Shown piece by piece: positions 1-64,000 of a DNA stretch of 64,000 nucleotides (position 1 is its first letter; every line of letters begins with the position of its first letter). Made by a program: the position numbers and the translations under genes. Source of the DNA: Olsenella sp. KGMB02461 (GTDB taxonomy: Bacteria; Actinomycetota; Coriobacteriia; Coriobacteriales; Atopobiaceae); assembly GCF_012584445.1 (NCBI RefSeq), contig NZ_JABAHI010000008.1, positions 620,001-684,000 of the forward strand, written 5' to 3'. The notes under the pieces were generated by a model. It was given only the letters and a program-made list of their open reading frames with translations, made no database searches and was not told the origin of the DNA.

Positions 1-543
1 GCGGATCTGCTGCTCGGTCATGCCGGGCTTGATGTAGGCGCAGATATGCTCGAAGGCATCGTCGGTGATCTCTTGGGCGCGGCGCAAAAGCGAAAGCTCC
101 TCGGCGTCTTTCACCATGCGCAGGGCCTGCAGGTCGCCATGGAGCACGGGTGTCAAGCACTGGGTGGACGCCTGCTCGACCTCATGGTCAAAATCCTGGG
201 CAAAACCCAGGCTCACCGTGTCTTCCAAAGCCACCACATGGCAGCGCTGGGCAGCGGCGAGCTTGGCCGCCCAGGCAGGGGCGCCTATGCGCTCCATGTC
301 GATCTGCCAGAAGGTATCAGGTCCCAGGCGCTCCTGGAAGGTGTTGTAATAGCGGGAGTCGGTATGAAACCACGCGCCCTCGCTGGTGATGAAGGCGATA
401 TGGGCCACCTCGTCGTCAAAGGTGCGCTCTGCACCGGTGAGCCAGCGAAGATCGGCGTTGTTGCGAAGGATCACGGCGTCGTAGCCGCGCTCTGCCATCA
501 GGCTGCGCAAACGCGCCAGGCGGCCTTCGGTAGATGAAGCCAT
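1..543 (-). CDS. Xaa-Pro aminopeptidase/dipeptidase, N-terminal part (cut by window edge)
   Basis: The reading frame is open from an ATG at 541-543 to the window edge, giving 181 codons of a longer protein. The translation starts MASSTEGRLARLRSLMAERG and continues with NNADLRWLTG and TDSRYYNTF, which is the creatinase-type N-terminal domain of M24B proline peptidases. The last visible part (KDAEELSLLRRAQEIT) is the usual linker into the pita-bread catalytic domain, which lies outside the window, so metal ligands cannot be checked. These enzymes remove or split X-Pro from peptides in the cytoplasm. A GAAAGGA ribosome site precedes the start. It follows the aroK-aroB pair on the same strand with a gap of about 77 bases and is probably co-transcribed. 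Confidence 0.85.
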   Translation of the reverse strand, partial: MASSTEGRLARLRSLMAERGYDAVILRNNADLRWLTGAERTFDDEVAHIAFITSEGAWFHTDSRYYNTFQERLGPDTFWQIDMERIGAPAWAAKLAAAQRCHVVALEDTVSLGFAQDFDHEVEQASTQCLTPVLHGDLQALRMVKDAEELSLLRRAQEITDDAFEHICAYIKPGMTEQQIR

Positions 544-620
544 GGGGAGTCCTTTCTCTCACGGTCCGTTAAAGTCCGTCCCCTAGCTTAGCCATTTCGC
601 CAGCTGCTTGGGCCTAGGAG

Positions 621-1928
621 CTACCCCTCGCTTCGATTCTGTGACAGAAGCGCGCGTCTGGCCTGGCACCAGGCCTCCAGGTGCTCGTCGAGCACCTCGT
701 CAGGGATGGATGCCAAGCGTACGCGGCCGATGTCGTGAGGCACCGCGATCATGGGCTTGCCGGAGAGCCTCACGCTTTCCTGCAGGATGGCTTCCTTGAG
801 TGCGCCGGGATCTACCTGGCAGGCCAGCTCCCCTACGCCCAACCGGTCCAGTAGGGCATCTTGAGCGAATACGAAGTCCACCGATGTGCCCACCGCACCC
901 ACTCCCAGGCGAGAGGCAAAGCGCAATCCTTCGCCGCGAAGCGTTGACAGAGGGGCATGAGGCACCAGGCCGGCCAGTGCGCGAGCAAAGACCTCGCCAT
1001 AGGAAAGCGACTGGCGCACCGCCACAGAGGAAGAGGCGTTCACTCGGCCAAAGCCGCGGGCGGCCTCCAGAGCCTGGGTTTGGGTGATCTCGATATCACC
1101 TGCCGCAATGGCCTCCGAGCGCATGACCAGGTCGTTAAAGGCATCTTTGGACTCACAGGCAGCAGCCACCACCATAAGCACCCGGCCATGAAGCGTGGAC
1201 TCCACCGGAGAAGCCAGCTGGCAGATCTCCGGATCGCTGTAGCACATGGCCATGCGAGTGCGGAAGCTCACCGCAGCAGAGTCGGCGCCTGCAGCCAATG
1301 GCTTGGGCCGAGAAGGGCAGCAAATGAGCGCATCGAGCCCAAGGGGAACAGCAGCCAACGACATGCCGCCGCACCAGGTGCTGGAGATAAAGACGTCCTC
1401 GGAAACAGAGGCCAGTCCCCCTATAGCCACGCAGATGTCGCCGGGATTGATGCGCTCTCGTGCCAACACCTCGTAGGTGGGGGCCAGGCCCTCCACCAAG
1501 CCTGCGTCACGAGCATCGTTTTGAGGCAGGCGCACTACGCGGAAGCCTGCGTCCATGACGATGCGAGAGAGCTCTTCCACCAGCTCCGGGTGAGCCGAGG
1601 CTTCTGCCATGAAGACGGCCCGACGGGCGCGACCCGTGCAAATCTTGAGGTCGCGGCCAAAACGGTCCAGCACAGAGGGCCCTAGGCGCAGATCGCAAGA
1701 GATGCCGTTGGAAGCCACCGACTGGCGGTGGATGCGGGGAGGCTCTGGCGCAGGCACGTCCACCGCCTGGGCTAAGACTACAGGGCTCAGCCCTGAAGTC
1801 GCCTCACTGGGAGCCGCCAAAGAGCTGGAAGCCGCGCCGGCTGCGCCCTTCTCGGCAGCTAAAGGCTCAGAAGTCGCGAGGGTGTCAGGGGCGTCGGCAG
1901 CGGATGCAGCAGGTTCCAGGTGGCTCAT
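621..1928 (-). CDS. aroB: 3-dehydroquinate synthase-like protein, active site degenerate
   Basis: 435 aa. The first 65 or so residues are an Ala/Ser/Pro-rich extension that normal AroB lacks. The remainder aligns with the dehydroquinate synthase fold: an NAD-site-like AIGGLASVSEDVF segment, a helix LVMRSEAIAAGDIEI where AroB has its lysine-bearing helix, then RQSLSYGEVFARAL and LRGEGLRFASRLG. In functional AroB the last two read LN-GHT-GHA and HGEAVAIG, and their histidines bind the catalytic zinc. Here they are YGE and RGE, and the GGK motif is not recognisable. The ATG overlaps the aroK stop by 4 bases (ATGA), so the two are translationally coupled. Either the enzyme is highly divergent or it is an inactive relative kept for another purpose. 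The family assignment is fairly sure; catalysis is doubtful. Confidence 0.75.
   Translation of the reverse strand: MSHLEPAASAADAPDTLATSEPLAAEKGAAGAASSSLAAPSEATSGLSPVVLAQAVDVPAPEPPRIHRQSVASNGISCDLRLGPSVLDRFGRDLKICTGRARRAVFMAEASAHPELVEELSRIVMDAGFRVVRLPQNDARDAGLVEGLAPTYEVLARERINPGDICVAIGGLASVSEDVFISSTWCGGMSLAAVPLGLDALICCPSRPKPLAAGADSAAVSFRTRMAMCYSDPEICQLASPVESTLHGRVLMVVAAACESKDAFNDLVMRSEAIAAGDIEITQTQALEAARGFGRVNASSSVAVRQSLSYGEVFARALAGLVPHAPLSTLRGEGLRFASRLGVGAVGTSVDFVFAQDALLDRLGVGELACQVDPGALKEAILQESVRLSGKPMIAVPHDIGRVRLASIPDEVLDEHLEAWCQARRALLSQNRSEG
1849..1857 (+). repeat. First of 21 exact copies of the dispersed 9-mer TTCTCGGCA / TGCCGAGAA
   Basis: Copies with TTCTCGGCA on the plus strand start at 1849, 8279, 11084, 18679, 20919, 26070, 30224, 53103, 55470, 59075, 61932. 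Copies with TGCCGAGAA on the plus strand start at 4871, 8351, 31484, 36523, 36671, 40146, 41211, 42918, 53120, 61949. Seven of them extend to the full 13-mer ending in ACCC (8275, 20915, 30220, 31484, 40146, 53099, 53120). Chance expectation for one 9-mer in 64 kb on both strands is about 0.5. Confidence 0.9.
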
Positions 1929-2485
1929 AGCAGCCCTTCTTCCCAGAGCAGCGCGCCGCAGTCGCAGGCTACCTGCTCGAAGGTTTTTCCGGTGATTGAA
2001 ACGGTGTAATCGGCCACAGACATATAGAGGGGTCGCCGCTCCTCATAGAGCCAGGCCGCATGGACGCGGTCGCCCAGGTCGGGCCGGCGGTGGGTGGAGC
2101 GCATTTGGGCCAGCGAGTCCTCGAAGGTGCCGTCCAGAAAGACCACGTGGCCAAGCTCGCGCAAGAGCTCGCGGTTCTCCTGTGTGGCTACCGTGCCTCC
2201 TCCGCAGGCCACCAAAAGCGACTTCTCCTGCTTGAGGCCGAGGAGGGCCTTGTGTTCCTCGGCCCTGAAGGCTTGCTCGCCGTACTCGATCCACACGCCG
2301 GGCAGCGTGCCGTGGAGCCTGCGCTCCACCACGCGATCCAGATCTACCGTGCGACGGCGAAACATGCGCCCCAAATTGCGCACCACGGTGGACTTGCCCG
2401 AGCCGGAGAATCCCACAAACAGCAGATGGTCGCAATCCTCATGAATTACCAGCCCATCTTCCAGCGTGTGTGCCGGTGCGCTCAT
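1925..2485 (-). CDS. aroK: Shikimate kinase
   Basis: 186 aa. It phosphorylates shikimate with ATP in the chorismate pathway. The P-loop GFSGSGKST lies near residue 28, the substrate-binding aspartate and arginine region is VDLDRVVERR, the CGGGTV loop follows, and the lid carries HRRPDL. Length is normal for the family. An ORF extends 20 codons further upstream, but the ATG at 2485 sits behind a near-perfect AGAGGAGG and is the better start. The gene overlaps the next one (aroB-like) by 4 bases. Upstream on the same strand lies the prepilin peptidase, about 70 bases away. Confidence 0.92.
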   Translation of the reverse strand: MSAPAHTLEDGLVIHEDCDHLLFVGFSGSGKSTVVRNLGRMFRRRTVDLDRVVERRLHGTLPGVWIEYGEQAFRAEEHKALLGLKQEKSLLVACGGGTVATQENRELLRELGHVVFLDGTFEDSLAQMRSTHRRPDLGDRVHAAWLYEERRPLYMSVADYTVSITGKTFEQVACDCGALLWEEGLL

Positions 2486-2557
2486 AGGTCCTCCTCTCGC
2501 TCGTCTCAGGCGCCTCCTACCGATACTAACACCCGCGCCCCGCACCTTCGCAGCTCA

Positions 2558-3043
2558 TCAAAGCCCTGCCTCCGTTGCCCACCACCACACAAGGCCGCAG
2601 CCCGCACAGATCCAAGGGCCTGCAGCAAAGTGGGCTCTCTTGCCGATAAGAGCCACTACCCCGCCTGCGCCACAGCCCAAAAGCCCGCCCATGAGGCCTG
2701 CCAGCGGGCCGGCTGCAGCCGTCAGGCACGCAAGAAGCTTGATGTCGCCCAGGCCCATGAGGGAGAGGTTGCGGCGGCGGCAGGCCAGCTCCAGCGCTGA
2801 GGCTGCCCCTAAAAAGACCAGCGCAGAGCCTATGCAGATTGCAGGATGTGGCGGCACGCCCCAAAGGGCGGCCCCCAAAGGGGCACTGGCAACGGCCAGG
2901 GCACGAGGATCTCCCCAAACGCGCGCTCCCTGAAATCCCAAAGCCAGAAGTCCCGAAGCCAAAAGCAAGCCGTTGGGCAGGCGGCGCCATCGAAGATCGC
3001 TGAGAGAAGCGGCAACAAGCAACGCCGCCCAGATCCCCCACAT
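2558..3043 (-). CDS. Type IV prepilin peptidase (A24 family, short form)
   Basis: 161 aa, almost entirely hydrophobic with several membrane segments. The two catalytic aspartates of A24 peptidases are visible: DLRWRRLPN near residue 17 and the GxGD motif MGLGDIKLL near residue 97. It lacks the N-terminal methylase domain of PilD, so it resembles the TadV/CpaA and short ComC-like peptidases. It would cleave the leader peptide of type IV pilins or competence pseudopilins at the inner face of the membrane. No pilin gene is adjacent: neighbours are aroK and yqeG, 12 bases upstream. It matters because type IV pilus machinery is what DNA uptake by natural transformation requires, and this window is dense in an uptake-like repeat. 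Confidence 0.85.
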   Translation of the reverse strand: MWGIWAALLVAASLSDLRWRRLPNGLLLASGLLALGFQGARVWGDPRALAVASAPLGAALWGVPPHPAICIGSALVFLGAASALELACRRRNLSLMGLGDIKLLACLTAAAGPLAGLMGGLLGCGAGGVVALIGKRAHFAAGPWICAGCGLVWWWATEAGL

Positions 3044-3055
3044 GTGAGCCAGTCC

Positions 3056-3628
3056 TCAGCGGGAGTCCTGGACGGGATAGGCGGGCTTCTCGGCCAAAGA
3101 GGCGGCAGAAGCCCCAGGAGTCGAAGGGGTTGCTTGGTGGTAAGCGGCGTCTTTTAAGGCCAGCTTCTCCATCTGGCGGAAGATGCGGGTGTACCAGAGC
3201 TCCTTGATGCTTTGGGGATCCACCAGGATAGAACGGACTCCCGCCAGGCGGGCAGCCAGAAGATCGGTAAATACTTGATCACCAATAAGCACTGTCTGGC
3301 TGACGGGCACGCCCATCTTCTTGCAGGCATGCCAGAGAGCGAAAGGCGCCGGCTTCATGGCGTGATCCACTCGGGAGATGCCCAGCTCCCGAGCAGAGGC
3401 CTCCACACGGGTGCTATGGAAGTTGTTGGACACAAAGCACACGGCGATGGAGGCAGCCTTCGCCTGGTCGATCCAGGCAGCCACCGATGCCGGGGCGCTT
3501 GCGGCGTCTCCAGGCACACAGGTATTGTCGCGATCCACCAGCACCAGGCGAATATTGTGATCTATCAGCGTTGATACGGGGATGTCCGAGATGGCGTGAA
3601 CGCGCATCCAAGGGGTCGCTAATGGCAT
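3056..3628 (-). CDS. YqeG-family HAD (subclass IIIA) phosphatase
   Basis: 190 aa. The HAD nucleophile motif is VLVDRDNTCV near residue 30, where relatives usually have DLDNTL. The SNN motif (CFVSNNFHS) and the acidic motif IGDQVFTD follow, with a lysine in HAMKPAP between them. This matches the YqeG branch, found in many Gram-positive genomes near shikimate and ribosome-assembly genes; the substrate is unknown. An AAGGAG lies 10 bases before the ATG. The C-terminal tail (SLAEKPAYPVQDSR) is unconserved and encodes a near-match of the dispersed repeat (TTCTCGGCC at about 3088). It lies 5 bases after mltG, in the same run of genes. Confidence 0.85.
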   Translation of the reverse strand: MPLATPWMRVHAISDIPVSTLIDHNIRLVLVDRDNTCVPGDAASAPASVAAWIDQAKAASIAVCFVSNNFHSTRVEASARELGISRVDHAMKPAPFALWHACKKMGVPVSQTVLIGDQVFTDLLAARLAGVRSILVDPQSIKELWYTRIFRQMEKLALKDAAYHQATPSTPGASAASLAEKPAYPVQDSR

Positions 3629-3633
3629 GGGCT

Positions 3634-5013
3634 CTAAGCTCCTTGATCGGCTTTGGCCTTGTCGATGGCCGCCAAATGCTCCTCATAGGTCTGCGAGAAG
3701 GTGTGGTTGGAGTAGGAGCCGTTCTCGATGATGAGGAAGTAGTAATAGTTGGTGGACGCTGGGGCCAACGCCGCTTGAATGCACTCGATGGAAGGGGTGC
3801 AGATGGGCGTAGGCGGAAGCCCCTTGTTGAGATAGCTGTTGTAGGGCGACTCTTTGAGCAGGTCGTCTGCGGTGACTTCGCCCCCGGTGGCATAGCCCAT
3901 GGTGGCGTCAGACTGCAGCGCCATGCCGTCGCGCAGACGGTTGTAGAGCACCGAGGCCACCAACGGCCTGTCGCTCTCCGAGACCGCCTCGCGCTCGATG
4001 ATGGACGCCATCTTGAGGATGTCGTAGTCAGTCATGGTGACATTGTAGGTCTGCTGGATGGCCGCCTCGCCGGCAGCGAAATCCACCTTGGACACCGCCT
4101 GCTGATAGCGATCCAGCATGGCTTTTATGACGCTTCTGGCATCCACCGTGGAGCCGGAGAAGTCATAGGTGGAGGCCCAGAGGAACCCTTCCAGCGAGTC
4201 ATCTTGAGCCGCAGACAAAAAGGGATAGGACTCCACCCAAAGGGAGGCCTTGGCCTGGTCCATGAAGTCTTGGGCGGGAATACCCAAGGCAGACTCCACT
4301 GCAGCAGCGGTTTTTGCCACCGTGAGGCCCTCGGGAACGGTCACGCGATTGGCCGAGGTATTGGGTCCCTTGGTGAGCTGGTCCACAATGGCCTCCACCG
4401 GCGTCCCTGCGGCAAAAACATAGGTGCCCGGCTTCAAGGACTGATCTGCCTTGGCAGCTGCCACCGCCTTGGTGAAGGTGGCAGTGTCGCTTACCAGCCG
4501 CGCATCCACAAAGGCCTGGGCGATCACGTCTGTGCCGGCGCCTTCTGGGATCTGCACCTCGATTTGGCCCTCGGTCGCAAGACCCGGGCCCTGTGGCTCC
4601 GGAGCGCTTTGGCAACCGCGCACCGCAACCATGATGAGCGCGCCAAGCGCCGCCACGACGACGAGGCCGACAATCAAAATACCTGCGCCCGCGAGCTTCT
4701 TGCGCCCAGCAGAAGCGCTATGAGCGCCCGATAGGCGATCACGAGGCTGCCCTGCCCTCCCAGTGCCCGAAAGCGCGCCGCGCGCCTGGGTCTGCCGCAT
4801 GGTGCGCTCCGATACCCGCCGAGTGGTCGCCCCTGAAGCCACGCGAGGTTCAGGCTGACGCCCCCTTGCTTGCCGAGAAGAGCTCACCCTGGATTGATTG
4901 GAGCCCAAGGAGTGGGCAGGCTGTCGTGGCGCAGAAGCTCTTTGAGGCTGGCGGCCGTCGCGAGTGGCCCCTGAATCTTCAGGGCCTACCTGTGATCGCC
5001 AGTGATTTGCCAT
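3634..5013 (-). CDS. mltG: Endolytic murein transglycosylase MltG
   Basis: 459 aa. The first 110 or so residues are an Arg/Ser/Gln-rich cytoplasmic tail, followed by one membrane helix (ILIVGLVVVAALGALIMVAV), a LysM-like region and the YceG catalytic domain. The catalytic glutamate lies in MASIIEREAV, followed by ASVLYNRL and PTPICTPS, typical of the family. The enzyme cuts nascent peptidoglycan strands at the outer face of the membrane and sets glycan length. It sits 6 bases after ruvX, a common pairing in Gram-positive bacteria (alaS-ruvX-mltG). One copy of the TGCCGAGAA repeat (4871-4879) lies in the disordered tail, where it is read as Ser-Arg-Gln. Confidence 0.93.
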   Translation of the reverse strand: MANHWRSQVGPEDSGATRDGRQPQRASAPRQPAHSLGSNQSRVSSSRQARGRQPEPRVASGATTRRVSERTMRQTQARGALSGTGRAGQPRDRLSGAHSASAGRKKLAGAGILIVGLVVVAALGALIMVAVRGCQSAPEPQGPGLATEGQIEVQIPEGAGTDVIAQAFVDARLVSDTATFTKAVAAAKADQSLKPGTYVFAAGTPVEAIVDQLTKGPNTSANRVTVPEGLTVAKTAAAVESALGIPAQDFMDQAKASLWVESYPFLSAAQDDSLEGFLWASTYDFSGSTVDARSVIKAMLDRYQQAVSKVDFAAGEAAIQQTYNVTMTDYDILKMASIIEREAVSESDRPLVASVLYNRLRDGMALQSDATMGYATGGEVTADDLLKESPYNSYLNKGLPPTPICTPSIECIQAALAPASTNYYYFLIIENGSYSNHTFSQTYEEHLAAIDKAKADQGA

Positions 5014-5019
5014 GCCGTC

Positions 5020-5439
5020 TTACCCTTTGTTCGTCTTGGCGTCGAGGTGGGATTGTAAGAAAAGCGATGCAGCCACCATATCGACCTTGCCGCGCATGGA
5101 CTTCTCTGAGAGCCCCTGCTCTCTCAAGATACGCTTGGCTTCCCGAGAAGACAGGCGCTCGTCGGCAAACTCCAGGGGAAGTCCGCAGGCCTGTGCAATG
5201 GCGCGGGCCTCCTCCTCAATGCGCGCCGCCTGCGGCCCCTCCTCGCCAGACAAAGTGAGGGGGCGGCCGCAGACCAGCACGTCAGGTTCATGGTCTTCCA
5301 AAACCCGCTTGAAACTGCGAGCCTGAGCGCGGACTTCCTGAGCAGGAAGCACGCATACCGGCGAGGCAACGGTGCCGGTGGCGTCGCTTGCTGCGATGCC
5401 CACCCGCCTCTCGCCAATATCCAAGGCCAGATAGCGCAC
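5020..5439 (-). CDS. ruvX: Putative pre-16S rRNA nuclease / Holliday junction resolvase RuvX (YqgF)
   Basis: 139 aa with the RNase H-like YqgF fold. The first strand ALDIGERRVGIA carries the catalytic aspartate; VCGRPLTLSGEEG and FADERLSSREAKR are the other family motifs, and the final aspartate lies in KVDMVAASL. Members mature 16S rRNA ends or resolve branched DNA. The start is GTG at 5437-5439, one base after the alaS stop, so translation is probably coupled to alaS. The order alaS-ruvX-mltG is widely conserved, which supports the call. Confidence 0.92.
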   Translation of the reverse strand: MRYLALDIGERRVGIAASDATGTVASPVCVLPAQEVRAQARSFKRVLEDHEPDVLVCGRPLTLSGEEGPQAARIEEEARAIAQACGLPLEFADERLSSREAKRILREQGLSEKSMRGKVDMVAASLFLQSHLDAKTNKG

Positions 5440-5440
5440 G

Positions 5441-8107
5441 TTATTGTTCCTGAGCTAGGCGCTCGCGCACCGCTTCTAGGGCCTGGGCGATGACCGCTGG
5501 GCCAGGCAGGCCGCCCTGAGCCATGGCAGGCTTGCCGCCGCCGCGGCCGCCAAAGGCGCCGGTTACCGCCTTTACCAGAGCACCGGCATCAAAGCCGGCA
5601 GCCACAGCCTCTTTGGTGCCGGCAGCCAGAAGCGAGGTCTTGCCCTCGTCAGACTGGGAGACCAGGAAGCAGGCGACAGGGCCTTTGGCCTGCCCGCGCA
5701 GGGTGTCCCATACACCACGCAGATCATGGGCGTCGCGGCCGTCCATGCGGGCCACCACGGCCTTGTAACCATCGCACTGGATGGCGGCAGCCAGGGCGTC
5801 CACCGCGGCGTTGGCGCCTGCGCCAGACAGGGCACGCTTGAGCTTGGCCTTGAGATCGCGCTCGCGGGCGAGCATATCGTCCACGGCGCCTGCCACAGAG
5901 GCCGGACGGCTCTTGAGAGCGGCAGCCGCAGCATCCAGCGCATCCAGGCGGCTGTTCACGTAGGAAAGGGCGCCCAAAGAGGTAACCGCCTCGATACGGC
6001 GGGCAGCGCTGCCAATGGAACTCTCAGAAGTGATCTTGAAGATGCCCAACTCGGAGGTATTGGAGGCATGAAGGCCGCCGCAAAGCTCTGCAGAGAAGGG
6101 CTGCGGGCCCTCACCTGCACGCACCACGCGCACCTCATCGCCGTACTTCTCACCAAAGAGGGCCACCGCACCCGAAGCCTTGGCGTCCTCCAGGCTCATG
6201 AGCTGTGTGGTCACCGGCAACGCCAGGAAGATCTGCTGGTTGACCATATCTTCTACCTGGGCTATCTGGGCCTGAGAAAGGGCCTCGAAGTGGGTGAAGT
6301 CGAAGCGCAGGCGATCGGGCGCCACAAGCGAGCCTGCCTGATGCACATGGTCGCCCAGCACCTTCTTAAGGGCAGCATCCAACAGGTGGGTGGCGGTGTG
6401 GTTGCGACGGATAAGCTCGCGGCGGCGATCATCCACCTCGGCGGTGACGATGTCGCCTACGCGCACGAAGCCGCCTTTGACGGCGCCCTCGTGGGCAATG
6501 AGACCGTCATGGGAGACGGCGTTCTCTACCTCCATGCGAAACTCGATGCCCGAGAGCTCGCCGGTATCGCCAACCTCGCCGCCCATCTCGGCGTAGAAGG
6601 GGGTGCGGTCAAGCACGACCTCCACCTTGTCGCCGGTCTCTGCACGCAGAACGCTCTCGCCGTCGCGCACGATGGACAGCACAGTGCAGCCGCGAAGCTC
6701 GCTCTCCTCATAGCCGCAGAACTCGGTGGCATCCACCGAGTCAGAGAGGGCTGTCCACACATCCACCTGGCTCCAGGCGTCAGAGTCGGTGGCGCCGGCA
6801 GCGCGGGCACGGGTGCGCTGAGCCTCCATGTCGGCATCGAATGCAGCTTGATCGATATCATGGCCTGCATTGAGGGCGATCTCACGGGTGAGGTCTACCG
6901 GGAAGCCATAGGTGTCGTGAAGGGTGAAGGCCACGTGGCCCGAGAGGGTCTCGCCCTCGCCAAGCTTGTCCAGCTCCTGCTCCAGATAGAGGCGGCCGGT
7001 CTCGATAACCGAGGAGAAACGGGCCTCCTCTGCGCGCACGGTGCCCTGGATAAGGGCGGAGTTGTCCACTAGCTCAGGATAGACATCGCCCATAAGGCGC
7101 GTGACCTCAGCCACATAGTCGCAGAGGAACGCCTCCTCGATGCCCAGCAGGCGGCCATGGAACACGGCGCGGCGCAGCAAGCGGCGCAGCACATAGCCGC
7201 GACCCTCGTTGGAAGGCAGGATGCCGTCTCCAATCATGAAGCTCACAGCGCGGCTGTGATCTGCAATGATGCGCAGCGAGATGTCTGCAGCAGGGTCTTC
7301 GCCGTATTTCTTGCCAGAAAGCCTCTCCCCTACCTCGATGAGGGAGTGCATAAGGTCGCCGTCATAATTAGATGACTTATGTTGCATGATAGCCGCCATG
7401 CGCTCCAGGCCCATGCCGGTGTCCACGTTTTGGTGGGGCAGGTCTACCAGCGTGCCGTCCTCTTGGCGGTCGAACTGGGTGAACACCAAGTTCCAAAACT
7501 CTAGGAAGCGGTCGCAGTCGCAGCCAGGGGCGCAGGTGGGACTGCCGCAGCCCACCTCTTCGCCCTGGTCGAAGTAGATCTCCGAGCAAGGGCCGCAGGG
7601 ACCGGTGGGGCCGGCGGCCCAGAAGTTGTCCTCCTCGCCCAAGCGCGAGATGTGGTCTTTGGCCACACCCAAAGACTCCCAGATCTCAGCGCAATCGTCG
7701 TCGTCCTCAAAGACGGTGAAGTAGAGGCGATCCTGGGGCAGGTGAAGATGGTTGACAATATAGTCGAACGCCCATTCGCAGGCCTGGCGTTTGGAATAGC
7801 CGCCAAAGGCAAAGTTGCCAAGCATCTCGAAGAAGGAGAGGTGGCGGCCATCCAAGCCGATGGCGTCGATGTCGTTGGTGCGCAAGCACTTTTGGCAAGA
7901 AGTGGCGCCGATGCCCTCTTTCAAGGTCTTGGTGCCCAGATAATACTGCTTGAACTGGTTCATGCCGGCGTTGGCCAAAAGCAGCGACGGGTCGTCGGGC
8001 ACCAGCGAAGAAGACGGGAACTTCTTGCAGCCGTGCTCTTCAAAAAAATCCAAGAACGACGAGCGAATCTCGGCAGTGGTCATAGTGGGAAAGTCAGAGG
8101 TAGACAA
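5441..8107 (-). CDS. alaS: Alanine-tRNA ligase
   Basis: 888 aa, full length. The class II catalytic core begins near FLDFFEEHGCKKFPSSSLVP, with the family motif NAGMNQFK. The editing domain shows the zinc-site HTATHLL and the CGGLHASNT cluster, and the C-Ala domain ends in the glycine-rich FGGRGGGKPAMAQGG. It charges tRNA-Ala and clears mischarged Ser/Gly. I choose TTG at 8107 because GAGGAGG lies about six bases before it; the first ATG (codon 9, MTTAEIRS) has no comparable site. The enzyme carries extra cysteines (CGSPTCAPGCDCDR) in an insertion also seen in actinobacterial AlaRS. Upstream lie about 130 non-coding bases that probably hold the promoter. Confidence 0.97.
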   Translation of the reverse strand: MSTSDFPTMTTAEIRSSFLDFFEEHGCKKFPSSSLVPDDPSLLLANAGMNQFKQYYLGTKTLKEGIGATSCQKCLRTNDIDAIGLDGRHLSFFEMLGNFAFGGYSKRQACEWAFDYIVNHLHLPQDRLYFTVFEDDDDCAEIWESLGVAKDHISRLGEEDNFWAAGPTGPCGPCSEIYFDQGEEVGCGSPTCAPGCDCDRFLEFWNLVFTQFDRQEDGTLVDLPHQNVDTGMGLERMAAIMQHKSSNYDGDLMHSLIEVGERLSGKKYGEDPAADISLRIIADHSRAVSFMIGDGILPSNEGRGYVLRRLLRRAVFHGRLLGIEEAFLCDYVAEVTRLMGDVYPELVDNSALIQGTVRAEEARFSSVIETGRLYLEQELDKLGEGETLSGHVAFTLHDTYGFPVDLTREIALNAGHDIDQAAFDADMEAQRTRARAAGATDSDAWSQVDVWTALSDSVDATEFCGYEESELRGCTVLSIVRDGESVLRAETGDKVEVVLDRTPFYAEMGGEVGDTGELSGIEFRMEVENAVSHDGLIAHEGAVKGGFVRVGDIVTAEVDDRRRELIRRNHTATHLLDAALKKVLGDHVHQAGSLVAPDRLRFDFTHFEALSQAQIAQVEDMVNQQIFLALPVTTQLMSLEDAKASGAVALFGEKYGDEVRVVRAGEGPQPFSAELCGGLHASNTSELGIFKITSESSIGSAARRIEAVTSLGALSYVNSRLDALDAAAAALKSRPASVAGAVDDMLARERDLKAKLKRALSGAGANAAVDALAAAIQCDGYKAVVARMDGRDAHDLRGVWDTLRGQAKGPVACFLVSQSDEGKTSLLAAGTKEAVAAGFDAGALVKAVTGAFGGRGGGKPAMAQGGLPGPAVIAQALEAVRERLAQEQ

Positions 8108-8238
8108 GAGATCCTCCTCATAGGGCTGCTAGGGACGCTCCCCCAAGCAGCATTGCTGGGCACAGATTCATTCATTCTAATTCAGAGCCGCCTTCTTGGC
8201 AGCGATCGCACCTCTATTGCTACGGCATCGCCATTCTC

Positions 8239-9750
8239 TTAGCGTTCACCCTTGTCTTTGGAGCCGGGATGCGCGGGTTTCTCGGCAGGAGAATCCTGGG
8301 AGCCCTGAGCCTCTTCCTGAGGATCCTGGGGCTCGTCAGAGGTCTCTTCTTGCCGAGAAGATCGCGCTTCAGGGGCTTGGGAGTCGGAGGAGGACCCAGA
8401 GTGAGCCTTGGGGTGCTCTACAAAAAGGCGCAGCTCCTCGGCCCGCTCGCGCACGATCTCGCCCACCGAGGACTTAGCGGGCTCGCCGCCGGGGGCAGCG
8501 GAGACGTCGCCCTCGTTTTCGTCGGGAATGAGGCGGCTGGTGGTAAAGAAGCTGTCGTCATCGAGGGCGTCGCAGCTGGGGGCGATGGAGCCATCGGCGT
8601 GATGGAAGGGCGTGCCCTGGAAGATGGCGCCGTGGTAAGAGACGATCTGGCGACCGGTGCGGGTCTCGAAGTAATAGATGAACACGCCTTTGATGGCTGC
8701 AGACACCGGGATGGAGATGGCCATTCCCACCGCGCCGCCAAGGGAGGATCCCAGCACGATGGCCAAAAGGCTCATGGCTGGATGCACCTGGACGGCGGAG
8801 CGCATGACTACAGGGCTCACCACGTTGTCGGTGATGTTTTCTGCCACCATAGCCACAATGAGCGTCCAGAACGCGCAGAGGGGGCTCACAAACAGCGCGG
8901 TGACGGTGGCAATGGCAGCGGCGATCCAGGGGCCGATGACCGGCACGAAGTGCAAAAGGCCGGTGAGCGTGCCCATGAGGGGCGCGTAAGGCTGCCCTAC
9001 CACGATGTAGCCCAAGAACGCGAGGCTGCCCCCCACCAGGGAGGTGATCACGATGCCGCGCATGTAGCCGCCCATAGAACGGCTGGCTACCGCCAAGAGC
9101 AGCATGAGGTCGTCTTCGTGCGTGGGGCCTGCCACGACGGCAAACTCGCGTACGATGCGGGGGTAATCCCGGGCCAGCCAGTACGCCAGCACCAACCCTA
9201 GGAAGAACATGAAGAAGGTGTTCACCAGGTTCATGAGGTTGGGGATGAGGCCGGAAGAGATTTGGGAGGCCATGTCGTTGGCAAAGCGGGTGCCCATGGT
9301 GGAAAAGCCATCCACAAGCGCAGAGATGTTGGTTTGGAACTCTGCAGTCTCAGTGGTGCCGTAGCGCTCGAAGAGGCTGCGCAGCCACTCCTGGAGCTCC
9401 CGGAAGTAGCCGGGAATGCGCTGGAACAGAGTGTTGAGCTGCTCTAGGGTAAGGGGTCCCAGTATTGCCAGCACCCCTATGGCCACGCCCAGCACGATGA
9501 GCAGGGCCAAGATGGCGCCTAGCGCGCGACCCACTCCTTTGGTCTCCAGCCAGTTCACAATGGGGCTGCAAATGAAGCCCACGATGATGCCTACGGCCAA
9601 AAACTCGATGGCGGGGGCTATGTAGCCCAACGCCCACACCACGCACACGAAGATGACGATAAAGCCGATGGCCGTCCACACGCGAATCATGCGCAGACGG
9701 TCCTCGGCCGAGATATCCTGGGTTGACTGATGAGCAAACGGACGTGCCAT
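8239..9750 (-). CDS. AI-2E family transporter (PerM-like permease)
   Basis: 503 aa. About eight membrane segments follow a short cytoplasmic N-terminus: IGFIVIFVCVVWALGYI, FLAVGIIVGFICSPIVNWLE, then a long amphipathic stretch (residues 110-160) and the conserved core LTGLLHFVPVIGPWIAAA. This is the AI-2E/PerM superfamily; substrates vary (autoinducer, Na+/H+ exchange) and cannot be told here. The last 60 residues are an acidic Ser/Gln/Glu-rich tail holding two exact copies of the dispersed repeat (8275-8287 and 8351-8359). One is read Ala-Glu-Lys, the other Ser-Arg-Gln. It follows the sigma factor gene by three bases and may belong to the sigma/anti-sigma transcript. Confidence 0.88.
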   Translation of the reverse strand: MARPFAHQSTQDISAEDRLRMIRVWTAIGFIVIFVCVVWALGYIAPAIEFLAVGIIVGFICSPIVNWLETKGVGRALGAILALLIVLGVAIGVLAILGPLTLEQLNTLFQRIPGYFRELQEWLRSLFERYGTTETAEFQTNISALVDGFSTMGTRFANDMASQISSGLIPNLMNLVNTFFMFFLGLVLAYWLARDYPRIVREFAVVAGPTHEDDLMLLLAVASRSMGGYMRGIVITSLVGGSLAFLGYIVVGQPYAPLMGTLTGLLHFVPVIGPWIAAAIATVTALFVSPLCAFWTLIVAMVAENITDNVVSPVVMRSAVQVHPAMSLLAIVLGSSLGGAVGMAISIPVSAAIKGVFIYYFETRTGRQIVSYHGAIFQGTPFHHADGSIAPSCDALDDDSFFTTSRLIPDENEGDVSAAPGGEPAKSSVGEIVRERAEELRLFVEHPKAHSGSSSDSQAPEARSSRQEETSDEPQDPQEEAQGSQDSPAEKPAHPGSKDKGER

Positions 9751-9752
9751 AA

Positions 9753-10589
9753 CTAGCCCATCAGTCCTTCGGGATCAATATGATCTTGCACTTTTTTGAG
9801 GGTACGGCGCAGGAAGCGGGAGACCTGCACCTGGCTCACTCCCAGACGGTTGGCGATCTCCACCTGGGTCAAGCCGTCTTTGAAGCGCATGGTGAGCACC
9901 TCCTGCTCGCGAGGCGAGAAGGAGGAGATGGCCTCTTGGATGACCATGCGATCGTCGCTGGCCACCAGGTCTTTGTCCTCTGTGGCGTAGCGGTCGAGCA
10001 CCGAGGGGGCATCCTCGTTCTCAGAGCTGCCAGACTCCAGAGGCACCGAGCTATAGGCGCTAGAAGATTCCATGGCTTCCAGGACCTCGTCCACAGAGAC
10101 ATCCAGGTATTTGGCGATCTCATCCACCGATGGCGAGCGCTGCAAGTCGCGGGTGAGTTCGTCTGTAGCCTGATTGACCTTGGCAGAAAGCTCCTGCAGT
10201 CGACGAGGCACGCGCACAGACCAGCCTTTGTCGCGGAAGTGGCGCTTGATCTCGCCCATGATGGTGGGTGTGGCGTAGGTAGTGAACTCCAGGCCGCGCT
10301 CAGGCTCGAAGCGGTCGATGGCCTTGATGAGGCCGATGGTGCCCACCTGGATGAGATCGTCTAGAGACTCGCCGCGGTTTTTGAACTTGGAGGCCAAAAA
10401 CCGCACCAGGTTGAGGTGGCTCACGATAAGCTGCTCGCGAGCGTCCTCGTCCCCTTCTTCTTTATATCGTGAGAATAGCTCCCGCGTACGCTCCTTATCC
10501 CAGGCGAGCTTGCCCCTGCCTGCACCGGCAGAGACGCGCCTGGCATAGGCGCCGTGGGTGCGGGAGACTTGAGGCTTGCTCTCGGTCAC
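9753..10589 (-). CDS. RNA polymerase sigma factor, SigB/SigF/SigG family
   Basis: 278 aa. Region 2 shows HLNLVRFLASKF and LDDLIQVGTIGLIKAIDRF, region 3 KGWSVRVPRRLQEL, and region 4 FSPREQEVLTMRF with the helix-turn-helix GLTQVEIANRLGVSQVQVSRFLRR. Together these place it in the general-stress/sporulation SigB-SigF group. The start is GTG at 10589, overlapping the stop of the anti-sigma gene by four bases (GTGA) and preceded by GGGGAG. The coupled rsbW-sig arrangement matches actinobacterial SigF and Bacillus SigB operons, but there is no anti-anti-sigma (RsbV/STAS) gene next to it. The regulon is unknown. Confidence 0.93.
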   Translation of the reverse strand: MTESKPQVSRTHGAYARRVSAGAGRGKLAWDKERTRELFSRYKEEGDEDAREQLIVSHLNLVRFLASKFKNRGESLDDLIQVGTIGLIKAIDRFEPERGLEFTTYATPTIMGEIKRHFRDKGWSVRVPRRLQELSAKVNQATDELTRDLQRSPSVDEIAKYLDVSVDEVLEAMESSSAYSSVPLESGSSENEDAPSVLDRYATEDKDLVASDDRMVIQEAISSFSPREQEVLTMRFKDGLTQVEIANRLGVSQVQVSRFLRRTLKKVQDHIDPEGLMG

Positions 10590-10963
10590 GCAGAAACTCC
10601 CCTCGTCTTGACAACGGTGAGGGTGGATGCCTCATCGTCGATGAAGAACTCGTCGGTGACGGCGCCCAAGATGAGTTGGGCATAGCCAAAGGAGCCATCT
10701 TCATAGGCGTCTTCCACGTTGGCCTGCGCACCCAGCGTGAAGACCATCTCGATGCGATCTTCATTGATATCGAAGCGAATGCCCACCGACTCTTGCTCGG
10801 TGGCAGAGGCATAGACAAAGCCTTCCTCTGCCGCCATACGCACATCCTCGACATCGTCGATAGACAAGCCGCAGACCACCGCGAGGTTTGCGGCCAGCAT
10901 GCGCACCGAGCGTGCGAATTCAGGCTCAGCAGGCGTTTTTAGCTCAACTGTCTTAGATTCCAT
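10586..10963 (-). CDS. rsbW: Anti-sigma factor kinase, RsbW-like
   Basis: 125 aa, a compact GHKL ATPase. The N-box region VEDVRMAAEEGFVYA and the overall size match RsbW/SpoIIAB, which bind a SigB/SigF-type sigma factor and phosphorylate an RsbV partner. The glycine-rich G2 box is weak in this sequence (EDGSFGYAQLILGAVTDEF), as is usual for short RsbW homologues. It is translationally coupled to the sigma gene, so its target is almost certainly that sigma. No RsbV or PP2C phosphatase is encoded in the surrounding genes; the release signal must come from elsewhere or from another mechanism. Confidence 0.85.
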   Translation of the reverse strand: MESKTVELKTPAEPEFARSVRMLAANLAVVCGLSIDDVEDVRMAAEEGFVYASATEQESVGIRFDINEDRIEMVFTLGAQANVEDAYEDGSFGYAQLILGAVTDEFFIDDEASTLTVVKTRGVSA

Positions 10964-10965
10964 GA

Positions 10966-11523
10966 TTAGTTCTCCTCAGAGGCCGTGTCGCCGGTCGCGC
11001 TCTCAGTGGGGTAGGTGAAGTAGCCCGCGTCTTGGGAGACCGTCTCAACCGAAGGCTCGATGTCTCCCTGCAGTTGCGCGGCCTTCTCGGCAGCGGAGGC
11101 TTCCAGGGCCTCTGCTCCTGCCTTGCCTTTCTTGCCCAGCTTGCCCACGGCTTTGGAAGCGGCGGCAGCAGCCTTGTCCACCACGCCGGTCACCGCGGTG
11201 GTGGCGTCGCTGGCAGCACCGGTGAGGGTGCCTACATCATTAAGGATGTTATTGACCTGCAGCAGATCCAGGGAAAGGGCGTCTACCGTGGTCTCCACCT
11301 TGCCCATGAGCGGCTTGACCTCCTGTATGGCGGGGTTAAGGTCTTCCACTGCCTGATCGACCTTTTTAATGGTGACATTGACGTCTTGCACCGTCTTGTC
11401 AACCTGGCCCATAAGGTCGCCTACCTGGCCGCGCAGCTTGCGCACCGCAAGTGCGACCTCGATGCCCACCCACACGAAGGCGGCCATCAAAACGATAAGA
11501 ACGATAAGCACTGCGAGGTCCAT
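10966..11523 (-). CDS. DUF948 membrane-anchored protein
   Basis: 185 aa. An N-terminal membrane helix (AVLIVLIVLMAAFVWVGIEVAL) is followed by a long heptad-like stretch (VGDLMGQVDKTVQDVNVTIKKVDQAVEDLNPAI) typical of DUF948 proteins, then an Ala/Lys-rich tail. The fold is a coiled-coil rod tethered to the membrane. The family is linked to general stress in Gram-positive bacteria, and here it lies two bases upstream of the rsbW-sigma pair, which agrees with such a role. The ORF extends further upstream, but ATG 11523 follows GAAAGGACCCCT and is the credible start. One repeat copy (11084-11092) is read as Ala-Glu-Lys. Confidence 0.82.
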   Translation of the reverse strand: MDLAVLIVLIVLMAAFVWVGIEVALAVRKLRGQVGDLMGQVDKTVQDVNVTIKKVDQAVEDLNPAIQEVKPLMGKVETTVDALSLDLLQVNNILNDVGTLTGAASDATTAVTGVVDKAAAAASKAVGKLGKKGKAGAEALEASAAEKAAQLQGDIEPSVETVSQDAGYFTYPTESATGDTASEEN

Positions 11524-11583
11524 AGGGGTCCTTTCTTGCTGCATGCACGGGCATTGGCCACGCGCGTGAGCCAGTGTATGCGC

Positions 11584-11610
11584 CTGAGGGGGCGAGGCCC
11601 CCTTTTTTTC
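11584..11610 (+). terminator. GC hairpin followed by a T tract
   Basis: GGGGGC-GAG-GCCCCC is followed directly by seven T on the plus strand, a textbook intrinsic terminator shape. Both flanking genes (rarA and the DUF948 gene) are on the minus strand, so a T tract on the plus strand would stop antisense transcription. On the minus strand the same stem could still end rarA transcripts but has only an A tract in front. Confidence 0.6.
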
Positions 11611-11621
11611 GTACCTATATC

Positions 11622-12965
11622 CTACCCATCCTCGCGCTCGGCGCGATCCCTGGCAGAAGCCTCCACACGCCAAGCCTCCCAACCGCGGGGCGAAGGGGCG
11701 TAGAAGCTGCCAGGCTCGAGGCCGTCGGGCAGGTACTGCTGAGAAACCCAACCGCCTGGATAGTTATGGGGGTAGCGGTAGAGGCCGTATTCGTCTGCGC
11801 CAGGGCGGTGGCGATCCCTGAGATAGGGGGGCACTTCTCGGCGAGGGCCATGGCGCACTTCATGCAAGGCTGCGTCGATGCCCGCCTCGCAGGCGTTGGA
11901 CTTGGGGGCCAAAGCCAGATAGGTGGCCGCCTGAGCCAGGTTGATGCGGCATTCGGGATAGCCGATGACCTCGGCGGCTTTGAAGGCAGCCTCGGCTACC
12001 AAAAGGGCCTGGGGATCTGCGTTGCCAACGTCTTCCGAGGCGCAGATGAGGATGCGGCGGGCGATGAAGCGGGGGTCTTCGCCGGCGTCGATCATGCGGG
12101 CGAGCCAGTAGAGCGCGGCGTCGGGGTCGCTGCCGCGCATGGACTTGATGAAGGCGCTGATGACGTCGTAGTGCATGTCGCCGCCCTTGTCGTAGGGCAG
12201 CCCTCGGCGGGGGTTGGCCTCCTCCACCGCATGGACAGAGATCTCGATGGGTCCAGAATCCGGCGCCTCTTGGGGCAGGCGTCCGTCGGGCATGGCCATC
12301 TGGGCGGCCAACTCTAAAGTGGTAAGGGCCGAGCGCGCATCTCCCCCCGCCAACGTCACCACCGCTTCCAGAGCGTCATCCGACAGCTCGAAGGCGCCGT
12401 TGAGCCCCTGGGGAGCCTCCAGAGCCCGTTTCACGATAGCGGCGACAGCCTCGTTGTCCAGCGCCGTGAGCTCCACCACGCGGCTGCGGGACAAAAGCGC
12501 CGAGTTCACCTCGAAATAGGGGTTCTCGGTAGTGGCGCCCACCAACACCACGATGCGATCCTCCACCGCATGAAGCAGGGCGTCTTGCTGGGAGCGATTG
12601 AACCTGTGGATCTCGTCCACAAAAAGGATGGTGCGCTGGCCGTCTATGAGCAGGCGCTGCTCGGCGGCATTGATGGCCTCTCGCAGATCCTTCACCGTGC
12701 CGGTGACCGCCGACACCTCCACAAACTGTGCTTGGGTGGTAGCTGCGACAATGCGAGCCAGGGTGGTTTTGCCCGTGCCCGCGGGGCCATAAAGGATGAG
12801 GGAAGACAGGGTATCGTGATCAATGGCGCGCCTGAGCCACGAGCCCTCGCCCACTGCCTGGGCTTGACCCATGAACTCCTCCAGCGACTGGGGGCGCATC
12901 CTGGCCGCCAAAGGCGCGTTCTGCTCTTTTTTAAGCCGCTCTTGAGCGGAAAATAACGTATCCAT
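11622..12965 (-). CDS. rarA: Replication-associated recombination protein RarA (MgsA)
   Basis: 447 aa AAA+ ATPase. Order of motifs: MRPQSLEEFMGQ near the N-terminus, Walker A YGPAGTGKTTLA, Walker B LFVDEIHRFN, sensor 1 GATTENP, arginine finger SRSRVVEL, then the MgsA C-terminal tetramerisation region (SMRGSDPDAALYWLARM and YPECRINLAQAA). It acts at stalled replication forks. The start ATG 12965 has only a weak ribosome site; a longer frame reaches 13013, but those extra residues look unrelated to the family. It lies about 80 bases from the divergent C26 amidohydrolase gene. Confidence 0.95.
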   Translation of the reverse strand: MDTLFSAQERLKKEQNAPLAARMRPQSLEEFMGQAQAVGEGSWLRRAIDHDTLSSLILYGPAGTGKTTLARIVAATTQAQFVEVSAVTGTVKDLREAINAAEQRLLIDGQRTILFVDEIHRFNRSQQDALLHAVEDRIVVLVGATTENPYFEVNSALLSRSRVVELTALDNEAVAAIVKRALEAPQGLNGAFELSDDALEAVVTLAGGDARSALTTLELAAQMAMPDGRLPQEAPDSGPIEISVHAVEEANPRRGLPYDKGGDMHYDVISAFIKSMRGSDPDAALYWLARMIDAGEDPRFIARRILICASEDVGNADPQALLVAEAAFKAAEVIGYPECRINLAQAATYLALAPKSNACEAGIDAALHEVRHGPRREVPPYLRDRHRPGADEYGLYRYPHNYPGGWVSQQYLPDGLEPGSFYAPSPRGWEAWRVEASARDRAEREDG

Positions 12966-13043
12966 GGATAAGCATTGTAAGCCTAATACCGATAGGTGAG
13001 AATCAAGCTTCAAGCATCTGTCTCACGCGTCCCGGGAGGCCCT

Positions 13044-13814
13044 ATGGACACCCACACCCCTCCTGCACAAAACCGGCCGCTCATCGGCCTGTGCGGCCGC
13101 ACCGACCCTACCGGCGAGTACCTGCTCTATTTTCGCAGCTATGCCCAGCGCGTCTTCGAAGCCGGAGGCCTCCCCATAGGGCTTCCCTACCACGAAACGG
13201 CGGCCACCTGCGCCTCAGAGATCGCCGAGCGTTTCGACGGCATCCTGTTCACCGGTGGCGCCGACATAGACACCGCCTCCTTTGGCGGCAACGCCTACGA
13301 CGACCGCACCCATCACGCCCTCGGCCAGACCATGCCCCTGCGAGACGAGTTCGAGGGGGCGCTTTTGCAAGCCTGTTGGGACCAAGACGTCCCGTGCCTG
13401 GGCGTCTGCCGGGGCGTCCAAGTGATGAACGTGGGCCGCGGGGGCACCTTGGTGCGCGACGTGACCGAGCAGCCCTGGAGCCATGGCGCCACTTTGGACG
13501 TGCATCTGCAGCCGGAGCCCTTCGAGGCACCTGTGCACCAGGTCTATATAGAACCCAATAGCCGCTTGGCCCAGATCCTGGGAACGCTGGAGACCTCGGT
13601 AAACTCCCTGCACCACCTGGCCATCTCCACCGTGCCCGAGGGCGCCCATGTGACCGCCCGGGCAGACGACGGCACGCCGGAGGCCTTGGAGTTTCCCGAC
13701 CGCACCTTCTTCTTGGGCGTCCAATGGCACCCCGAGATAATGGGCACCCAGCCCCAGCTCTTCGAAGCGCTGGTGGCTGCCGCCGACGACCGCCGCATCG
13801 CCAAGGGCCGCTAG
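13044..13814 (+). CDS. Gamma-glutamyl-gamma-aminobutyrate hydrolase-like (peptidase C26) protein
   Basis: 256 aa class I glutamine amidotransferase fold. The nucleophile elbow is LGVCRGVQVMNV and the histidine/glutamate pair is QWHPE near the C-terminus; FTGGADI is the oxyanion region. PuuD and related enzymes hydrolyse gamma-glutamyl amides such as gamma-Glu-GABA. No polyamine genes are nearby, so the substrate is open. An upstream extension to 12996 is possible, but GGGAGG lies five bases before ATG 13044. It is followed by a 244-base gap before the OPT transporter. Confidence 0.87.
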   Translation: MDTHTPPAQNRPLIGLCGRTDPTGEYLLYFRSYAQRVFEAGGLPIGLPYHETAATCASEIAERFDGILFTGGADIDTASFGGNAYDDRTHHALGQTMPLRDEFEGALLQACWDQDVPCLGVCRGVQVMNVGRGGTLVRDVTEQPWSHGATLDVHLQPEPFEAPVHQVYIEPNSRLAQILGTLETSVNSLHHLAISTVPEGAHVTARADDGTPEALEFPDRTFFLGVQWHPEIMGTQPQLFEALVAAADDRRIAKGR

Positions 13815-14058
13815 GCCTTCTCGCCTGCCAGCTCGCCGCACCTCGCTTGGCCGAGAAACCCGCACGTCCGCCTGCGCCTTGGGGCTCACTGCCATATCAA
13901 ATGGAGTAGCCTGCCACTTTCACGCATTCAGGTACCCTAAGTCTGTTTGATAAATTAGGGCACTCCCTGAGCGCGCCTATGCCGGCTTCCTCCCTTCTCG
14001 CCTAGCCGCTGCCTCAGCGTTCACGCCCTGCCACTCCCTGCCTCAAAGGAGACGCTCC
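13815..14058 (+). other. Intergenic region before the OPT transporter
   Basis: It holds one near-match of the dispersed repeat at 13849-13861 (GGCCGAGAAACCC, one base different at the first position). It also holds a small AT-rich patch around 13945-13960 (TTTGATAAATTAG) that could carry a promoter for the downstream gene. AAAGGAG lies before ATG 14059. Confidence 0.4.
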
Positions 14059-15729
14059 ATGGCCCCTGCCACGCCTCAAGAATCCCGCGCGCTCACGGGC
14101 CGCGCCCTTATCATTGGCGCCCTGGGCAGCGCGCTGCTCACTGCCAGCTCGCTCTTCATCGCCCTCAAGATGGGAGCGCTGCCTTGGCCCATCGTCTTTG
14201 CGGCCCTAGCATCCATCGTGGCCCTGAGGGCGCTGGGCAGCCACGACCTCCACGAGGCCAACGTGTGCCATGCCGCCATGAGCGCCGGCGCCATGGTGGC
14301 CGGCGGCCTGGCTTTCACCATCCCCGGGCTCTGGATGCTTGGCCCCTCCTACCAGGTGACGTTGCCTCAGGTGCTTCTGACCTCGCTCTCCGGCACCCTC
14401 TTGGGCCTCTGCGCCTCGGCGGCGCTTCAGGCCTACTTCATTCGCGAACGCCGCCTGGCCTACCCCATTGGCGTCTCTGCCGCAGAGACTCTCAAGGCTG
14501 CCGACGACGCCAAAGCCGGCGATGCCCCCGTGCTCTTTGGAGCCATGGGCCTATCGGCCCTCTATGCGCTGGTCCGCGACACCCTGGGGGTGCTGCCCGC
14601 CATCATCGGCACCGGCTCGGTGATCCCCGGCGTCACGCTGGGTATCTACAACTCCCCTATGATGGCCGCCATGGGCTTCATGGTGGGCGTCGCCCCTGCG
14701 CTGGTATGGTTTTTGGGCGCCCTCATCGGCAACATCGGCATCGCGGGCATCCTGCCGGCTTTAGGGCTCGTCGCCCAAGAAGACGCCTCGGCCATCCAGT
14801 CGAGCCTGGGCCTGGGTCTCATGCTGGGCGTAGGCGCAGGAGCCATCGTCTCCGGGCTTTTGCCCATCATCAAGCGCCGCATGGCTTCGGGCGCCCCTGC
14901 TGCCAAGAAGATCTCCGATGCCGAGGCTGCGCGTCGCCTCTCGGTCCCCCGCTCTATGGTGGCCCTGGCCATGGTGGTGGTGGCCACCGCGCTCTGCGTG
15001 GGGCTCAATCTGGGGCTGGGAGCCTCGGTGATCGTCATCGTGGGCGCCTGGTTTAGCGTGTACCTTTCGGCCTGGCTCACCGGCACCACCGGCGTGAACC
15101 CCATGGAGATCTTCGGCGTGCTGGTGCTGCTGCTGGTGCGCCTGTGCTTTGCCCAGATGTCCATGGAGAGCCTCTTCTTGGGAGCCGCCGTGGTGGCGGT
15201 GGCCTGCGGCATTGTGGGCGACGTCATGAACGACCTCAAAGCCGGCGACGTGCTTCGCACCAACCCTCGCGACCAGTTCATTGGCATGGCGGTAGGCGGC
15301 TTGGTGGGCGCCGTGGTGGCTGCCCTCATGCTCATGGCCCTGCTCACCGCCTACGGCGCCGAGTCCTTTGGCCCCCAGCAATCCTTTGTGGCTGCTCAAG
15401 CCTCGGTGGTAGCCACCATGGCCGGCGGCATCCCCCACCTAGAAGTCTTCATGGTAGGCCTTCTGGCAGGTCTTGCGATGGCGCTGGCCAAGCTCCCCGT
15501 GATGACTTTAGGCCTGGGCGTGTACCTGCCCTTCCACATGAGCGCCTGCGCGGGGGCCGGCGCCCTGATCCGCATCGTCTTTGATGCGCGCCACAAACAC
15601 GACGACCCTGAGCGCCGCGCCGCGTTGGAAGCCAAATGGCAGGCAGCGGGCTCCGGCTTGTTGGGCGGAGAGTCTTTGGTGGGCGTGATCAGCGCCTTCG
15701 TAGCAGTGGCTATGATGCTGGCCGGCTAA
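14059..15729 (+). CDS. OPT-family oligopeptide/metal-chelate transporter
   Basis: 556 aa with about 14 predicted membrane segments. N-terminal features match bacterial OPT proteins: RALIIGALGSALLTASSLFIALKMG, followed by LHEANVCHAAMSAGAMVAGG and the RRLAYPIGVSAAETLKA loop. The conserved second half includes LTGTTGVNPMEIFG and LPVMTLGLGVYLPFHMS. OPT proteins import di- to tetrapeptides or metal-siderophore complexes by proton coupling. Neighbours do not suggest a substrate. An AAAGGAGACGCTCC site precedes the ATG. The gene is convergent with the lipoprotein gene that follows, 11 bases away. Confidence 0.9.
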   Translation: MAPATPQESRALTGRALIIGALGSALLTASSLFIALKMGALPWPIVFAALASIVALRALGSHDLHEANVCHAAMSAGAMVAGGLAFTIPGLWMLGPSYQVTLPQVLLTSLSGTLLGLCASAALQAYFIRERRLAYPIGVSAAETLKAADDAKAGDAPVLFGAMGLSALYALVRDTLGVLPAIIGTGSVIPGVTLGIYNSPMMAAMGFMVGVAPALVWFLGALIGNIGIAGILPALGLVAQEDASAIQSSLGLGLMLGVGAGAIVSGLLPIIKRRMASGAPAAKKISDAEAARRLSVPRSMVALAMVVVATALCVGLNLGLGASVIVIVGAWFSVYLSAWLTGTTGVNPMEIFGVLVLLLVRLCFAQMSMESLFLGAAVVAVACGIVGDVMNDLKAGDVLRTNPRDQFIGMAVGGLVGAVVAALMLMALLTAYGAESFGPQQSFVAAQASVVATMAGGIPHLEVFMVGLLAGLAMALAKLPVMTLGLGVYLPFHMSACAGAGALIRIVFDARHKHDDPERRAALEAKWQAAGSGLLGGESLVGVISAFVAVAMMLAG

Positions 15730-15740
15730 GCCTTATGCGC

Positions 15741-16547
15741 CTAGAGGCAAAAGGCGGGGACCAGCGCGGCGGGCTCGGTGAGCTGCGGGGTTCCCGAATA
15801 GCCCACCAGCGACCCATCCCTGGTCCACCAGGGCTCCGGGACGCCCTTCCAGGTGCGCTCATAGGAAGGGTCATGGGCGAAGCCCTCATAGAGGGTGCCC
15901 GTGGCAGGCAAATCGGGACGTGCGTCAAGGCCGATCTCCCCATCCGATAAGAGCCACAACGAGTCCTCGCAGCTCTCCAAGGCTCCCCCATCGCTGCGGT
16001 AGGCTTTGCGCACAGAGACTATGAGCTGAGGAAGGCCGTCCGGCAACCCAGGCAGGACGTTCTTTGCAAGGTGGGCGCGCGCCACCGAATCCGCCCAGCT
16101 CTCGGCAGACACATCGCCGTAGGAAGAGGTGTCTGCCGCTGCCAGGGCGGCAAAAGTGAGGCCGGCCATGCCGGAGCCATCGGCCTTGGGGTCATGGAGG
16201 ATCCCCACCAGGCCAAAGGGCACCTCCACGCCATCGATGGCGACCGGCCGAGGGGTGGTCGCCAGGTTCCCCTTCTCGTCTATAAGGCCATAGCCCTGGG
16301 CGATGGTGACGGCGCTCTGAGCATCTTTGGCAGCCGAGAGCGCTTGGGCCATGCGGGCCAGCTCCTCCCAGGAGTAGCTGGCAAGGTCTTTCTGCGCCGG
16401 CGCGCCCCAAGAGCAGCCGCTCAAAGCCACCGCGCCCAGAAGGCCCAGCGTCCCTGCCAGAAAGCCTTTGCGGGAAACAGGCGCCTGGGCAGCCGGCGCA
16501 AGCGAGGGCGCGCTCTTGCGGCGGGCGGTTAGAGGTTTTGGTCCCAT
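15741..16547 (-). CDS. Putative exported lipoprotein of unknown function
   Basis: 268 aa. The N-terminus combines a basic region, SRKGFLAGTLGLLGAVALSGCS, which is a lipoprotein signal with lipobox LSGC (cysteine near residue 45) and a Tat-like SRKxFL start. The mature part has no motif I recognise. It contains repeated short Asp/Gly-rich strands (IDGVEVPFGLVGILHDP, LTFAALAAADTSSYGD) and aromatic residues near the end (EPWWTRDG). It starts 19 bases inside the end of dgt, behind AAGGGAG, so it is probably co-transcribed with dgt. The name beyond lipoprotein is unknown. Confidence 0.7.
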   Translation of the reverse strand: MGPKPLTARRKSAPSLAPAAQAPVSRKGFLAGTLGLLGAVALSGCSWGAPAQKDLASYSWEELARMAQALSAAKDAQSAVTIAQGYGLIDEKGNLATTPRPVAIDGVEVPFGLVGILHDPKADGSGMAGLTFAALAAADTSSYGDVSAESWADSVARAHLAKNVLPGLPDGLPQLIVSVRKAYRSDGGALESCEDSLWLLSDGEIGLDARPDLPATGTLYEGFAHDPSYERTWKGVPEPWWTRDGSLVGYSGTPQLTEPAALVPAFCL

Positions 16548-17812
16548 GGGCCGGCTCCCTTGCCAAAGAAGTAATCGTGCTGAGGAAACGCCTTTGCGGC
16601 GGCGGGATCCAATCGCTCGGCCAGAGCGATGAAATAGTCGTCGGTCATGCCGGCAATGTAGTCCACCACCGTCTGGTCCAGGTCGCGCTCCCAGTCGTAG
16701 GTGCGGCCGTAGTAGGAAAGGCCGGCGCGAATAGGATCGATGTGGTGGACGAAGACGGGCGCCTGGGTGTTGCCGGCTGCCAGATCCTGGTACGCAGACT
16801 CATACGCCAACTCGAAGAGCCCTGAGAGGATCTGGGCCCCTTGGGTGCCCGCCACCTCGGTAGAGGCATAGATCTTATGGTAGTTCTCCTGCTTGGCGCG
16901 GCGCAGCTCCTCGAAGCCCTCCTGGCTCATGGCGATGCGCGGCTGGCCCAGCGAATGCGCCACTACATCAGAGATGAACGCGTCCAGCGCCCAGGAGTTG
17001 TAGGCGCCGCCCAGCCCGTCATCGAAAGCGCCTTCGCTCACATGATGGGCGCGAACGGCATCTTGGCGGTCTTTGCCCACGTAGGCGATGATGTCCGAGA
17101 GCCTCACCACGCAGCCCTCCAGCGTCATGGGACGCTGGGCGCCCACCGCCTCTGAGTTGCCGGCAGTGCAGGCTGTCACCGCAGCGTCAAACTCATCGAA
17201 GGTAGAAATGCCAGAGACTTGAAACTCCCGCTGCTCGTACTCGCCGTTGTGGCAAAGCACCCCGTCCAGCGTCTGCAAGGTGAGATTTCGCCCGTAGATG
17301 GCGTCGAGCACCCTCACCGAATGCACGTTATGAAAGAACCGGCGCCCGGTGCGGCGACGGTAGATGCCATCCAAAAAGCGCTCCCCCGCATGGCCGAAAG
17401 GGGTGTGCCCGATGTCGTGGCCTAAGGCGATGGCCTCGATGAGGTCGCAGTTAAGGTCCAGCGCGCGCCCGATGTCGCGGGCCACCCGGCTCACCAGCTG
17501 CACGTGGAGCCCGCGGCGGGAGAGGTCCTCGTCGGCATGGAAGCTGAACACCTGGGTCTTTCCCGCCAAGCGATTGTAGGCGGGCAGGTGGAGGATCTTC
17601 TCGGCGTCGCGCATGAACGCCGGCCGCAGCGGCGTAGGCCTGTCGCGGGGCTCATCGAGCCTGCGCAGCGCGTCCCCGTTCTTGGTGGCGTAGGGGTTTT
17701 GGCCGGGATGGGCCACGTTGGCTGCGATGAGAGCCTGCACCTCTGGCGAGAGGGGCTTGGCGAGATCGGGCGCCAAGGGGTTCTTGCGAGCCGTGGCGTT
17801 AAGGTCTGACAT
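16529..17812 (-). CDS. dgt: Deoxyguanosinetriphosphate triphosphohydrolase-like HD protein
   Basis: 427 aa. The HD-domain metal ligands are visible: VSRVARDIGRALDL, the central ALGHDIGHTPFGHAGE, and a C-terminal aspartate region (LEGCVVRLSDIIAYVGKD). Family members hydrolyse dGTP or other dNTPs to nucleoside and triphosphate. The N-terminus has the usual HRTAFMRDAEKI-like block (LRPAFMRDAEKILHLPAYNRL). I place the start at ATG 17812, eight bases after GGAGGTTCC; the open frame continues 13 codons upstream without support. A TGCCGATAA variant of the repeat sits in the 50-base leader (17833-17841). Confidence 0.92.
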   Translation of the reverse strand: MSDLNATARKNPLAPDLAKPLSPEVQALIAANVAHPGQNPYATKNGDALRRLDEPRDRPTPLRPAFMRDAEKILHLPAYNRLAGKTQVFSFHADEDLSRRGLHVQLVSRVARDIGRALDLNCDLIEAIALGHDIGHTPFGHAGERFLDGIYRRRTGRRFFHNVHSVRVLDAIYGRNLTLQTLDGVLCHNGEYEQREFQVSGISTFDEFDAAVTACTAGNSEAVGAQRPMTLEGCVVRLSDIIAYVGKDRQDAVRAHHVSEGAFDDGLGGAYNSWALDAFISDVVAHSLGQPRIAMSQEGFEELRRAKQENYHKIYASTEVAGTQGAQILSGLFELAYESAYQDLAAGNTQAPVFVHHIDPIRAGLSYYGRTYDWERDLDQTVVDYIAGMTDDYFIALAERLDPAAAKAFPQHDYFFGKGAGPWDQNL

Positions 17813-17861
17813 AGGGAACCTCCTTTCTTCCTTGCCGATAAAAACTACCACCCTTTATTGC

Positions 17862-20747
17862 TCATTTGGCGGGGTTGCCCTGAGTCTTTAAAGAATCGGA
17901 AGCGATGAAGGCCCCCATATTGAGACGGCCGGCAGCCTCGGAGATGGTGGCCGAGGCGCCGCAGCGGGTGAAGACGCCTGCGAAGCGCCCGCCAAAGAGG
18001 TAGAGGCCCTCCATAAAGTGAGCCTTGATGCGGCCGGAGGCCTGGATGCCGTCGCCCGATGCCACCGAACCCACGATGACCTCGCCTTCATATTGAGGTG
18101 CATAAGCCTGGATGACGGCGCCTGCGGCAGCGCCGTCGCGCAGAGCGTCTTTCCACGCCACCTCGCTCACGTCGAGGCCGGCGATGACGCCTTGGCCGTT
18201 GTAGCCCTCGGCAGGCTTTAAGATCCAGGCGTCCTTGTCGGCGAAGGTGGAGAGGTCGCAGCCTTTGGCAAGGATTTGGGTGTAAGGCACGTGCCCCTGG
18301 ACAAAGGCCAGCTCCGAGGCGTCCAAGACCTTAGAGGCCAGCGGCGAGTGCAGATAGGCAAAGACCGTCTTGGTGGCGCAGGGCCAGGTGCGAAAACCGC
18401 CCACCACGCACGCCAGGCCCTCCTCGGCCGCCAGAGCGAGGGCATCGGAGCCGTCGCAGGGCTTTTCCATCATCTCCGAAAGCACTACCCTGCGCCACAC
18501 CAGGTCGATGGGGCCTTGGTCGTCTTTAAGGCGCCAGTGGCCGTCCACCTCGTCCAACGCCAGCGACCGCAGGTCTGCGATACGCGCTGAGACCCCCAGC
18601 TCAGAGAAGAGCTCGCAGAAGTCTTGGGCCTCATCCATAGACAGCGACTCGGTATAGTCCACGATGGCAATGGCGGGCTTCTCGGCAGGATAGGGCTCTT
18701 GACCTGCCTTCTCCCAGGAAGCATAGCAGTCCAGGATCTCGCGGGCGCACTTCATGCGGACAGACTCCGGCGCGCGAAGAGGTGTCTGGGCCGCCAGCTC
18801 TTTAAAAGTCTCGCTCTTTTGGATAGCGGCAGTCACCTGGTCTGTGGCGGTCATGCCGGCGGAGCCGTCGGTGTTGAGCTCACAGAACCAATAGGCACCG
18901 GTGTCCTCGTTCAAGAAGATGTCCACCCGCGCCAAAGGGATCTCGCACTCATAGCCCGGATCGATGCGACAGAGCTCGTCCACCTGGGCCGGCAGGGCAA
19001 AGAAGTCGCGCACCTCCTGAGAGCCCTGGTAGGCTCGCGTGACCTTGGTCATGATGGAACCCATGGTCTCGGCAGCTTCCCGGAGCACCTCCCAGCCGGC
19101 CTCGCAGTAGATCTTGGGAGTGAATGCCCAGCTCAAGGGCTCGTGATGGTAGAGGCCATGAGTGGTGGCCAGATAGGCCTTGCCGGCTGCGCGGCCCTCC
19201 TCGTCATCGGCCGGCAGCGAGGATGCCAGACGGTTGAACCGCCGCTCCAAGTCGCGCCCCTGACGCACGGCCGCTTGGCGCTCAGCCGGCGCGAGCCGAG
19301 AAGCCCCTGCCTTTTGAGCGGCAGCCAACTGGGACGGCTCCGGCGTTTGGGCGGCAGGAACCTCAGGCTCTGGGACAGTCGCAGGTTCAGGGAAGGTCGC
19401 AGCCTGCGGAGGCTCGCTTATCTGGGCAGCAGCGTTGCGTAGCACGGGAGCCGGGGCGATGGGGTCTAGGTGCTGCGAAGGCGCTGCCGGTGCGAGGGCT
19501 GCAAAGTCCAGGGGCTCCATGCCGGTGGTGTCTATGGGATCTGCCTCTTCTGGCGGCGTTTGGCAGCCGCGCTCCTGGCTGGCCTTCTCTTGGAGGGCCT
19601 CGCGAATCTTGGCATGGCGGCGCGCCTCGCGGGCAGCCACCGTGTCGATGGGCGGCTCGCCGTCGAGCACGCGCCCGCAACGAAGGCCCATGAGACGGCC
19701 GCCGCGACAGGAGGGGTGGTCGGCGTCGGCAAAATAGCGGTCGCGGTTTTCCAGCAGCACGGAGCCGTCTTGAAAGCGCATGGTTGGGTAGCGCCCACAG
19801 GCTTCTTGGATAAACCCTGGAACCAGATCATAGGCGGCGCCCTTGGCGGTGGGATAGGCCTCCTCGTCATGGGGCGTGGGGCTTGCCACCACCACCGGAG
19901 TGTCGGGCCAGAGGTTGGCAATGCGATGAAAATAGGAAGCTATCTCGCGCTTGACCACCGCGGGGTTCCAGCGCTCGAAGCGGTAGTTGGCCCCCAGCCC
20001 CACCCACACGTAGGCCGGCGTGGGTAGCTGCTGCAGGCCCTCCAGGGCGCTCGGTTGAAAGACTTGACCACCCACACCCTGGTTTACCAGGTCTAATGAG
20101 CGCTGTCGGGCAACGATGGAGGGCCATGCACAGGCAGGGTCGTCCACCAAAAAGCCCTGGGAGATAGAGTCTCCCAGCACCAACAAGAGGGGCTTGGGCT
20201 CCACAGGGGACAGGTAGGTGCCGTCACAGGATAGATTCTTAATCTTGCAACCTCTGAGCATAGGCAGCCAGAAGGTCACCTGCTTGGGCTCCTCCATGCC
20301 CGGGAGCACCGGGTCGCGCTGGCTATCCTCCATCTCCACTACCAGCTCCACCGGTTCGAGCCCGGGCATCTGGGGAGGCAGATGAAGCCCGTCTGCAGTT
20401 GCCGAGATGCCGTCATGGGGCAGAGCGGAAGGCCCGCCATCTGCCAGCGCGATCTGCGCTGTGGTGCCATGGGGCTCAGGGTCCACCTGGAGCTCCAGCG
20501 CCACCCGCTTGGCGTCGGTCAAGCACTCTATGGTAATGCCTGCGCAGGTGAGACCCATGGCATGGTACAAACCTGGATGCCAGGCCATGCAGCTGGAGAG
20601 GGCGCGCAGCTGCTGCGGATAAAACCTCAGCGGCCGCATCCAACCATCGGGCTCCTGCTCGAAAGCCACCGCGCCATGGACAAAAGCAGCCGCCCCTTGA
20701 GAGTGAGGCCAGAGAGTATCGATCGTCTGCCAGAAGCTCTGGGTCAT
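17862..20747 (-). CDS. SGNH/GDSL hydrolase fused to a glutathionylspermidine-synthase-like ATP-grasp domain
   Basis: 961 aa in two recognisable parts. Residues 1-370 are a carbohydrate-esterase-type SGNH hydrolase: an N-terminal beta region, then VLGDSISQG (Ser block), NQGVGGQ (Gly block), VGLGANYRF (Asn block) and DADHPS (Asp-His). A Pro/Ala/Glu linker (residues about 390-470) follows. Residues 480-961 resemble the glutathionylspermidine synthase ATP-grasp fold: WFCELNTDGSAGMT, LVWRRVVLSE, WILKPAEGYNGQGV and a C-terminal FTRCG region. The first half would remove an acyl group; the second would form an amide bond with ATP. I know of no standard enzyme with this pairing. One repeat copy lies in the second half (18679-18687). 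Confidence 0.75.
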   Translation of the reverse strand: MTQSFWQTIDTLWPHSQGAAAFVHGAVAFEQEPDGWMRPLRFYPQQLRALSSCMAWHPGLYHAMGLTCAGITIECLTDAKRVALELQVDPEPHGTTAQIALADGGPSALPHDGISATADGLHLPPQMPGLEPVELVVEMEDSQRDPVLPGMEEPKQVTFWLPMLRGCKIKNLSCDGTYLSPVEPKPLLLVLGDSISQGFLVDDPACAWPSIVARQRSLDLVNQGVGGQVFQPSALEGLQQLPTPAYVWVGLGANYRFERWNPAVVKREIASYFHRIANLWPDTPVVVASPTPHDEEAYPTAKGAAYDLVPGFIQEACGRYPTMRFQDGSVLLENRDRYFADADHPSCRGGRLMGLRCGRVLDGEPPIDTVAAREARRHAKIREALQEKASQERGCQTPPEEADPIDTTGMEPLDFAALAPAAPSQHLDPIAPAPVLRNAAAQISEPPQAATFPEPATVPEPEVPAAQTPEPSQLAAAQKAGASRLAPAERQAAVRQGRDLERRFNRLASSLPADDEEGRAAGKAYLATTHGLYHHEPLSWAFTPKIYCEAGWEVLREAAETMGSIMTKVTRAYQGSQEVRDFFALPAQVDELCRIDPGYECEIPLARVDIFLNEDTGAYWFCELNTDGSAGMTATDQVTAAIQKSETFKELAAQTPLRAPESVRMKCAREILDCYASWEKAGQEPYPAEKPAIAIVDYTESLSMDEAQDFCELFSELGVSARIADLRSLALDEVDGHWRLKDDQGPIDLVWRRVVLSEMMEKPCDGSDALALAAEEGLACVVGGFRTWPCATKTVFAYLHSPLASKVLDASELAFVQGHVPYTQILAKGCDLSTFADKDAWILKPAEGYNGQGVIAGLDVSEVAWKDALRDGAAAGAVIQAYAPQYEGEVIVGSVASGDGIQASGRIKAHFMEGLYLFGGRFAGVFTRCGASATISEAAGRLNMGAFIASDSLKTQGNPAK

Positions 20748-20914
20748 AGAGATCCCATCGACGGTAATCTATCTTTCTTGAGGCGCCCCAACCGGCTCTA
20801 TAGGGCGCCAGTCAGGAGCATCTCTGCGTTTAGCCATTGTCGCATAACGGCAAAGCCAAGCCCTCTCTGGGTAAAAAGCCAAGCAGCCAGGCAACAGGCT
20901 TGAGGCAATGGTGC

Positions 20915-20927
20915 GGGTTTCTCGGCA
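20915..20927 (+). repeat. Intergenic 13-mer repeat GGGTTTCTCGGCA
   Basis: An exact copy of the extended repeat in the 246-base gap between the SGNH/ATP-grasp gene and the membrane protein gene, about 170 bases before the former's start and 65 before the latter's. It is not in any credible gene, so protein coding cannot explain its presence. Confidence 0.85.
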
Positions 20928-20993
20928 AAGCTTAGGCCCTCGCACCCGGCCATCCTATGGAGCAAGGACACACGCAGGGCAAGGAGCGCATTC

Positions 20994-21596
20994 GTGGATG
21001 TGGTCATCAGGCTCTTTCTGGTGCTAGGGACCCTTTATGTGGTAGGCGACATCATGTACAGCCAGAGCGGCCCTAGGGCTCACTGGCGCATCTTTCGCGT
21101 GGTCATGGAGTTTTGCCTCATCATGGTGGCCAACGCTCTCATCATGGCCGGACTAGTTTCTATAATTTATGTCCTGGAGCGGCTGTGCGCCCAGATATTT
21201 CCTGGGTTTGACCTCTACCTTACAGAGTCTGGCAAGATCAACGGCTCAAACATCATGGTGCTCATCTTTGTGCTGGTGTTTCTTACGGCCTTCATCCAGC
21301 TGTTCCTGCGCAAGCGCTTGGAGGGGCATTGGCTGTGGCTCTCCATGAACGACGAGGAATACCAGATTTTTGAGTACTTTATCCAATGGACCACCATCTT
21401 TTGCGTGGTCTACCAGTGCTTCTTTGACGGCTTTGCCACCCTGGCCCAATGGAGCGGCGCCACCAGCGCCCAGGAGGTCTTCCAGATTGCCCTCTCGCCA
21501 GACAATCTCAACCTAGTGATCCAGCCCCTGCTTATCTCCAGTTGGATTCTGGTGGTGTTGGAGCGCACCGGCTCAGAGCGTCACGGCGACTCCTAG
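20994..21596 (+). CDS. Integral membrane protein of unknown function
   Basis: 200 aa with about five membrane helices: IRLFLVLGTLYVVGDIMY, VVMEFCLIMVANALIMAGLVSIIYVL, IMVLIFVLVFLTAFIQLFL, WTTIFCVVYQCFFDGF and VIQPLLISSWILVVLE. No family motif is apparent. The start is GTG at 20994, seven bases after AAGGAG. It is convergent with the STM3941-type gene downstream. Third-position GC is lower than in its neighbours, but ribosome site and codon pattern look genuine. Confidence 0.65.
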   Translation: MDVVIRLFLVLGTLYVVGDIMYSQSGPRAHWRIFRVVMEFCLIMVANALIMAGLVSIIYVLERLCAQIFPGFDLYLTESGKINGSNIMVLIFVLVFLTAFIQLFLRKRLEGHWLWLSMNDEEYQIFEYFIQWTTIFCVVYQCFFDGFATLAQWSGATSAQEVFQIALSPDNLNLVIQPLLISSWILVVLERTGSERHGDS

Positions 21597-21648
21597 CCGC
21601 TAAAACGCTGTGCAGCGCTGTGACAGGCAGGTTCTCCGCACCGCTGTC

Positions 21649-22242
21649 CTAACGCTTCTTCTTTTTGGGTGGCACATAGGTGCGCTGCGACTTCACTAGC
21701 TTGGGACGATAGGCGGCGATGGCTGCCAGCACCTCGTCCTCTGTGTAGGAGCCCGGAAGGCCGGCCACTCTGATCTCCACCAGCGGCAAGTGTTGCTCCA
21801 AGCGCGAGGTCATGGAGGCAGCGGCGCCTTCAGGAGCCCTCTCGATGAAGCCTTCGGGGTCTTTGAGATCCACCACCAGGTAGTAACCCTGGCGCACCTT
21901 CCAGCGATAGGCCGCCTTGATGTCGTCCCAGGAAATGAGGCCGGCGCCAAAGGTGGAAGAGGTGTTGTCGGTGATGCCGCGCTCATCCACCTCCAAGGCA
22001 TAGGTGTGCTCCGGTCGCATCTTAAGGGAGATGAGCGCCGTCGCTGTGCCCACCGCTACACCCGCCAGCGAGGCCCAGGTGCGCCAGGGCGCCGCATCAT
22101 AGGCACCCAAGCTGGTTGCAAAAATGACGAGCGAGAGCACCGCGATACCTACGCCTATGACAATGAAGAGGTTCTCTCGAGTCTTGTCTTGGGGAATGCG
22201 CAGGGGTTCTGGGGCAACGGTGGCCTCTGGGGTGGTGGACAT
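21649..22242 (-). CDS. STM3941-family membrane protein (copy 1)
   Basis: 197 aa. Two adjacent membrane helices (LFIVIGVGIAVLSLVIFA and ASLAGVAVGTATALISL) are followed by a PH-like soluble domain: TYALEVDERGITDNTS, GLISWDDIKAAYRWKV, YYLVVDLKDPEGFIE, and a Lys-rich C-terminus (KKKKR). STM3941 proteins have this layout; function is not established. A second copy lies at 60711-61283 with the same blocks (LLSIDEHGIVDNSN, GLIEWDQVRDAYI, YLCVDLEDPHGFLK). AAGGAG lies five bases before the ATG. The frame continues nine codons upstream without support. Confidence 0.75.
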   Translation of the reverse strand: MSTTPEATVAPEPLRIPQDKTRENLFIVIGVGIAVLSLVIFATSLGAYDAAPWRTWASLAGVAVGTATALISLKMRPEHTYALEVDERGITDNTSSTFGAGLISWDDIKAAYRWKVRQGYYLVVDLKDPEGFIERAPEGAAASMTSRLEQHLPLVEIRVAGLPGSYTEDEVLAAIAAYRPKLVKSQRTYVPPKKKKR

Positions 22243-22279
22243 GGAGCTCCTTGGAATGTTGGCTATCAATAACGCAGCG

Positions 22280-22306
22280 AGCTCGCGCGCAGGCGAGCTT
22301 CTTTTT
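22280..22306 (+). terminator. Perfect 7-bp hairpin with T-rich tail
   Basis: AGCTCGC-GCGCAG-GCGAGCT followed by TCTTTTT on the plus strand. It would stop transcripts from the plus-strand membrane protein gene that read through the convergent gene, or protect the PTS IIA promoter from upstream transcription. Confidence 0.6.
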
Positions 22307-22525
22307 CAAGTATAAGAGAACGCGCAAGCTGTGTCCCCCGTTTCGCCTGAGACGCGCCCGCCCTAGGCATCCCGATGCCTATTTGTTGACAGTTTTAGCC
22401 TCGGCACGGCCCTTTCAGACAAATTTGCCCACTATCCACTGGCCAACTTATCCCCCCACAAGCTGGGATTATGGGACTTATTGCAAGAGAGAGGCGATTT
22501 GGTATGCCCGCCCTCGCGCCCTGCG

Positions 22526-22531
22526 TATAAT
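22526..22531 (+). promoter_or_regulatory. -10 box of the PTS IIA gene
   Basis: A perfect TATAAT lies 45 bases before the IIA start codon. The -35 region is poor (TATGCC at 17-base spacing), but TG lies just upstream (TGCGTATAAT), close to an extended -10. A consensus TTGACA at 22385-22390 is too far away to pair with it. The region 22243-22575 (333 bases) otherwise holds only the hairpin at 22280. Confidence 0.6.
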
Positions 22532-22575
22532 GACCTCAGGGAAATTCATCCGCCTACATCCCAAGGAGATTGACC

Positions 22576-23031
22576 ATGAGCGATTTTGTTAAGGCTTCCC
22601 AGGTCTTTGTAGACAATCCTGCCGCCAGCCGCGAAGAGGTGCTGCAGCTTTTGAGCGATGAGGCCGTGGCCCTGGGCATGGCCGAGGATGCCGCTGCCGT
22701 GCGCGCCGCCTATGACGCCCGCGAGGAGATGGGCGCCACCGGCATGCAGGACGGCTTCGCCATCCCCCACGCCAAGAGCGACGCCATCAAGGATGCCGGC
22801 GTCATCGTGGTGAAGCTGCAGGAGCCCGTCGAGTGGCCCTCCTTTGATGACAAGCCCGTAGACATTGTCATCTCCCTGCTCGTGCCCGACGGCGAGGCTG
22901 GCACCACCCACATCAAGCTGCTGTCCAACGTGGCCGTCATGCTTATGCGCGAGGAGTTCCGCGACGCCATGCGCGCCACCAACGACGCCCAGGCCATCGC
23001 AGACCTCATCAACTCCAACCTGGACGAGTAA
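22576..23031 (+). CDS. PTS fructose/mannitol-type EIIA, orphan
   Basis: 151 aa single-domain EIIA of the PTS type-2 group. The phosphorylated histidine is H65 in GFAIPHAKS, followed by the typical VIVVKLQEPVEW and SLLVPDGEAGTTHIKLL. It takes phosphate from HPr and passes it to a IIB. No IIB or IIC gene is next to it; dfrA follows in the opposite direction. The window's IIC-IIB pair at 58.7-60.2 kb is of the same fructose type and has no IIA, so the two are natural partners. An AAGGAG seven bases before ATG 22576 fixes the start, and a strong terminator follows. Confidence 0.9.
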   Translation: MSDFVKASQVFVDNPAASREEVLQLLSDEAVALGMAEDAAAVRAAYDAREEMGATGMQDGFAIPHAKSDAIKDAGVIVVKLQEPVEWPSFDDKPVDIVISLLVPDGEAGTTHIKLLSNVAVMLMREEFRDAMRATNDAQAIADLINSNLDE

Positions 23032-23060
23032 CCGCCACTCTGCGATCTCCGCCTTGCACG

Positions 23061-23094
23061 CCGCCTGAGAGCCTAGGGCTCCCAGGCGGTTTTC
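23061..23094 (+). terminator. Intrinsic terminator after the PTS IIA gene
   Basis: CCGCCTG...CAGGCGG arms with inner GAGCC/GGCTC pairing around a TAG loop, followed by TTTTCCTTT. It starts 30 bases after the IIA stop codon. Confidence 0.8.
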
Positions 23095-23121
23095 CTTTAC
23101 CTATGCGATAGGCGATCCGCT

Positions 23122-23622
23122 TTAGCGGGCGTTCTTGTAGACCTCGTAGCGATAGGCGATGCCCTGAGGGGTCTCTTGGAGCGGCCCCTCTACTGAGCGA
23201 TACCAACCGGGCAACTCGTCTAGGTTGGGAAAGTACGTGTCCGCACCCGGGAGATCCATCTCGTGGCGGGTCACCATGACCTCGGTGCAGTAGGGCAAGA
23301 AGGCGCGATAGACGCTTTCGCCGCCAATGACCCACACGGAAGGATCATGCGCCACCAGCGTGAGCACCTGGCTTATGCCATGGGCCACCTCGACGCCTTC
23401 GCGCTCAAAGCCGTCATCGCGGGTGAGCACGATGTTGCGACGGCCGGGCAGCGCCCGCCCTCCCGGCAGCGTATCCAAAGTCTTTCGGCCCATGACGACA
23501 GTGGAGCCCAATGTGAGCTCTTTGAACCGTTTGAGGTCTTCGCTATTGCGGCACGGCAGCTGGCCCTGCTTTCCTATGGCCCAGGGGCCGGCAATAGATA
23601 CGATGGCGCGAAGCGGCGGCAT
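23122..23622 (-). CDS. dfrA: Dihydrofolate reductase
   Basis: 166 aa. Reduces dihydrofolate to tetrahydrofolate with NADPH. Family motifs: IVSIAGPWAIGKQGQLPCRN (N-terminal strand and substrate loop), FKELTLGSTVVMGRKTLDTLP (NADPH site), and VWVIGGESVYRAFLP. The usual W after the loop (LPW) is replaced by LPC. The longer open frame starts at 23754, but the family's N-terminus aligns with ATG 23622, preceded by AGGAGA. It lies 76 bases after thyA, which supplies its substrate, so the pair forms the usual folate/dTMP unit. Confidence 0.93.
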   Translation of the reverse strand: MPPLRAIVSIAGPWAIGKQGQLPCRNSEDLKRFKELTLGSTVVMGRKTLDTLPGGRALPGRRNIVLTRDDGFEREGVEVAHGISQVLTLVAHDPSVWVIGGESVYRAFLPYCTEVMVTRHEMDLPGADTYFPNLDELPGWYRSVEGPLQETPQGIAYRYEVYKNAR

Positions 23623-23698
23623 AGCCTGATGTCTCCTATCCAAAAGCTGACGCGTGCGGGCAGTGCATGCGGGCTGCCTTAGAGCTGCCCTAAGGCTC

Positions 23699-24547
23699 TT
23701 AAAGGGCGATGGGGATGTTTTTGACCTGCGGGCCATGCTGATAGTCTTCCACAATCAAATCGTCACAGGAAAAATCGTAGAAGTTCGTAATCTCCGGGTT
23801 CAGAGAGACCTTGGGGGCGTCAAACTGCGGACGGCTAATAAGCTCTTTTACCACGTCCACATGGCGATCGTAGATATGCGCATCTGCGATGACATGCACG
23901 AGCTCGCCGGGAACCATGCCAGAGACCTGGGCCACCATCATAAGCAGCAAGGCATACTGGACCACGTTCCAGTTGTTGGCGGCCAGAATGTCTTGGCTGC
24001 GCTGGTTCAAGACCATGTTGAGGGTGAGGGGTTTATCGGCAGCAGTGCGGGTCACGTTGTAGGTCACCGAGTGGGCGCAGGGATAGAGCGCCATCTCGGG
24101 CAGCTCGTCAAAGGCGTAGAGGCCGGTCATGATGCGGCGGGAAAAGGGCGTGTGCGAAAGGTCGTAGAGGACCTTGTCCATCTGGTCGAAGTCGCCCTCG
24201 GGGTAGTGGGTCACTCGGCCCACCTGATAGCCGTAGGCCTTGCCAATGGAGCCGGTCTCGTTAGCCCAGGCATCCCAAATGTGGGAGTGCAGGTCGTGGA
24301 TGTTGTTGGACTTCTTTTGGTAGATCCACAGGATCTCGTCCATGGCGCTCTTGAGGGCGGTGCGGCGCAGCGTGATGGCCGGAAACTCTTTTTGCAGGTC
24401 GTAGCGGTTTACCACGCCAAAACGTTTGATGGTGTATGCGGGAGAGCCGTCCTCCCAGCGAGTGCGCACCTCTTCGCCAACGTTGGTTGTGCCGTTGTCG
24501 ATGACGTCTTGGCACATGGCGCAAAACAGCCTGTCGGCGTGACTCAT
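23699..24547 (-). CDS. thyA: Thymidylate synthase
   Basis: 282 aa. Converts dUMP and methylene-THF to dTMP and dihydrofolate. The catalytic cysteine is C157 in ALYPCAHSV, followed by LNQRSQDILAANNWNVVQYALL (dUMP-binding Arg/Ser/Asp/Asn) and AHIYDRHVD. The residue after the cysteine is Ala rather than the His of E. coli-type enzymes, which fits a divergent branch of ThyA seen in Gram-positive bacteria. Start ATG at 24547 follows CAAGGAGGCGG. Pairs with dfrA downstream. Confidence 0.95.
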   Translation of the reverse strand: MSHADRLFCAMCQDVIDNGTTNVGEEVRTRWEDGSPAYTIKRFGVVNRYDLQKEFPAITLRRTALKSAMDEILWIYQKKSNNIHDLHSHIWDAWANETGSIGKAYGYQVGRVTHYPEGDFDQMDKVLYDLSHTPFSRRIMTGLYAFDELPEMALYPCAHSVTYNVTRTAADKPLTLNMVLNQRSQDILAANNWNVVQYALLLMMVAQVSGMVPGELVHVIADAHIYDRHVDVVKELISRPQFDAPKVSLNPEITNFYDFSCDDLIVEDYQHGPQVKNIPIAL

Positions 24548-24626
24548 TTCCGCCTCCTTGAAAGAGAGGCGCGACCCGCAAGAGCCGCGCCTTTTGTGTG
24601 ACAGCTAAGTGTAATAAAGCTTGATG

Positions 24627-25670
24627 CTAGGACGTGGAGGAATCGGCCAGTGCCTCTAAAAAGTCATCGGCCGCATCGTTGTTGGGGTTCGCTGCGCTCT
24701 CGGCCAAAAGGTCGCGCCAGTCGCCCTGGGAGACCTCGTCGCCATCAAGCAGCGCCTGCAGAGCCTGAGCTGCAGTTTCCCAGCGGCCCTGGCAGGCAGC
24801 GACGCCCTGGGAGAGCTCGGCTTTCACCGAGGTGGACACGTCGCTGGGCACCTCCAGCGCCTTGATTTGATGAGCGGCGTCCTTGGCAGCCGCCACCGCG
24901 CCCCCCAGGTCTTGCGAAGGATCGCCGTTGGCATCCAGCGTGGCCAGCGCCGTGCGCACCAGAGAGGTGACCTGTTCATTGGCAGAATTGTCCAGCGAGC
25001 AGACCTTCTTCACGTAATCGCGCACCGAGGCCTGCGCGCCCGCATAGTCAGAAGCCCCCACATAGAGGTCCAGCGACTCATCGCAATAGCCCAGGTAGAG
25101 CTCTAGCCCCTCCTGCAGCTGGATAGGGTTTTGCGTGCCCCAGCCAGTGTTGGGCCAGCTGCCGTCTTCATCCAGATAGCCACCCAGGTCATCCAGGTCA
25201 AAATCGTCCCAACCCTGGCCATAGCCGTTGTGGCCGTAGTCGTCGTAGCCATAGTCATACATATAGGACGCTGCAGTGACGAGGCTCGAGACACAGCTGG
25301 ACATGGCGAGGCAGAGCACCACCACCGCGATAGCCCCGCCGATAAGGACGCCCCAAGTGGTTGTGGTGGCGTGGTTGTTTGCATGATCGGTGGTGGCAGA
25401 GGCAGACTCCACCACAGGCTCTTGGACCTGCATCTGTTGGTAGTGGGGCTGTTGGTAGGCTTGCTGCTGGTAGGCTGCCTGTGCTGCACCCTGTGGCTGC
25501 TGGCAGCCCGCTTGCTGGCGGTCTTGCGGTGGGACGGTCTGAGATTGCGAGGCTGCGCCTTGTGGCCGCGAGGCAGCAGGCTGCGGCTCGCCGCTGGGAG
25601 CAGGCTGATTCGCGCCTTGGGCTTGGCGCCAGTAATCCTGATAGCGCTTGTCTTCAGACTGCTGGTCCAT
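24627..25670 (-). CDS. Single-pass membrane protein with Gln/Pro-rich cytoplasmic tail
   Basis: 347 aa. Residues 1-110 are low complexity (Gln, Ala, Pro, with QQAYQQPHYQQ). One membrane helix follows (WGVLIGGAIAVVVLCLAM), then an Asp/Gly/Tyr-rich external segment (YDYGYDDYGHNGYGQGW) and a helical C-terminal domain (YLGYCDESLDLYVGASDYAGAQASVRDYV). No family is recognised. The N-terminal style (DUF4190-like Gln/Pro tail plus one helix) is common in secreted or envelope proteins of Actinobacteria. ATG 25670 with AGAGG upstream is the start; the frame continues 23 codons further. Confidence 0.6.
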   Translation of the reverse strand: MDQQSEDKRYQDYWRQAQGANQPAPSGEPQPAASRPQGAASQSQTVPPQDRQQAGCQQPQGAAQAAYQQQAYQQPHYQQMQVQEPVVESASATTDHANNHATTTTWGVLIGGAIAVVVLCLAMSSCVSSLVTAASYMYDYGYDDYGHNGYGQGWDDFDLDDLGGYLDEDGSWPNTGWGTQNPIQLQEGLELYLGYCDESLDLYVGASDYAGAQASVRDYVKKVCSLDNSANEQVTSLVRTALATLDANGDPSQDLGGAVAAAKDAAHQIKALEVPSDVSTSVKAELSQGVAACQGRWETAAQALQALLDGDEVSQGDWRDLLAESAANPNNDAADDFLEALADSSTS

Positions 25671-25795
25671 GGGATACCTCTCTTTTATGAAACGCGCGCC
25701 CGGGCGCACTCGCAGGCTTAAACAGTAGAGCCGCTGCACTACAAGCAGTGTAACCTATCGATCTGGCAACGGAGCCTTGCCCGATGGCCAGAAGC

Positions 25796-26206
25796 CTAGT
25801 GGTCGCCTAGCAAATCGCGCCAGTAGGCAGCCACCAAAGACATGAGCTGGGTGTCTGCCGGAAGCCACTGAACCTCTACCAGCTCTTGGCGGCTAAGCCA
25901 GCGAAGCTCTGAGTGCTCTGTCGCCTGGGGCTCAGAACCGGGCGCCAACTCGCAGGCAAAGACTTCCATGGACAGATGGAAGTCTGGGTAGTCGTAGCTC
26001 ACATGGTCGAGGGGCCACACAGTTGAGAGCTCGCAGCGAAGCTCTTCTCCCACCTCGCGGCGGCAGGCCTTCTCGGCAGACTCATCGTGCTCGATCTTTC
26101 CACCTGGCAGCTCGTAGAGCCCTGCAAAGGGCCCTGAAGCTACCCGGCATGCCAACACGGCGTCGTCGCGCCAGATGAGCGCAGCCGCTACCTTCACAGT
26201 GTCCAT
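25796..26206 (-). CDS. Nudix hydrolase (MutT-like)
   Basis: 136 aa. The Nudix box is complete: GGKIEHDESAEKACRREVGEEL, matching Gx5Ex7REUxEExGU. The short protein and the loop ACRVASGPFAGLYELPGGK resemble MutT/NudG enzymes that clean oxidised or modified nucleotides. An exact repeat copy (26070-26078) is embedded in the Nudix box itself, where it encodes Ala-Glu-Lys, an unconserved position of the motif. ATG 26206 is preferred (AAGGGGAT upstream) over ATG 26224. Confidence 0.88.
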   Translation of the reverse strand: MDTVKVAAALIWRDDAVLACRVASGPFAGLYELPGGKIEHDESAEKACRREVGEELRCELSTVWPLDHVSYDYPDFHLSMEVFACELAPGSEPQATEHSELRWLSRQELVEVQWLPADTQLMSLVAAYWRDLLGDH

Positions 26207-26420
26207 GAGATCCCCTTTGCCCATAGGATGCCCAAACGTTTGTAAGTGTACCCTTGCTCTGCGTGCTCCGATACCCTTGCCAGCGTCTTAGACTCGGTTT
26301 GGATGTGCCTCTAGCTCGACATTTGAAATAACGGCCCTAAACTGTCAGCATTGATGTGCAACACAGCGGCTGCCACCTGCGGCCCTCGCGCTGCCCACTA
26401 CCGTTTGCAGGGGAGACCTC

Positions 26421-27224
26421 ATGGCGACCTACGTGCTTTCCGACATCCATGGTCATCGCGCGGCTTTTGAGAAGGCTCTCGCCCTCATCGAGCCAGATGA
26501 GAACGATCGCATCTACCTGCTGGGCGATATGGTGGACCGCGGCCCAGATCCCGTGGGCGTCATGCGCCTCGCCCACAACAACCCTTTTATGACGGTGCTC
26601 AAGGGCAACCACGAGGCCATGATGCTCGACTGCCTGGACAATCCCGAGGACGCGCTGCAATGGGGCACCTGGGTGCTCAACGGCGGCGAGACCACCGCCC
26701 AAGGCCTCATGGACATGGTGCCCGACGCCATGGAGCATCTGGTCAAATGGGTGCGCGGCCTGCCCCTCTACGAAGTGACGGAGCTAGACGGCAAGCTCTT
26801 CTTGCTTACCCATGCCGGCATCAAACCCGTCGCCCCCGAGCAGCGAAAAGACCGCTGGACCGCTTTTGACCTGGAGGATCTGGCTAAATCCCAAGATCCA
26901 GAGGATCTGCTGTGGATCCGCGAGGAGTTTTGGAACCATCCCACCGGCCTCAAAAACGCTCAAGGCGAAGGTCCGCTGGTGGTAAGCGGCCACACTCCCA
27001 CAAGCTACCTGCCCCACTTCGCCGAGCAGGTGGATGCCCGCTGCTATGACGCGAGCGGCCACGCCGTCATGGTGGAGATGGGCGCCACTCCTGAGACAGG
27101 TCACGTGGCCGATAAGATCGATATCGACTGCGCTGCCGCCGGCGGGTATCCTGCAGGTCAAATTGGCGTGCTGCGCCTAGACGACGGGTTCAAGTTCTAC
27201 GTGCCTATCGAAGAGGGCGAATAG
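26421..27224 (+). CDS. Metallophosphoesterase, Ser/Thr phosphatase or Ap4A hydrolase type
   Basis: 267 aa. All calcineurin-like motifs are present: SDIHGH, LLGDMVDRGPD, LKGNHEAMM, and the later histidines LTHAGI and VSGHTPT. The layout is that of bacterial PrpE/ApaH-like phosphatases that act on phosphoproteins or diadenosine tetraphosphate; the sequence does not decide between them. GGGGAGACC lies before the ATG. Convergent with the rrf2-type gene, six bases from its stop. Confidence 0.88.
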   Translation: MATYVLSDIHGHRAAFEKALALIEPDENDRIYLLGDMVDRGPDPVGVMRLAHNNPFMTVLKGNHEAMMLDCLDNPEDALQWGTWVLNGGETTAQGLMDMVPDAMEHLVKWVRGLPLYEVTELDGKLFLLTHAGIKPVAPEQRKDRWTAFDLEDLAKSQDPEDLLWIREEFWNHPTGLKNAQGEGPLVVSGHTPTSYLPHFAEQVDARCYDASGHAVMVEMGATPETGHVADKIDIDCAAAGGYPAGQIGVLRLDDGFKFYVPIEEGE

Positions 27225-27230
27225 CGCCTG

Positions 27231-27662
27231 CTACAAAAGGCAGCACTCGCCCATCCTCTGTCCTTGGTAGAGATCTGCCAAGGTAAATCTACCTAAGTAT
27301 TCGGCGATGACCCCGTTAAGCCCCTCCCAGAGCGGCAGCGTCTGGCACTTATCCTTTCGAGGGCACTGGTTGGTTTTCGAGGCCAGGCACGCCACAGGCA
27401 CCAATGGCCCCTCCATGAGCTCGAGGATGGCTTTTACCTCATAGCCTTCGGGAGCACGGCTGAGCCTGTAGCCTCCGCCCTTGCCCCTAAGCGCGCACAA
27501 ATACCCAGCCTTCACCAGCTCTTTGACCACTATCTCCAGGTACTTCTCTGAGATCTGCTGGCGCGAAGCGACGTCTTTGAGGGGCACATAGCCCTCGCCT
27601 TGATGTTGGGCCACATCTGCCATGAATCTAAGGGCATACCTGCCCTTGGTGGAAATCATCAT
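27231..27662 (-). CDS. Rrf2-family transcriptional regulator (CymR/IscR-like)
   Basis: 143 aa. The N-terminus MMISTKGRYALRFMADVA and winged-helix region SEKYLEIVVKELVKAGYL...RGKGGGYRLSR are diagnostic of Rrf2. Three cysteines in the effector loop (VACLASKTNQCPRKDKC) resemble the iron-sulfur ligands of IscR, so it may sense Fe-S or cysteine status. It is divergent from metY-cysK, which strongly suggests that these are its targets, as for CymR in Bacillus. The shared 125-base region carries a palindrome (27726-27744). AGGAGG precedes the start. Confidence 0.88.
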   Translation of the reverse strand: MMISTKGRYALRFMADVAQHQGEGYVPLKDVASRQQISEKYLEIVVKELVKAGYLCALRGKGGGYRLSRAPEGYEVKAILELMEGPLVPVACLASKTNQCPRKDKCQTLPLWEGLNGVIAEYLGRFTLADLYQGQRMGECCLL

Positions 27663-27725
27663 TCAAACCTCCTACATCCCTACTTTACCACAAGGTTAAT
27701 AGGTATAGAACCTGCGAGAACAATT

Positions 27726-27744
27726 ACCTACTGTCATAGTAGGT
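27726..27744. promoter_or_regulatory. Palindromic operator candidate between rrf2 and metY
   Basis: ACCTACT-GTCAT-AGTAGGT is a perfect 7-bp inverted repeat with a 5-base centre. It overlaps the likely metY promoter area (TTTATAGG just downstream). CCTAC half-sites recur nearer the rrf2 start (CCTACATCCCTAC on the plus strand at about 27671-27683). Rrf2 dimers bind such near-palindromes. Confidence 0.65.
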
Positions 27745-27787
27745 TTATAGGCGAATTGCGGGCAACTTCCTAGGGAGATGGTCTAAT

Positions 27788-29089
27788 ATGTGTGCCTATA
27801 AATTCGAGACCCTTCAGTTGCATGTGGGCCAAGAGCAGCCTGACCCTGCCACCGATGCCAGGGCAGTGCCCATCTACCAAACCACTTCCTATGTGTTCCG
27901 CAACTCTGCCCATGCGGCCGACCGCTTTGGGCTGGCAGACGCCGGAAACATCTATGGAAGGCTCACCAACTCCACCCAAGAGGTCTTTGAGAAGCGCATT
28001 GCTGCGCTTGAAGGCGGCGTAGCGGCCCTTGCACTCGCCTCGGGAGCAGCAGCCATCACCTACACGATTTTGGCCTTGGCGCAGGCCGGCGACCACATCG
28101 TGGCCCAAAAGACCATCTACGGCGGCAGCTACAACCTTCTTGCCCATACGTTGCCCCACTACGGCATTGAGACCACCTTTGTAGACGCCCACAACCTCCA
28201 AGAGCTTGAGGCGGCCATCCAACCCAACACCAAGGCCGTATATCTGGAGACCTTGGGCAACCCCAACAGCGACATCCCCGATCTTGACGCCATCGCGAAA
28301 ATCGCCCATGCGCAGGGAGTGCCCCTGGTAGTGGACAACACCTTTGGCACCCCCTACCTCATCCGCCCCATAGAGCATGGCGCAGACATCGTGGTGCATT
28401 CGGCCACCAAATTCATAGGAGGCCATGGGACCACCCTAGGCGGCGTCATTGTGGACAGCGGCAACTTCGATTGGGCCGCCTCGAGCAACTACGGCCCCAT
28501 CGCAGACCCTAATCCCAGCTACCATGGCATCTCATTTGTAGATGCCGCCGGGCAGGCGGCCTTCGCCACCTATGTGCGCGCCATCCTCTTGCGCGACACC
28601 GGGGCGACGCTCTCCCCCTTTGCAGCTTTTTTGCTGCTGCAAGGCACAGAGACGCTCTCGCTTCGCGTAGAGCGCCATGCCCAGAACACCCGGCGGGTGG
28701 TCCAGTATCTGGCCAGCCATCCTCAGGTAGAGAAGGTCAACCATCCCAGCCTCCCTTCCCATCCAGACCACGAGCTCTATGAGCGCTACTTCCCTCAGGG
28801 CGGAGCCTCCATCTTCACCTTCGATATCAAAGGCGGCCAAGAGGAGGCCCATGCGTTCATCGACAACCTTGAGATCTTCTCCCTTTTGGCCAACGTGGCC
28901 GACGTGAAGTCCTTGGTAATCCATCCCGCCACTACCACTCATGCCCAGCTCACCCCAGAAGAGCTGGAAGACCAGGGCATCAAGCCCACCACCATCCGCC
29001 TGTCCATTGGCACCGAGCATATCGACGACATCATCGCCGACCTCGATCGAGGCTTTGCGGCAGCCCAAGCTCTAGCGGACCAGCGCTAA
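27788..29089 (+). CDS. metY: O-acetylhomoserine sulfhydrylase (PLP-dependent)
   Basis: 433 aa. Makes homocysteine from O-acetylhomoserine and sulfide, or methionine with methanethiol. Motifs of the Cys/Met PLP family: [45 protein letters not shown], and the PLP lysine in [10 protein letters not shown]. The long C-terminal insert ([15 protein letters not shown]) is typical of MetY. ATG 27788 follows AGGGAGATGGTCTAAT. The gene is 15 bases upstream of cysK, and together they assimilate sulfide. It aligns along its length with the degenerate protein at 36578-37465. Confidence 0.93.
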
Positions 29090-29104
29090 GGAAGGAAACC
29101 ATTC

Positions 29105-30043
29105 ATGTCCTCTATCTACACCTCTGCCAGCCAGCTTATTGGCCATACGCCATTGCTGGAACTCACCCATATAGAAGAAGAGACCAAGACCCCCGCGCGC
29201 ATTCTGGCCAAGCTGGAGTACTTCAACCCCGCAGGGTCGGTAAAGGACCGCATCGCCCAGGCGATGATCGACAAAGCCGAGAAAGACGGCCTCCTCGTCC
29301 CCGGCTCCACCATCATCGAGCCCACTTCTGGAAACACCGGCATCGGGCTTGCCTCAGTGGCGACAGCCCGCGGCTATCGCGTCATCATCACCATGCCCGA
29401 GACCATGAGTGTGGAGCGCCGCCAGCTGATGAAGGCCTACGGCGCTCAACTGGTGCTCACCCCGGGTTCCGAGGGCATGAAAGGCGCCATCGCCAAGGCC
29501 CACGAGCTGGCTCAGGAGACACCCCATAGCTTTGTGCCAGGCCAGTTTGAGAACCCCGCCAACCCTGCGGCGCACTACGAAGGCACCGGGCCCGAGATCT
29601 GGGAAGACACAGACGGCCACGTAGACGTCTTTGTCGCAGGCGTGGGCACCGGTGGCACCATCACCGGGGCAGGAAGGTATTTGAAAGAGCAAAATCCTCA
29701 GGTGCAGGTGGTGGCAGTAGAGCCGGAGGACTCCCCCGTCTTGAGCCAAGGCCGTGCCGGCTCTCATAAAATCCAGGGCATTGGCGCCGGTTTTGTGCCA
29801 AAGGTGCTTGACACCCAGATCTACGACGAAGTCATCCCTGTTTCCAACGACGACGCCTTCGCTGCAGGACGACTCCTAGGGCGCACTGAGGGCATCTTGG
29901 TGGGCATCTCCTCTGGAGCCGCCCTGGCCGCAGCCCTGCACGTGGCTCAAAGGCCGGAAAACGCAGGAAAGACCGTCGCAGTGCTCTTCCCCGATACCGG
30001 CGACCGCTACCTGTCGACTCCCCTATTCGCCGAGGAAGACTAA
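29105..30043 (+). CDS. cysK: Cysteine synthase A
   Basis: 312 aa. Combines O-acetylserine and sulfide to cysteine. The PLP lysine is K47 in [10 protein letters not shown]; the substrate loop [10 protein letters not shown] and phosphate-binding [11 protein letters not shown] are intact. AAGGAAACC precedes the ATG. Second gene of the metY-cysK unit, followed by an intrinsic terminator at 30071. Confidence 0.96.
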
Positions 30044-30070
30044 ACCCTCCAGTCTTGGCTTTCCATAGCA

Positions 30071-30104
30071 AAGGGACCACCTCTATGGGGAGGCGGTCCC
30101 TTAT
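30071..30104 (+). terminator. Intrinsic terminator after cysK
   Basis: AAGGGACC(A)CCTC-TATGG-GAGG(C)GGTCCCTT, one mismatch, followed by ATTTC. It begins 28 bases after the cysK stop. Confidence 0.75.
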
Positions 30105-30219
30105 TTCATCACTTTCTTTCCGAGTCAAAGAAGAAAGCGACTTGCTAGCTTACCTTAGAAACGCGCTCAAATCGACACTCGTCTAGGAGTGAGATATGAG
30201 GCGCCGCCCGCAGTGGCAC

Positions 30220-30232
30220 GGGTTTCTCGGCA
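30220..30232 (+). repeat. Intergenic 13-mer repeat GGGTTTCTCGGCA
   Basis: An exact copy 8 bases beyond the stop of the minus-strand lipoprotein gene (30240) and between it and cysK. Its placement directly downstream of a stop codon repeats what is seen at 53120. Confidence 0.85.
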
Positions 30233-30239
30233 GGAGAGA

Positions 30240-30869
30240 TTACTCAGCGGCGTACATGTCGGCAGGGTTCTGGCCGGCGAAGAGCACCTCGGAGATCTGC
30301 TGGCTGCTCAGGGGCACCCAGTCGTCGCCGCTCTTGGTGAAGGTCACGGTCACGGGGTTGGCGACGGTGGAGACGTTGTCTGCGTCCAACTCTTCCTGAA
30401 GCATGGAGAAGAGCTTCTTCATGACGCCCTCTTGGTCGTTGTTGGCGATGAGCTCCTGAGCCTCTGCCGAGGACGCCCACTCCAAGAACTTGGGCTGCAG
30501 CGAGCTGCCCAGAGCGGCAAAATCGATGTTGCTGGCGTCGACCACTGCGTTGGCCTCATCGCCGTCTACGGTAACCTCGTTGATCTTGTAGTCAAAGTGC
30601 TTGGTGAGGCTCTTGCCCAGAGCCACGGCGTCGATGCCGTAGGACTCGAAGGTCGAAGCGGTCTCGGCGCCCATGTACCGCTCGAAGTCTTCCTGGGAAA
30701 GATCGGGATTCTTAAGCTGATCCAGATAGGAGGTTGCGGCTTTGCGCACGGCGTCCTCGGGCGAGGCGCAGCCGGTGAGCATGGGCGCGCACACCACCAG
30801 AGCCAGCGCGCACATAAGCAGGCCCAGCCAGAACTTGCGGGGTTTGGGGGTAGCTGCACAGGTATTCAC
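30240..30869 (-). CDS. Lipoprotein of unknown function (DUF5105-like)
   Basis: 209 aa. Signal peptide RKFWLGLLMCALALVVCAPMLTGC with lipobox LTGC; the mature domain is helical then beta-rich (YKINEVTVDGDEANAVVDASNIDF, VTVTFTKSGDDWVPLSS), the pattern of DUF5105/DUF4878-type lipoproteins, whose function is unknown. I choose GTG 30869, seven bases after AAAGGAG; an ORF extends 14 codons upstream to 30911 but without a ribosome site. Confidence 0.7.
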   Translation of the reverse strand: MNTCAATPKPRKFWLGLLMCALALVVCAPMLTGCASPEDAVRKAATSYLDQLKNPDLSQEDFERYMGAETASTFESYGIDAVALGKSLTKHFDYKINEVTVDGDEANAVVDASNIDFAALGSSLQPKFLEWASSAEAQELIANNDQEGVMKKLFSMLQEELDADNVSTVANPVTVTFTKSGDDWVPLSSQQISEVLFAGQNPADMYAAE

Positions 30870-30995
30870 AGAACAGCTCCTTTCATGCAAACGTCTCATC
30901 TCTCTCATCACAACTGATCCATAAATGTGACAGATTCAGCTTAGCAAAAGGAAACCTTAAAGCCCACCATTACTCCCCTTTTCGCATGCCCTTTC

Positions 30996-32039
30996 TTAGG
31001 CCAGCGGCCGCTTAGGCAAAGTTTTTAAATAGTCCTTCACCTCGTCGGATATCTTGTGGCTCTCCCGCGCCTTCTGAATGGCCGCCCGACGAGTCCATTC
31101 ATCGACCGATCCCGATGGATCCAGATACGGAAGCGTCGCTTTTGGCTGTGCCGCCAGCGCCTCTGCCAACAGCCATGCCCGAGCCTTATCCACGTAGTAG
31201 GCCTCCGATCCCGCTTCTGGCGCCTCAGGCGCCCCCGACAACCGCGTCGCTGCCACGTACTCAAGAACCCGCCCGCAAGAGCGCTCGCCCAAAAAGAACC
31301 GCATGAGCACCCTGAGCCCAAAGCGCACCACATAACACCGGTCGCTTGTGCACCAACGAGCGAGCGGCTCTGCCAGCTCCTCCTCATGGCCCGAAAAAGG
31401 CCCCAGCGGAATCTGATCGCACACCGCCCAATTGTCCACGTAGGGCAACAAGCGCTCTATGGCGGTGAGCGCCTCCTCATAGCTGCCGAGAAACCCCACC
31501 GCCAAGGCCTGCACCAGATTCTCCTCAAAGTAAGCATGTGGTAGCTGAGAAAGGAAGCTCTGGGCATCCGTACGTCTCACAAGGCCTTTGGCAATGCGCT
31601 TCAGCTCTGGTGTAGGCACGCCTACAATGGTCGCCGCATCCAGGGTAGGCAAGAGCTTTTGATTAAATGCTTTAAGAGACGGCTTCTGAGCTTGGGCGAG
31701 AGAGCGGGCCACAAACTCTGAAGCAGTGTCCTCTGGGAAGCCGTCCAGTTTGGCTGCCAACACTTCCTCCAACGGCTTGTGGGCAGCCATTGCCAGCAGC
31801 CGATCTTTTTGCGTTCGGGAAAGCTTTTTGAAGTGAGCCTCTGCGCTTAGAGCGCGCCCTTTGGTATAGAAGCGCGCCTGAGCCACCAGGCGCCGAGGCC
31901 TGTGCGCCTGCGTGTAGCGAGCTCCCTGCCCCTTCTTGTGGGCAGCCAGGCGCGCTTCTACGTCCGGCGAGTATCCGGTATAGAGGCTGCCATCCTCGCA
32001 TTCCAGCACGTACATATAGTGGGCGAAAGGCTCTGCCAT
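30996..32039 (-). CDS. GIY-YIG nuclease domain fused to an AlkD-like DNA glycosylase domain
   Basis: 347 aa. Residues 1-85 are a UhpC/YhbQ-type GIY-YIG domain: HYMYVLECEDGSLYTGYS (the YVL...YTGYS pair) and the catalytic region RARFY...EAHFKKLSR. From about residue 110 on, the protein is a HEAT-repeat AlkD/DNA alkylation repair domain, with LPYVDNWAVCDQIPLGPF resembling the Trp/Asp active-site region of that family. The two are normally separate proteins. A joint role, removing an alkylated base and nicking the DNA, is plausible but inferred. The GFLGS segment contains an exact 13-mer repeat (31484-31496), read in yet another frame. Confidence 0.8.
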   Translation of the reverse strand: MAEPFAHYMYVLECEDGSLYTGYSPDVEARLAAHKKGQGARYTQAHRPRRLVAQARFYTKGRALSAEAHFKKLSRTQKDRLLAMAAHKPLEEVLAAKLDGFPEDTASEFVARSLAQAQKPSLKAFNQKLLPTLDAATIVGVPTPELKRIAKGLVRRTDAQSFLSQLPHAYFEENLVQALAVGFLGSYEEALTAIERLLPYVDNWAVCDQIPLGPFSGHEEELAEPLARWCTSDRCYVVRFGLRVLMRFFLGERSCGRVLEYVAATRLSGAPEAPEAGSEAYYVDKARAWLLAEALAAQPKATLPYLDPSGSVDEWTRRAAIQKARESHKISDEVKDYLKTLPKRPLA

Positions 32040-32261
32040 AGAACTGCTCCTTTAAGGGATTGGGCTCTAATTTAGAATAGGCGCTCGGCGCAGTTTGCTT
32101 AGCGGGGCGTACGCCAATCTGCTCACGAGCATGCTCGTGGCCCTTGTACAACGCATCGTACGAGGGCCACGAAGACCTTCATGTGCAGACTACCCCGCAC
32201 ACTGATTGCTTGGTATCAGAAACGCAACCTATGTCATGCGAACATGCGACGTAGCTGTTCG

Positions 32262-32293
32262 TCGCATTGGGGTTTTGTAAAACCCCAATGCGA
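32262..32293. repeat. 32-base near-perfect palindrome
   Basis: TCGCATTGGGGTTTT, two bases GT, then AAAACCCCAATGCGA: 15-bp arms. Its outer 7 bases also pair with flanking copies at 32244-32250 (ATGCGAC) and 32306-32312 (TCGCATT), so three helices compete. Confidence 0.85.
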
Positions 32294-32366
32294 TCAAGCG
32301 CTACATCGCATTATCCACGCGCAACAAGCACACATCCCACCATCTGCACACTCCCCCGAGGCCAAA

Positions 32367-32403
32367 AAAGACCCAGGCACCCTTACAGGTTGCCTGGGTC
32401 TTT
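32367..32403. terminator. Bidirectional intrinsic terminator
   Basis: A perfect 13-bp stem AAAGACCCAGGCA / TGCCTGGGTCTTT around an 11-base loop. The minus strand ends in TTTTTT, so it closes the phosphotransferase transcript about 117 bases after its stop. Confidence 0.85.
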
Positions 32404-32519
32404 CACAAGCAGTCAAAGGCGCGGGCCTACCTGCATGCCATCCAAAGACTTTACTCCATGCTCTCTCATTAGGCTACTGGCGGCCTAACAGCCTAGGCCC
32501 CTGGGATGCCCAGTAGGAA

Positions 32520-33263
32520 TTACTGGTAATCCACCACGTCGATCCAGCTCATCATGAAGTCATAGTCCTTCTCGCGACCACGGGACAGCTCGGCAGCAGC
32601 CACAATGGACAGCCAGTTATGGACTACCTGTCGAGGGGTATCGGACTTCTTGCAGTAGAGGTCCAGATACTTCTGGGCTAGCTCGTGATCTTCCATCTCG
32701 AACAGCATGTAGCTGATAGCAGCGTCTGCAGCAGCGGATCCCTGGGTCGCGTGGGCCCAGTCGCAGGCGTAGAGCTCGCCGTCGTCTCCCACGATGACGT
32801 TGGAGGGGTTGAAGTCGCCGTGGCATACGTCGACCTCGTTGGGCATGCCGTCCAGGCGCATGTCCAGCTCGTAGCGGGTAGTGGCGTCCAGCACGTCGGT
32901 CAAAGACGCGATCATGCGGGCGTACTTGTCCTTCTGACGCTGGAGCAAGGGGGCGCGATGAGCATGGGTGTCGATCTGGAAGTCCACAAACATCATGAGA
33001 TACTTGTCGATCTTCTCAGGGTTCTCGTCCATGAGCTCCTGGAGGGTCTTGCCTGGGATACGAGTGGTGGTGAGAGCCCAGGAATCTTCGATCTTGGCTA
33101 CAGACACGGGCTTGGGCGTGTTGATGCCAGCTTCGTTGGCGCGGGCCAGGTTCAGGGCCTCATTGAAGACGTCAGAGACGGGCTTGGCCTCGTTGAAGAC
33201 CTTGACGATGGTGTCGCCATCTTGAAAAACCATCTTATTTACTCGCGAAACCAGCTCTTCCAT
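32520..33263 (-). CDS. Aminoglycoside-phosphotransferase-family (APH) kinase
   Basis: 247 aa protein-kinase-like fold. The catalytic loop is VDVCHGDFNPSNVIV with the metal-binding DWAHA; the N-lobe lysine is likely in TIVKVFNE. APH-family proteins in anaerobes phosphorylate many small molecules, not only antibiotics, so resistance should not be assumed. ATG 33263 follows GGAAGGACC. It lies about 110 bases downstream of adhE on the same strand and may be read from the same transcript. Confidence 0.8.
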   Translation of the reverse strand: MEELVSRVNKMVFQDGDTIVKVFNEAKPVSDVFNEALNLARANEAGINTPKPVSVAKIEDSWALTTTRIPGKTLQELMDENPEKIDKYLMMFVDFQIDTHAHRAPLLQRQKDKYARMIASLTDVLDATTRYELDMRLDGMPNEVDVCHGDFNPSNVIVGDDGELYACDWAHATQGSAAADAAISYMLFEMEDHELAQKYLDLYCKKSDTPRQVVHNWLSIVAAAELSRGREKDYDFMMSWIDVVDYQ

Positions 33264-33374
33264 GGTCCTTCCTCTCTCTTTTAGGTAGCGGGCCTTATAG
33301 GAAGGTGAGGCCCTGAGGGTCAGAGCCTCACCTATCAAGCCGAAATGCGGTAGTGCGTAAGGATTGTATCTAGT

Positions 33375-36014
33375 TTAATCCTGATAGTCCTTAGGCTCAC
33401 GGCCATAGTAGGCATCCAGGTAAAGATTTTTGATCTCGCTCATGAGCGGGTAGCGGGGATTGGCGCCGGTGCACTGGTCGTTGAAGGCCTGCTCGACCAT
33501 GTCGTCCAGGGTGTCGTTGAAGTAAGTCTCGTCCACGCCGTAATCGGCGATGGTGGGCTTGATGCCCACATGGGCGCCCAGCTCGTCGATGGCCTTGAGG
33601 AAGTTCTCAAAGACCTCGTCGTCATCCTTGCCGGTGATGCCCACATAGCGGGCAGCCTCGACATAGCGCTCCTTGGCCTGAGGATAGGCGTACTGCGGGA
33701 AGGTGCCCATCTTCACAGGCACGTCGGCAGCGTTGTAGCGCATGACGCGGGTGAGGATCACGGCATTGGCCACACCGTGGGGCAGGTGATGGAAGGCGCC
33801 CAGCTTGTGAGCCATGGAGTGGTTCACGCCCAGGAAGGCGTTTGCGAAGGCGATGCCGGCCAGGCAGGAGGCGTTGGCCATGTGCTCGCGGGCCACGGGA
33901 TCGGCAGCGCCCTTGTCGTAGGCAGCGGGCAGGTTCTCGAAGACCAGCTTGATGGCCTGGAGGGAAGCCGGCTTGGTGTAGTCGCTAGCCATGATGGAGA
34001 CCAGGGCCTCCAGAGCGTGGGTGAGCACGTCCATGCCAGAGGCGGAGGTGAGGCCCTTGGGCTGGTTCATCATGTTGTCCACGTCGACCACGGCCATGTT
34101 GGGCAGCAGCTGGTAGTCAGCCAGAGGCCACTTGATGCCGGTCTCGGCGTCGGTGATGATGGCGAAGGGGGTTACCTCGGAGCCGGTACCAGAAGAGGTG
34201 GGGATGGCCACGAAGTAGGCCTTCTGACCCATCTCAGGGAAGGTGTAAATACGCTTGCGGATGTCCATGAAGTCCATGGCCATGTCCTCGAAGCGGGCCT
34301 CGGGGTGCTCATACATGAGCCACATGATCTTGGCTGCGTCCATAGCGGAGCCGCCGCCCAAAGCGATGATGCAGTCGGGCTCGAAGGAGCGGATCTGCTT
34401 CACGCCCTCCTCGGCGCACTGCAGGGTGGGATCGGGAGCCACGTCCCAGAAGCAGGAGTGCACGATACCCAGCTGATCCAGCTTGTCCTCGATGGCCTTG
34501 GAGTAGCCGTTCTTATAGAGGAACTGGTCGGTGACGATGAAGGCGCGCTTCTTGCCCATGGTGCCCAGCTCGTCCAGGGCAACAGGCATGCACCCGCGCT
34601 TGAAGTAAATCTTTTCAGGGGTGCGGTACCACAGCATATTGGTCTGCCTCTCTGCCACGACCTTAGTGTTAATGAGGTGCTTCACGCCTACGTTCTCGGA
34701 GATGGAGTTGCCGCCCCATGAGCCGCAGCCCAGGGTCATAGAGGGCTTAAGACGGAAGTTGTAGAGGTCACCGATGCCGCCCTGAGAGCTGGGGGTGTTG
34801 ATGACGATGCGGCAGGTCTTCATGGCCTCAGCGTGCTTGGCCATCTTCTCCTTCTCATTCATGGTGTCGATGTAGAGAGAAGAGGTGTGGCCGTAGCCGC
34901 CGTCAGCGATGAGCTGCTCGGCCTTGGCGATAGCGTCGTCGAAGTCCTTGGCGTGGTACATGGCCAGCACAGGGGAGAGCTTCTCGTGAGCGAACTCCTC
35001 GGAGAGCTCTACAGAGTCCACCTCGCCAATGAGCACCTTGGTGTTCTTGGGCACGTTCACGCCGGCCATCTCAGCGATGGTGTGGGCAGACTGGCCCACG
35101 ATCTTGGCGTTCAGGGCGCCGTTGATGATGATGGTCTTGCGCACCTTGTCCAGCTCGTCGCCCTTCAAGAAGTAGGCGCCGCGGCGCTTGAACTCATCCT
35201 TGACCTGCTTGTAAATGTCGTCCAGCACGATCACAGACTGCTCAGAAGCGCAGATCATGCCGTTGTCAAAGGTCTTGGAGTGCAGAATAGACATGACGGC
35301 CAGCTTGATGTCGGCCGAAGAGTCGATGATGGCAGGAGTGTTGCCTGCGCCTACGCCCAGGGCGGGCTTGCCGGAGCTGTAAGCGGCCTTCACCATGCCG
35401 GGGCCGCCGGTGGCCAGGATGATGTCGGCATCACGCATGAGCTCGTTGGTGAGCTCGAGGCTGGGCTCCTCGATCCAGCGGATGAGGCCCTTGGGGGCGC
35501 CGGCAGCCTCAGCAGCTTCACGCACAATGCGAGCGGCCTCGATGGTGCTCTTCTTGGCGCGGGGGTGCGGCGAGATGATGATGGCGTTGCGGGTCTTCAA
35601 AGAGATGAGAGTCTTGAAGATCGCGGTAGAAGTGGGGTTCGTGGTGGGGATGACCGCAGCCACAATACCAATAGGCTCGGCGATCACCTTGTAGCCGCCG
35701 GCTGCATCCTCCTCGATGACGCCGCAGGTCTTGGTGTCCTTGTAGGCGTTGTAGATATACTCGGAGGCATAGTGATTCTTAATTACCTTGTCCTCCACAA
35801 TGCCCATGCCGGTCTCCTCGACGGCCATCTTGGCCAGAGGGATGCGGGCCTTGTTGGCTGCCATGGCAGCCTGGAAGAAGATCTCGTCGACCTGCTCCTG
35901 GGTAAAGGTAGCGAACTCCTCCTGAGCAGTGCGCATCTCGGCGAGAGCCGCCTTCAGGGAGTCGACGCTGTCGATGGTCTCGACGGTATCGAGAACCTGG
36001 TCTGGATTAGCCAT
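33375..36014 (-). CDS. adhE: Bifunctional aldehyde-alcohol dehydrogenase AdhE
   Basis: 879 aa. The N-terminal half is the CoA-acylating acetaldehyde dehydrogenase (cysteine in DNGMICASEQSVI, NAD site GGPGMVKAAY). The C-terminal half is an iron-dependent alcohol dehydrogenase (IALGGGSAMDAAK, GTGSEVTPFA, histidines in NHSMAHKLGAFHHLPHG). It converts acetyl-CoA to ethanol with two NADH and balances redox in fermentation. Full length, start ATG behind GGAGG. The upstream 563 bases are AT-richer than average and probably hold its promoter; I see no clear Rex box. Confidence 0.97.
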   Translation of the reverse strand: MANPDQVLDTVETIDSVDSLKAALAEMRTAQEEFATFTQEQVDEIFFQAAMAANKARIPLAKMAVEETGMGIVEDKVIKNHYASEYIYNAYKDTKTCGVIEEDAAGGYKVIAEPIGIVAAVIPTTNPTSTAIFKTLISLKTRNAIIISPHPRAKKSTIEAARIVREAAEAAGAPKGLIRWIEEPSLELTNELMRDADIILATGGPGMVKAAYSSGKPALGVGAGNTPAIIDSSADIKLAVMSILHSKTFDNGMICASEQSVIVLDDIYKQVKDEFKRRGAYFLKGDELDKVRKTIIINGALNAKIVGQSAHTIAEMAGVNVPKNTKVLIGEVDSVELSEEFAHEKLSPVLAMYHAKDFDDAIAKAEQLIADGGYGHTSSLYIDTMNEKEKMAKHAEAMKTCRIVINTPSSQGGIGDLYNFRLKPSMTLGCGSWGGNSISENVGVKHLINTKVVAERQTNMLWYRTPEKIYFKRGCMPVALDELGTMGKKRAFIVTDQFLYKNGYSKAIEDKLDQLGIVHSCFWDVAPDPTLQCAEEGVKQIRSFEPDCIIALGGGSAMDAAKIMWLMYEHPEARFEDMAMDFMDIRKRIYTFPEMGQKAYFVAIPTSSGTGSEVTPFAIITDAETGIKWPLADYQLLPNMAVVDVDNMMNQPKGLTSASGMDVLTHALEALVSIMASDYTKPASLQAIKLVFENLPAAYDKGAADPVAREHMANASCLAGIAFANAFLGVNHSMAHKLGAFHHLPHGVANAVILTRVMRYNAADVPVKMGTFPQYAYPQAKERYVEAARYVGITGKDDDEVFENFLKAIDELGAHVGIKPTIADYGVDETYFNDTLDDMVEQAFNDQCTGANPRYPLMSEIKNLYLDAYYGREPKDYQD

Positions 36015-36577
36015 TCATGACCTCCATCTAACCGTGGATAAGCGCTTGTATCTTGAGCTGTCCAAATGCAGGGCGAACCTTCGCGACGCCCCGCTTCCAG
36101 TAAAAACAGCTCGAACCTCTAGGGCAAATAGTAGAGGGCTACGGGGGTTGACTACAACACGAACCACTGGCCGATTTCCTATTGACACCCATATCTAGCT
36201 GCGATTCTTCTCAGTAGCTGTCAGCATAAATTTTATTATTTTATTTAATAGGTATAGGTGTGACTAGTCATTTAAGCCCCCTAGCAGATATATCGCTTCT
36301 GCGACAGATTGCCCTGGAACTCTAATACCCCAGGTAGCATTGGGTATTACAGCCGGATGCCTTGGGCGTGTTGTGCCAAAGCGAACTCCGTTGCAGGAAT
36401 CCTCATTCCGCTAGCAGAAAATCTCATTTAAATATCTATGAATTCACAATTTCTTCAGACCTACTCCGTCTAATGTACGAATCCCTTACATTATTTACAG
36501 GCCACGGCGCCGCGGCTCCCCCTGCCGAGAAATCCTTCTCCCCGCCTTCGCGCCTTTACCTCATACCCCGCATCGCC
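36015..36577. other. 563-base gene-free region upstream of adhE
   Basis: AT-rich stretch around 36215-36260 (TTTTATTATTTTATTTAATA) likely carrying the adhE promoter on the minus strand. TAATACCC...GGGTATTA (36323-36330 and 36342-36349) is an 8-bp inverted repeat. An exact TGCCGAGAA (36523-36531) lies near the end. The short ORFs on the plus strand lack ribosome sites and family features. Confidence 0.5.
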
Positions 36578-37465
36578 CTAGGCAGGATCCAACACCGCTT
36601 CCAGCCACATCACAATGGCCAGCGGATCTTCATCGCCCACAACCAGACGCAAGGCCGCCTTATCATCGGGTGCCGAGAAAAGCTCGCTCCGCACCTGAGC
36701 TTCTCCCCCAGTTCCTAGCTCTTGGGCCACCTGTAAAGCAGCTTGGGCTTCTGCCACTCCAGCCACGCAAAAAAGCACCCAGGGCCCAAAGCCATGCTCA
36801 AAGGTGTGCAGCGCGATCTCGCGGGCAGGATCTCCCACCAATCCTGGGTAGCGCACTTCTCCCACTGCTGGATGGCATGTCAGATCTGCCACTACTGCCT
36901 GAGCATTATGGTTGCGTTTCACACATAGCTCGTTATAGCCTGCCATGTCCGGCACTCTTGCAACAGATGCCTTCAGCTGCCCTATTGCCTGCTCCAACGC
37001 TGCTCGCGCCTTTGCGTCCTGGCAGATGTCCCTTGAGAGGGACAGGGCACACACTCCTCCAGGGGCCCCAGGGACACTGGACAGGTCATCGATCACCACA
37101 TCTGCCCCACGCATGATGGCAGGGCTGGTAAAAGAGCCAATGGCAGAGTTGTCCACCAACAGCCAAAAGGGCGTCACAGTGCCAGCAGCAGCCTCATCAG
37201 ATCCATGCGCTCCACGGCCTTGCTGCCTCCTCGCAGCCATCAGCGCGCCTTTGGCGCCCTTGATGTCTGCCACCGCCAGTGTCACAGGATCCAACGCCGC
37301 AAGGCACTCAGAAAGGCTGGGCACCCGACTCTGCAGCCGCTGGCATAGCTCAGAGGCTGCAGTCGCCACGAAATAGGTACCAGCACAGCGCTTTCCCAAA
37401 TTGGCGCTCATTCGCGCAGCTGCAGCCAGCCCATCGCCAGCCGCAGCGCGCACAGACTCTGCCAT
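36578..37465 (-). CDS. MetY/cystathionine-lyase-like protein lacking the PLP lysine
   Basis: 295 aa, shorter than the family (about 400). Alignment by eye to MetY of this same window: LLVDNSAIGSFTSPAIMRGADVVIDDLSSVPGAPGG matches [34 protein letters not shown], and VADLTCHPAVGEVRYPGLVGDP matches the later [19 protein letters not shown] block. The catalytic lysine (ATK) is replaced by LSSV. The N-terminal third, with PLP-phosphate contacts, is mostly missing. It cannot be a normal PLP enzyme. The frame is intact and codon use matches its surroundings, so it is kept. A repeat copy (36671-36679) is read as Phe-Ser-Ala. The downstream gene lies 3 bases away. Confidence 0.7.
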   Translation of the reverse strand: MAESVRAAAGDGLAAAARMSANLGKRCAGTYFVATAASELCQRLQSRVPSLSECLAALDPVTLAVADIKGAKGALMAARRQQGRGAHGSDEAAAGTVTPFWLLVDNSAIGSFTSPAIMRGADVVIDDLSSVPGAPGGVCALSLSRDICQDAKARAALEQAIGQLKASVARVPDMAGYNELCVKRNHNAQAVVADLTCHPAVGEVRYPGLVGDPAREIALHTFEHGFGPWVLFCVAGVAEAQAALQVAQELGTGGEAQVRSELFSAPDDKAALRLVVGDEDPLAIVMWLEAVLDPA

Positions 37466-37468
37466 AGC

Positions 37469-37840
37469 CTACTCAGGATCCGGAGTGGTGTCGTCGGCAG
37501 GGTCGTCCACATCGTGAGTCTCTTGCAGGGCGCGCTTCTCGTTCTCTGCCACCAACATCTCCAAGCGCTGGTGCTGAGAGGGCATCCACGCCTTATAGAC
37601 ATGGCCTTTCACGTCGCGGCCAAAGTCGTACTCCTTGACGGTATAGCGTTTGGAATCACGGCCACCCACCAGACGAGCCTTGATGAGAGGACCAGGGATG
37701 CCAAAGTAGGACATGCCCGAAGCCGGATCAAACAGCGCCAGCAGATTGTCGTCGGGAGTGGCATCCACCACAGCTTTTACCAGCGTCATGGTGTCGTCGT
37801 CAAAGCGGTAGTTAGAAGACTTGGGAGTTGATTTGGCCAT
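37469..37840 (-). CDS. Conserved hypothetical protein, 123 aa
   Basis: A small, charged protein (MAKSTPKSSNYRFDDDTMTLVKAVVDATPDD...). A PGPLIKARLVGGRDSKRYTVKEYDFGRDVKG core could be a small beta domain; the end is acidic (DVDDPADDTTPDPE). I recognise no family. ATG 37840 is eight bases after AAAGGGACC. It lies between a DUF488 gene and the MetY-like gene, with near-contiguous spacing, so the three are probably one transcript. Confidence 0.6.
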   Translation of the reverse strand: MAKSTPKSSNYRFDDDTMTLVKAVVDATPDDNLLALFDPASGMSYFGIPGPLIKARLVGGRDSKRYTVKEYDFGRDVKGHVYKAWMPSQHQRLEMLVAENEKRALQETHDVDDPADDTTPDPE

Positions 37841-37871
37841 GAATTGGTCCCTTTCTAAAGATTCACAACGC

Positions 37872-38306
37872 CTAGTGGGTTGCCTTAGGCTTCTCTGCCA
37901 GAAGCTCTGCCAGCACCTCGGCATGGCTCCGGCGCTTATGAGTAGCAGTACCTAGAATAGCGATGTTTTGGTACCGGCCATACTTGGTAGAGAAATCTGC
38001 CAACGACCCGCGGGAATCTATCAAGGCCTTATAGCCGCTCGCATACTCGTCAAAGTCAATGTGATGATGCAGATAAGGCTCCAACAAGTCAGTAGTGGGA
38101 GCTAGATCCACATCATGAGCATAGGCAGCGCCCACAATGGCCTTCACGAAGTAGGCGAGGTCGCGCTCTTTAGTAAAGCCGCAGAGCTGGTTGGTGTTGT
38201 GAAGTCGCACATCCACCAACAGGTCGATTTTTGCATCGATCAACTTGGTAAAGAAGTCCTCGGCGCTGGTCTCATAGGCCGATAGCGTCATAAAGGTTTG
38301 ACTCAT
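37872..38306 (-). CDS. DUF488 family protein
   Basis: 144 aa. The DUF488 signature is VDVRLHNTNQLCGFTKERDLAYFV, with the conserved Asp-Val-Arg and a later YGRYQNIAILGTATHKRRSHAEVLA. Function is unknown, although the cysteine/arginine pattern suggests a small-molecule or nucleotide role. AGGAGG precedes the ATG. The tail (LAEKPKATH) again shows the Ala-Glu-Lys-Pro ending seen near repeat copies, although the DNA here is a variant. Confidence 0.8.
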   Translation of the reverse strand: MSQTFMTLSAYETSAEDFFTKLIDAKIDLLVDVRLHNTNQLCGFTKERDLAYFVKAIVGAAYAHDVDLAPTTDLLEPYLHHHIDFDEYASGYKALIDSRGSLADFSTKYGRYQNIAILGTATHKRRSHAEVLAELLAEKPKATH

Positions 38307-38396
38307 AGGGCACCTCCTCTTGAAGGGTTTCGCACAATACGCGCTATATACCCCACCGCGCAGCCTACTGCCCCAACTAGCCGCAAGCCCGGCTAT

Positions 38397-39125
38397 CTAG
38401 GCAGAAACATCCATCTTGTCAGGGATTTGAGTCTTCAAAAGCTCGTAGGAAGAGACTAGCTCCTTATGGGCGTTCCCAAAGTCCTCCCGATAATTCTCCA
38501 AGGTTCCCGAAGGCCTTCTCACCATGTCACACAGGACCTTATACTCTTTTTGCATGTCCTTCACGGTGTCATAGGCTTCGTCACAGCCCTCCGGAGGAGA
38601 GGCCAGCTGCTTGAACGAATCGCCTATAGAGCATTCTGTGCTCTCCATCTCATCGCAAAGCCCGTTATAGGTATTGGATGTCATCAGCTTGGACAGCGCC
38701 TGGTTGGGATCGGTCGCTTTATAGGGTGCAATATCTTCATCCCAGCTGCCGTTGGGATTGTTGATCGCAGAGCTCCAAACGCTTTCCACCAGACCGCCGG
38801 CCTCCACTGCTTTGGCTCCCCCATGCAAAAAATGCTCGGCAGTGACATTGAGGTAGTCTACATATTGATTGAATGCCTCGACTTTGGCGCGTGTCGCAGT
38901 AGCAGCAACCGCCTTTTGATGGGCATCAAAGAGAGCATAGCCCGTCGCCGCTAAGGCCATAACCACCGCAACCACAATGGCGATAGCGAACGACGCATGC
39001 GAGAATGCGCTGCGCCACTTAGCGTCATGCACCTCGGCATTTCCCGCACTTGCATCCCGTGCGTCAGCACCTTGCAAGTGGGCGTTTTCTTTCTTGCCGC
39101 CTTTAGTTTCATCAGCTTCGCTCAT
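38397..39125 (-). CDS. Single-pass membrane protein of unknown function
   Basis: 242 aa. A hydrophilic, Ala/Glu/Asp-rich N-terminus (residues 1-45) precedes one helix (IAIVVAVVMALAATGYALF), then a helical external domain with two cysteines (LCDEMESTECS) and a later pair (EGCDEAY, VLCDM). No family recognised. It is the first gene of the minus-strand run 39125 to 36578. Confidence 0.6.
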   Translation of the reverse strand: MSEADETKGGKKENAHLQGADARDASAGNAEVHDAKWRSAFSHASFAIAIVVAVVMALAATGYALFDAHQKAVAATATRAKVEAFNQYVDYLNVTAEHFLHGGAKAVEAGGLVESVWSSAINNPNGSWDEDIAPYKATDPNQALSKLMTSNTYNGLCDEMESTECSIGDSFKQLASPPEGCDEAYDTVKDMQKEYKVLCDMVRRPSGTLENYREDFGNAHKELVSSYELLKTQIPDKMDVSA

Positions 39126-39456
39126 GACAGCCCCCTCGCCCCTTCTTACAATCTACGCGGCGGATCATCAATTGCGCAGTTAAACTACCCTCATGTCCCA
39201 GGAAAGTTTCCTTGAGCTCGGCACTGTTCAGCAATTGTCATTTTTTGAACAGTTCCCATCCATCAAACCGTAGGCTCTCTGCATCGGGAGGCACCCCTCG
39301 CAGTTCATCTGTCCCGCACTGGTGCACCCCCATCTCAAGGCGTCCAGCAGCTCAAACTTCAATGCCCATGCCGCAAAAAAGAGTACTATGACTATTCATG
39401 GATTTCTGAATGCCACTTGAATAGCCCACTGCCCGCCCGAACCCCCGGAGCCGCCC
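39126..39456. other. 331-base divergent promoter region before azlC
   Basis: Between the membrane protein gene (minus) and azlC (plus). It holds a perfect 8-bp inverted repeat, ACTGTTCA at 39223-39230 and TGAACAGT at 39246-39253, 15 bases apart, and a small palindrome AGGAAAGTTTCCT (39200-39212). These could be regulator sites; no gene is seen. Confidence 0.5.
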
Positions 39457-40236
39457 ATGCCCTTTGTCTCCCTCATCAAACGCACGCTGCCCGCTGCGCT
39501 GCCGGTGATGTTGGGCTACGTGGTCATTGGCATTCCCGCCGGCATCCTCGAAGCTCAGATGGGCCTCAACGCCCCCATGGCCTTCTTCTTGAGCGCCACC
39601 TACTACTCCGGCGCCGGCCAATTCATGCTGGCAAACATGTGGATTGCAGGCCAAAGCCCCCTCTCCATCGCCCTCTCCATCTCGCTGGTCAACCTGCGCC
39701 AGCTGCTCTATAGCGCCTCGCTGGCTCCGCGCCTGGCCACCACGCCGGCACCTCTCAAAGCCCTCTGCACCGCCACTGTCACCGACGAGTCCTTTGGCGT
39801 CAACACAAGCCGCTTCGCCCAAGATCCCACCTGGTCTGTCGCCGACGCCACCCTCACAAACATCCTCTCCATGCTCGCCTGGGCTTCCGCCAACGCTCTG
39901 GGCGCCATCGCCGGCGACATTCTGCCCATCTCCACCGCCGTGGCCTCCTTCGCCATGACCTCCATCTTCATCTGCCTGTTGCTCACCCAGACCTTCACCA
40001 CCCCTATCCTCCTGGTGGTGACCGTCTCTGCCCTCGTGGTCATTGGTTGCAAACTGGCAGGCCTTGGCTCTATGGCCATTGTCGCCGGAGCCCTCGCGGG
40101 AGTAGCTGCAGGCGTAATCTTCGACATCCATCAAAATCCTTCTGCTGCCGAGAAACCCGCGCCCTCCTACCAGGACGCCAACCATCCTTCGCACACCCCA
40201 GACGCCCCCTCCACTCCCGGAGGTGACCGCCAATGA
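39457..40236 (+). CDS. azlC: Branched-chain amino acid exporter, large subunit
   Basis: 259 aa, membrane protein with about seven helices. LGYVVIGIPAGILEAQMGLN and YYSGAGQFM, followed by NLRQLLYSASLAP, match AzlC. The partner azlD starts within its last codons, so the two form the usual exporter of branched-chain amino acids. After the last helix comes a hydrophilic tail of about 35 residues (SAAEKPAPSYQDANHPSHT) containing an exact 13-mer repeat (40146-40158). Confidence 0.87.
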   Translation: MPFVSLIKRTLPAALPVMLGYVVIGIPAGILEAQMGLNAPMAFFLSATYYSGAGQFMLANMWIAGQSPLSIALSISLVNLRQLLYSASLAPRLATTPAPLKALCTATVTDESFGVNTSRFAQDPTWSVADATLTNILSMLAWASANALGAIAGDILPISTAVASFAMTSIFICLLLTQTFTTPILLVVTVSALVVIGCKLAGLGSMAIVAGALAGVAAGVIFDIHQNPSAAEKPAPSYQDANHPSHTPDAPSTPGGDRQ

Positions 40237-40559
40237 CCGATCTCGCCTGGTTCTGGCCTGTCTACGCAGTATTGCTGGTCGGAATGCTTCTCTGTCGCTG
40301 TGCCCCCGCCTTTGTCCTTGGCAAACGCCAGCTCTCAGTGCGCACCACCCGCGCCCTTGAGCTCATTCCAGCCGCCGCCTTTGCGGCTCTGGTAGCCAAC
40401 GACCTATGCCAACCCGAACTCTGGGCCCAAAGCCTCTGGACCGGCGCCATGCCCTTAATAGCCTCAGCGGTAGTGGCCCTTTGTGCCGTCAAAACCAAAT
40501 CTCTAGCCCTCTGCGCCGCCGTGGGCGTAGCCGTCTACCTGGTGCTTTCTTTTATCTAG
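40233..40559 (+). CDS. azlD: Branched-chain amino acid exporter, small subunit
   Basis: 108 aa with four hydrophobic helices (WPVYAVLLVGMLLCRCAP, LELIPAAAFAALVAND, LIASAVVALCAVKTKS, VGVAVYLVLSFI) typical of AzlD. The ATG overlaps the azlC stop by four bases (ATGA). Confidence 0.87.
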   Translation: MTDLAWFWPVYAVLLVGMLLCRCAPAFVLGKRQLSVRTTRALELIPAAAFAALVANDLCQPELWAQSLWTGAMPLIASAVVALCAVKTKSLALCAAVGVAVYLVLSFI

Positions 40560-40665
40560 CTTGGGCGGGCAACTTCCATATTTAATCCCCACCTCCCAGC
40601 CCAAATCGAATAACCTCAAATCGGGTAAACGCAACACCTCTAGTCACCCTACCGAGAGGCCCCTT

Positions 40666-41766
40666 ATGCACCATCCCCGCCGCCCCATCGCAATGCTCGT
40701 CGCTTTGTTCACCATCACTCTGGCGCTCCTCGCCGGGTGCAGCTCGCCTTCCAATACCCCCAACCAAGACACCACCAGCGATTCGGCGCAGTCCTCTCAG
40801 CCCGCAAGCACGCCGGCGCCAAAGCCCCGAGACCCCAGCGACGCCGCCCCCTCCATCACCGGCGCCCTCTCGGTCAAAGGCATGCAGCTCTTAGGCGACG
40901 ACGACCAACCCGTCCAACTCCGAGGCGTCTCCACCCACGGCCTCGCCTGGTTCCCCCAGTACGTCAACCAGCCCTTCTTCCACCAGCTGCGCCAAGACTG
41001 GAACGCCAACGTCGTGCGCCTGGCGCTCTATACCGCAGACTCCGGCGGTTACTGTACCGACGGCGACCGCGCCAAGCTCACCCAACTGATCGAGGATGGC
41101 ATCGACCAGGCCACCAACGCCGATCTCTACGTCATCGTCGACTGGCACATCCTCTCAGACAACAATCCCCTTGCCCACGTCGACGACGCCAAAACCTTCT
41201 TCTCTACCATTGCCGAGAAGTACGCCCACTCCACCAACATAATTTACGAGATCTGCAACGAGCCCAATGGCGATACCACCTGGGACGACGTCAAAAACTA
41301 TGCCAATCAAGTCATACCGGTCATCCGCCAGCACGCACCCAACGCCGTGATCCTCGTGGGCACCCCCAACTGGTCCCAACGGGTAGATGAAGCAGCCGCC
41401 AGCCCTCTCGACTTCGACAACATCATGTACACCCTGCACTTCTACGCTGCCACTCATCAGCAGGATCTTCGCGACACGCTTTCTGCCGCCCACAAAGCCG
41501 GCATCCCCATCTTTGTGAGCGAGTTTGGCATCTGTGACGCTTCCGGTTCTGGCACCATCGACTACGCTTCCGCCAACGCCTGGGTCGACCTCATGGACTC
41601 TCTCGACATCAGCTACGTCTGCTGGAACCTCTCCAACAAAAATGAAGCCGCGGCTCTCTTCAAGCCCGACTGCACCAAGACCAGCGACTTCACCACAGAC
41701 GATCTCTCCGCCGAAGGCCTCTGGCTCTGGGAAACCCTCCATGGCCAAAAGAATCCAAAACCGTAA
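40666..41766 (+). CDS. Glycoside hydrolase family 5 (endoglucanase-like) lipoprotein
   Basis: 366 aa. Signal peptide with lipobox LLAGCSS, a Ser/Thr/Pro-rich linker, then a GH5 TIM-barrel: RGVSTHGLAWF, NVVRLALY, VIVDWHILSD, the acid/base glutamate in YEICNEPNG, YTLHFYA and the nucleophile in FVSEFGICD. It would cut beta-1,4-linked glucans or mannans on the outer surface. No transporter or regulator for the product is adjacent. Start ATG 40666 by signal peptide position and GAGAGGCCCCTT. An exact repeat copy (41211-41219) encodes Ala-Glu-Lys. Confidence 0.87.
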   Translation: MHHPRRPIAMLVALFTITLALLAGCSSPSNTPNQDTTSDSAQSSQPASTPAPKPRDPSDAAPSITGALSVKGMQLLGDDDQPVQLRGVSTHGLAWFPQYVNQPFFHQLRQDWNANVVRLALYTADSGGYCTDGDRAKLTQLIEDGIDQATNADLYVIVDWHILSDNNPLAHVDDAKTFFSTIAEKYAHSTNIIYEICNEPNGDTTWDDVKNYANQVIPVIRQHAPNAVILVGTPNWSQRVDEAAASPLDFDNIMYTLHFYAATHQQDLRDTLSAAHKAGIPIFVSEFGICDASGSGTIDYASANAWVDLMDSLDISYVCWNLSNKNEAAALFKPDCTKTSDFTTDDLSAEGLWLWETLHGQKNPKP

Positions 41767-41843
41767 AGCACGCTTTACAGATCGCACTCTTTTCACCCTA
41801 AGTGCAAAACGCGTTTTACACTTCCTCATCTAGGATCGCTCTC

Positions 41844-41993
41844 ATGGCAGACCTCCTCCACAAGGCCAAGCTAGGCCGCGAGCAGCCCTTTGCCGTCGAT
41901 CTTTACTGGGGCATCGAAGCCCTTAAACGCCATGACGAATACAATCACAAAGAATCCGAGTGCATTCTGAAGCGCGATCAGCGCAAATCTTAA
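41844..41993 (+). CDS. Possible small protein, 49 aa
   Basis: MADLLHKAKLGREQPFAVDLYWGIEALKRHDEYNH... Hydrophilic, no family recognised. AGGATCGC precedes the ATG. It follows the GH5 gene after two short palindromes (GTAAAGCACGCTTTAC at 41763 and AGTGCAAAACGCGTTTTACACT at 41800-41821) and may be a remnant of something longer. Confidence 0.35.
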   Translation: MADLLHKAKLGREQPFAVDLYWGIEALKRHDEYNHKESECILKRDQRKS

Positions 41994-42027
41994 TCTGCCG
42001 ATAAGAACTACAACCTCAAATCTGTGA

Positions 42028-42312
42028 TTACAGCTCTGGCAAATTCTTATACACACCTTGCCTATGACCTACTCGCACCACTTCTATAAGCAAGACCTCA
42101 TCTTTTAGACGTCCAAGAATCCGATAGTTACCAGCTCGCCAACGCCAGCCAGACTGCGTTCCTACCAGTTGCTTTCCTCCAATAACCGTCCGAGGGTTAT
42201 CGCAGTCTGCTAAGTTCTTTTGAATCCAGGCAAGGATCATTATTCGTTGCTTTTTAGGTATTGCAGCCACTTCTTTAGCGGCTCGCTTTGTGAACTCTAC
42301 TCTCCGGCTCAC
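42028..42312 (-). CDS. RelE/ParE-superfamily toxin
   Basis: 94 aa. EFTKRAAKEVAAIPKKQRIMILAWI is the helical start of RelE folds; GWRWRAGNYRILGRLKDEVLLIEVVRVGHRQGVYK is the C-terminal beta-sheet with the Arg/His residues of mRNA interferases. The start is GTG, overlapping the antitoxin stop by four bases. Antitoxin first, toxin second is the usual order. Confidence 0.87.
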   Translation of the reverse strand: MSRRVEFTKRAAKEVAAIPKKQRIMILAWIQKNLADCDNPRTVIGGKQLVGTQSGWRWRAGNYRILGRLKDEVLLIEVVRVGHRQGVYKNLPEL

Positions 42313-42536
42313 TCAGCCTTCATGGCCGCTTCGATGACCTCCTCCAATGAATAGCGAGTGCCGTCATCTTCTGCCAAAGCATCTCGATAAGCCGCCAAAT
42401 CACAAGCGTCTTCCACCGCTTCCAATGCAGCTTCTCTTACTACCTCGGAGAAAGACTTTCCCTGCATGTCAGCATAAGCTTGTATCCACTGACGCTCTTC
42501 AGGCGCAAACCTAATTGCAGTGCTCGTCATGGCCAT
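42309..42536 (-). CDS. Antitoxin of the RelB/DinJ (ribbon-helix-helix) type
   Basis: 75 aa. An Arc-like ribbon-helix-helix N-terminus (TSTAIRFAPEERQWIQAYADMQGKSFSEVVREA) and an acidic C-terminus (LAEDDGTRYSLEEVIEAAMKAE) that would wrap the toxin. ATG 42536 follows GGAAGG. Such antitoxins repress their own operon. Confidence 0.83.
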   Translation of the reverse strand: MAMTSTAIRFAPEERQWIQAYADMQGKSFSEVVREAALEAVEDACDLAAYRDALAEDDGTRYSLEEVIEAAMKAE

Positions 42537-42591
42537 GGCAAACCTTCCTTAACCACACTCTCTTAGTCAAAACGATTGTACCCCATCGTAG

Positions 42592-42954
42592 TACAACGTT
42601 GGCACAATAGCATTTTCCCTCAAAGTCGTCGCTGACTACTACAACCTCAAGCTGTTCATAGCCTCCGAACCCATCCATGATGCAGAAGACCCCAAAGGTC
42701 GACTCGTACAAATCAAGGCAACCCAGGGAACCCGAGTCGCCTTGAACGAAGAGCCCAACTATTTAATTGTCCTTCTGATCCATCCCGACGGATCCTTCGA
42801 AGAGATCTACAACGGCCCCGGAAAGCAAGTCTGGGAAGCTTCAGGCAAGCAGCAAAAGACCAGCCAACGACCTATCTCGCTTACCAAACTTCGCACTCTT
42901 AACCAATCCATCCCCGTTGCCGAGAAAATCGTGCCCCAAGCTGCAGAAAGATAA
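42592..42954 (+). pseudogene. 5'-truncated gene for a DUF6998-like protein
   Basis: The frame is open from 42592 (after a TAG) to 42954 with no credible start. Translation runs from VGTIAFSLKVVADYYNLKL through ADPKGRLVQIKATQGTRVAL and LLIHPDGSFEEIYNGPGKQVWE to VAEKIVPQAAER. The pattern (YGL-x-L, GRxxQIK-TxG, P-D-LIV, FEExYNGPG) is that of DUF6998, a small domain in mobile-region genes, whose start is missing here. A TTG at 42742 could give a 70-residue rest. A repeat copy lies near the end (42918-42926). Confidence 0.6.
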
Positions 42955-42963
42955 TCCTTAGAG

Positions 42964-44121
42964 CTAATCCTTCTCTTCGATGGTTTCCTCTACAACTACA
43001 TCCTCTTCTTCAATGACTTCCTCAGGCACTGGTTGGGCCTGAGGAAGCTTTTTCAACTGCTCGAGCAGCTTTCCAGATTCAGTCTTCAGTGTCACATAGG
43101 TCATGGCGCCGCTTACCACTCCTCCAACAAGGGGTACGACCTTACCAACAGCCTTTCCTACGCCAACCTTGGTCACTTTTACGCCAATTGCCCGTAATAC
43201 CGATTTCAGAACCGGATACCAGGTTGTCTTGGTAAGAGTGGCTTTGGCCACATTCTTTGCCACTGCTTTGGCAGCGTTATTGGCAAACGCCTTAAGGCCA
43301 ACAGCTGCTCCTCCAACACCTACCATGCAGCCAAAGAAGAATGCCAGCTTTGCCAGTGTTTCGTCATCTGTCTCGTCAACTTGGTCAAGAAAATTATCCC
43401 ATCCATAGGTATAGGCGAGCTTCTGCATGATGCGAAATGCATGGACATAATACTGAGTAATATCAGCAGGAATGGTTCCCACCATAGCTAAGCCGCCGGG
43501 AAGCCCGGTAGCAAAGGACATCCAGGAAGATTTATTAGTTTCAAGGGCGATGGATTCGCGTGCAATAGCATCGAGAATCTCAGGGTCAACTCCTGCAACT
43601 GCAGGACGCTCAGCAATGGCTAGGTCGATCTGTGCTTGAGAAAGGCCTTTCTTTGCCAGCTCCTGCTGCAAGAATACCTCGCGTTCGATCTTAACGCCCC
43701 TCAGCCGAATTGCAGAGAGTAAGAATTTCTTAGCAAATGCCTCGGCTTCTTGATCCTGCCGATCCATAGCATCTTGAAGATCTCCATCCACAAAGGATTG
43801 GTCAACAAATTCCTCTTCGGAATCCTCAATCTCGATATCCTCGAGAAGATCGGCCATTTCTTCGTTGGCGTCAGAAATATCATCAACGTCGTCTGTATCA
43901 AGTTCTTCTTTATTAGGCTTTTCCATTCCAAAACCTTTAGAGAACCCCTCGACAGCTCCATTTACACCAGCACCAACCCTCTCTGCCGTTTCGCCCAAAG
44001 CAGAGCCAACTTCTGTGGCAATCTGCGCGGCACCTTCAGCCATTTGTGCAGCCCCATCCATGAGGCCTTGTACATCGACATTCTTCAATGCTCCCCAGAG
44101 CGATTTTTTAGGATCTATCAT
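42964..44121 (-). CDS. EcsC-family protein
   Basis: 385 aa. An Ala/Gly-rich N-terminus, an acidic region (EELDTDDVDDISDANEEMADLL), then the EcsC core: TGLPGGLAMVGTIPADITQYYVHAFRIMQKLAYTYGW and a conserved helical part rich in Ala/Lys (NNAAKAVAKNVAK). The C-terminus is very acidic. EcsC proteins are poorly understood and linked to ABC exporters and phage or stress genes. Codon use is more AT-rich than the average of this window (many TTA, AAA, AAT), pointing to acquisition. Confidence 0.75.
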   Translation of the reverse strand: MIDPKKSLWGALKNVDVQGLMDGAAQMAEGAAQIATEVGSALGETAERVGAGVNGAVEGFSKGFGMEKPNKEELDTDDVDDISDANEEMADLLEDIEIEDSEEEFVDQSFVDGDLQDAMDRQDQEAEAFAKKFLLSAIRLRGVKIEREVFLQQELAKKGLSQAQIDLAIAERPAVAGVDPEILDAIARESIALETNKSSWMSFATGLPGGLAMVGTIPADITQYYVHAFRIMQKLAYTYGWDNFLDQVDETDDETLAKLAFFFGCMVGVGGAAVGLKAFANNAAKAVAKNVAKATLTKTTWYPVLKSVLRAIGVKVTKVGVGKAVGKVVPLVGGVVSGAMTYVTLKTESGKLLEQLKKLPQAQPVPEEVIEEEDVVVEETIEEKD

Positions 44122-44257
44122 TCAGAATCTCCTTAACCAACCAGATGATTTCTTAATACTACCTGATTGTTTAAGGTGCATTCGCAACCGAAGAGATCAG
44201 ATCCTATGCACTTGATCAATCGCAGATACTTACACTTGAAAATGTAGTGCCGCTTAT

Positions 44258-44521
44258 ATGGCAAATGAGGGGTTTACGGTCACCAATACGCTTCGAGAAG
44301 TGCCAAAGGAAGATCCTGAAAAGCCTGAGGACCCAAAGAAGCCCGATGCGCAAAAGCCGAATACAAAGAAAACTCCGCCGGTGCGTACTCGGGGAGTTCC
44401 GCTGAAGGCTGCAGCTATTCCTCGTACTGGAGATGAAGACACACTGATGCCAGCTGTGCTTGTGGGGCTGGCAACGCTGGTAGTAGGTGCGTCGGCGGTA
44501 GTGATGGTCAGGCAAAAGTAA
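44258..44521 (+). pseudogene. C-terminal remnant of a sortase-anchored (LPXTG-type) surface protein
   Basis: 87 codons: GFTVTNTLREVPK is the last strand of a Cna_B repeat, followed by a Pro/Lys/Glu-rich wall-spanning stretch (EDPEKPEDPKKPDAQKPN), the sortase motif IPRTGDED, a membrane helix (LMPAVLVGLATLVVGASAVVMV) and RQK. Upstream the frame ends in a stop within about 20 codons, so the large N-terminal part is gone. A gene-decay product or recombination scar. Confidence 0.72.
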
Positions 44522-44669
44522 CGTTGTATTTTGAGGAAGAGAAGTCACAGAGGGTGGCCTCTCTCCTTTTATACGCCGTATTGACACTACATTTTACGCC
44601 CTATTGGTACTACAGAATACGCCCTTGGGAGGGGTGTGGCATGGGTAGGATCCGAGGAAGTACGAAAGG

Positions 44670-45506
44670 ATGTTATCCATGGGGAAATCGGCGACAGCCC
44701 GAGAGACACGTGAGTCCATAGGTCGAGATGCAGGTGCGCTGCAGGGAGTAGTGGCAGACGCCGTGCTGCTGGCGGCGACGATTCTGGTGGAAGGCGGCTG
44801 TGAGACTCAGCTGGCAGAAGATACCGCCAGTGCGATGGGAAGCTCTTATCGGCAGGTGGATGAGTGCACTGTCTTTGTAATGCTTACGGGAATCATGGTG
44901 AGCGTGGTGGCAAAGGGTGAGACGGTGACTCGGATTGCGCGGCTGGATGGGGTGTCCCATAACATTTGGGCGACCGATCGGGTGATTGCGCTGGAGCAGC
45001 AGTGCGAGCAGGGGAAGTTGGAAGCCGGGGAGTTATTGACTAAGTTGCGGGAGGTGCGGGAAGGGCCGCGCTTCTCCCCCGCTGCGTTGGGGGCGGCCGC
45101 TGCGGTTGGCTCGGTGGGATTTGCGATTTTCTATGGAACGACCTCGCTGGATGCGCTGGCATGCGTGGCGATCATCGCATTTGTGACGCAGATTTCAGGG
45201 CATTATGCATCGAGGCTCCTCCCCAATTCCTCGCTCACTATTTTGGTGCAGGCGCTGCTGGCGACGGGAGCCTGCTGCTTGTGCCAAGCATTGTGGCATT
45301 TAGGCATCGATAAGCTGTTGATTCCGGTGTTGATGCTGTTGGTGCCCGGCATGACGCTTGCGACGGGGATTTTGGATACGCTCTCGGGAAACTTTTTGTC
45401 TGCGACGGCTCGGTTTGGCAAGGCGCTGCTAGTGGGCATTGCCATTGCTATAGGGTCAGCTGTGGTGCTGCATTATACGGGGGTGCTCTCATGGTCCCTG
45501 TCATGA
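44670..45506 (+). CDS. Threonine/serine exporter, N-terminal component (ThrE/YjjP-like)
   Basis: 278 aa. Residues 1-125 form the ThrE N-domain (VEGGCETQLAEDTASAMGSSYR, VMLTGIMVSVVAKGETVTRIARLD); five hydrophobic helices follow. With the next gene it makes the split form of the exporter. Start uncertain between ATG 44670 and ATG 44679; each has a plausible purine-rich site. It overlaps the following gene by 16 bases. Confidence 0.82.
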   Translation: MLSMGKSATARETRESIGRDAGALQGVVADAVLLAATILVEGGCETQLAEDTASAMGSSYRQVDECTVFVMLTGIMVSVVAKGETVTRIARLDGVSHNIWATDRVIALEQQCEQGKLEAGELLTKLREVREGPRFSPAALGAAAAVGSVGFAIFYGTTSLDALACVAIIAFVTQISGHYASRLLPNSSLTILVQALLATGACCLCQALWHLGIDKLLIPVLMLLVPGMTLATGILDTLSGNFLSATARFGKALLVGIAIAIGSAVVLHYTGVLSWSLS

Positions 45507-45949
45507 TGGCGGCGGTGGGGGCATTTTTGGCCTCGGCTGCCTTTGGGCTGCTCTATAACGTGCGGGATTGGCGCCTGCTGCTGTGCGCCGGTTGTATTGG
45601 AGCTTTGGGCACGGCAGTGTACCAGAGCGTGGTGAATCAGGGACTTGAAGAGCCTGCAGCCGCATTTTACGGCGCAGTAGCGTTTACCTGCGCCTCTTGG
45701 GTATGCGCACGGGTGGCGAAGGTACCTATCACGACGTTTACTGCGCCGGCGTTGATTCCGTTGGTGCCTGGCGGGGACGTGTACCGCATGATGGTGGCGC
45801 TTTTGCAAGGCAAGATGGACTCTGGGTTTGAGTGGGGGCTGCAGGCACTGGCGGTAGCCGGCATGCTGATACTGGGCATGGTACTGGTAAGCGCGGTGCC
45901 CTACGCGCTGACACAGGTGAAGACGCGAGCGAAGGATCGGCTGCGGTAG
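45491..45949 (+). CDS. Threonine/serine exporter, C-terminal component (YjjB-like)
   Basis: 152 aa with four or five helices. APALIPLVPGGDVYRMMVALLQGKM is the conserved stretch of the ThrE C-terminal half (DUF3815). Paired with the gene just upstream. Confidence 0.82.
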   Translation: MVPVMMAAVGAFLASAAFGLLYNVRDWRLLLCAGCIGALGTAVYQSVVNQGLEEPAAAFYGAVAFTCASWVCARVAKVPITTFTAPALIPLVPGGDVYRMMVALLQGKMDSGFEWGLQALAVAGMLILGMVLVSAVPYALTQVKTRAKDRLR

Positions 45950-46234
45950 GGAGAGTGGCGCCGATGGGCTGCAATGCATAAGGGTTTTAATTAGCTAGGT
46001 TATTGAGAGTATTTTGTCCCTCTGGAAATGTTCTACGTTAGTTGCGCAGAGGGGTTGCTAACGCAGTCATCGTGTTGGTTTTATTAATGATGCATAAATG
46101 CAGCCCTTGCGTTTCTCCATGGAGCGACAAGCGGCGAGTCGCTTTGAGGCGTTGGACTAGCCTTGCGATGGTGGGTAGCATAGAAGCAGCGCATAACATG
46201 GGATTATGCCGTGGGATAACGCTTGGGGGCCGGC

Positions 46235-47023
46235 ATGCTTGTGACTAAAGATGACCTTGACTATGGGTCAAAGGCGCCGCTCTATAGGCAGCTGGCCGAT
46301 GCCCTGAGCAAGGCGATTGAGGTTGGGCTGGCTGATGGAACGCTGCAGCCTGGCGATCCCCTACCTACTGAGATGGAGCTTTGTGAAGCGTTGGATTTGA
46401 GCCGCTCCACGGTGCGAAAAGCCTATAACGAGCTTATTGAGTGGAAAAGCGTGACTCGGCGGGCTGGTCAGGGAACGTTTGTAAAGAGACGCCGGATCCA
46501 TCGAAGTTTTGAGGGCGCTCCGAGCTTTCATAGCGAGATGCGTGCTCTGGGCTATGAGCCTTCAAGCAAGATTCTTTCAATTAAAAAGGTGCGGCCTACC
46601 ACGTTTCAGATGGCGGGATTGGGATTGTCGATACCTGAACCTGTATGGGACATCGTGAGGGCAGATTATGCGGATGGTATTCCGCTGTGTGTCGCCAACG
46701 TGGCTGTGCCTGTGGAGCTGATGCCTGAGCTTGATAGCGAGACAGCGGGCAGGTCGTTCTACGAGATGTTCTCAGAGGCAATGGAAGATGCAGGCACATC
46801 ACTGGAGCGGATTCATGAGGCTTACGGCGTTGCCTCTTTGCCAGAGTGGGTGGCTGAGGTACTGGGAATTGATGCCGGAGCGCCGTGCTTTAGGATTCAG
46901 CGGACTACCTATGATGCAGAAGGGCGTGCTTGGGAATCTGCCGTGAGGTATGAGACGGGTGAGAACACGCGCTTTGACATCGACATAAGGCCAGATGAAG
47001 TGAGCTATTCCCATAGGTATTAA
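46235..47023 (+). CDS. GntR/HutC-family transcriptional regulator
   Basis: 262 aa. N-terminal wHTH: PLYRQLADALSKAIEVGLADGTLQPGDPLPTEMELCEALDLSRSTVRKAYNELI and the wing RRAGQGTFV. C-terminal UTRA domain from about residue 95 (EMRALGYEPSSKIL to FDIDIRP), which senses a small molecule. ATG 46235 is used; a TTG lies four codons earlier. The nearest targets are the split ThrE exporter upstream and the HisK-like gene downstream; the sequence does not decide. Confidence 0.87.
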   Translation: MLVTKDDLDYGSKAPLYRQLADALSKAIEVGLADGTLQPGDPLPTEMELCEALDLSRSTVRKAYNELIEWKSVTRRAGQGTFVKRRRIHRSFEGAPSFHSEMRALGYEPSSKILSIKKVRPTTFQMAGLGLSIPEPVWDIVRADYADGIPLCVANVAVPVELMPELDSETAGRSFYEMFSEAMEDAGTSLERIHEAYGVASLPEWVAEVLGIDAGAPCFRIQRTTYDAEGRAWESAVRYETGENTRFDIDIRPDEVSYSHRY

Positions 47024-47267
47024 GCGTCTCTTTGTAAGCCATTTGTATTTTGCTAGTCTTGTGCTGATGCGGAGTTGCGTGGGGATCTTCATCCATACAA
47101 AGTGACAATATATCTGTGACTTACCAGCATATATGGGCATTGTAGTGGGCGTTTTCGCTGCGAGAGCGATAGCGCAAAGAGATACAAATCTAAGAATACA
47201 ATTTGTATGCTATTAGCCCTAGTATGGGGGCATCAAAAGTAATGACTCCAATAAAGGAGATGCCCCC

Positions 47268-48053
47268 ATGATTGTTGATTCTTCCATCGCTTGCAGCCTT
47301 GGCATGTCCTCCCCTGTCGCTCTCGCCAAAGTGGTTCATAAAGCTGCTGGGCAAGGTGCCTCGGAAGTGTGCCTTGTTCGTCACGCCACCAGCTGCACCG
47401 CCGCAGGAGCCGGTGCCTTGGCGAAGGCCTCCTCTTATGCACCTGCAGGCATGAAAGTGACTCAGGGCATTATGGTGGATGCCCAGGCGCATAGGATCGC
47501 TGAAGCCCAAAGGGCCATCGATGAGGCTCACGAAGCCGATGTCGTAATGCTTTACGCGGACAAGATAATGGATGAAGAGGTAGCTGGAAGCTTCACTGTT
47601 GAGCGCGATGCGGCAGAGGCTCAACAGCGCTACTACATGGAGCTTTGCGCCGTGGTAGATAGGCTGGAAGGTTGGGATGCTCTGGCTCTGGTGGATCTGG
47701 TGCGCCGCTACACTGCGCTGGTGCCTTTTGAGCAGATCAAGCCCTTTGTGGCTCAGATCCTGAAGAGCCTTATCTCTCACAACTGCGCACTTGCCATTGA
47801 CGGATCTTGCGTGCGCTCTGGTCTGACTCGCGATAAGGCACTCTATGACATTTTGGCTCTCTATCGTGAGCTAGGTGGCTCTCTCATTACCGTGGGCAGC
47901 CTGGCCACAGAATCCTGGATGATTGGCCGTGGTGTGGATGAACTTGAAGCAATGCTTCAGGAGCTGGGTTTTGAAGGCGTCTATAGCTATCACGAGCACA
48001 AGGCAGTGTTCCACGGGTTTGCCAACGAGGGAGCTGTAGCAATGGCAAGCTAA
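47268..48053 (+). CDS. PHP/HisK-like protein lacking all metal ligands
   Basis: 261 aa. The layout follows PHP-type histidinol phosphatase from end to end: MSSPVALAKVVHKAAGQG (after the first motif), YYMELCAVVDRLEGWDALALVDLVRRY (for GHLDxxxRY) and ILALYRELGGSLITVGSLATESWMIGRGVDELEAMLQELGF (for lYkelGGeiiTiGSDAH). Each metal motif is gone: HxHxxxSDG is SSIACSLGM, TDH is VRHA, GHLD is ALVD, SDAH is SLAT. It cannot bind the trinuclear metal site. The frame is intact with a GGAGATG site, so the gene is maintained. Possible roles: ligand sensor or scaffold, unproven. Confidence 0.75.
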   Translation: MIVDSSIACSLGMSSPVALAKVVHKAAGQGASEVCLVRHATSCTAAGAGALAKASSYAPAGMKVTQGIMVDAQAHRIAEAQRAIDEAHEADVVMLYADKIMDEEVAGSFTVERDAAEAQQRYYMELCAVVDRLEGWDALALVDLVRRYTALVPFEQIKPFVAQILKSLISHNCALAIDGSCVRSGLTRDKALYDILALYRELGGSLITVGSLATESWMIGRGVDELEAMLQELGFEGVYSYHEHKAVFHGFANEGAVAMAS

Positions 48054-48123
48054 GCGACTGCGACCGCGCTTACCTATTGACCCTTAATGGGTGCAGGAAT
48101 GGTTGGTTCTTGTGCAAAACGCA

Positions 48124-48162
48124 CCGCCCTATTTGCCACTTGTGGTGAATAGGGCGGCTTTT
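48124..48162 (+). terminator. Intrinsic terminator after the HisK-like gene
   Basis: A 10-bp stem CCGCCCTATT / AATAGGGCGG around a 14-base loop, followed by CTTTTGT. It begins 71 bases after the stop. Confidence 0.8.
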
Positions 48163-48211
48163 GTATATCGCTCGTTTAAACTGGATGAACCCGATGAACG
48201 GGGAATAATAA

Positions 48212-48400
48212 ATGAATGTACCAAGTGAAGCCAAGATAGATAGCAACAGTACTTCCAGGGATCATAGGAGAGTAAAAGCAGATCGTTCGATAACCTTGGA
48301 ATCACTTCTTGCCAATAATGCGCAAAACACTTCTGAGCCATGTGATCCATGGCTTCAAACAACCATGACAGATGTAGAGCGCAAGGTCTGGCAGGACTAA
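48212..48400 (+). CDS. Possible small hypothetical protein, 62 aa
   Basis: MNVPSEAKIDSNSTSRDHRRV... hydrophilic, no family. GGGGAATAATAA precedes the ATG and a terminator-like hairpin follows 5 bases after its stop, which supports a real short transcript. Codons are AT-richer than average. Confidence 0.45.
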   Translation: MNVPSEAKIDSNSTSRDHRRVKADRSITLESLLANNAQNTSEPCDPWLQTTMTDVERKVWQD

Positions 48401-48404
48401 TAAT

Positions 48405-48441
48405 CAATAAGGCCTCGAATTTGGAGTCCGAGGCTTTATTG
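48405..48441. terminator. Hairpin terminator between converging genes
   Basis: AATAA-G-GCCTCG / CGAGGC-T-TTATT with an 11-base loop; A-rich one side, T-rich the other, so it could serve both the small plus-strand ORF and the minus-strand hydrolase. Confidence 0.7.
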
Positions 48442-48488
48442 GCTACAGCGAATTGCTGATGGAAAGATTAAGCGAGCTTGCTACTCCC

Positions 48489-49317
48489 CTAGAGATTAGC
48501 TTCTTGGAGGAACTGCTCGAGGCGGGCGTTGAACTGCTGGGGGTACTGATTGGCCATGAGATGGCCGCCAAGCACCTCGGTGGGCGTGTGAGGGCAAAGC
48601 TTGTTGAACCAGGGAACGGCGATGTCTGCCCAATGCTCGGCGACGTAGCAGGTTCTTATCGGCATCTTGGGCTTCGGGGCGATAGTCGGAGAGGATGGCA
48701 TCGCAGAAGAGCTCGTGGCAGGTGGCTCGGGTGCAGCCAGCGCCAAGGCCCATGAAGTAGTCGTACTGCGCCTGGGTGAGAGGGCCCTGCCACATGACGT
48801 CGCGCAGGTACTCGTCCCAGAAGCCGGCGGCTGCCTCGTCGTTGGTGAGCACTTGGGTGCCTACGGCGCGGAGCTCGTCGGGGGCGCCCTCGGTCCAAGC
48901 GGAAGGATCGCTGTTTAAGGGAAACGGGCTCATGTCCACGGTCACCAGGCCGGCGACCGCGTCCCAGCCGGCTTGGCGCACAAAGCTCCAGGCCTCCAGA
49001 TTTCCGCAGCTCCAACCCACCAGCACGGGCTTTTGAATGGAAAGCTGGCGGCAGAGCTCGATGAGGTCGGCGCCGTGGGCCATGTAGTTGTTGCCCTCGG
49101 GGCAAGTGGTGGAGTCGCCTTGGCCTCGGGGATCTACGAGGACCATGCGGTAGCGGTCCGAGAAGCGATCCAGCTGATGGCAGAATACCGCGCCAGAGAA
49201 AGTAAGGCCAGGGATGAAGACGAGAGCCTGGGCGTCTTTGGGACCGGCATCCCAGACATTAAGGGAGACATTGGGGGCGACGGAAATTTTAATGGGCGTG
49301 ACGTCGGCAAACTTCAT
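48489..49317 (-). pseudogene. Alpha/beta hydrolase with a frameshift near the C-terminus
   Basis: Start ATG 49317 behind AGGAGG. The first 220 or so residues give a regular alpha/beta hydrolase: FIPGLTFSG (oxyanion region), DPRGQGDS, the nucleophile elbow VGWSCGN. After AILSDYRPEA the original frame runs into Arg-rich nonsense, while the -1 neighbouring frame continues sensibly: KMPIRTCYVAEHWADIAVPWFNKLCP and TEVLGGHLMANQYPQQFNARLEQFL, with the catalytic histidine in GGHLMA. The slip lies at about 48660-48680 (minus strand CGCCCCGAAGCCCAAGATG). Either a real mutation, a sequencing error or a programmed event; a phase change is certain from the protein. Confidence 0.75.
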
Positions 49318-49424
49318 GGGACCTCCTGGGAACGCTGGCTGGGAACAGACGGTCTGACAGCGGATACGATCGAGGGTGAGTAAGTCCCTTAAAGTATAGG
49401 GTTCGAGCCGCGTTGGTCTGGTTA

Positions 49425-49465
49425 AAAAGACCATCCCACCCGCCTAAGTGTGGCGAGTGGGATGG
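49425..49465 (-). terminator. Intrinsic terminator of the acyl-CoA operon
   Basis: A stem of about 14 bp (CCATCCCACTCGCC with GGCGGGTGGGATGG read on the minus strand, one T-G pair) and TCTTTTT after it. It lies about 60 bases downstream of the Fe-alcohol dehydrogenase stop. Confidence 0.85.
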
Positions 49466-49523
49466 CTGGGTTTCTTGGCATGGATATGTGCCAAGGGATG
49501 AGATGCGTGGGGAGTGGGAGCGA

Positions 49524-50711
49524 TTAGCGAGCGGACTCCAGGATGGCGACGACGTCGTCGGCGGTGAGGCGGCGGAAGTTGCCCAGGGCGCCTCCGCGGG
49601 CGGCTACGGCGCCTTCGGCCAGCTGGCGCATCTGCTCGGGAGTGGGGTCGACGCCCAGCTCGGAAAGGGAGGTGGGCATGCCGATCTCGTGGCACCAGTT
49701 GTCCCAGGCTTGGATGCCGCGAAGGCCAGTGCGCACAGGATCGTCGAAATCGTTCTCCACACCAAAGACGTTGACGCCAAACTGGGCGAAGCGGTCGGGT
49801 TTGACAGCGAGCACGTACTTGGCCCAGGCGCTCCAGATGGCGGTGAGGCCGGCGCCGTGGGCTACGTCGAACATGGCGCCGATCTCGTGCTCGATGGCGT
49901 GACAGGCGAAGTCGCCCACGTTGCCGGTGCCAGTGAGGCCGTTGTGGGAGAGGGAGCCGGCCCAAAGGAGGTTGGAGCGAGCGGCGTAGTCGTTGGGGTT
50001 CTCGAGTGCCTCCAGCACGGCGGTCTTGACGGTGCGCATGAGGCCCTCGCTCATGGCGTCGATGAGCTCGGTGTGCTCCACGGTGGTGAAGTAGCGCTCC
50101 ATGGTGTGCATCATGATGTCGGCGCCGGGGGCTGCGGTTTGGTAGGCCGGCAGCGAGTAGGTGAGCTCGGGGTTCATGATGGCGAAGAGCGGACGGGCGC
50201 ACTCGTGGTTGTAGGAGCGCTTGAGCATGGGGCCGTCCAAGGTATCGATGTTGATGACCGTGGAGTTGGAGGTCTCGCTGCCGGTGCCGGCCAGGGTGGA
50301 GATGGCTGCCAGGGAGGCGATCTTATCGGTAGTCACCTTGCCTAAGAAGAGATCCTCGAGGTCGAAGTCGTTGGCAAGGCCGTAGGCGATGGCCTTGGAG
50401 GAGTCGATGGCAGAACCGCCGCCAATGGCCAGCACAAAGTCGACGCCCTCCTGTTTGGCCAGCTGGACGCCCTCCTTAACCAGGGAGAGGCGAGGGTTGG
50501 GCACGACGCCGTCCAGCTCCACGTAGGAGAGGCCGGCATCTTTGAGGCCCTGCTCAACACGGTCCAGCAGGCCGGTGGTACGCACGTAGTCGCCGCCCCA
50601 GTGGATAAGGACCTTGGAGCCGCCAAGATCTTTGATGAGGCGGCCGGCCTCACGCTCGGTGTCTTTGCCAAAGACCACTTTGGTGGGAACGAGGAATTCG
50701 AAGTTCACCAT
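49524..50711 (-). CDS. Iron-containing alcohol dehydrogenase (butanol dehydrogenase type)
   Basis: 395 aa. NAD(P) site AIGGGSAIDSSKAI, AGTGSETSNS, and iron ligands in DFACHAIEHEIGAMFDVAHGAGL. The sequence start (FEFLVPTKVVFGKDTE) is that of YqhD/BdhA enzymes, which reduce C3-C4 aldehydes. Last gene of the acyl-CoA operon; GGAGCGCAACTGCC precedes the ATG. Reduction of a four-carbon aldehyde is inferred from the neighbours. Confidence 0.9.
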   Translation of the reverse strand: MVNFEFLVPTKVVFGKDTEREAGRLIKDLGGSKVLIHWGGDYVRTTGLLDRVEQGLKDAGLSYVELDGVVPNPRLSLVKEGVQLAKQEGVDFVLAIGGGSAIDSSKAIAYGLANDFDLEDLFLGKVTTDKIASLAAISTLAGTGSETSNSTVINIDTLDGPMLKRSYNHECARPLFAIMNPELTYSLPAYQTAAPGADIMMHTMERYFTTVEHTELIDAMSEGLMRTVKTAVLEALENPNDYAARSNLLWAGSLSHNGLTGTGNVGDFACHAIEHEIGAMFDVAHGAGLTAIWSAWAKYVLAVKPDRFAQFGVNVFGVENDFDDPVRTGLRGIQAWDNWCHEIGMPTSLSELGVDPTPEQMRQLAEGAVAARGGALGNFRRLTADDVVAILESAR

Positions 50712-50843
50712 GGCAGTTGCGCTCCTTTGGGGTTGAGGTGACAGGTTCCGGAATTGATGGATGGGGCGGATGGTTGCGCAATTGATGCGACAGTGGTGCA
50801 GCGTCGCTAGCGAGCTGACGAGCCGGGCGGTAGCGCGAGGCGG

Positions 50844-52061
50844 CTACTCGGCGGTGAAGTACATGGAGATGCCCTGGCCGCCGCCGATGCACATGGAGAC
50901 CAGAGCGTCGCGCTTCTCGGGGTGGCGCTCTGCCAGTTCATAGGCGCACTTGAGGGCCAAGATGGTGCCAGTGGCTCCAATGGGGTGGCCCAGGGAGATG
51001 CCGCCGCCATAGATGTTGACCTTATCGGCATCCAGGCCCAGATCGCGGCTTACGGCGAAAGCTTGGGAGGCGAAGGCCTCGTTAATCTCCACGAAGTCGA
51101 TGCCTGCCAGGTCCAGGTCCAGCTGCTGGGCCAGCTTCTTGGAGGAGAAGTAGGGCGAGTAGCCCATGAGGGAGGCATCGTAGCCAGCCACCGCATAGCC
51201 ACGGATGGTGACCATTGGAGTGCAGCCCAGCTCAGCGGCCTTGGCGCGGGTCATGAGGACCACGGCGGCTGCGGCGTCGTTGAGCGAGGAGGAGTTGGCG
51301 GCGGTCACGGTTCCTGTGCCGTCGAAGACGAAGCAGGGCTTCAAGCGTGCGAGGCTCTCTGCAGTGACGCCGGCGCGGGGGTTCTCGTCCTTGTCAAAGA
51401 GGGTGACGGCGCCCTTGCGGCCGGGCACCTCGACGGTGACGATCTCTGAGGCAAAGACGTCGTCCTCCAGCGCCTGGCAGGCGCGCTGCTGGCTGCGGGC
51501 GGCGTAAGCGTCCTGGTCCTCGCGGGTGACGTTGAACTTCTTGGCGACGTTCTCGGCCGTGACGCCGTTGTGGGAGTCGTCCAGCGGCCAGGTGAGGATG
51601 TCGATGACGCCGTCCTCGAAGCGCTTGTGGCCCATGCGGGCGCCCCAGCGGGCGTCGGTGACGTAGTAGGGCAACTGGGAGAGGTTCTCGGCGCCGCCGG
51701 CTACCACTACCTGGGACTGGCCGGTCTTGATCTCCATGACGCCCTCGATGATGGACTGAAGGCCGCTGCCGCACTGGCGGTTCACCGAGTAGGCGCAGGT
51801 CCCGCCCGGCAGCCCCGCCTTGAGCGAGATGGCGCGGGCCAAAAAGCCGTTGGGTCCCCAGCCGCCCACGTTGCCAACGACCACCTCGTCTACCAGGGCG
51901 GGGTCGATGCCGGCGCGACGGGTGGCCTCCCCCACTACCAGGGCGCCCAGGTCGATGGCAGAGACGTCCTTGAGAGAGCCGCCAAACTTGGCGATGGGCG
52001 TGCGGGCGCCGGCCACGATCACAATGTCTTGAGGGTCTTTGGGAAACGCGCGGTTGCTCAT
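50844..52061 (-). CDS. Acetyl-CoA C-acetyltransferase (thiolase)
   Basis: 405 aa. The nucleophile cysteine is in NRQCGSGLQSI, the histidine in GGGISLGHPIGATG and the second cysteine in CIGGGQG. Condenses two acetyl-CoA to acetoacetyl-CoA or cleaves it. With the dehydrogenase (52206-53057) it forms the first two steps of a four-carbon CoA pathway. Confidence 0.95.
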   Translation of the reverse strand: MSNRAFPKDPQDIVIVAGARTPIAKFGGSLKDVSAIDLGALVVGEATRRAGIDPALVDEVVVGNVGGWGPNGFLARAISLKAGLPGGTCAYSVNRQCGSGLQSIIEGVMEIKTGQSQVVVAGGAENLSQLPYYVTDARWGARMGHKRFEDGVIDILTWPLDDSHNGVTAENVAKKFNVTREDQDAYAARSQQRACQALEDDVFASEIVTVEVPGRKGAVTLFDKDENPRAGVTAESLARLKPCFVFDGTGTVTAANSSSLNDAAAAVVLMTRAKAAELGCTPMVTIRGYAVAGYDASLMGYSPYFSSKKLAQQLDLDLAGIDFVEINEAFASQAFAVSRDLGLDADKVNIYGGGISLGHPIGATGTILALKCAYELAERHPEKRDALVSMCIGGGQGISMYFTAE

Positions 52062-52205
52062 AAACTATCAATCCTTTTCTTTGAGGGAGCGAAACGGCGG
52101 GAGATGCTGCGGCGTACTACGGCGGGAGAGCATGCAGGTCCGGGAGTTGCCCGGGCAGGCTGCGAGAGTGAGGCCTGTCCGGGCAGGGAGGTAAGGCAGG
52201 AAGAC

Positions 52206-53057
52206 CTACTTGGAGTAGTCATAGAAGCCGCGGCCGGTCTTGCGGCCCAGGCGGCCGGCATCCACCATGGTTTGCAGGATGGGCGCCGGACGGTACTTGG
52301 AGTCGCCAAACTGCTCGTAGAGGCCGCGCATAGTGGCCAGCACCACGTCGATGCCGGTGAAGTCCATGAGCTCGCAGGGACCCATGGGGTGGTTGCAGCC
52401 CAGCTTCATGCCACGGTCTACGTCCTCAGGCTTGACACCCTCCATCACCAGGAAGGCGCCCTCGTTCTCGTAGGGCACGATGAGGCGGTTCACCACAAAG
52501 CCCGGCAGCTCGGGGGCATCGATGGTCTCCTTGCCAATGGCGGCCGCAAAGGCTGCGGCGCGCTCATAGGTCTCATCGGTGGTGGCCAGGCCGCGGATGA
52601 GCTCCACCAGCTTCATCACCGGCGCCGGATAGAAGAAGTGGGCGCCCATGACAGATCCCGGACGGCCGGTGGCCGCGGCGATGGCAGACACCGAGAGTCC
52701 CGAGGTATTGGTAAGCAAGACAGCCTCAGGATCGGCATGTTCATCGATGGTGGCGAAGGTGGACTTCTTGATGTCCAGGCGCTCAGGCACCGCCTCCACT
52801 ACCACACAAGCGCCTGCGATGTCATCAAAGTCAGTGCTGTAGCTCAGGCGGCCGAGAACCGCATTCATCTCGTCCTGGGTCATCTTGCCCTTGGCCACTT
52901 TGCCACCCAGCAGCTTCTCTACCAGGGCGTTAGCCTTGTCTAGAGGCTCCTGCGCAATATCGACGTTCACGGTCTCGAAGCCGCTCTGAGCGCACAGTTG
53001 AGCGATGCCTCCGCCCATGAGTCCCGAGCCGATGACTGCCACTTTGTTCTGGTTCAT
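52206..53057 (-). CDS. 3-hydroxybutyryl-CoA dehydrogenase
   Basis: 283 aa. NAD site VIGSGLMGGGIAQ, NTSGLSVSAIA, catalytic histidine in GAHFFYPAPVMKLVE and the family end GRKTGRGFYDYSK. Length matches Hbd. ATG 53057 follows AGAGGGAAG. The frame extends 27 codons upstream into the repeat hairpin, which is not coding. Confidence 0.95.
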   Translation of the reverse strand: MNQNKVAVIGSGLMGGGIAQLCAQSGFETVNVDIAQEPLDKANALVEKLLGGKVAKGKMTQDEMNAVLGRLSYSTDFDDIAGACVVVEAVPERLDIKKSTFATIDEHADPEAVLLTNTSGLSVSAIAAATGRPGSVMGAHFFYPAPVMKLVELIRGLATTDETYERAAAFAAAIGKETIDAPELPGFVVNRLIVPYENEGAFLVMEGVKPEDVDRGMKLGCNHPMGPCELMDFTGIDVVLATMRGLYEQFGDSKYRPAPILQTMVDAGRLGRKTGRGFYDYSK

Positions 53058-53098
53058 GGTGCACTTCCCTCTCTTAGAAATCTCTCTGGCGGGTGGGT

Positions 53099-53132
53099 GG
53101 GTTTCTCGGCATCCCTTCTTGCCGAGAAACCC
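53099..53132. repeat. Perfect inverted pair of the 13-mer repeat, terminator-like
   Basis: GGGTTTCTCGGCA (53099-53111), an 8-base loop TCCCTTCT, then TGCCGAGAAACCC (53120-53132): a 13-bp perfect hairpin two bases after the CoA-transferase stop (53135, minus strand). It has no T tract. Neisseria and Haemophilus use inverted pairs of their uptake sequences as terminators in just this position. Confidence 0.95.
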
Positions 53133-53134
53133 TT

Positions 53135-54733
53135 TCACTTTCGAGTGGGCTTTGGCCCTAGTTGAATGCCTGCGGGGCCTTGGACGGTAAAGAGGCGGCT
53201 GTCCATCTCTTTGAGCTGCGGGCTTACGAGCGGCGTGAAGTCCATGAGGTCGAGCACCTGGGTTTGAAGGTCGATGCCCGGGGCGATCTCGATGAGCTCC
53301 ACGCCCTCGGGCACCAGGCGAAAGACGGCGCGCTCGGTAACGATGAGGACCTCTTGGCCGCGGCGACGGGCAGCGAGGCCGTTGAAGGAGAGCTGCCCTA
53401 CACGATTCACCATCTTTTTGATGGCGCCCTCTTGCTCGATGGCAAGCTTGCCGTCCTCAAAGGAGTAGCGGCCGCCCTTGGCGGTGAAGGTGCCTAAGAA
53501 GACCACCTTTTTGGCGTTCTGGGTGATGTCGATGAAGCCGCCGGCGCCGGCGCAGCGGTCCCCCATCTTGGTGGAGTTCACGTTGCCCTCGCCGTCCAGC
53601 TCGCCCAGGCCCATGTAGGTGACGTCCACGCCGGCGCCGTCGTAGTAGTCGAACTGGTCGGGGTGCGAGATCATGGCCAGCAGGTTTTGGCCAATGCCAA
53701 AGTCGATGCCGCCCAGCTGCACGCCGCCGTAGATGCCGCTTTCCACGGTGATCATCACGTCGTCGGAGAGGCCCTCCTCGGCAGCTACGCGACCCACCAT
53801 GTCGTTGGGGATGCCAGTGCCCAGGTTCACCACACAACCGGGATAGAGCTCGGCTACGCCACGGCGGGCGATAAGCTTGCGCTCGTTCATGGGGGCAGGC
53901 TCGATAGCCTCTTGAGGCACGCGCTCTTTGCCGCAGAAGGAGCCGTCATAGTAAAAAGACGAGGTCATGCGATGGTCGTTTTCAGGATCTGGGCACACCA
54001 CCACGTCGTCGATGAAGACGCCGGGCACCACCACGTCTTTGGGGTTCAAGGTGCCGGTCTCCACCACCTCGCGTACCTGGGCCACCACCTTGCCTCCCCA
54101 GCGCTTGGTGGCCAGCACCGCAGAGATGACCTCCAATTTCATGGCCTCGTCGGTGGTGGTGAGGTTTCCCTGAGTGTCTGCCTGGGTGCCGCGGATGAGA
54201 CACCAGTCCAGCGGGATGGCCTTGTAGAACAGATACTCGCGCCCGCCATATTCCATGACGTCGATGATGTCTTCCAACTCCCGGGTGCGCTCGTTCATCT
54301 TGCCGCCCTCGATGCGGGGGTCCACAAAGGTGCCCAGACCCACCGTGCTCATTTTGCCGGGAAGGCCGCAGGCCATGGAGCGGTAGAGCTGGGCCATTTG
54401 GCCCTGAGGCAGGCAGTAGGCCTCCACCTGATTGTTGGCGATGAGCTCCATCCAGCGAGGCTGCAGTCCCCAGTGGGCGCCAATGATGCGACGCACCATG
54501 CCCTCGTGAGCCAAATGCTGGATGCCGCGCTGGCGGTCTGACTGGCCACAGGAGTGCACCAAGGTGAGGTCGCGGGGGTGCCCGGTCTCCAAGAAGCGCT
54601 GCTCCAAGGCCTTGAGGTTGGACTCTGAGGCGGACACCAACGTCATGCCAACGGTGCAGAGGGTTTGCCCGTCTTGGATTTGAGCCATGGCCTCTTGGGG
54701 CGTCACGAAGCGTGCATCAAGAGCGTGCGCCAT
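53135..54733 (-). CDS. Acyl-CoA:acetate/3-ketoacid CoA transferase
   Basis: 532 aa, fused alpha and beta parts as in propionate and acetoacetate CoA transferases. The catalytic glutamate is in VESGIYGGVQLGG; GTGIPNDMV and GSFCGKER are other family blocks. It moves CoA between an acyl-CoA and a free acid. It overlaps the upstream CoA ligase gene by 17 bases, so the two are coupled. Confidence 0.9.
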   Translation of the reverse strand: MAHALDARFVTPQEAMAQIQDGQTLCTVGMTLVSASESNLKALEQRFLETGHPRDLTLVHSCGQSDRQRGIQHLAHEGMVRRIIGAHWGLQPRWMELIANNQVEAYCLPQGQMAQLYRSMACGLPGKMSTVGLGTFVDPRIEGGKMNERTRELEDIIDVMEYGGREYLFYKAIPLDWCLIRGTQADTQGNLTTTDEAMKLEVISAVLATKRWGGKVVAQVREVVETGTLNPKDVVVPGVFIDDVVVCPDPENDHRMTSSFYYDGSFCGKERVPQEAIEPAPMNERKLIARRGVAELYPGCVVNLGTGIPNDMVGRVAAEEGLSDDVMITVESGIYGGVQLGGIDFGIGQNLLAMISHPDQFDYYDGAGVDVTYMGLGELDGEGNVNSTKMGDRCAGAGGFIDITQNAKKVVFLGTFTAKGGRYSFEDGKLAIEQEGAIKKMVNRVGQLSFNGLAARRRGQEVLIVTERAVFRLVPEGVELIEIAPGIDLQTQVLDLMDFTPLVSPQLKEMDSRLFTVQGPAGIQLGPKPTRK

Positions 54734-56315
54734 GAAGGATCGTCCTTTCTTCTTGAGAGGTGAGCACCGCGCGGCTTACGGCGGCACGATCGGGCTTGGA
54801 AGCAGGGGTAAGGGGAAGCTCGTCTACAAAAATCACGTGCTCCGGCACTTCGAAGGAGGCGATGCGCCGCTTGAGCTGCAGTTTTATCTCGTCCTCGGTA
54901 AGGGCGGAGCCCGGACGGGTCACTACCGCCGCCACCGGCACTTCGCCGTAATCCTCATGGGGAATGCGGCTCACACAGCTTGCCACCACGCCGTCGACGC
55001 CAGCCAGATGCTCTTCGAGCGAGGAGCACCACACTTTCTCGCCTCCGCGGTTGATCATGTCTTTGATACGGTCCACGATCCACACTAGGCCGTCTTCCAC
55101 ACGGGCCACATCCCCCGTGCCCAGCCAGCCACCAGGCTTCAAGGCAGTGGTGGGACGGCGGTAATAGCCGCGGGTCACATTGGTGCCGCGCACCCATAGC
55201 TCACCCAAGGCGCCGTTGGGCACCTCGTTGCCCTGCTCATCCACCACCTTGCAGTCCATGCCGGGAAACGGCAGGCCAGTGGCTAGAGGATTCGCAGAGC
55301 TGGGAGTGTCTCCCGGGAACAGCAAGGCGGGGCTGGCGGTCTCGGTAAGGCCATAGACCACCCGATACTCCGCCTGAGGCGCCCAGGAGTGCCATTGGGA
55401 AAGCGTGGAGAGCGTCTCTTTGGAAGAGCCCGACAAGATCAGGCGCAAAGACGGCAGAAAGGGATGGGCTTCTCGGCAGGAAAGCATCCGGGCAAAGGCT
55501 GTAGGAGCCCCATGAAGGTAGGTGATGGACTCCGATTCCACAGCGGCGACGGCGTGCTCGGGGTCAAAGCGGCTGTGGATGTGCATAGTGGCGCCCACAT
55601 AGACAAACTGGGCCATCAGGGCCACGAGGCCGGTGACGTAGTAGATGGGCAGGCAGATGAGGCAGGAGTCGGCAGGGGTGGTGCCGCACAGGCGCGCATA
55701 GGCGATGGCAGCGTGGACCACATTCTCGTTGGTGAGCTCCACGGCCTTGGCGGCAGAGGTGGTGCCCGAGGTAAACATCATCAGCGCCACGCTCTGACTC
55801 TGGCCTTGGGGCGCCAGGGCCACCGGAGCCTCAGGGGCGCTCAGAAGCGTCTGGGTCTCGATGATGCGGCTGGCTTCCACCGGCAAGATGGGTTTCCAGG
55901 GGTCGAATTCCGGGTCTGCCGCCACATGGGTGACGTCTGCGGCAAAGAGCAGGGTCACCGCCTCGTCACGGCGGCACTTGGTGGGCACGGCCACCGCGGC
56001 GGCCCCCAGCTTGTTGGCAGCATAGACCGCCACCACGTAGGCGACGCCAGCATGCAACAGCAGCGCCACGCGATCGCCCTCACCCACAGCCGCCACGTTC
56101 TTGAGGTAGGCGGCGGCGTTGTCCACCAGCTCCAGCAGCTCGCGGTAGGTCACCCGGTTGCCGGCGTCGTCAGCCACCGCCAGGTGGTCTGGACGCACAG
56201 CAGCCGTGCTCGACAGCTGGTGATAGAGACTCTGGCTCGCGTCTTGGAAGCGGCGCAGGCCGTCTGCGCCTCTCACCATGTCCTCAATGCCCCAGCAAGC
56301 CTCACCGGAAAGCAT
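54717..56315 (-). CDS. AMP-forming acyl-CoA synthetase (fatty-acid-CoA ligase type)
   Basis: 532 aa. The ANL motifs: MMFTSGTTSAAKAVELTNEN (the usual TSGTTGxPKG loop is TSGTTSAAKA), YGLTETASPALLF, WLGTGDVARVEDG, RIKDMINRGGEKVW and the late catalytic lysine in TPASKPDRAAV. Activates a free acid with ATP and CoA. First gene of the operon; GGAGG precedes ATG 56315. An exact repeat copy (55470-55478) is read as Cys-Arg-Glu. Confidence 0.9.
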   Translation of the reverse strand: MLSGEACWGIEDMVRGADGLRRFQDASQSLYHQLSSTAAVRPDHLAVADDAGNRVTYRELLELVDNAAAYLKNVAAVGEGDRVALLLHAGVAYVVAVYAANKLGAAAVAVPTKCRRDEAVTLLFAADVTHVAADPEFDPWKPILPVEASRIIETQTLLSAPEAPVALAPQGQSQSVALMMFTSGTTSAAKAVELTNENVVHAAIAYARLCGTTPADSCLICLPIYYVTGLVALMAQFVYVGATMHIHSRFDPEHAVAAVESESITYLHGAPTAFARMLSCREAHPFLPSLRLILSGSSKETLSTLSQWHSWAPQAEYRVVYGLTETASPALLFPGDTPSSANPLATGLPFPGMDCKVVDEQGNEVPNGALGELWVRGTNVTRGYYRRPTTALKPGGWLGTGDVARVEDGLVWIVDRIKDMINRGGEKVWCSSLEEHLAGVDGVVASCVSRIPHEDYGEVPVAAVVTRPGSALTEDEIKLQLKRRIASFEVPEHVIFVDELPLTPASKPDRAAVSRAVLTSQEERTILHGARS

Positions 56316-56318
56316 TGC

Positions 56319-57539
56319 CTACACCTCCTTGTCCAGCCGCGACTGCAACCTGCCGCCCAACGCCACCAGCCCAAAGAGCCTCTTGGCTGCCTGGGTAAAC
56401 GTGCGCTCGCTTTGGGCCAGCGCCTCATCAAGACTCATAACATCACCCACACAGGGCACCACTGCGTCGATGCCGGCAATGGCAGGCGCCTCGATAGCTG
56501 CACCGCCCACAATGGCCACACAGGGCACCTGCAGCCTTTGGCACACCGCTCCAATGCCTGCACACACCTTGCCGTGGGAGGTTTGGGCATCCAGATGGCC
56601 CTCGCCGGTGACCACCAGGTCTGCCTGTGCGGCCAACCCCTCAAAGCCGATAAGAGCCAGCACCTGGTCGATGCCGCTCACCAGCTGTGCCCCAAGGCCT
56701 GCCATGCAGCCAAAGGCCAGGCCGCCGGCAGCTCCTGCACCCGGGAGGCCTTGGACACGGCGACCCGTAGCTTCCTCCAGCTTGGCCGCATAGTGGGCCA
56801 TGCCGCGCTCCAAATCCTCCACCTGCGCAAGAGTGGCTCCCTTCTGGGGGCTAAACACCCGAGCGCAGCCCTCAGGCCCCAGTAGCGGGTTATCCACATC
56901 GCAGAGCACTTTGATATCCACCTGCCACAGGCGCGGGTCCAAACCAGAGAGATCCACCGTCTCCACCTGTTCCAAAGACGCGCCGCATCCAGGAAGGAGA
57001 GCGCCGTCCTTATCGGCAAAAGCGGCGCCCAAAGCGCTCAAGAGCCCCATGCCGCCGTCGTTGGTAGCCGAGCCGCCCACCGCCAAAGTGATGGAGGTGG
57101 CCCCGGCGTCCAGTGCGGCCAAGATGAGCTGGCCTGTGCCGTAGGTGGTGGCCGCCAGGACGTTTTTCTCCCCTTCTACCAGCGGCAACCCTGAGGCCGC
57201 CGCCATCTCGATGACAGCTTCTAGGGGTGAAGAGGCTGCGGGAGCATCCTGAGCTGGCAGGGCGCCCTGGGCAGATTCCGCCGGATGCACCAGGCCAAAG
57301 GAGGCCTGTACGGGAGAGCCCAGAGGGCCTGTGACCTCTACGAACTCCCGGCAGCCTGACAAAGCCTCCACCAGGGCCTCCACAGTGCCCTCGCCGCCGT
57401 CTGCCACAGGCAGACGCAGGCAGGTGCAACCAGGGAACTGCGCCTGGGCGGCCTGAGTCAAAAGCTCGGCCACCCGAGCAGACGAGAGCGTGCCCTTGAA
57501 GGAGTCCGAGCACAGCAGGAGCACCGGCGGCCTAGTCAA
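56319..57539 (-). CDS. Glycerate kinase (GlxK/GarK type)
   Basis: 406 aa. The family start LLLCSDSFKGTLSSARVAELL and the motifs VADGGEGTVEALV, VGGSATNDGGMGLLSALGA, GAAGGLAFG and VTGEGHLDAQTSHGKV are clear. Phosphorylates D-glycerate. The open frame begins with TTG 57539, overlapping the aldolase stop by eight bases; another start cannot be excluded. It belongs to the sugar locus, suggesting glycerate arises from that substrate. Confidence 0.9.
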   Translation of the reverse strand: MTRPPVLLLCSDSFKGTLSSARVAELLTQAAQAQFPGCTCLRLPVADGGEGTVEALVEALSGCREFVEVTGPLGSPVQASFGLVHPAESAQGALPAQDAPAASSPLEAVIEMAAASGLPLVEGEKNVLAATTYGTGQLILAALDAGATSITLAVGGSATNDGGMGLLSALGAAFADKDGALLPGCGASLEQVETVDLSGLDPRLWQVDIKVLCDVDNPLLGPEGCARVFSPQKGATLAQVEDLERGMAHYAAKLEEATGRRVQGLPGAGAAGGLAFGCMAGLGAQLVSGIDQVLALIGFEGLAAQADLVVTGEGHLDAQTSHGKVCAGIGAVCQRLQVPCVAIVGGAAIEAPAIAGIDAVVPCVGDVMSLDEALAQSERTFTQAAKRLFGLVALGGRLQSRLDKEV

Positions 57540-58413
57540 GGTCTTCGCCTGACCCCTCGAAGCTATAGGCGCCCGAGCAGCCGATCATGCGCATGTAGTC
57601 GCGAATGAACCCAATGGCCGCCTCTTCGCCCACCATCTGGATGTCCATGTAGTCGATGCCCGGCTCGGCATTCAGGCGCTCATGCATGGCGGCGCGCTGG
57701 AACTTGAAGAGGTCGGTGCATACATTGATCTTGTTGATGCCCAGCTCCACGCAGCGGCGGATGTTCTCCTCCCCTGCGCCCGAGCCGCCGTGAAGCACCA
57801 GCGGCATCTTGAGAGCGGCCTTGAGCTCGGCCAAGCGGTCGAAGTCCAGGCGAGGAACGAAGTCGTCGGGGTAGGAGCCATGCGCAGTGCCAATGGCCAC
57901 CGCCAGGCAGTCGCAGTGGGTGCGCTCCACAAACTCTACCGCCTGCTCCACGTTGGTGTACATATCGGCAGAGCGGCCATCCCCTGCAGCTGCCACACCC
58001 ACATGTCCAAGCTCAGCCTCGCAGGAGGCGCCATGAGCGTGGGCCAGGGAGGCCACCAGCGACGCGCGGCGCACGTTCTCCTCGAAGGGGAAGCTGGAAG
58101 AGTCGATCATCACGCTGGAGAACCCGGCGCGCAGGCAGCGGCAGATGTCTTGATACTCGCCGCCGTGGTCCAGGTTCAGGGCCACCGGCACATCCAGCGG
58201 ATCGGCAATGGCGCGAATCATAGGCACCATCACCTCGGCAGATGCATGGGCCTTCATCTGCCGAGGAGAGATATCGATGATCACCGGCGCATGCTCGGCG
58301 GCTGCCGCATAACAAATGGCCCGAGCCTGCTCCATATCGGTGCAGTTGATGGCCATTACCGCATAGGAGTTCTCGCTCGCATGCCAGAGCATCTCTTTCA
58401 TGGAGGTGTACAT
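57532..58413 (-). CDS. Class II fructose/tagatose-bisphosphate aldolase
   Basis: 293 aa. Zinc and substrate residues: LNLDHGGEYQDI, EAELGHVG, IGTAHGSYP, VLHGGSGAGEENIRRC. The substrate can be fructose-1,6- or tagatose-1,6-bisphosphate or a 1-phosphate sugar; neighbours (fructose-type PTS, glycerate kinase, PfkB) favour a ketose phosphate. ATG 58413 follows GAGAGG. A 16-bp imperfect inverted repeat lies about 100-155 bases upstream (58513-58568). Confidence 0.9.
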   Translation of the reverse strand: MYTSMKEMLWHASENSYAVMAINCTDMEQARAICYAAAAEHAPVIIDISPRQMKAHASAEVMVPMIRAIADPLDVPVALNLDHGGEYQDICRCLRAGFSSVMIDSSSFPFEENVRRASLVASLAHAHGASCEAELGHVGVAAAGDGRSADMYTNVEQAVEFVERTHCDCLAVAIGTAHGSYPDDFVPRLDFDRLAELKAALKMPLVLHGGSGAGEENIRRCVELGINKINVCTDLFKFQRAAMHERLNAEPGIDYMDIQMVGEEAAIGFIRDYMRMIGCSGAYSFEGSGEDLD

Positions 58414-58512
58414 CGATGCCTCTCTCCCCCGCCTCGCGGGACCGAAGTCTTGTATCTGCCGCAACCCTTGCGCGCCGCCCATGCCACACGGCGGCTCCAA
58501 GCTTTGAATGCG

Positions 58513-58568
58513 GTCTTTTATCGGCAGCTATGAGGAGGTTCTGGCTTATCCGGCTACCGATAAAAGAC
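58513..58568. repeat. Long inverted repeat upstream of the aldolase gene
   Basis: GTCTTTTATCGGCAGC (58513-58528) and GCTACCGATAAAAGAC (58553-58568) pair with one mismatch over 16 bases, 24 bases apart. The left arm holds a TGCCGATAA variant of the repeat. Between aldolase and PTS genes; either an operator or a leader hairpin. Confidence 0.75.
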
Positions 58569-58651
58569 GGCGTTCCTGCAGACGACGCATTCCGGCAAAG
58601 GACATGCATTTCTGAAAGCGCTTCATCTTACTGAAAGCATGAGCTTCCCGT

Positions 58652-58686
58652 AGGCGGGGGTGTCCCGTAGAGGCACGCCCCCGCCT
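58652..58686. terminator. GC-rich hairpin after the PTS IIC gene
   Basis: AGGCGGGGG (58652-58660) pairs with CCCCCGCCT (58678-58686), 30 bases after the IIC stop on the minus strand. It has no T tract, so it may reduce rather than stop read-through to the aldolase gene. Confidence 0.55.
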
Positions 58687-58716
58687 CTCATCAAGCGTTC
58701 GATACTAGGGTCTGGA

Positions 58717-59856
58717 TTAGACCAGGTTGTCCAGAATGGGGTTGCCGGTGTCTTCCTCGGCAGCGGTGATGGGGGCCTTGACCAGGGCATAGGACACGCC
58801 GGTCACCAGGGCGCCCGCCAGCCAGCAGAGCAGGAACATCACGGGGCCGGAGAAGGGAGCGCCGGCGCCAGCGGTCATCAGGGGCACGACGAAGATGCCG
58901 CCGTGGGTGGCCATGGACTCCAGGCCAAAGGTCATGGCGAGGCCGCCGGAGACGGCGCCGCCGCACATGCAGCACACCAGCACGCGCACGGGATCCTTGA
59001 CCAGGAAGGGAATGACGTACTCCTGGATGTAGCAGCAGCCCAGGATGAGGCCGGAGACGATGGTCTGACGCTCGTTCTCGGCAAACTTCTTCTTGCCGCC
59101 CAGAAGCATGGCGATGCAGATGCCGATGGGGTTCTGCATGCCGCCGCACATCTTGGAGGCGGTGGGGCCAAAGACGCCGTCGGCATTGAGGCCGTTGGTG
59201 AACAGGGCGGTAGCCTTGCCGATGGGGCCGCCCTGGTCGATGGACATCATGGCGCCGATGGCGGCGCCAAAGATGAAGCGGCTTCCGCCCTCAAGGCCGG
59301 TGAGGAACGAGGTCAGCGCATCCATGAACCAAGCGATAGGCACGCCTATGACGTACCACATGGCCAGGCACACCAAGGCGGTGGAGAGCACCGGGATGAG
59401 CAGGATGGGGAACACCGACTGCAGGTCTTTTGGCGCCTTCTTCATGAGGTCTTTCATCCAATTGACCAAATAGCCGGCGAGGATGCCGCCTACCAAGGCC
59501 CCTAAGAAGCCTGTCTTAGTAGTGACGGAGATAAAGCCCACGGCAAAGCCGGGAGCCAAGCCAGGCTTCTCGGCGATGGCATAGGAGCAGTAGGCGCCAA
59601 TGACGGGCACCGAAAGGTTCATGATGGCGGCGCCGATGGCGTTAAGCACCATGGCGAAGGTGTACTGGGTGTAGGCTAGGTCTGCTGCTTGAGCTGCGAT
59701 GTCGTAGCCGCCCATGGCCTTGGCGATGCCCTGGAGCACGCCGCCGCCCACGATCATGGGGATCATGTAGGGCACGCCGGTGAAAATGGCTTCCTTGATG
59801 ACGGCGCCCTGGGACTTCTTGGTGCTCTTGGCACCCTTGCGTGCGAGCTCTGCCAT
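58717..59856 (-). CDS. PTS fructose-type EIIC
   Basis: 379 aa, nine or ten helices. LMTGVPYMIPMIVGGGVLQGIAKA-like start (here TGVPYMIPMIVGGGVLQGIA), the conserved GFLGALVGGILAGY and GGMQNPIGICIAM. Transport channel of a fructose-family PTS. ATG directly abuts the IIB stop. A repeat copy (59075-59083) is read as Ala-Glu-Asn. Confidence 0.92.
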   Translation of the reverse strand: MAELARKGAKSTKKSQGAVIKEAIFTGVPYMIPMIVGGGVLQGIAKAMGGYDIAAQAADLAYTQYTFAMVLNAIGAAIMNLSVPVIGAYCSYAIAEKPGLAPGFAVGFISVTTKTGFLGALVGGILAGYLVNWMKDLMKKAPKDLQSVFPILLIPVLSTALVCLAMWYVIGVPIAWFMDALTSFLTGLEGGSRFIFGAAIGAMMSIDQGGPIGKATALFTNGLNADGVFGPTASKMCGGMQNPIGICIAMLLGGKKKFAENERQTIVSGLILGCCYIQEYVIPFLVKDPVRVLVCCMCGGAVSGGLAMTFGLESMATHGGIFVVPLMTAGAGAPFSGPVMFLLCWLAGALVTGVSYALVKAPITAAEEDTGNPILDNLV

Positions 59857-60174
59857 TTAACCAATCGCCTCCAAAAGCTCAGACACTACAGAGGGAGCGT
59901 CTTTGATGACTTCCTCGGTGGGACAAGAGATGTAGGGCACCGGCTCGAAGCGCTCCAGACCCTTGATCTTGAGATCCGCTGCGATGATGGCGGCATCGGC
60001 ACGAGCAAGATCTTCCTCGGTGATGGTGTTCTCGGAACCATCAGCGCCCTGGGTCTCGACCTTGGCCTCGCAGCCGGCGGCTTCGATGGCCCGCTTTAGG
60101 GCATCGGCAGCCATGTAGGTATGTGCGATACCTACGATGCACGAGGTGACGCCAACGATGTACTTCTTTGACAT
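59857..60174 (-). CDS. PTS fructose-type EIIB
   Basis: 105 aa. The phosphorylated cysteine is C12 in VTSCIVGIAHTYMAADAL; most relatives have TACPTGIAHT. It receives phosphate from a IIA and gives it to the sugar as it enters through IIC. AGGAAAGG precedes the ATG. No IIA domain is fused or adjacent. Confidence 0.93.
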   Translation of the reverse strand: MSKKYIVGVTSCIVGIAHTYMAADALKRAIEAAGCEAKVETQGADGSENTITEEDLARADAAIIAADLKIKGLERFEPVPYISCPTEEVIKDAPSVVSELLEAIG

Positions 60175-60710
60175 GGACCTTCCTTTCCTTGGACCTCAGA
60201 CCTGATCTTTAGATCTGGATGTGCCTGATTCACAAAGGGCACGAACAACCTCCTGCGCCCGAAGGGATGCCAACGACGCCAAGCTAGTGCCTTGGCCGAG
60301 AAGCCCTTGGCCCCTCCGGGCCGCTGGGGCTTCCCGTGTCCCTTCTTTAGCCCGAATAGTACGACCCTCCACAGACCTGACAATCCCCCAAATCCCCTAA
60401 ATGGCAGCTATTCATATTTCCTTCATATATTGGGGAGGGAAATAGCTGGATTTTTCAGATATCTGAGCAATTTTGGGCCCAATGTTGGCTATTTGTGGAG
60501 GTATGCACACACTTGCTCCACATTTATTCGACGTCGTCTGAAATTCCCGGACTCCCCTCCTATACTGTGGCCAAGTTTTACTGCGAAAACAGAGGTGTTC
60601 ACCGACTGCCCCTTCTAGGCAACACGCTGCCTACCAGCAGAATCGCCATCCAATGCACCTCTCTCGCCAGTCTCGCCCCTCTAATATGTAGGAATTGTGA
60701 AGGAGTCCTC
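60175..60710. other. 536-base divergent region
   Basis: Promoter region between the PTS operon (minus) and the STM3941 gene (plus). A 12-base palindrome TCAGATATCTGA (60455-60466) and AT-rich stretch (60410-60475) are candidate control elements of the sugar operon. A near-match of the repeat (GGCCGAGAAGCCC at about 60294) is also present. No gene is credible. Confidence 0.5.
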
Positions 60711-61283
60711 ATGGCATCACGGAAGGCCCAACGCTCCCTAGTCGTCAAGCGCGATCTGCTTCGCTGTGGACTATTGGCATTCATGGGCGTCTGTTTGACA
60801 GTGGCTGGAGCACTGGCTCTCTTTGCACCCCTCCAAGTAGAGGATGCCCTGAGCACTCGCATTTGGATGGGAGGCTTTGGCACCGCCATTGGCATTGGCA
60901 TCACTGCTTGGAGCATCTATAGACTTCGCGTCCAGCCCTACCTGCTCTCCATTGACGAGCATGGCATTGTGGACAACTCCAATTGGATGAGCCCCGGCCT
61001 GATTGAGTGGGACCAGGTGCGCGACGCCTACATCCTGGAGCTGGGCCACAATTCTTATCTCTGCGTCGACCTAGAGGATCCCCATGGCTTCTTGAAGTCT
61101 CTTCCTCGCCGCCGCCAAAAGCTCATGGAGGCAAATCTGCAGTCTGGCTTTGCCCCTGTACGCATTCAGCTGGCTGCCGTGCCCGGTGGCTACACCTGCA
61201 AAGACGCCCTGGATGTGGTGCACACGCTGCACCCAGGCTTAGTGCGCGGCAAAAAGAAGATCAAAGCACCCAAGTTGGCGTAG
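60711..61283 (+). CDS. STM3941-family membrane protein (copy 2)
   Basis: 190 aa. Two helices (LLAFMGVCLTVAGALALFA, GGFGTAIGIGITAWSIY), then the same soluble blocks as copy 1 at 21649-22242 and the Lys-rich end (GKKKIKAPKLA). AAGGAG is five bases before the ATG; the frame runs 72 codons further upstream without signals. Confidence 0.75.
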   Translation: MASRKAQRSLVVKRDLLRCGLLAFMGVCLTVAGALALFAPLQVEDALSTRIWMGGFGTAIGIGITAWSIYRLRVQPYLLSIDEHGIVDNSNWMSPGLIEWDQVRDAYILELGHNSYLCVDLEDPHGFLKSLPRRRQKLMEANLQSGFAPVRIQLAAVPGGYTCKDALDVVHTLHPGLVRGKKKIKAPKLA

Positions 61284-61382
61284 CGGCGGCGACTGCGCGT
61301 CGCGTACTTGGCAAACGCTAACCGGAGCTCGATCCGCCCCACTCCCTGTCACGCCTGTACCACCACTACCCTAAGGAACCTC

Positions 61383-62687
61383 ATGCTCGCCCTGCGTCTT
61401 TCCAATCCCCGACGTGCCCTGCTCTCCATCACTACCCTTCTGCTCTTTTGTCTGGGGCTCATCTATGCCTACTCGGTGGTGCTGGCGCCCCAAAAGGAAC
61501 TCTGGGGCTGGTCGGTATCCCAAATGACGCTGGTGTTTGCCCTCTCAATCACGGTATTCACACTGGGGGGTCTTCTAGGGGCGCGCCTCAACAGCGCTCT
61601 GGGATCTAGAAATTCCCTGCTCATCGCCGGCGTTCTTGTGGCTGCCGGCTTCTGGGGCTGCTCGGTGGCAGACGGCGCCTCCGCCTTTTTCACCACCTGC
61701 CTATGCTATTGCGTCATTGGCGGCGCTGGCATTGGCATCGCCTACGACGTGCTCCTCCCCGCCATCACCCGCTGGTTTCCCGACCACACCGGCCTTGCCC
61801 AAGGCATCGGCCTCATGGGCTTTGGCATGGGCGGATTTGTCATGGGCCCTGCCCTGGCTGCCTGCTACAGCATCGCCTCTTGGCGGCTGGTGCTCCAGCT
61901 CCTGGGAATTGCCTTTTTGGGGCTGTTGATCTTCTCGGCATTTTTCGTTGCCGAGAAACGCTCCCCTTCCTTTCGCCTCTCTGAGGGCGCTTGCGATTCG
62001 CAACCATCAGAGCCCCAGGCTGCTGGAACCCGCGAAGCCGCTGCTCAGAAGAGGCCGCTCGCAGCCTTGCTGGCAGACAGGCGTTTCAAGCTGCTGTATC
62101 TGTGGCTGTTCACCATTTGTGGGACAGGCATGGGAATCTCTGGATTGGGACGCGAGCTGCCTTTGTCGCTGGGAGCCGACGCCATGGCCGCGGCAGTGAT
62201 CATTGGATTTGTGAGCGTGGGCTCGGGCCTGGGCCGCTTTGCCGGTGGCTTTTTTGCCGACAAGTTTGGGGCGCCGGTGACCATTAGGGCGACTTCAATG
62301 GGTATGGTGGCCGCCCAGGGACTCATGCTGCTGTCTATGGTCTTCCAGAGCCTGCTCATCCAAACCGTCGCGTTGCTTGGCTGCGGATTTTGCTGGGGCG
62401 TTGCGGTGATCATGATGACCTATGTGTGCTCGGAGACCTGGGGAGCCCAGGCCATGTCTCGCAACCTGGCAGTAGTCAACACCAACAGCATCTTCTCTTC
62501 GCTGGTGGGCAGCTGTGGCGGCGGGCTTTTAGCCCAGGCCTTTGGAACCCAGGCAGCCCTAGGCGCGTTGCTGGGCTTCGCCATTGTGGCCACGGCGCTC
62601 TCGGGCGTTTTAGGACGAGCCGTCGCCTCCGCCAAGAGCGCCGCGCAAGCCGTCGCCCCTCTACCAGATCAGCCTCAGGCCGCCTAG
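61383..62687 (+). CDS. MFS transporter (oxalate/formate antiporter-like)
   Basis: 434 aa, 12 helices. WGWSVSQMTLVFALSI, GARLNSALGSRNSLLIAG (the loop 2-3 motif), LPAITRWFPDHTGLAQGIGLMGFGMGG and a central loop of about 60 residues. The pattern is that of the OFA branch. ATG 61383 follows AAGGAACC. The end of helix 6 contains an inverted pair of the repeat (61932-61957) encoding FSAFFVAEKR. Confidence 0.85.
   Translation: MLALRLSNPRRALLSITTLLLFCLGLIYAYSVVLAPQKELWGWSVSQMTLVFALSITVFTLGGLLGARLNSALGSRNSLLIAGVLVAAGFWGCSVADGASAFFTTCLCYCVIGGAGIGIAYDVLLPAITRWFPDHTGLAQGIGLMGFGMGGFVMGPALAACYSIASWRLVLQLLGIAFLGLLIFSAFFVAEKRSPSFRLSEGACDSQPSEPQAAGTREAAAQKRPLAALLADRRFKLLYLWLFTICGTGMGISGLGRELPLSLGADAMAAAVIIGFVSVGSGLGRFAGGFFADKFGAPVTIRATSMGMVAAQGLMLLSMVFQSLLIQTVALLGCGFCWGVAVIMMTYVCSETWGAQAMSRNLAVVNTNSIFSSLVGSCGGGLLAQAFGTQAALGALLGFAIVATALSGVLGRAVASAKSAAQAVAPLPDQPQAA
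61932..61957. repeat. Inverted pair of the 9-mer repeat inside a coding region
   Basis: TTCTCGGCA (61932-61940), an 8-base spacer TTTTTCGT, then TGCCGAGAA (61949-61957). Same spacer length as the pair at 53099-53132. It lies in the MFS gene just where helix 6 meets the central loop, so it can have no terminator purpose for that gene. Confidence 0.95.
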
Positions 62688-62732
62688 GGGTGTGTGCGAA
62701 GACCGAATAGCAGAAGCGAGGACACCACAGGC

Positions 62733-63731
62733 CTAGCGAATGATAGTGCTGCCAGTTGCACGGGCATAGGCCTGCTCGATGGTGAGCTCGGTGGCGTAGG
62801 AGAGCTCCCCTTCCACCGTGGCCTTGTAAGCCGAATGAGTCACCGCATAATCCAAGATGTGCTGAGGCTCCCAATTGTGGATCAACCCATGCACGATGGA
62901 TGAGCTGAAGGCGTCGCCGCAACCAGAGATTTCTGTGGGCGCAACCTCGTGGGACAGCGAACGATGGATGGTCTCGGGGTTTGCCATAAGGCCTGCCACC
63001 TGCAGCATGGCACCTGGATTCACAATATGGCGATTCATGGCCACGCAGAAAAGGTTGTAGCGATCCATGAGCGAGACAGCGGCCGACTCGCGCTGGCGGT
63101 CAGAGCCATCGAAGCTCTCAGCCTCCCAGATGCTGCTGTAATCTTCCAAAGAGCCGCAGACCACATCGATATAGGGCAGCAGCCTGTCCCAGAGATTGCG
63201 CGCAGCAGCGGGGGTGATCATTCCTCGGCGGTAATTAAGATCGCAGAACGTGCGTATGCCACGACCCTTGGAGGCGATGAGGGCGTCTTCGACAATACGA
63301 CCGGTCTCAGGAGTGATTGAAGCCACCACGCCGGAAAAGTAGAAGCACCAGACGCCATTGAGGAGCGAGTCCCAATCAAACTCTTCGCGAAGCGCCGACT
63401 GCATAGCCGAGCCGTCGCGATCGTAGAGAATGCGATCTGGGCGCATGGTGCCACCACGCTCGATGTAATAACCTGCCATACGGGCGTCGACCCTGCGCAT
63501 GCGCGAGACATCCACGCCAAACTTGCGCATCTCCATGATGGAGCGATCGCCCAAGATATTCGACGATAAGACCGAAGCCATCGCCACGTCGTCACCCTGC
63601 AGTGCCAGAGACTTAGCCACCACAACCTCGGAACCCACGAATGCCATCATGAGCTCGTCGGCCTGATGGAGCATCAGAGGCGGACGCGGCGAAAGCCTGA
63701 GCACGGGTTCGCCAAAGCAGAGGATCTTCAT
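62733..63731 (-). CDS. PfkB-family sugar kinase (KDG kinase-like)
   Basis: 332 aa ribokinase fold. FGEPVLRLSP at the start is typical of 2-keto-3-deoxygluconate kinases; the catalytic loop is ISGCGDAFSSSIV (GxGDAF). The N-terminal GG motif is weak (AFVGSEVVVAKSLA). Phosphorylates a sugar or sugar acid. ATG 63731 has only a weak ribosome site. A possible operator lies in the 270 bases upstream. Confidence 0.85.
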   Translation of the reverse strand: MKILCFGEPVLRLSPRPPLMLHQADELMMAFVGSEVVVAKSLALQGDDVAMASVLSSNILGDRSIMEMRKFGVDVSRMRRVDARMAGYYIERGGTMRPDRILYDRDGSAMQSALREEFDWDSLLNGVWCFYFSGVVASITPETGRIVEDALIASKGRGIRTFCDLNYRRGMITPAAARNLWDRLLPYIDVVCGSLEDYSSIWEAESFDGSDRQRESAAVSLMDRYNLFCVAMNRHIVNPGAMLQVAGLMANPETIHRSLSHEVAPTEISGCGDAFSSSIVHGLIHNWEPQHILDYAVTHSAYKATVEGELSYATELTIEQAYARATGSTIIR

Positions 63732-64000
63732 CAAAGAGGCGACCTTCCTGAGTCCAGAGTGCATAGCGAAGCGCGATTTCGCGCGAAGGGTGAAACGCGA
63801 CGAAATGGCTTGTTTCACCGTATCAGGTTTCTTGCAGGATTGGTGGCGAAAAGTCGCGAAACTGCGAGTTTTTGAGGGACAGAGCAGAGCGGGTCAGAGG
63901 ACGGTAAGTGCGCGGACTAATGAAAAGCTGAAGATGTAGGGGTTAACTGCCCTCTGAATTTATACTGCAATAGCTTCATTATAGCGTAGCTAATGTAGCA
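63732..64000. other. Upstream region of the PfkB gene to the window end
   Basis: GGTGAAAC (63789-63796) and GTTTCACC (63812-63819) form an 8-bp inverted repeat 15 bases apart, within a run of CGCGAAA-like words (63776-63870). Together these could be sites of a LacI/DeoR-type regulator of the kinase gene. No gene is seen up to the window edge. Confidence 0.45.

Follow-up and report, generated by a model that had tools for sequence, protein, structure and literature searches.

The window analysed here, a stretch of 64,000 nt from Olsenella sp. KGMB02461 (genome G000), carries on its minus strand a run of acyl-CoA genes (window 49321-56355) in which a ligase, a CoA-transferase, a dehydrogenase and a thiolase follow one another. 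Between the second and the third of these the minus-strand order is the CoA-transferase TGA, 2 nt, an inverted repeat, 41 nt and the dehydrogenase ATG. The repeat takes up 34 bases and reads, on the plus strand at 53099-53132, GGGTTTCTCGGCA TCCCTTCT TGCCGAGAAACCC, that is, two perfect 13-base arms around an 8-base loop. The sequence-only reading of this DNA had described perfect 13-bp arms, 8 bases apart, after the CoA-transferase stop, and the letters bear this out. The features of the locus are as follows.

54717-56315, minus strand: acyl-CoA ligase gene (PF00501), upstream in the same run
53135-54733, minus strand: CoA-transferase gene (PF01144; FadX-like), stop TGA at 53135-53137
53120-53132, minus strand: word copy 2, GGGTTTCTCGGCA on the minus strand, the exact complement of copy 1
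53112-53119, no strand: 8-nt loop TCCCTTCT, a loop length common to three further pairs in the genome
53099-53111, plus strand: word copy 1, GGGTTTCTCGGCA, with a G-rich 5' flank GGCGGGTGGGT at 53088-53098
53099-53132, minus strand: RNA hairpin in the sense transcript, 13 bp, -25 kcal/mol, without a U-tract, tail ACCCACCCACCCGCC
53099-53142, plus strand: terminator-like site on the antisense strand, the stem followed by TTTCACTTTC
52206-53057, minus strand: 3-hydroxybutyryl-CoA dehydrogenase gene (PF02737 and PF00725), start ATG at 53057
50844-52061, minus strand: thiolase gene, downstream in the same run

The predicted fold of the sense RNA (z -5.5) was matched in stability by 0 of 200 shuffles. 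An Rfam search of the window gave no match, and a scan for the full paired word found no other record in a sequence collection that possibly leaves out the organism's own and nearby genomes.

A word repeated through the genome

Each arm of the hairpin is one copy of a word that the sequence-only reading had called new, and the word is indeed repeated in this genome: GGGTTTCTCGGCA occurs exactly 162 times in 2.19 Mb (84 forward, 78 reverse), and the reversed-pattern control once. The window holds 23 matches, exact or with up to two mismatches, where 2.3 are expected, and both hairpin arms are exact. Single copies and a second pair in the window lie at these positions.

8275-8287, plus strand: single exact word copy
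20915-20927, plus strand: single exact word copy
30220-30232, plus strand: single exact word copy
31484-31496, minus strand: single exact word copy
40146-40158, minus strand: single exact word copy
61932-61957, no strand: second convergent pair, TTCTCGGCA-8-TGCCGAGAA, inside a predicted gene

Within a 464-kb sample the 9-mer TTCTCGGCA was found 174 times against 13 expected under an order-4 Markov model, and it tops the over-represented words there, a CRISPR repeat aside. (The CRISPR array itself, at about 1034-1037 kb of G000:C12 (L058), has at least 39 repeats of GTCGCTCCCCTCACGGGGAGCGTGGGTTGAAAC.) Alignment of the G000 copies shows a G at -4 in 93%, a pyrimidine at -1 and the core TTCTCGGCA, with weaker purine-rich segments at -12 to -8 and +9 to +15. 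Most copies are single and non-palindromic, and the sequence they share ends within about 25 bp. Full 13-mers in the sample are intergenic in 23 of 42 cases (55%), compared with about 24% for random positions scored with identical gene calls, which come from our simple gene caller (about 75% coding, also the source of the gene positions given above) and inflate intergenic fractions. Copies inside genes favour one orientation and frame, T GCC GAG AAR, read mostly as Ala-Glu-Lys. A second spelling, TTATCGGCA, is over-represented as well (39 against 3.5 in the window plus L041-L060) and parallels a TTCTCG/TTATCG alternation in genome G011.

Comparison with the sister species G001, 92.8% identical across 335 kb of alignable sequence, indicates that the word is held in place. 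Of 41 intergenic copies of TTCTCGGCA 37 are intact there, as are 72 of 82 in coding sequence, whereas about 60% of other 9-mers are; by our arithmetic the chance of such intactness is roughly 2e-5 and 1e-7, respectively. Identity between the two species approaches 1.00 in the motif columns only, including -4 and, between genes, -2; position -1 and the columns beyond the motif are at the local background, about 0.85-0.9. Low-GC blocks missing from the sister hold 3 words in about 55 kb, against about 20 expected from the aligned density. Scarcity in foreign DNA is a hallmark of uptake words. The acyl-CoA run is also missing from the sister, and its word density is normal, so its genes look native rather than recently foreign.

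Word pairs, homologous junctions and termination

We counted as a convergent pair TTCTCGGCA followed after 2-30 bases by TGCCGAGAA. G000 has 10 such pairs, G001 has 6 and G026, a member of another family in the same order, has 10, with about 2 expected in each. For G000 the expected number at up to 30 bases is 2.2 (P about 1e-4), so the pairing there is not due to chance, and 4 of the G000 pairs have exactly 8 bases between the words, where 0.08 are expected. Divergent pairs number 6 in G000, 7 in G001 and 49 in G026 (about 2 expected in G026). Complementarity in the convergent pairs reaches past the word, over 59 bases against 29.5 in shuffles, a value attained in 0 of 5000 shuffles, and the pairs are therefore shaped as hairpins. 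The G026 pairs, 35 of the 36 examined being divergent, include none in coding sequence; they lie mainly between convergent genes, 0-150 nt past stops, and where both neighbours are known 20 of 32 are in such gaps, which make up about 29% of all gaps. Also in G026, a 43-bp class of divergent pairs has the inner sequence GCGCTTTTGACCTGCGCG in common (e.g. C33:78, C46:4150 and C65:20597) and is dispersed as repeat elements are, often away from gene ends.

These pairs bear on the alternative that the structure at 53099-53132 is an ordinary terminator or attenuator of the acyl-CoA operon, lowering expression of the dehydrogenase and the genes beyond, as the sequence-only reading had proposed. The position is suggestive, since a stable GC-rich hairpin just past a stop is what an intrinsic (rho-independent) terminator has, and both the all-intergenic placement of the G026 pairs and the complementarity of pair arms past the word speak for the same alternative. 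However, the sense strand has no U-tract directly past the stem. Its tail there, ACCCACCC, is C-rich and complements the G-rich flank of the plus-strand word; it is because this flank complement occupies the U-tract position that the sense strand forms no complete intrinsic terminator. The earlier remark that a T tract is missing is thus correct for the sense strand and fails for the plus strand, where TTTCACTTTC follows the stem and which alone gives a terminator score. Most other pairs of the two species are likewise without U-tracts, and only 2 of 13 post-gene tails in G000 and G001 have at least 4 T in 8.

Homologous junctions give a second line of evidence. Besides the window's own we found eleven, 9 of which can be read as a CoA-transferase followed by a dehydrogenase. 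The closest, in G022, has a CoA-transferase 84% identical to that of the window and a spacer of 78 nt (77 in the window), but the hairpin is absent. In G017, from another genus, a REP-like palindrome stands directly past the CoA-transferase stop, which speaks for the terminator or attenuator alternative, and G183 has a different GC-rich hairpin; the remaining readable junctions show no structure of comparable strength. A conserved regulatory hairpin at this junction is ruled out, most homologous junctions having none. The presence of hairpins at some junctions and their absence from most imply that a strong structure is tolerated there and recurs, but is not required. The G017 palindrome, TTGACAAAGGGACAGTCCCTTTGTCAA, lies at L062 1356-1382 (G017 C1:431 kb), and its core is present in 24 copies.

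Taken with the absence of the locus from the sister species, the tail sequence, the 2 of 13 tails and the bare G022 junction argue against a terminator or attenuator tuned for the acyl-CoA operon. A conventional operon terminator on the sense strand is not supported, and we regard the operon-specific alternative as a whole as unlikely. We conclude that the hairpin is mainly a by-product of two adjoining words. It probably has a mild post-transcriptional effect, and attenuation by a hairpin without a tail is possible.

Dialects in the Coriobacteriales and the uptake-word reading

A survey of 40 relatives found the exact 13-mer in large numbers in just two places, this genus (154 copies in the sister species) and G026 (112), and close to none in most other genomes. 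Related words were sought in 20-odd relatives, in samples that are small (about 20-95 kb per genome, and some 460 kb for the sister). Within these, several Coriobacteriales genera share the form G-N-N-Y-TTCTCG followed by a genus-specific 3' end (GCA, GAA, CCA or CC): GGGCTTCTCGGCA(T) in G026, GGGTTTCTCGGAA in G270, GGGTTTCTCGCCA in G100, CTTCTCGCCA in G015 and CTTCTCGCC in G004 and G017, with variants also in the sampled stretches of G011 and G310. In all eight tabulated dialect sets position -4 is G in 77-100% of the copies, with mostly a pyrimidine at -1. Of the intergenic TTCTCG sites in word-bearing genomes, 64% follow this G-4/Y-1 rule, compared with 8% for control columns and 35% where no word was detected; among the latter genomes G006, G018 and G185 may have a weak form. 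The purine flanks at -12 to -8 are specific to this genus and were not seen in the other dialects. In G310 (L097-L098) a palindrome, GTGTACAC, was seen 14 times in 40 kb, against 0.4 expected.

What has been observed for the word, then, is its abundance, unbiased use of both strands, intergenic enrichment, conservation of its sites, dialects that keep a fixed core, and near-absence from low-GC islands. DNA uptake words are known from two Gram-negative families, the Neisseriaceae and the Pasteurellaceae, and most of the hallmarks that we tested are documented for their DUS and USS (PMC3630211, PMC2346458, PMC1939737, PMC12616744), with DUS accumulating in the core genome (PMC3630211). The word has the corresponding properties: dispersed over-representation, no replichore orientation bias, an intergenic excess with a minority of inverted pairs, scarcity in foreign DNA and, from samples of 20-460 kb for each genome, lineage dialects with an invariant core. 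We therefore favour, with a probability of roughly 0.6, the reading that the hairpin consists of two inverted copies of a non-palindromic word interspersed in the genome, G-N-N-Y-TTCTCGGCA, which would work like a DNA uptake word. Each copy would mark the DNA of the lineage, would be recognised, as we infer, by a competence machine, and would persist at its site through selection or through biased uptake together with recombination. Two facing copies right past a stop would fold the intercistronic leader into a strong RNA hairpin, and this would most likely act, if at all, after the stop, through 3'-end protection or partial attenuation between cistrons.

The closest parallel is the Neisserial DUS (GCCGTCTGAA), which resembles the word in its hundreds of copies on both strands and in its genus dialects around a short invariant core (PMC3630211; PMC12616744). 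Inverted pairs are a further likeness: in Neisseria such DUS pairs serve as terminators, according to PMC12616744, citing Ambur 2007, and the G026 pairs between convergent genes have that arrangement. The analogy with paired uptake words of Neisseria and Haemophilus, both naturally transformable, drawn in the sequence-only reading thus survives as regards a genome-wide word, its uptake-like behaviour in sequence tests and the placement of G026 pairs past stops, and is not borne out as regards an operon terminator. Unlike DUS, the word has an unrelated sequence, belongs to an actinobacterial order, the Coriobacteriales, and is known from sequence alone. The Pasteurellacean USS, with a 9-nt core and AT-rich segments one to two helical turns off, is similar in having, beside a core of 9-10 nt, segments with a weak bias in composition at a distance of about one helical turn, and in its many genic copies of one favoured orientation against an unbiased chromosome-wide orientation (PMC2346458, PMC1939737, PMC12616744); it differs in its core and phylum, and the flanks of our word are purine- or G-rich, on both sides of the core and in this genus only.

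Of the remaining alternatives, the stronger is that the word is no uptake signal and serves as a binding site for a protein of chromosome organisation, recombination or repair, in the manner of Chi, KOPS or the sites of nucleoid proteins. Its conservation is equal within and outside genes, as a DNA-level signal predicts, and the spacings favoured by the pairs would suit dimers of a binding site. A polar motif of the Chi or KOPS type is ruled out, since on the sister's complete chromosome the word shows no strand bias relative to replication at any placement of the origin (maximum 0.597, p 0.16). The scarcity in islands and the genus dialects on a fixed core suit uptake words better, and we consider a binding site unlikely. 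Less credible still is a mobile palindrome (REP- or MITE-like) or codon-usage artefact, for although most coding copies encode Ala-Glu-Lys in one frame and the G026 43-bp class with its common inner sequence is repeat-like, copies are mostly single and non-palindromic with nothing in common beyond about 25 bp, and the G-N-N-Y rule also governs the copies between genes, which are in excess (64% against 8% in control columns). REP elements proper share with our pairs the form of dispersed palindromes just past stops, one of them at the homologous G017 junction; they differ in their palindromic unit, whereas the word is a single non-palindromic repeat unit and its palindromes are a small minority.

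The competence genes of G000 count for the uptake-word reading by their presence, but they single out no receptor, ComP-like or other. The gene immediately preceding comEC is comEA-like, judged by its translation, and the ComEA-ComEC operon is intact; the genome also encodes an operon of GspF, small membrane proteins and PilT. ComEC is present in all of 25 genomes tested, those with the word and those lacking it, and PilT was rejected as a marker of a receptor system, its presence being uncorrelated with the word. The word is therefore not yet tied to the machine at the genetic level, and for this reason we describe the word as working like an uptake word and do not assign it as one. In named Coriobacteriales loci retrieved through their pilus ATPase the word was absent, and a literature search, which reached few subscription journals, returned nothing relevant on uptake words, uptake, transformation or competence in Coriobacteriia.

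More broadly, we would give about even odds that several Coriobacteriales genera have their own system of DNA-uptake words, with the dialects G-N-N-Y-TTCTCG-(GCA/GAA/CCA/CC), independent of those of the Neisseriaceae and Pasteurellaceae, and that its inverted pairs, the window's included, may be reused as gene-end hairpins. If true, this would be a third, unrelated case of uptake words with dialects, in gut actinobacteria, and DNA self-marking would have evolved again outside the two Gram-negative families. It would also suggest that natural transformation takes place in bacteria for which it is not known, and offer a handle on gene exchange in gut Coriobacteriia.

The GspF-like/PilT operon of G000 is compact (L288 10502-14647; G000 C4:156-161 kb) and consists of genes for a GspF-like protein, four small proteins and a PilT-family ATPase. 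The four small proteins each have an N-terminal hydrophobic stretch, and one is a DUF4860 protein; the operon possibly encodes a minimal pilus.
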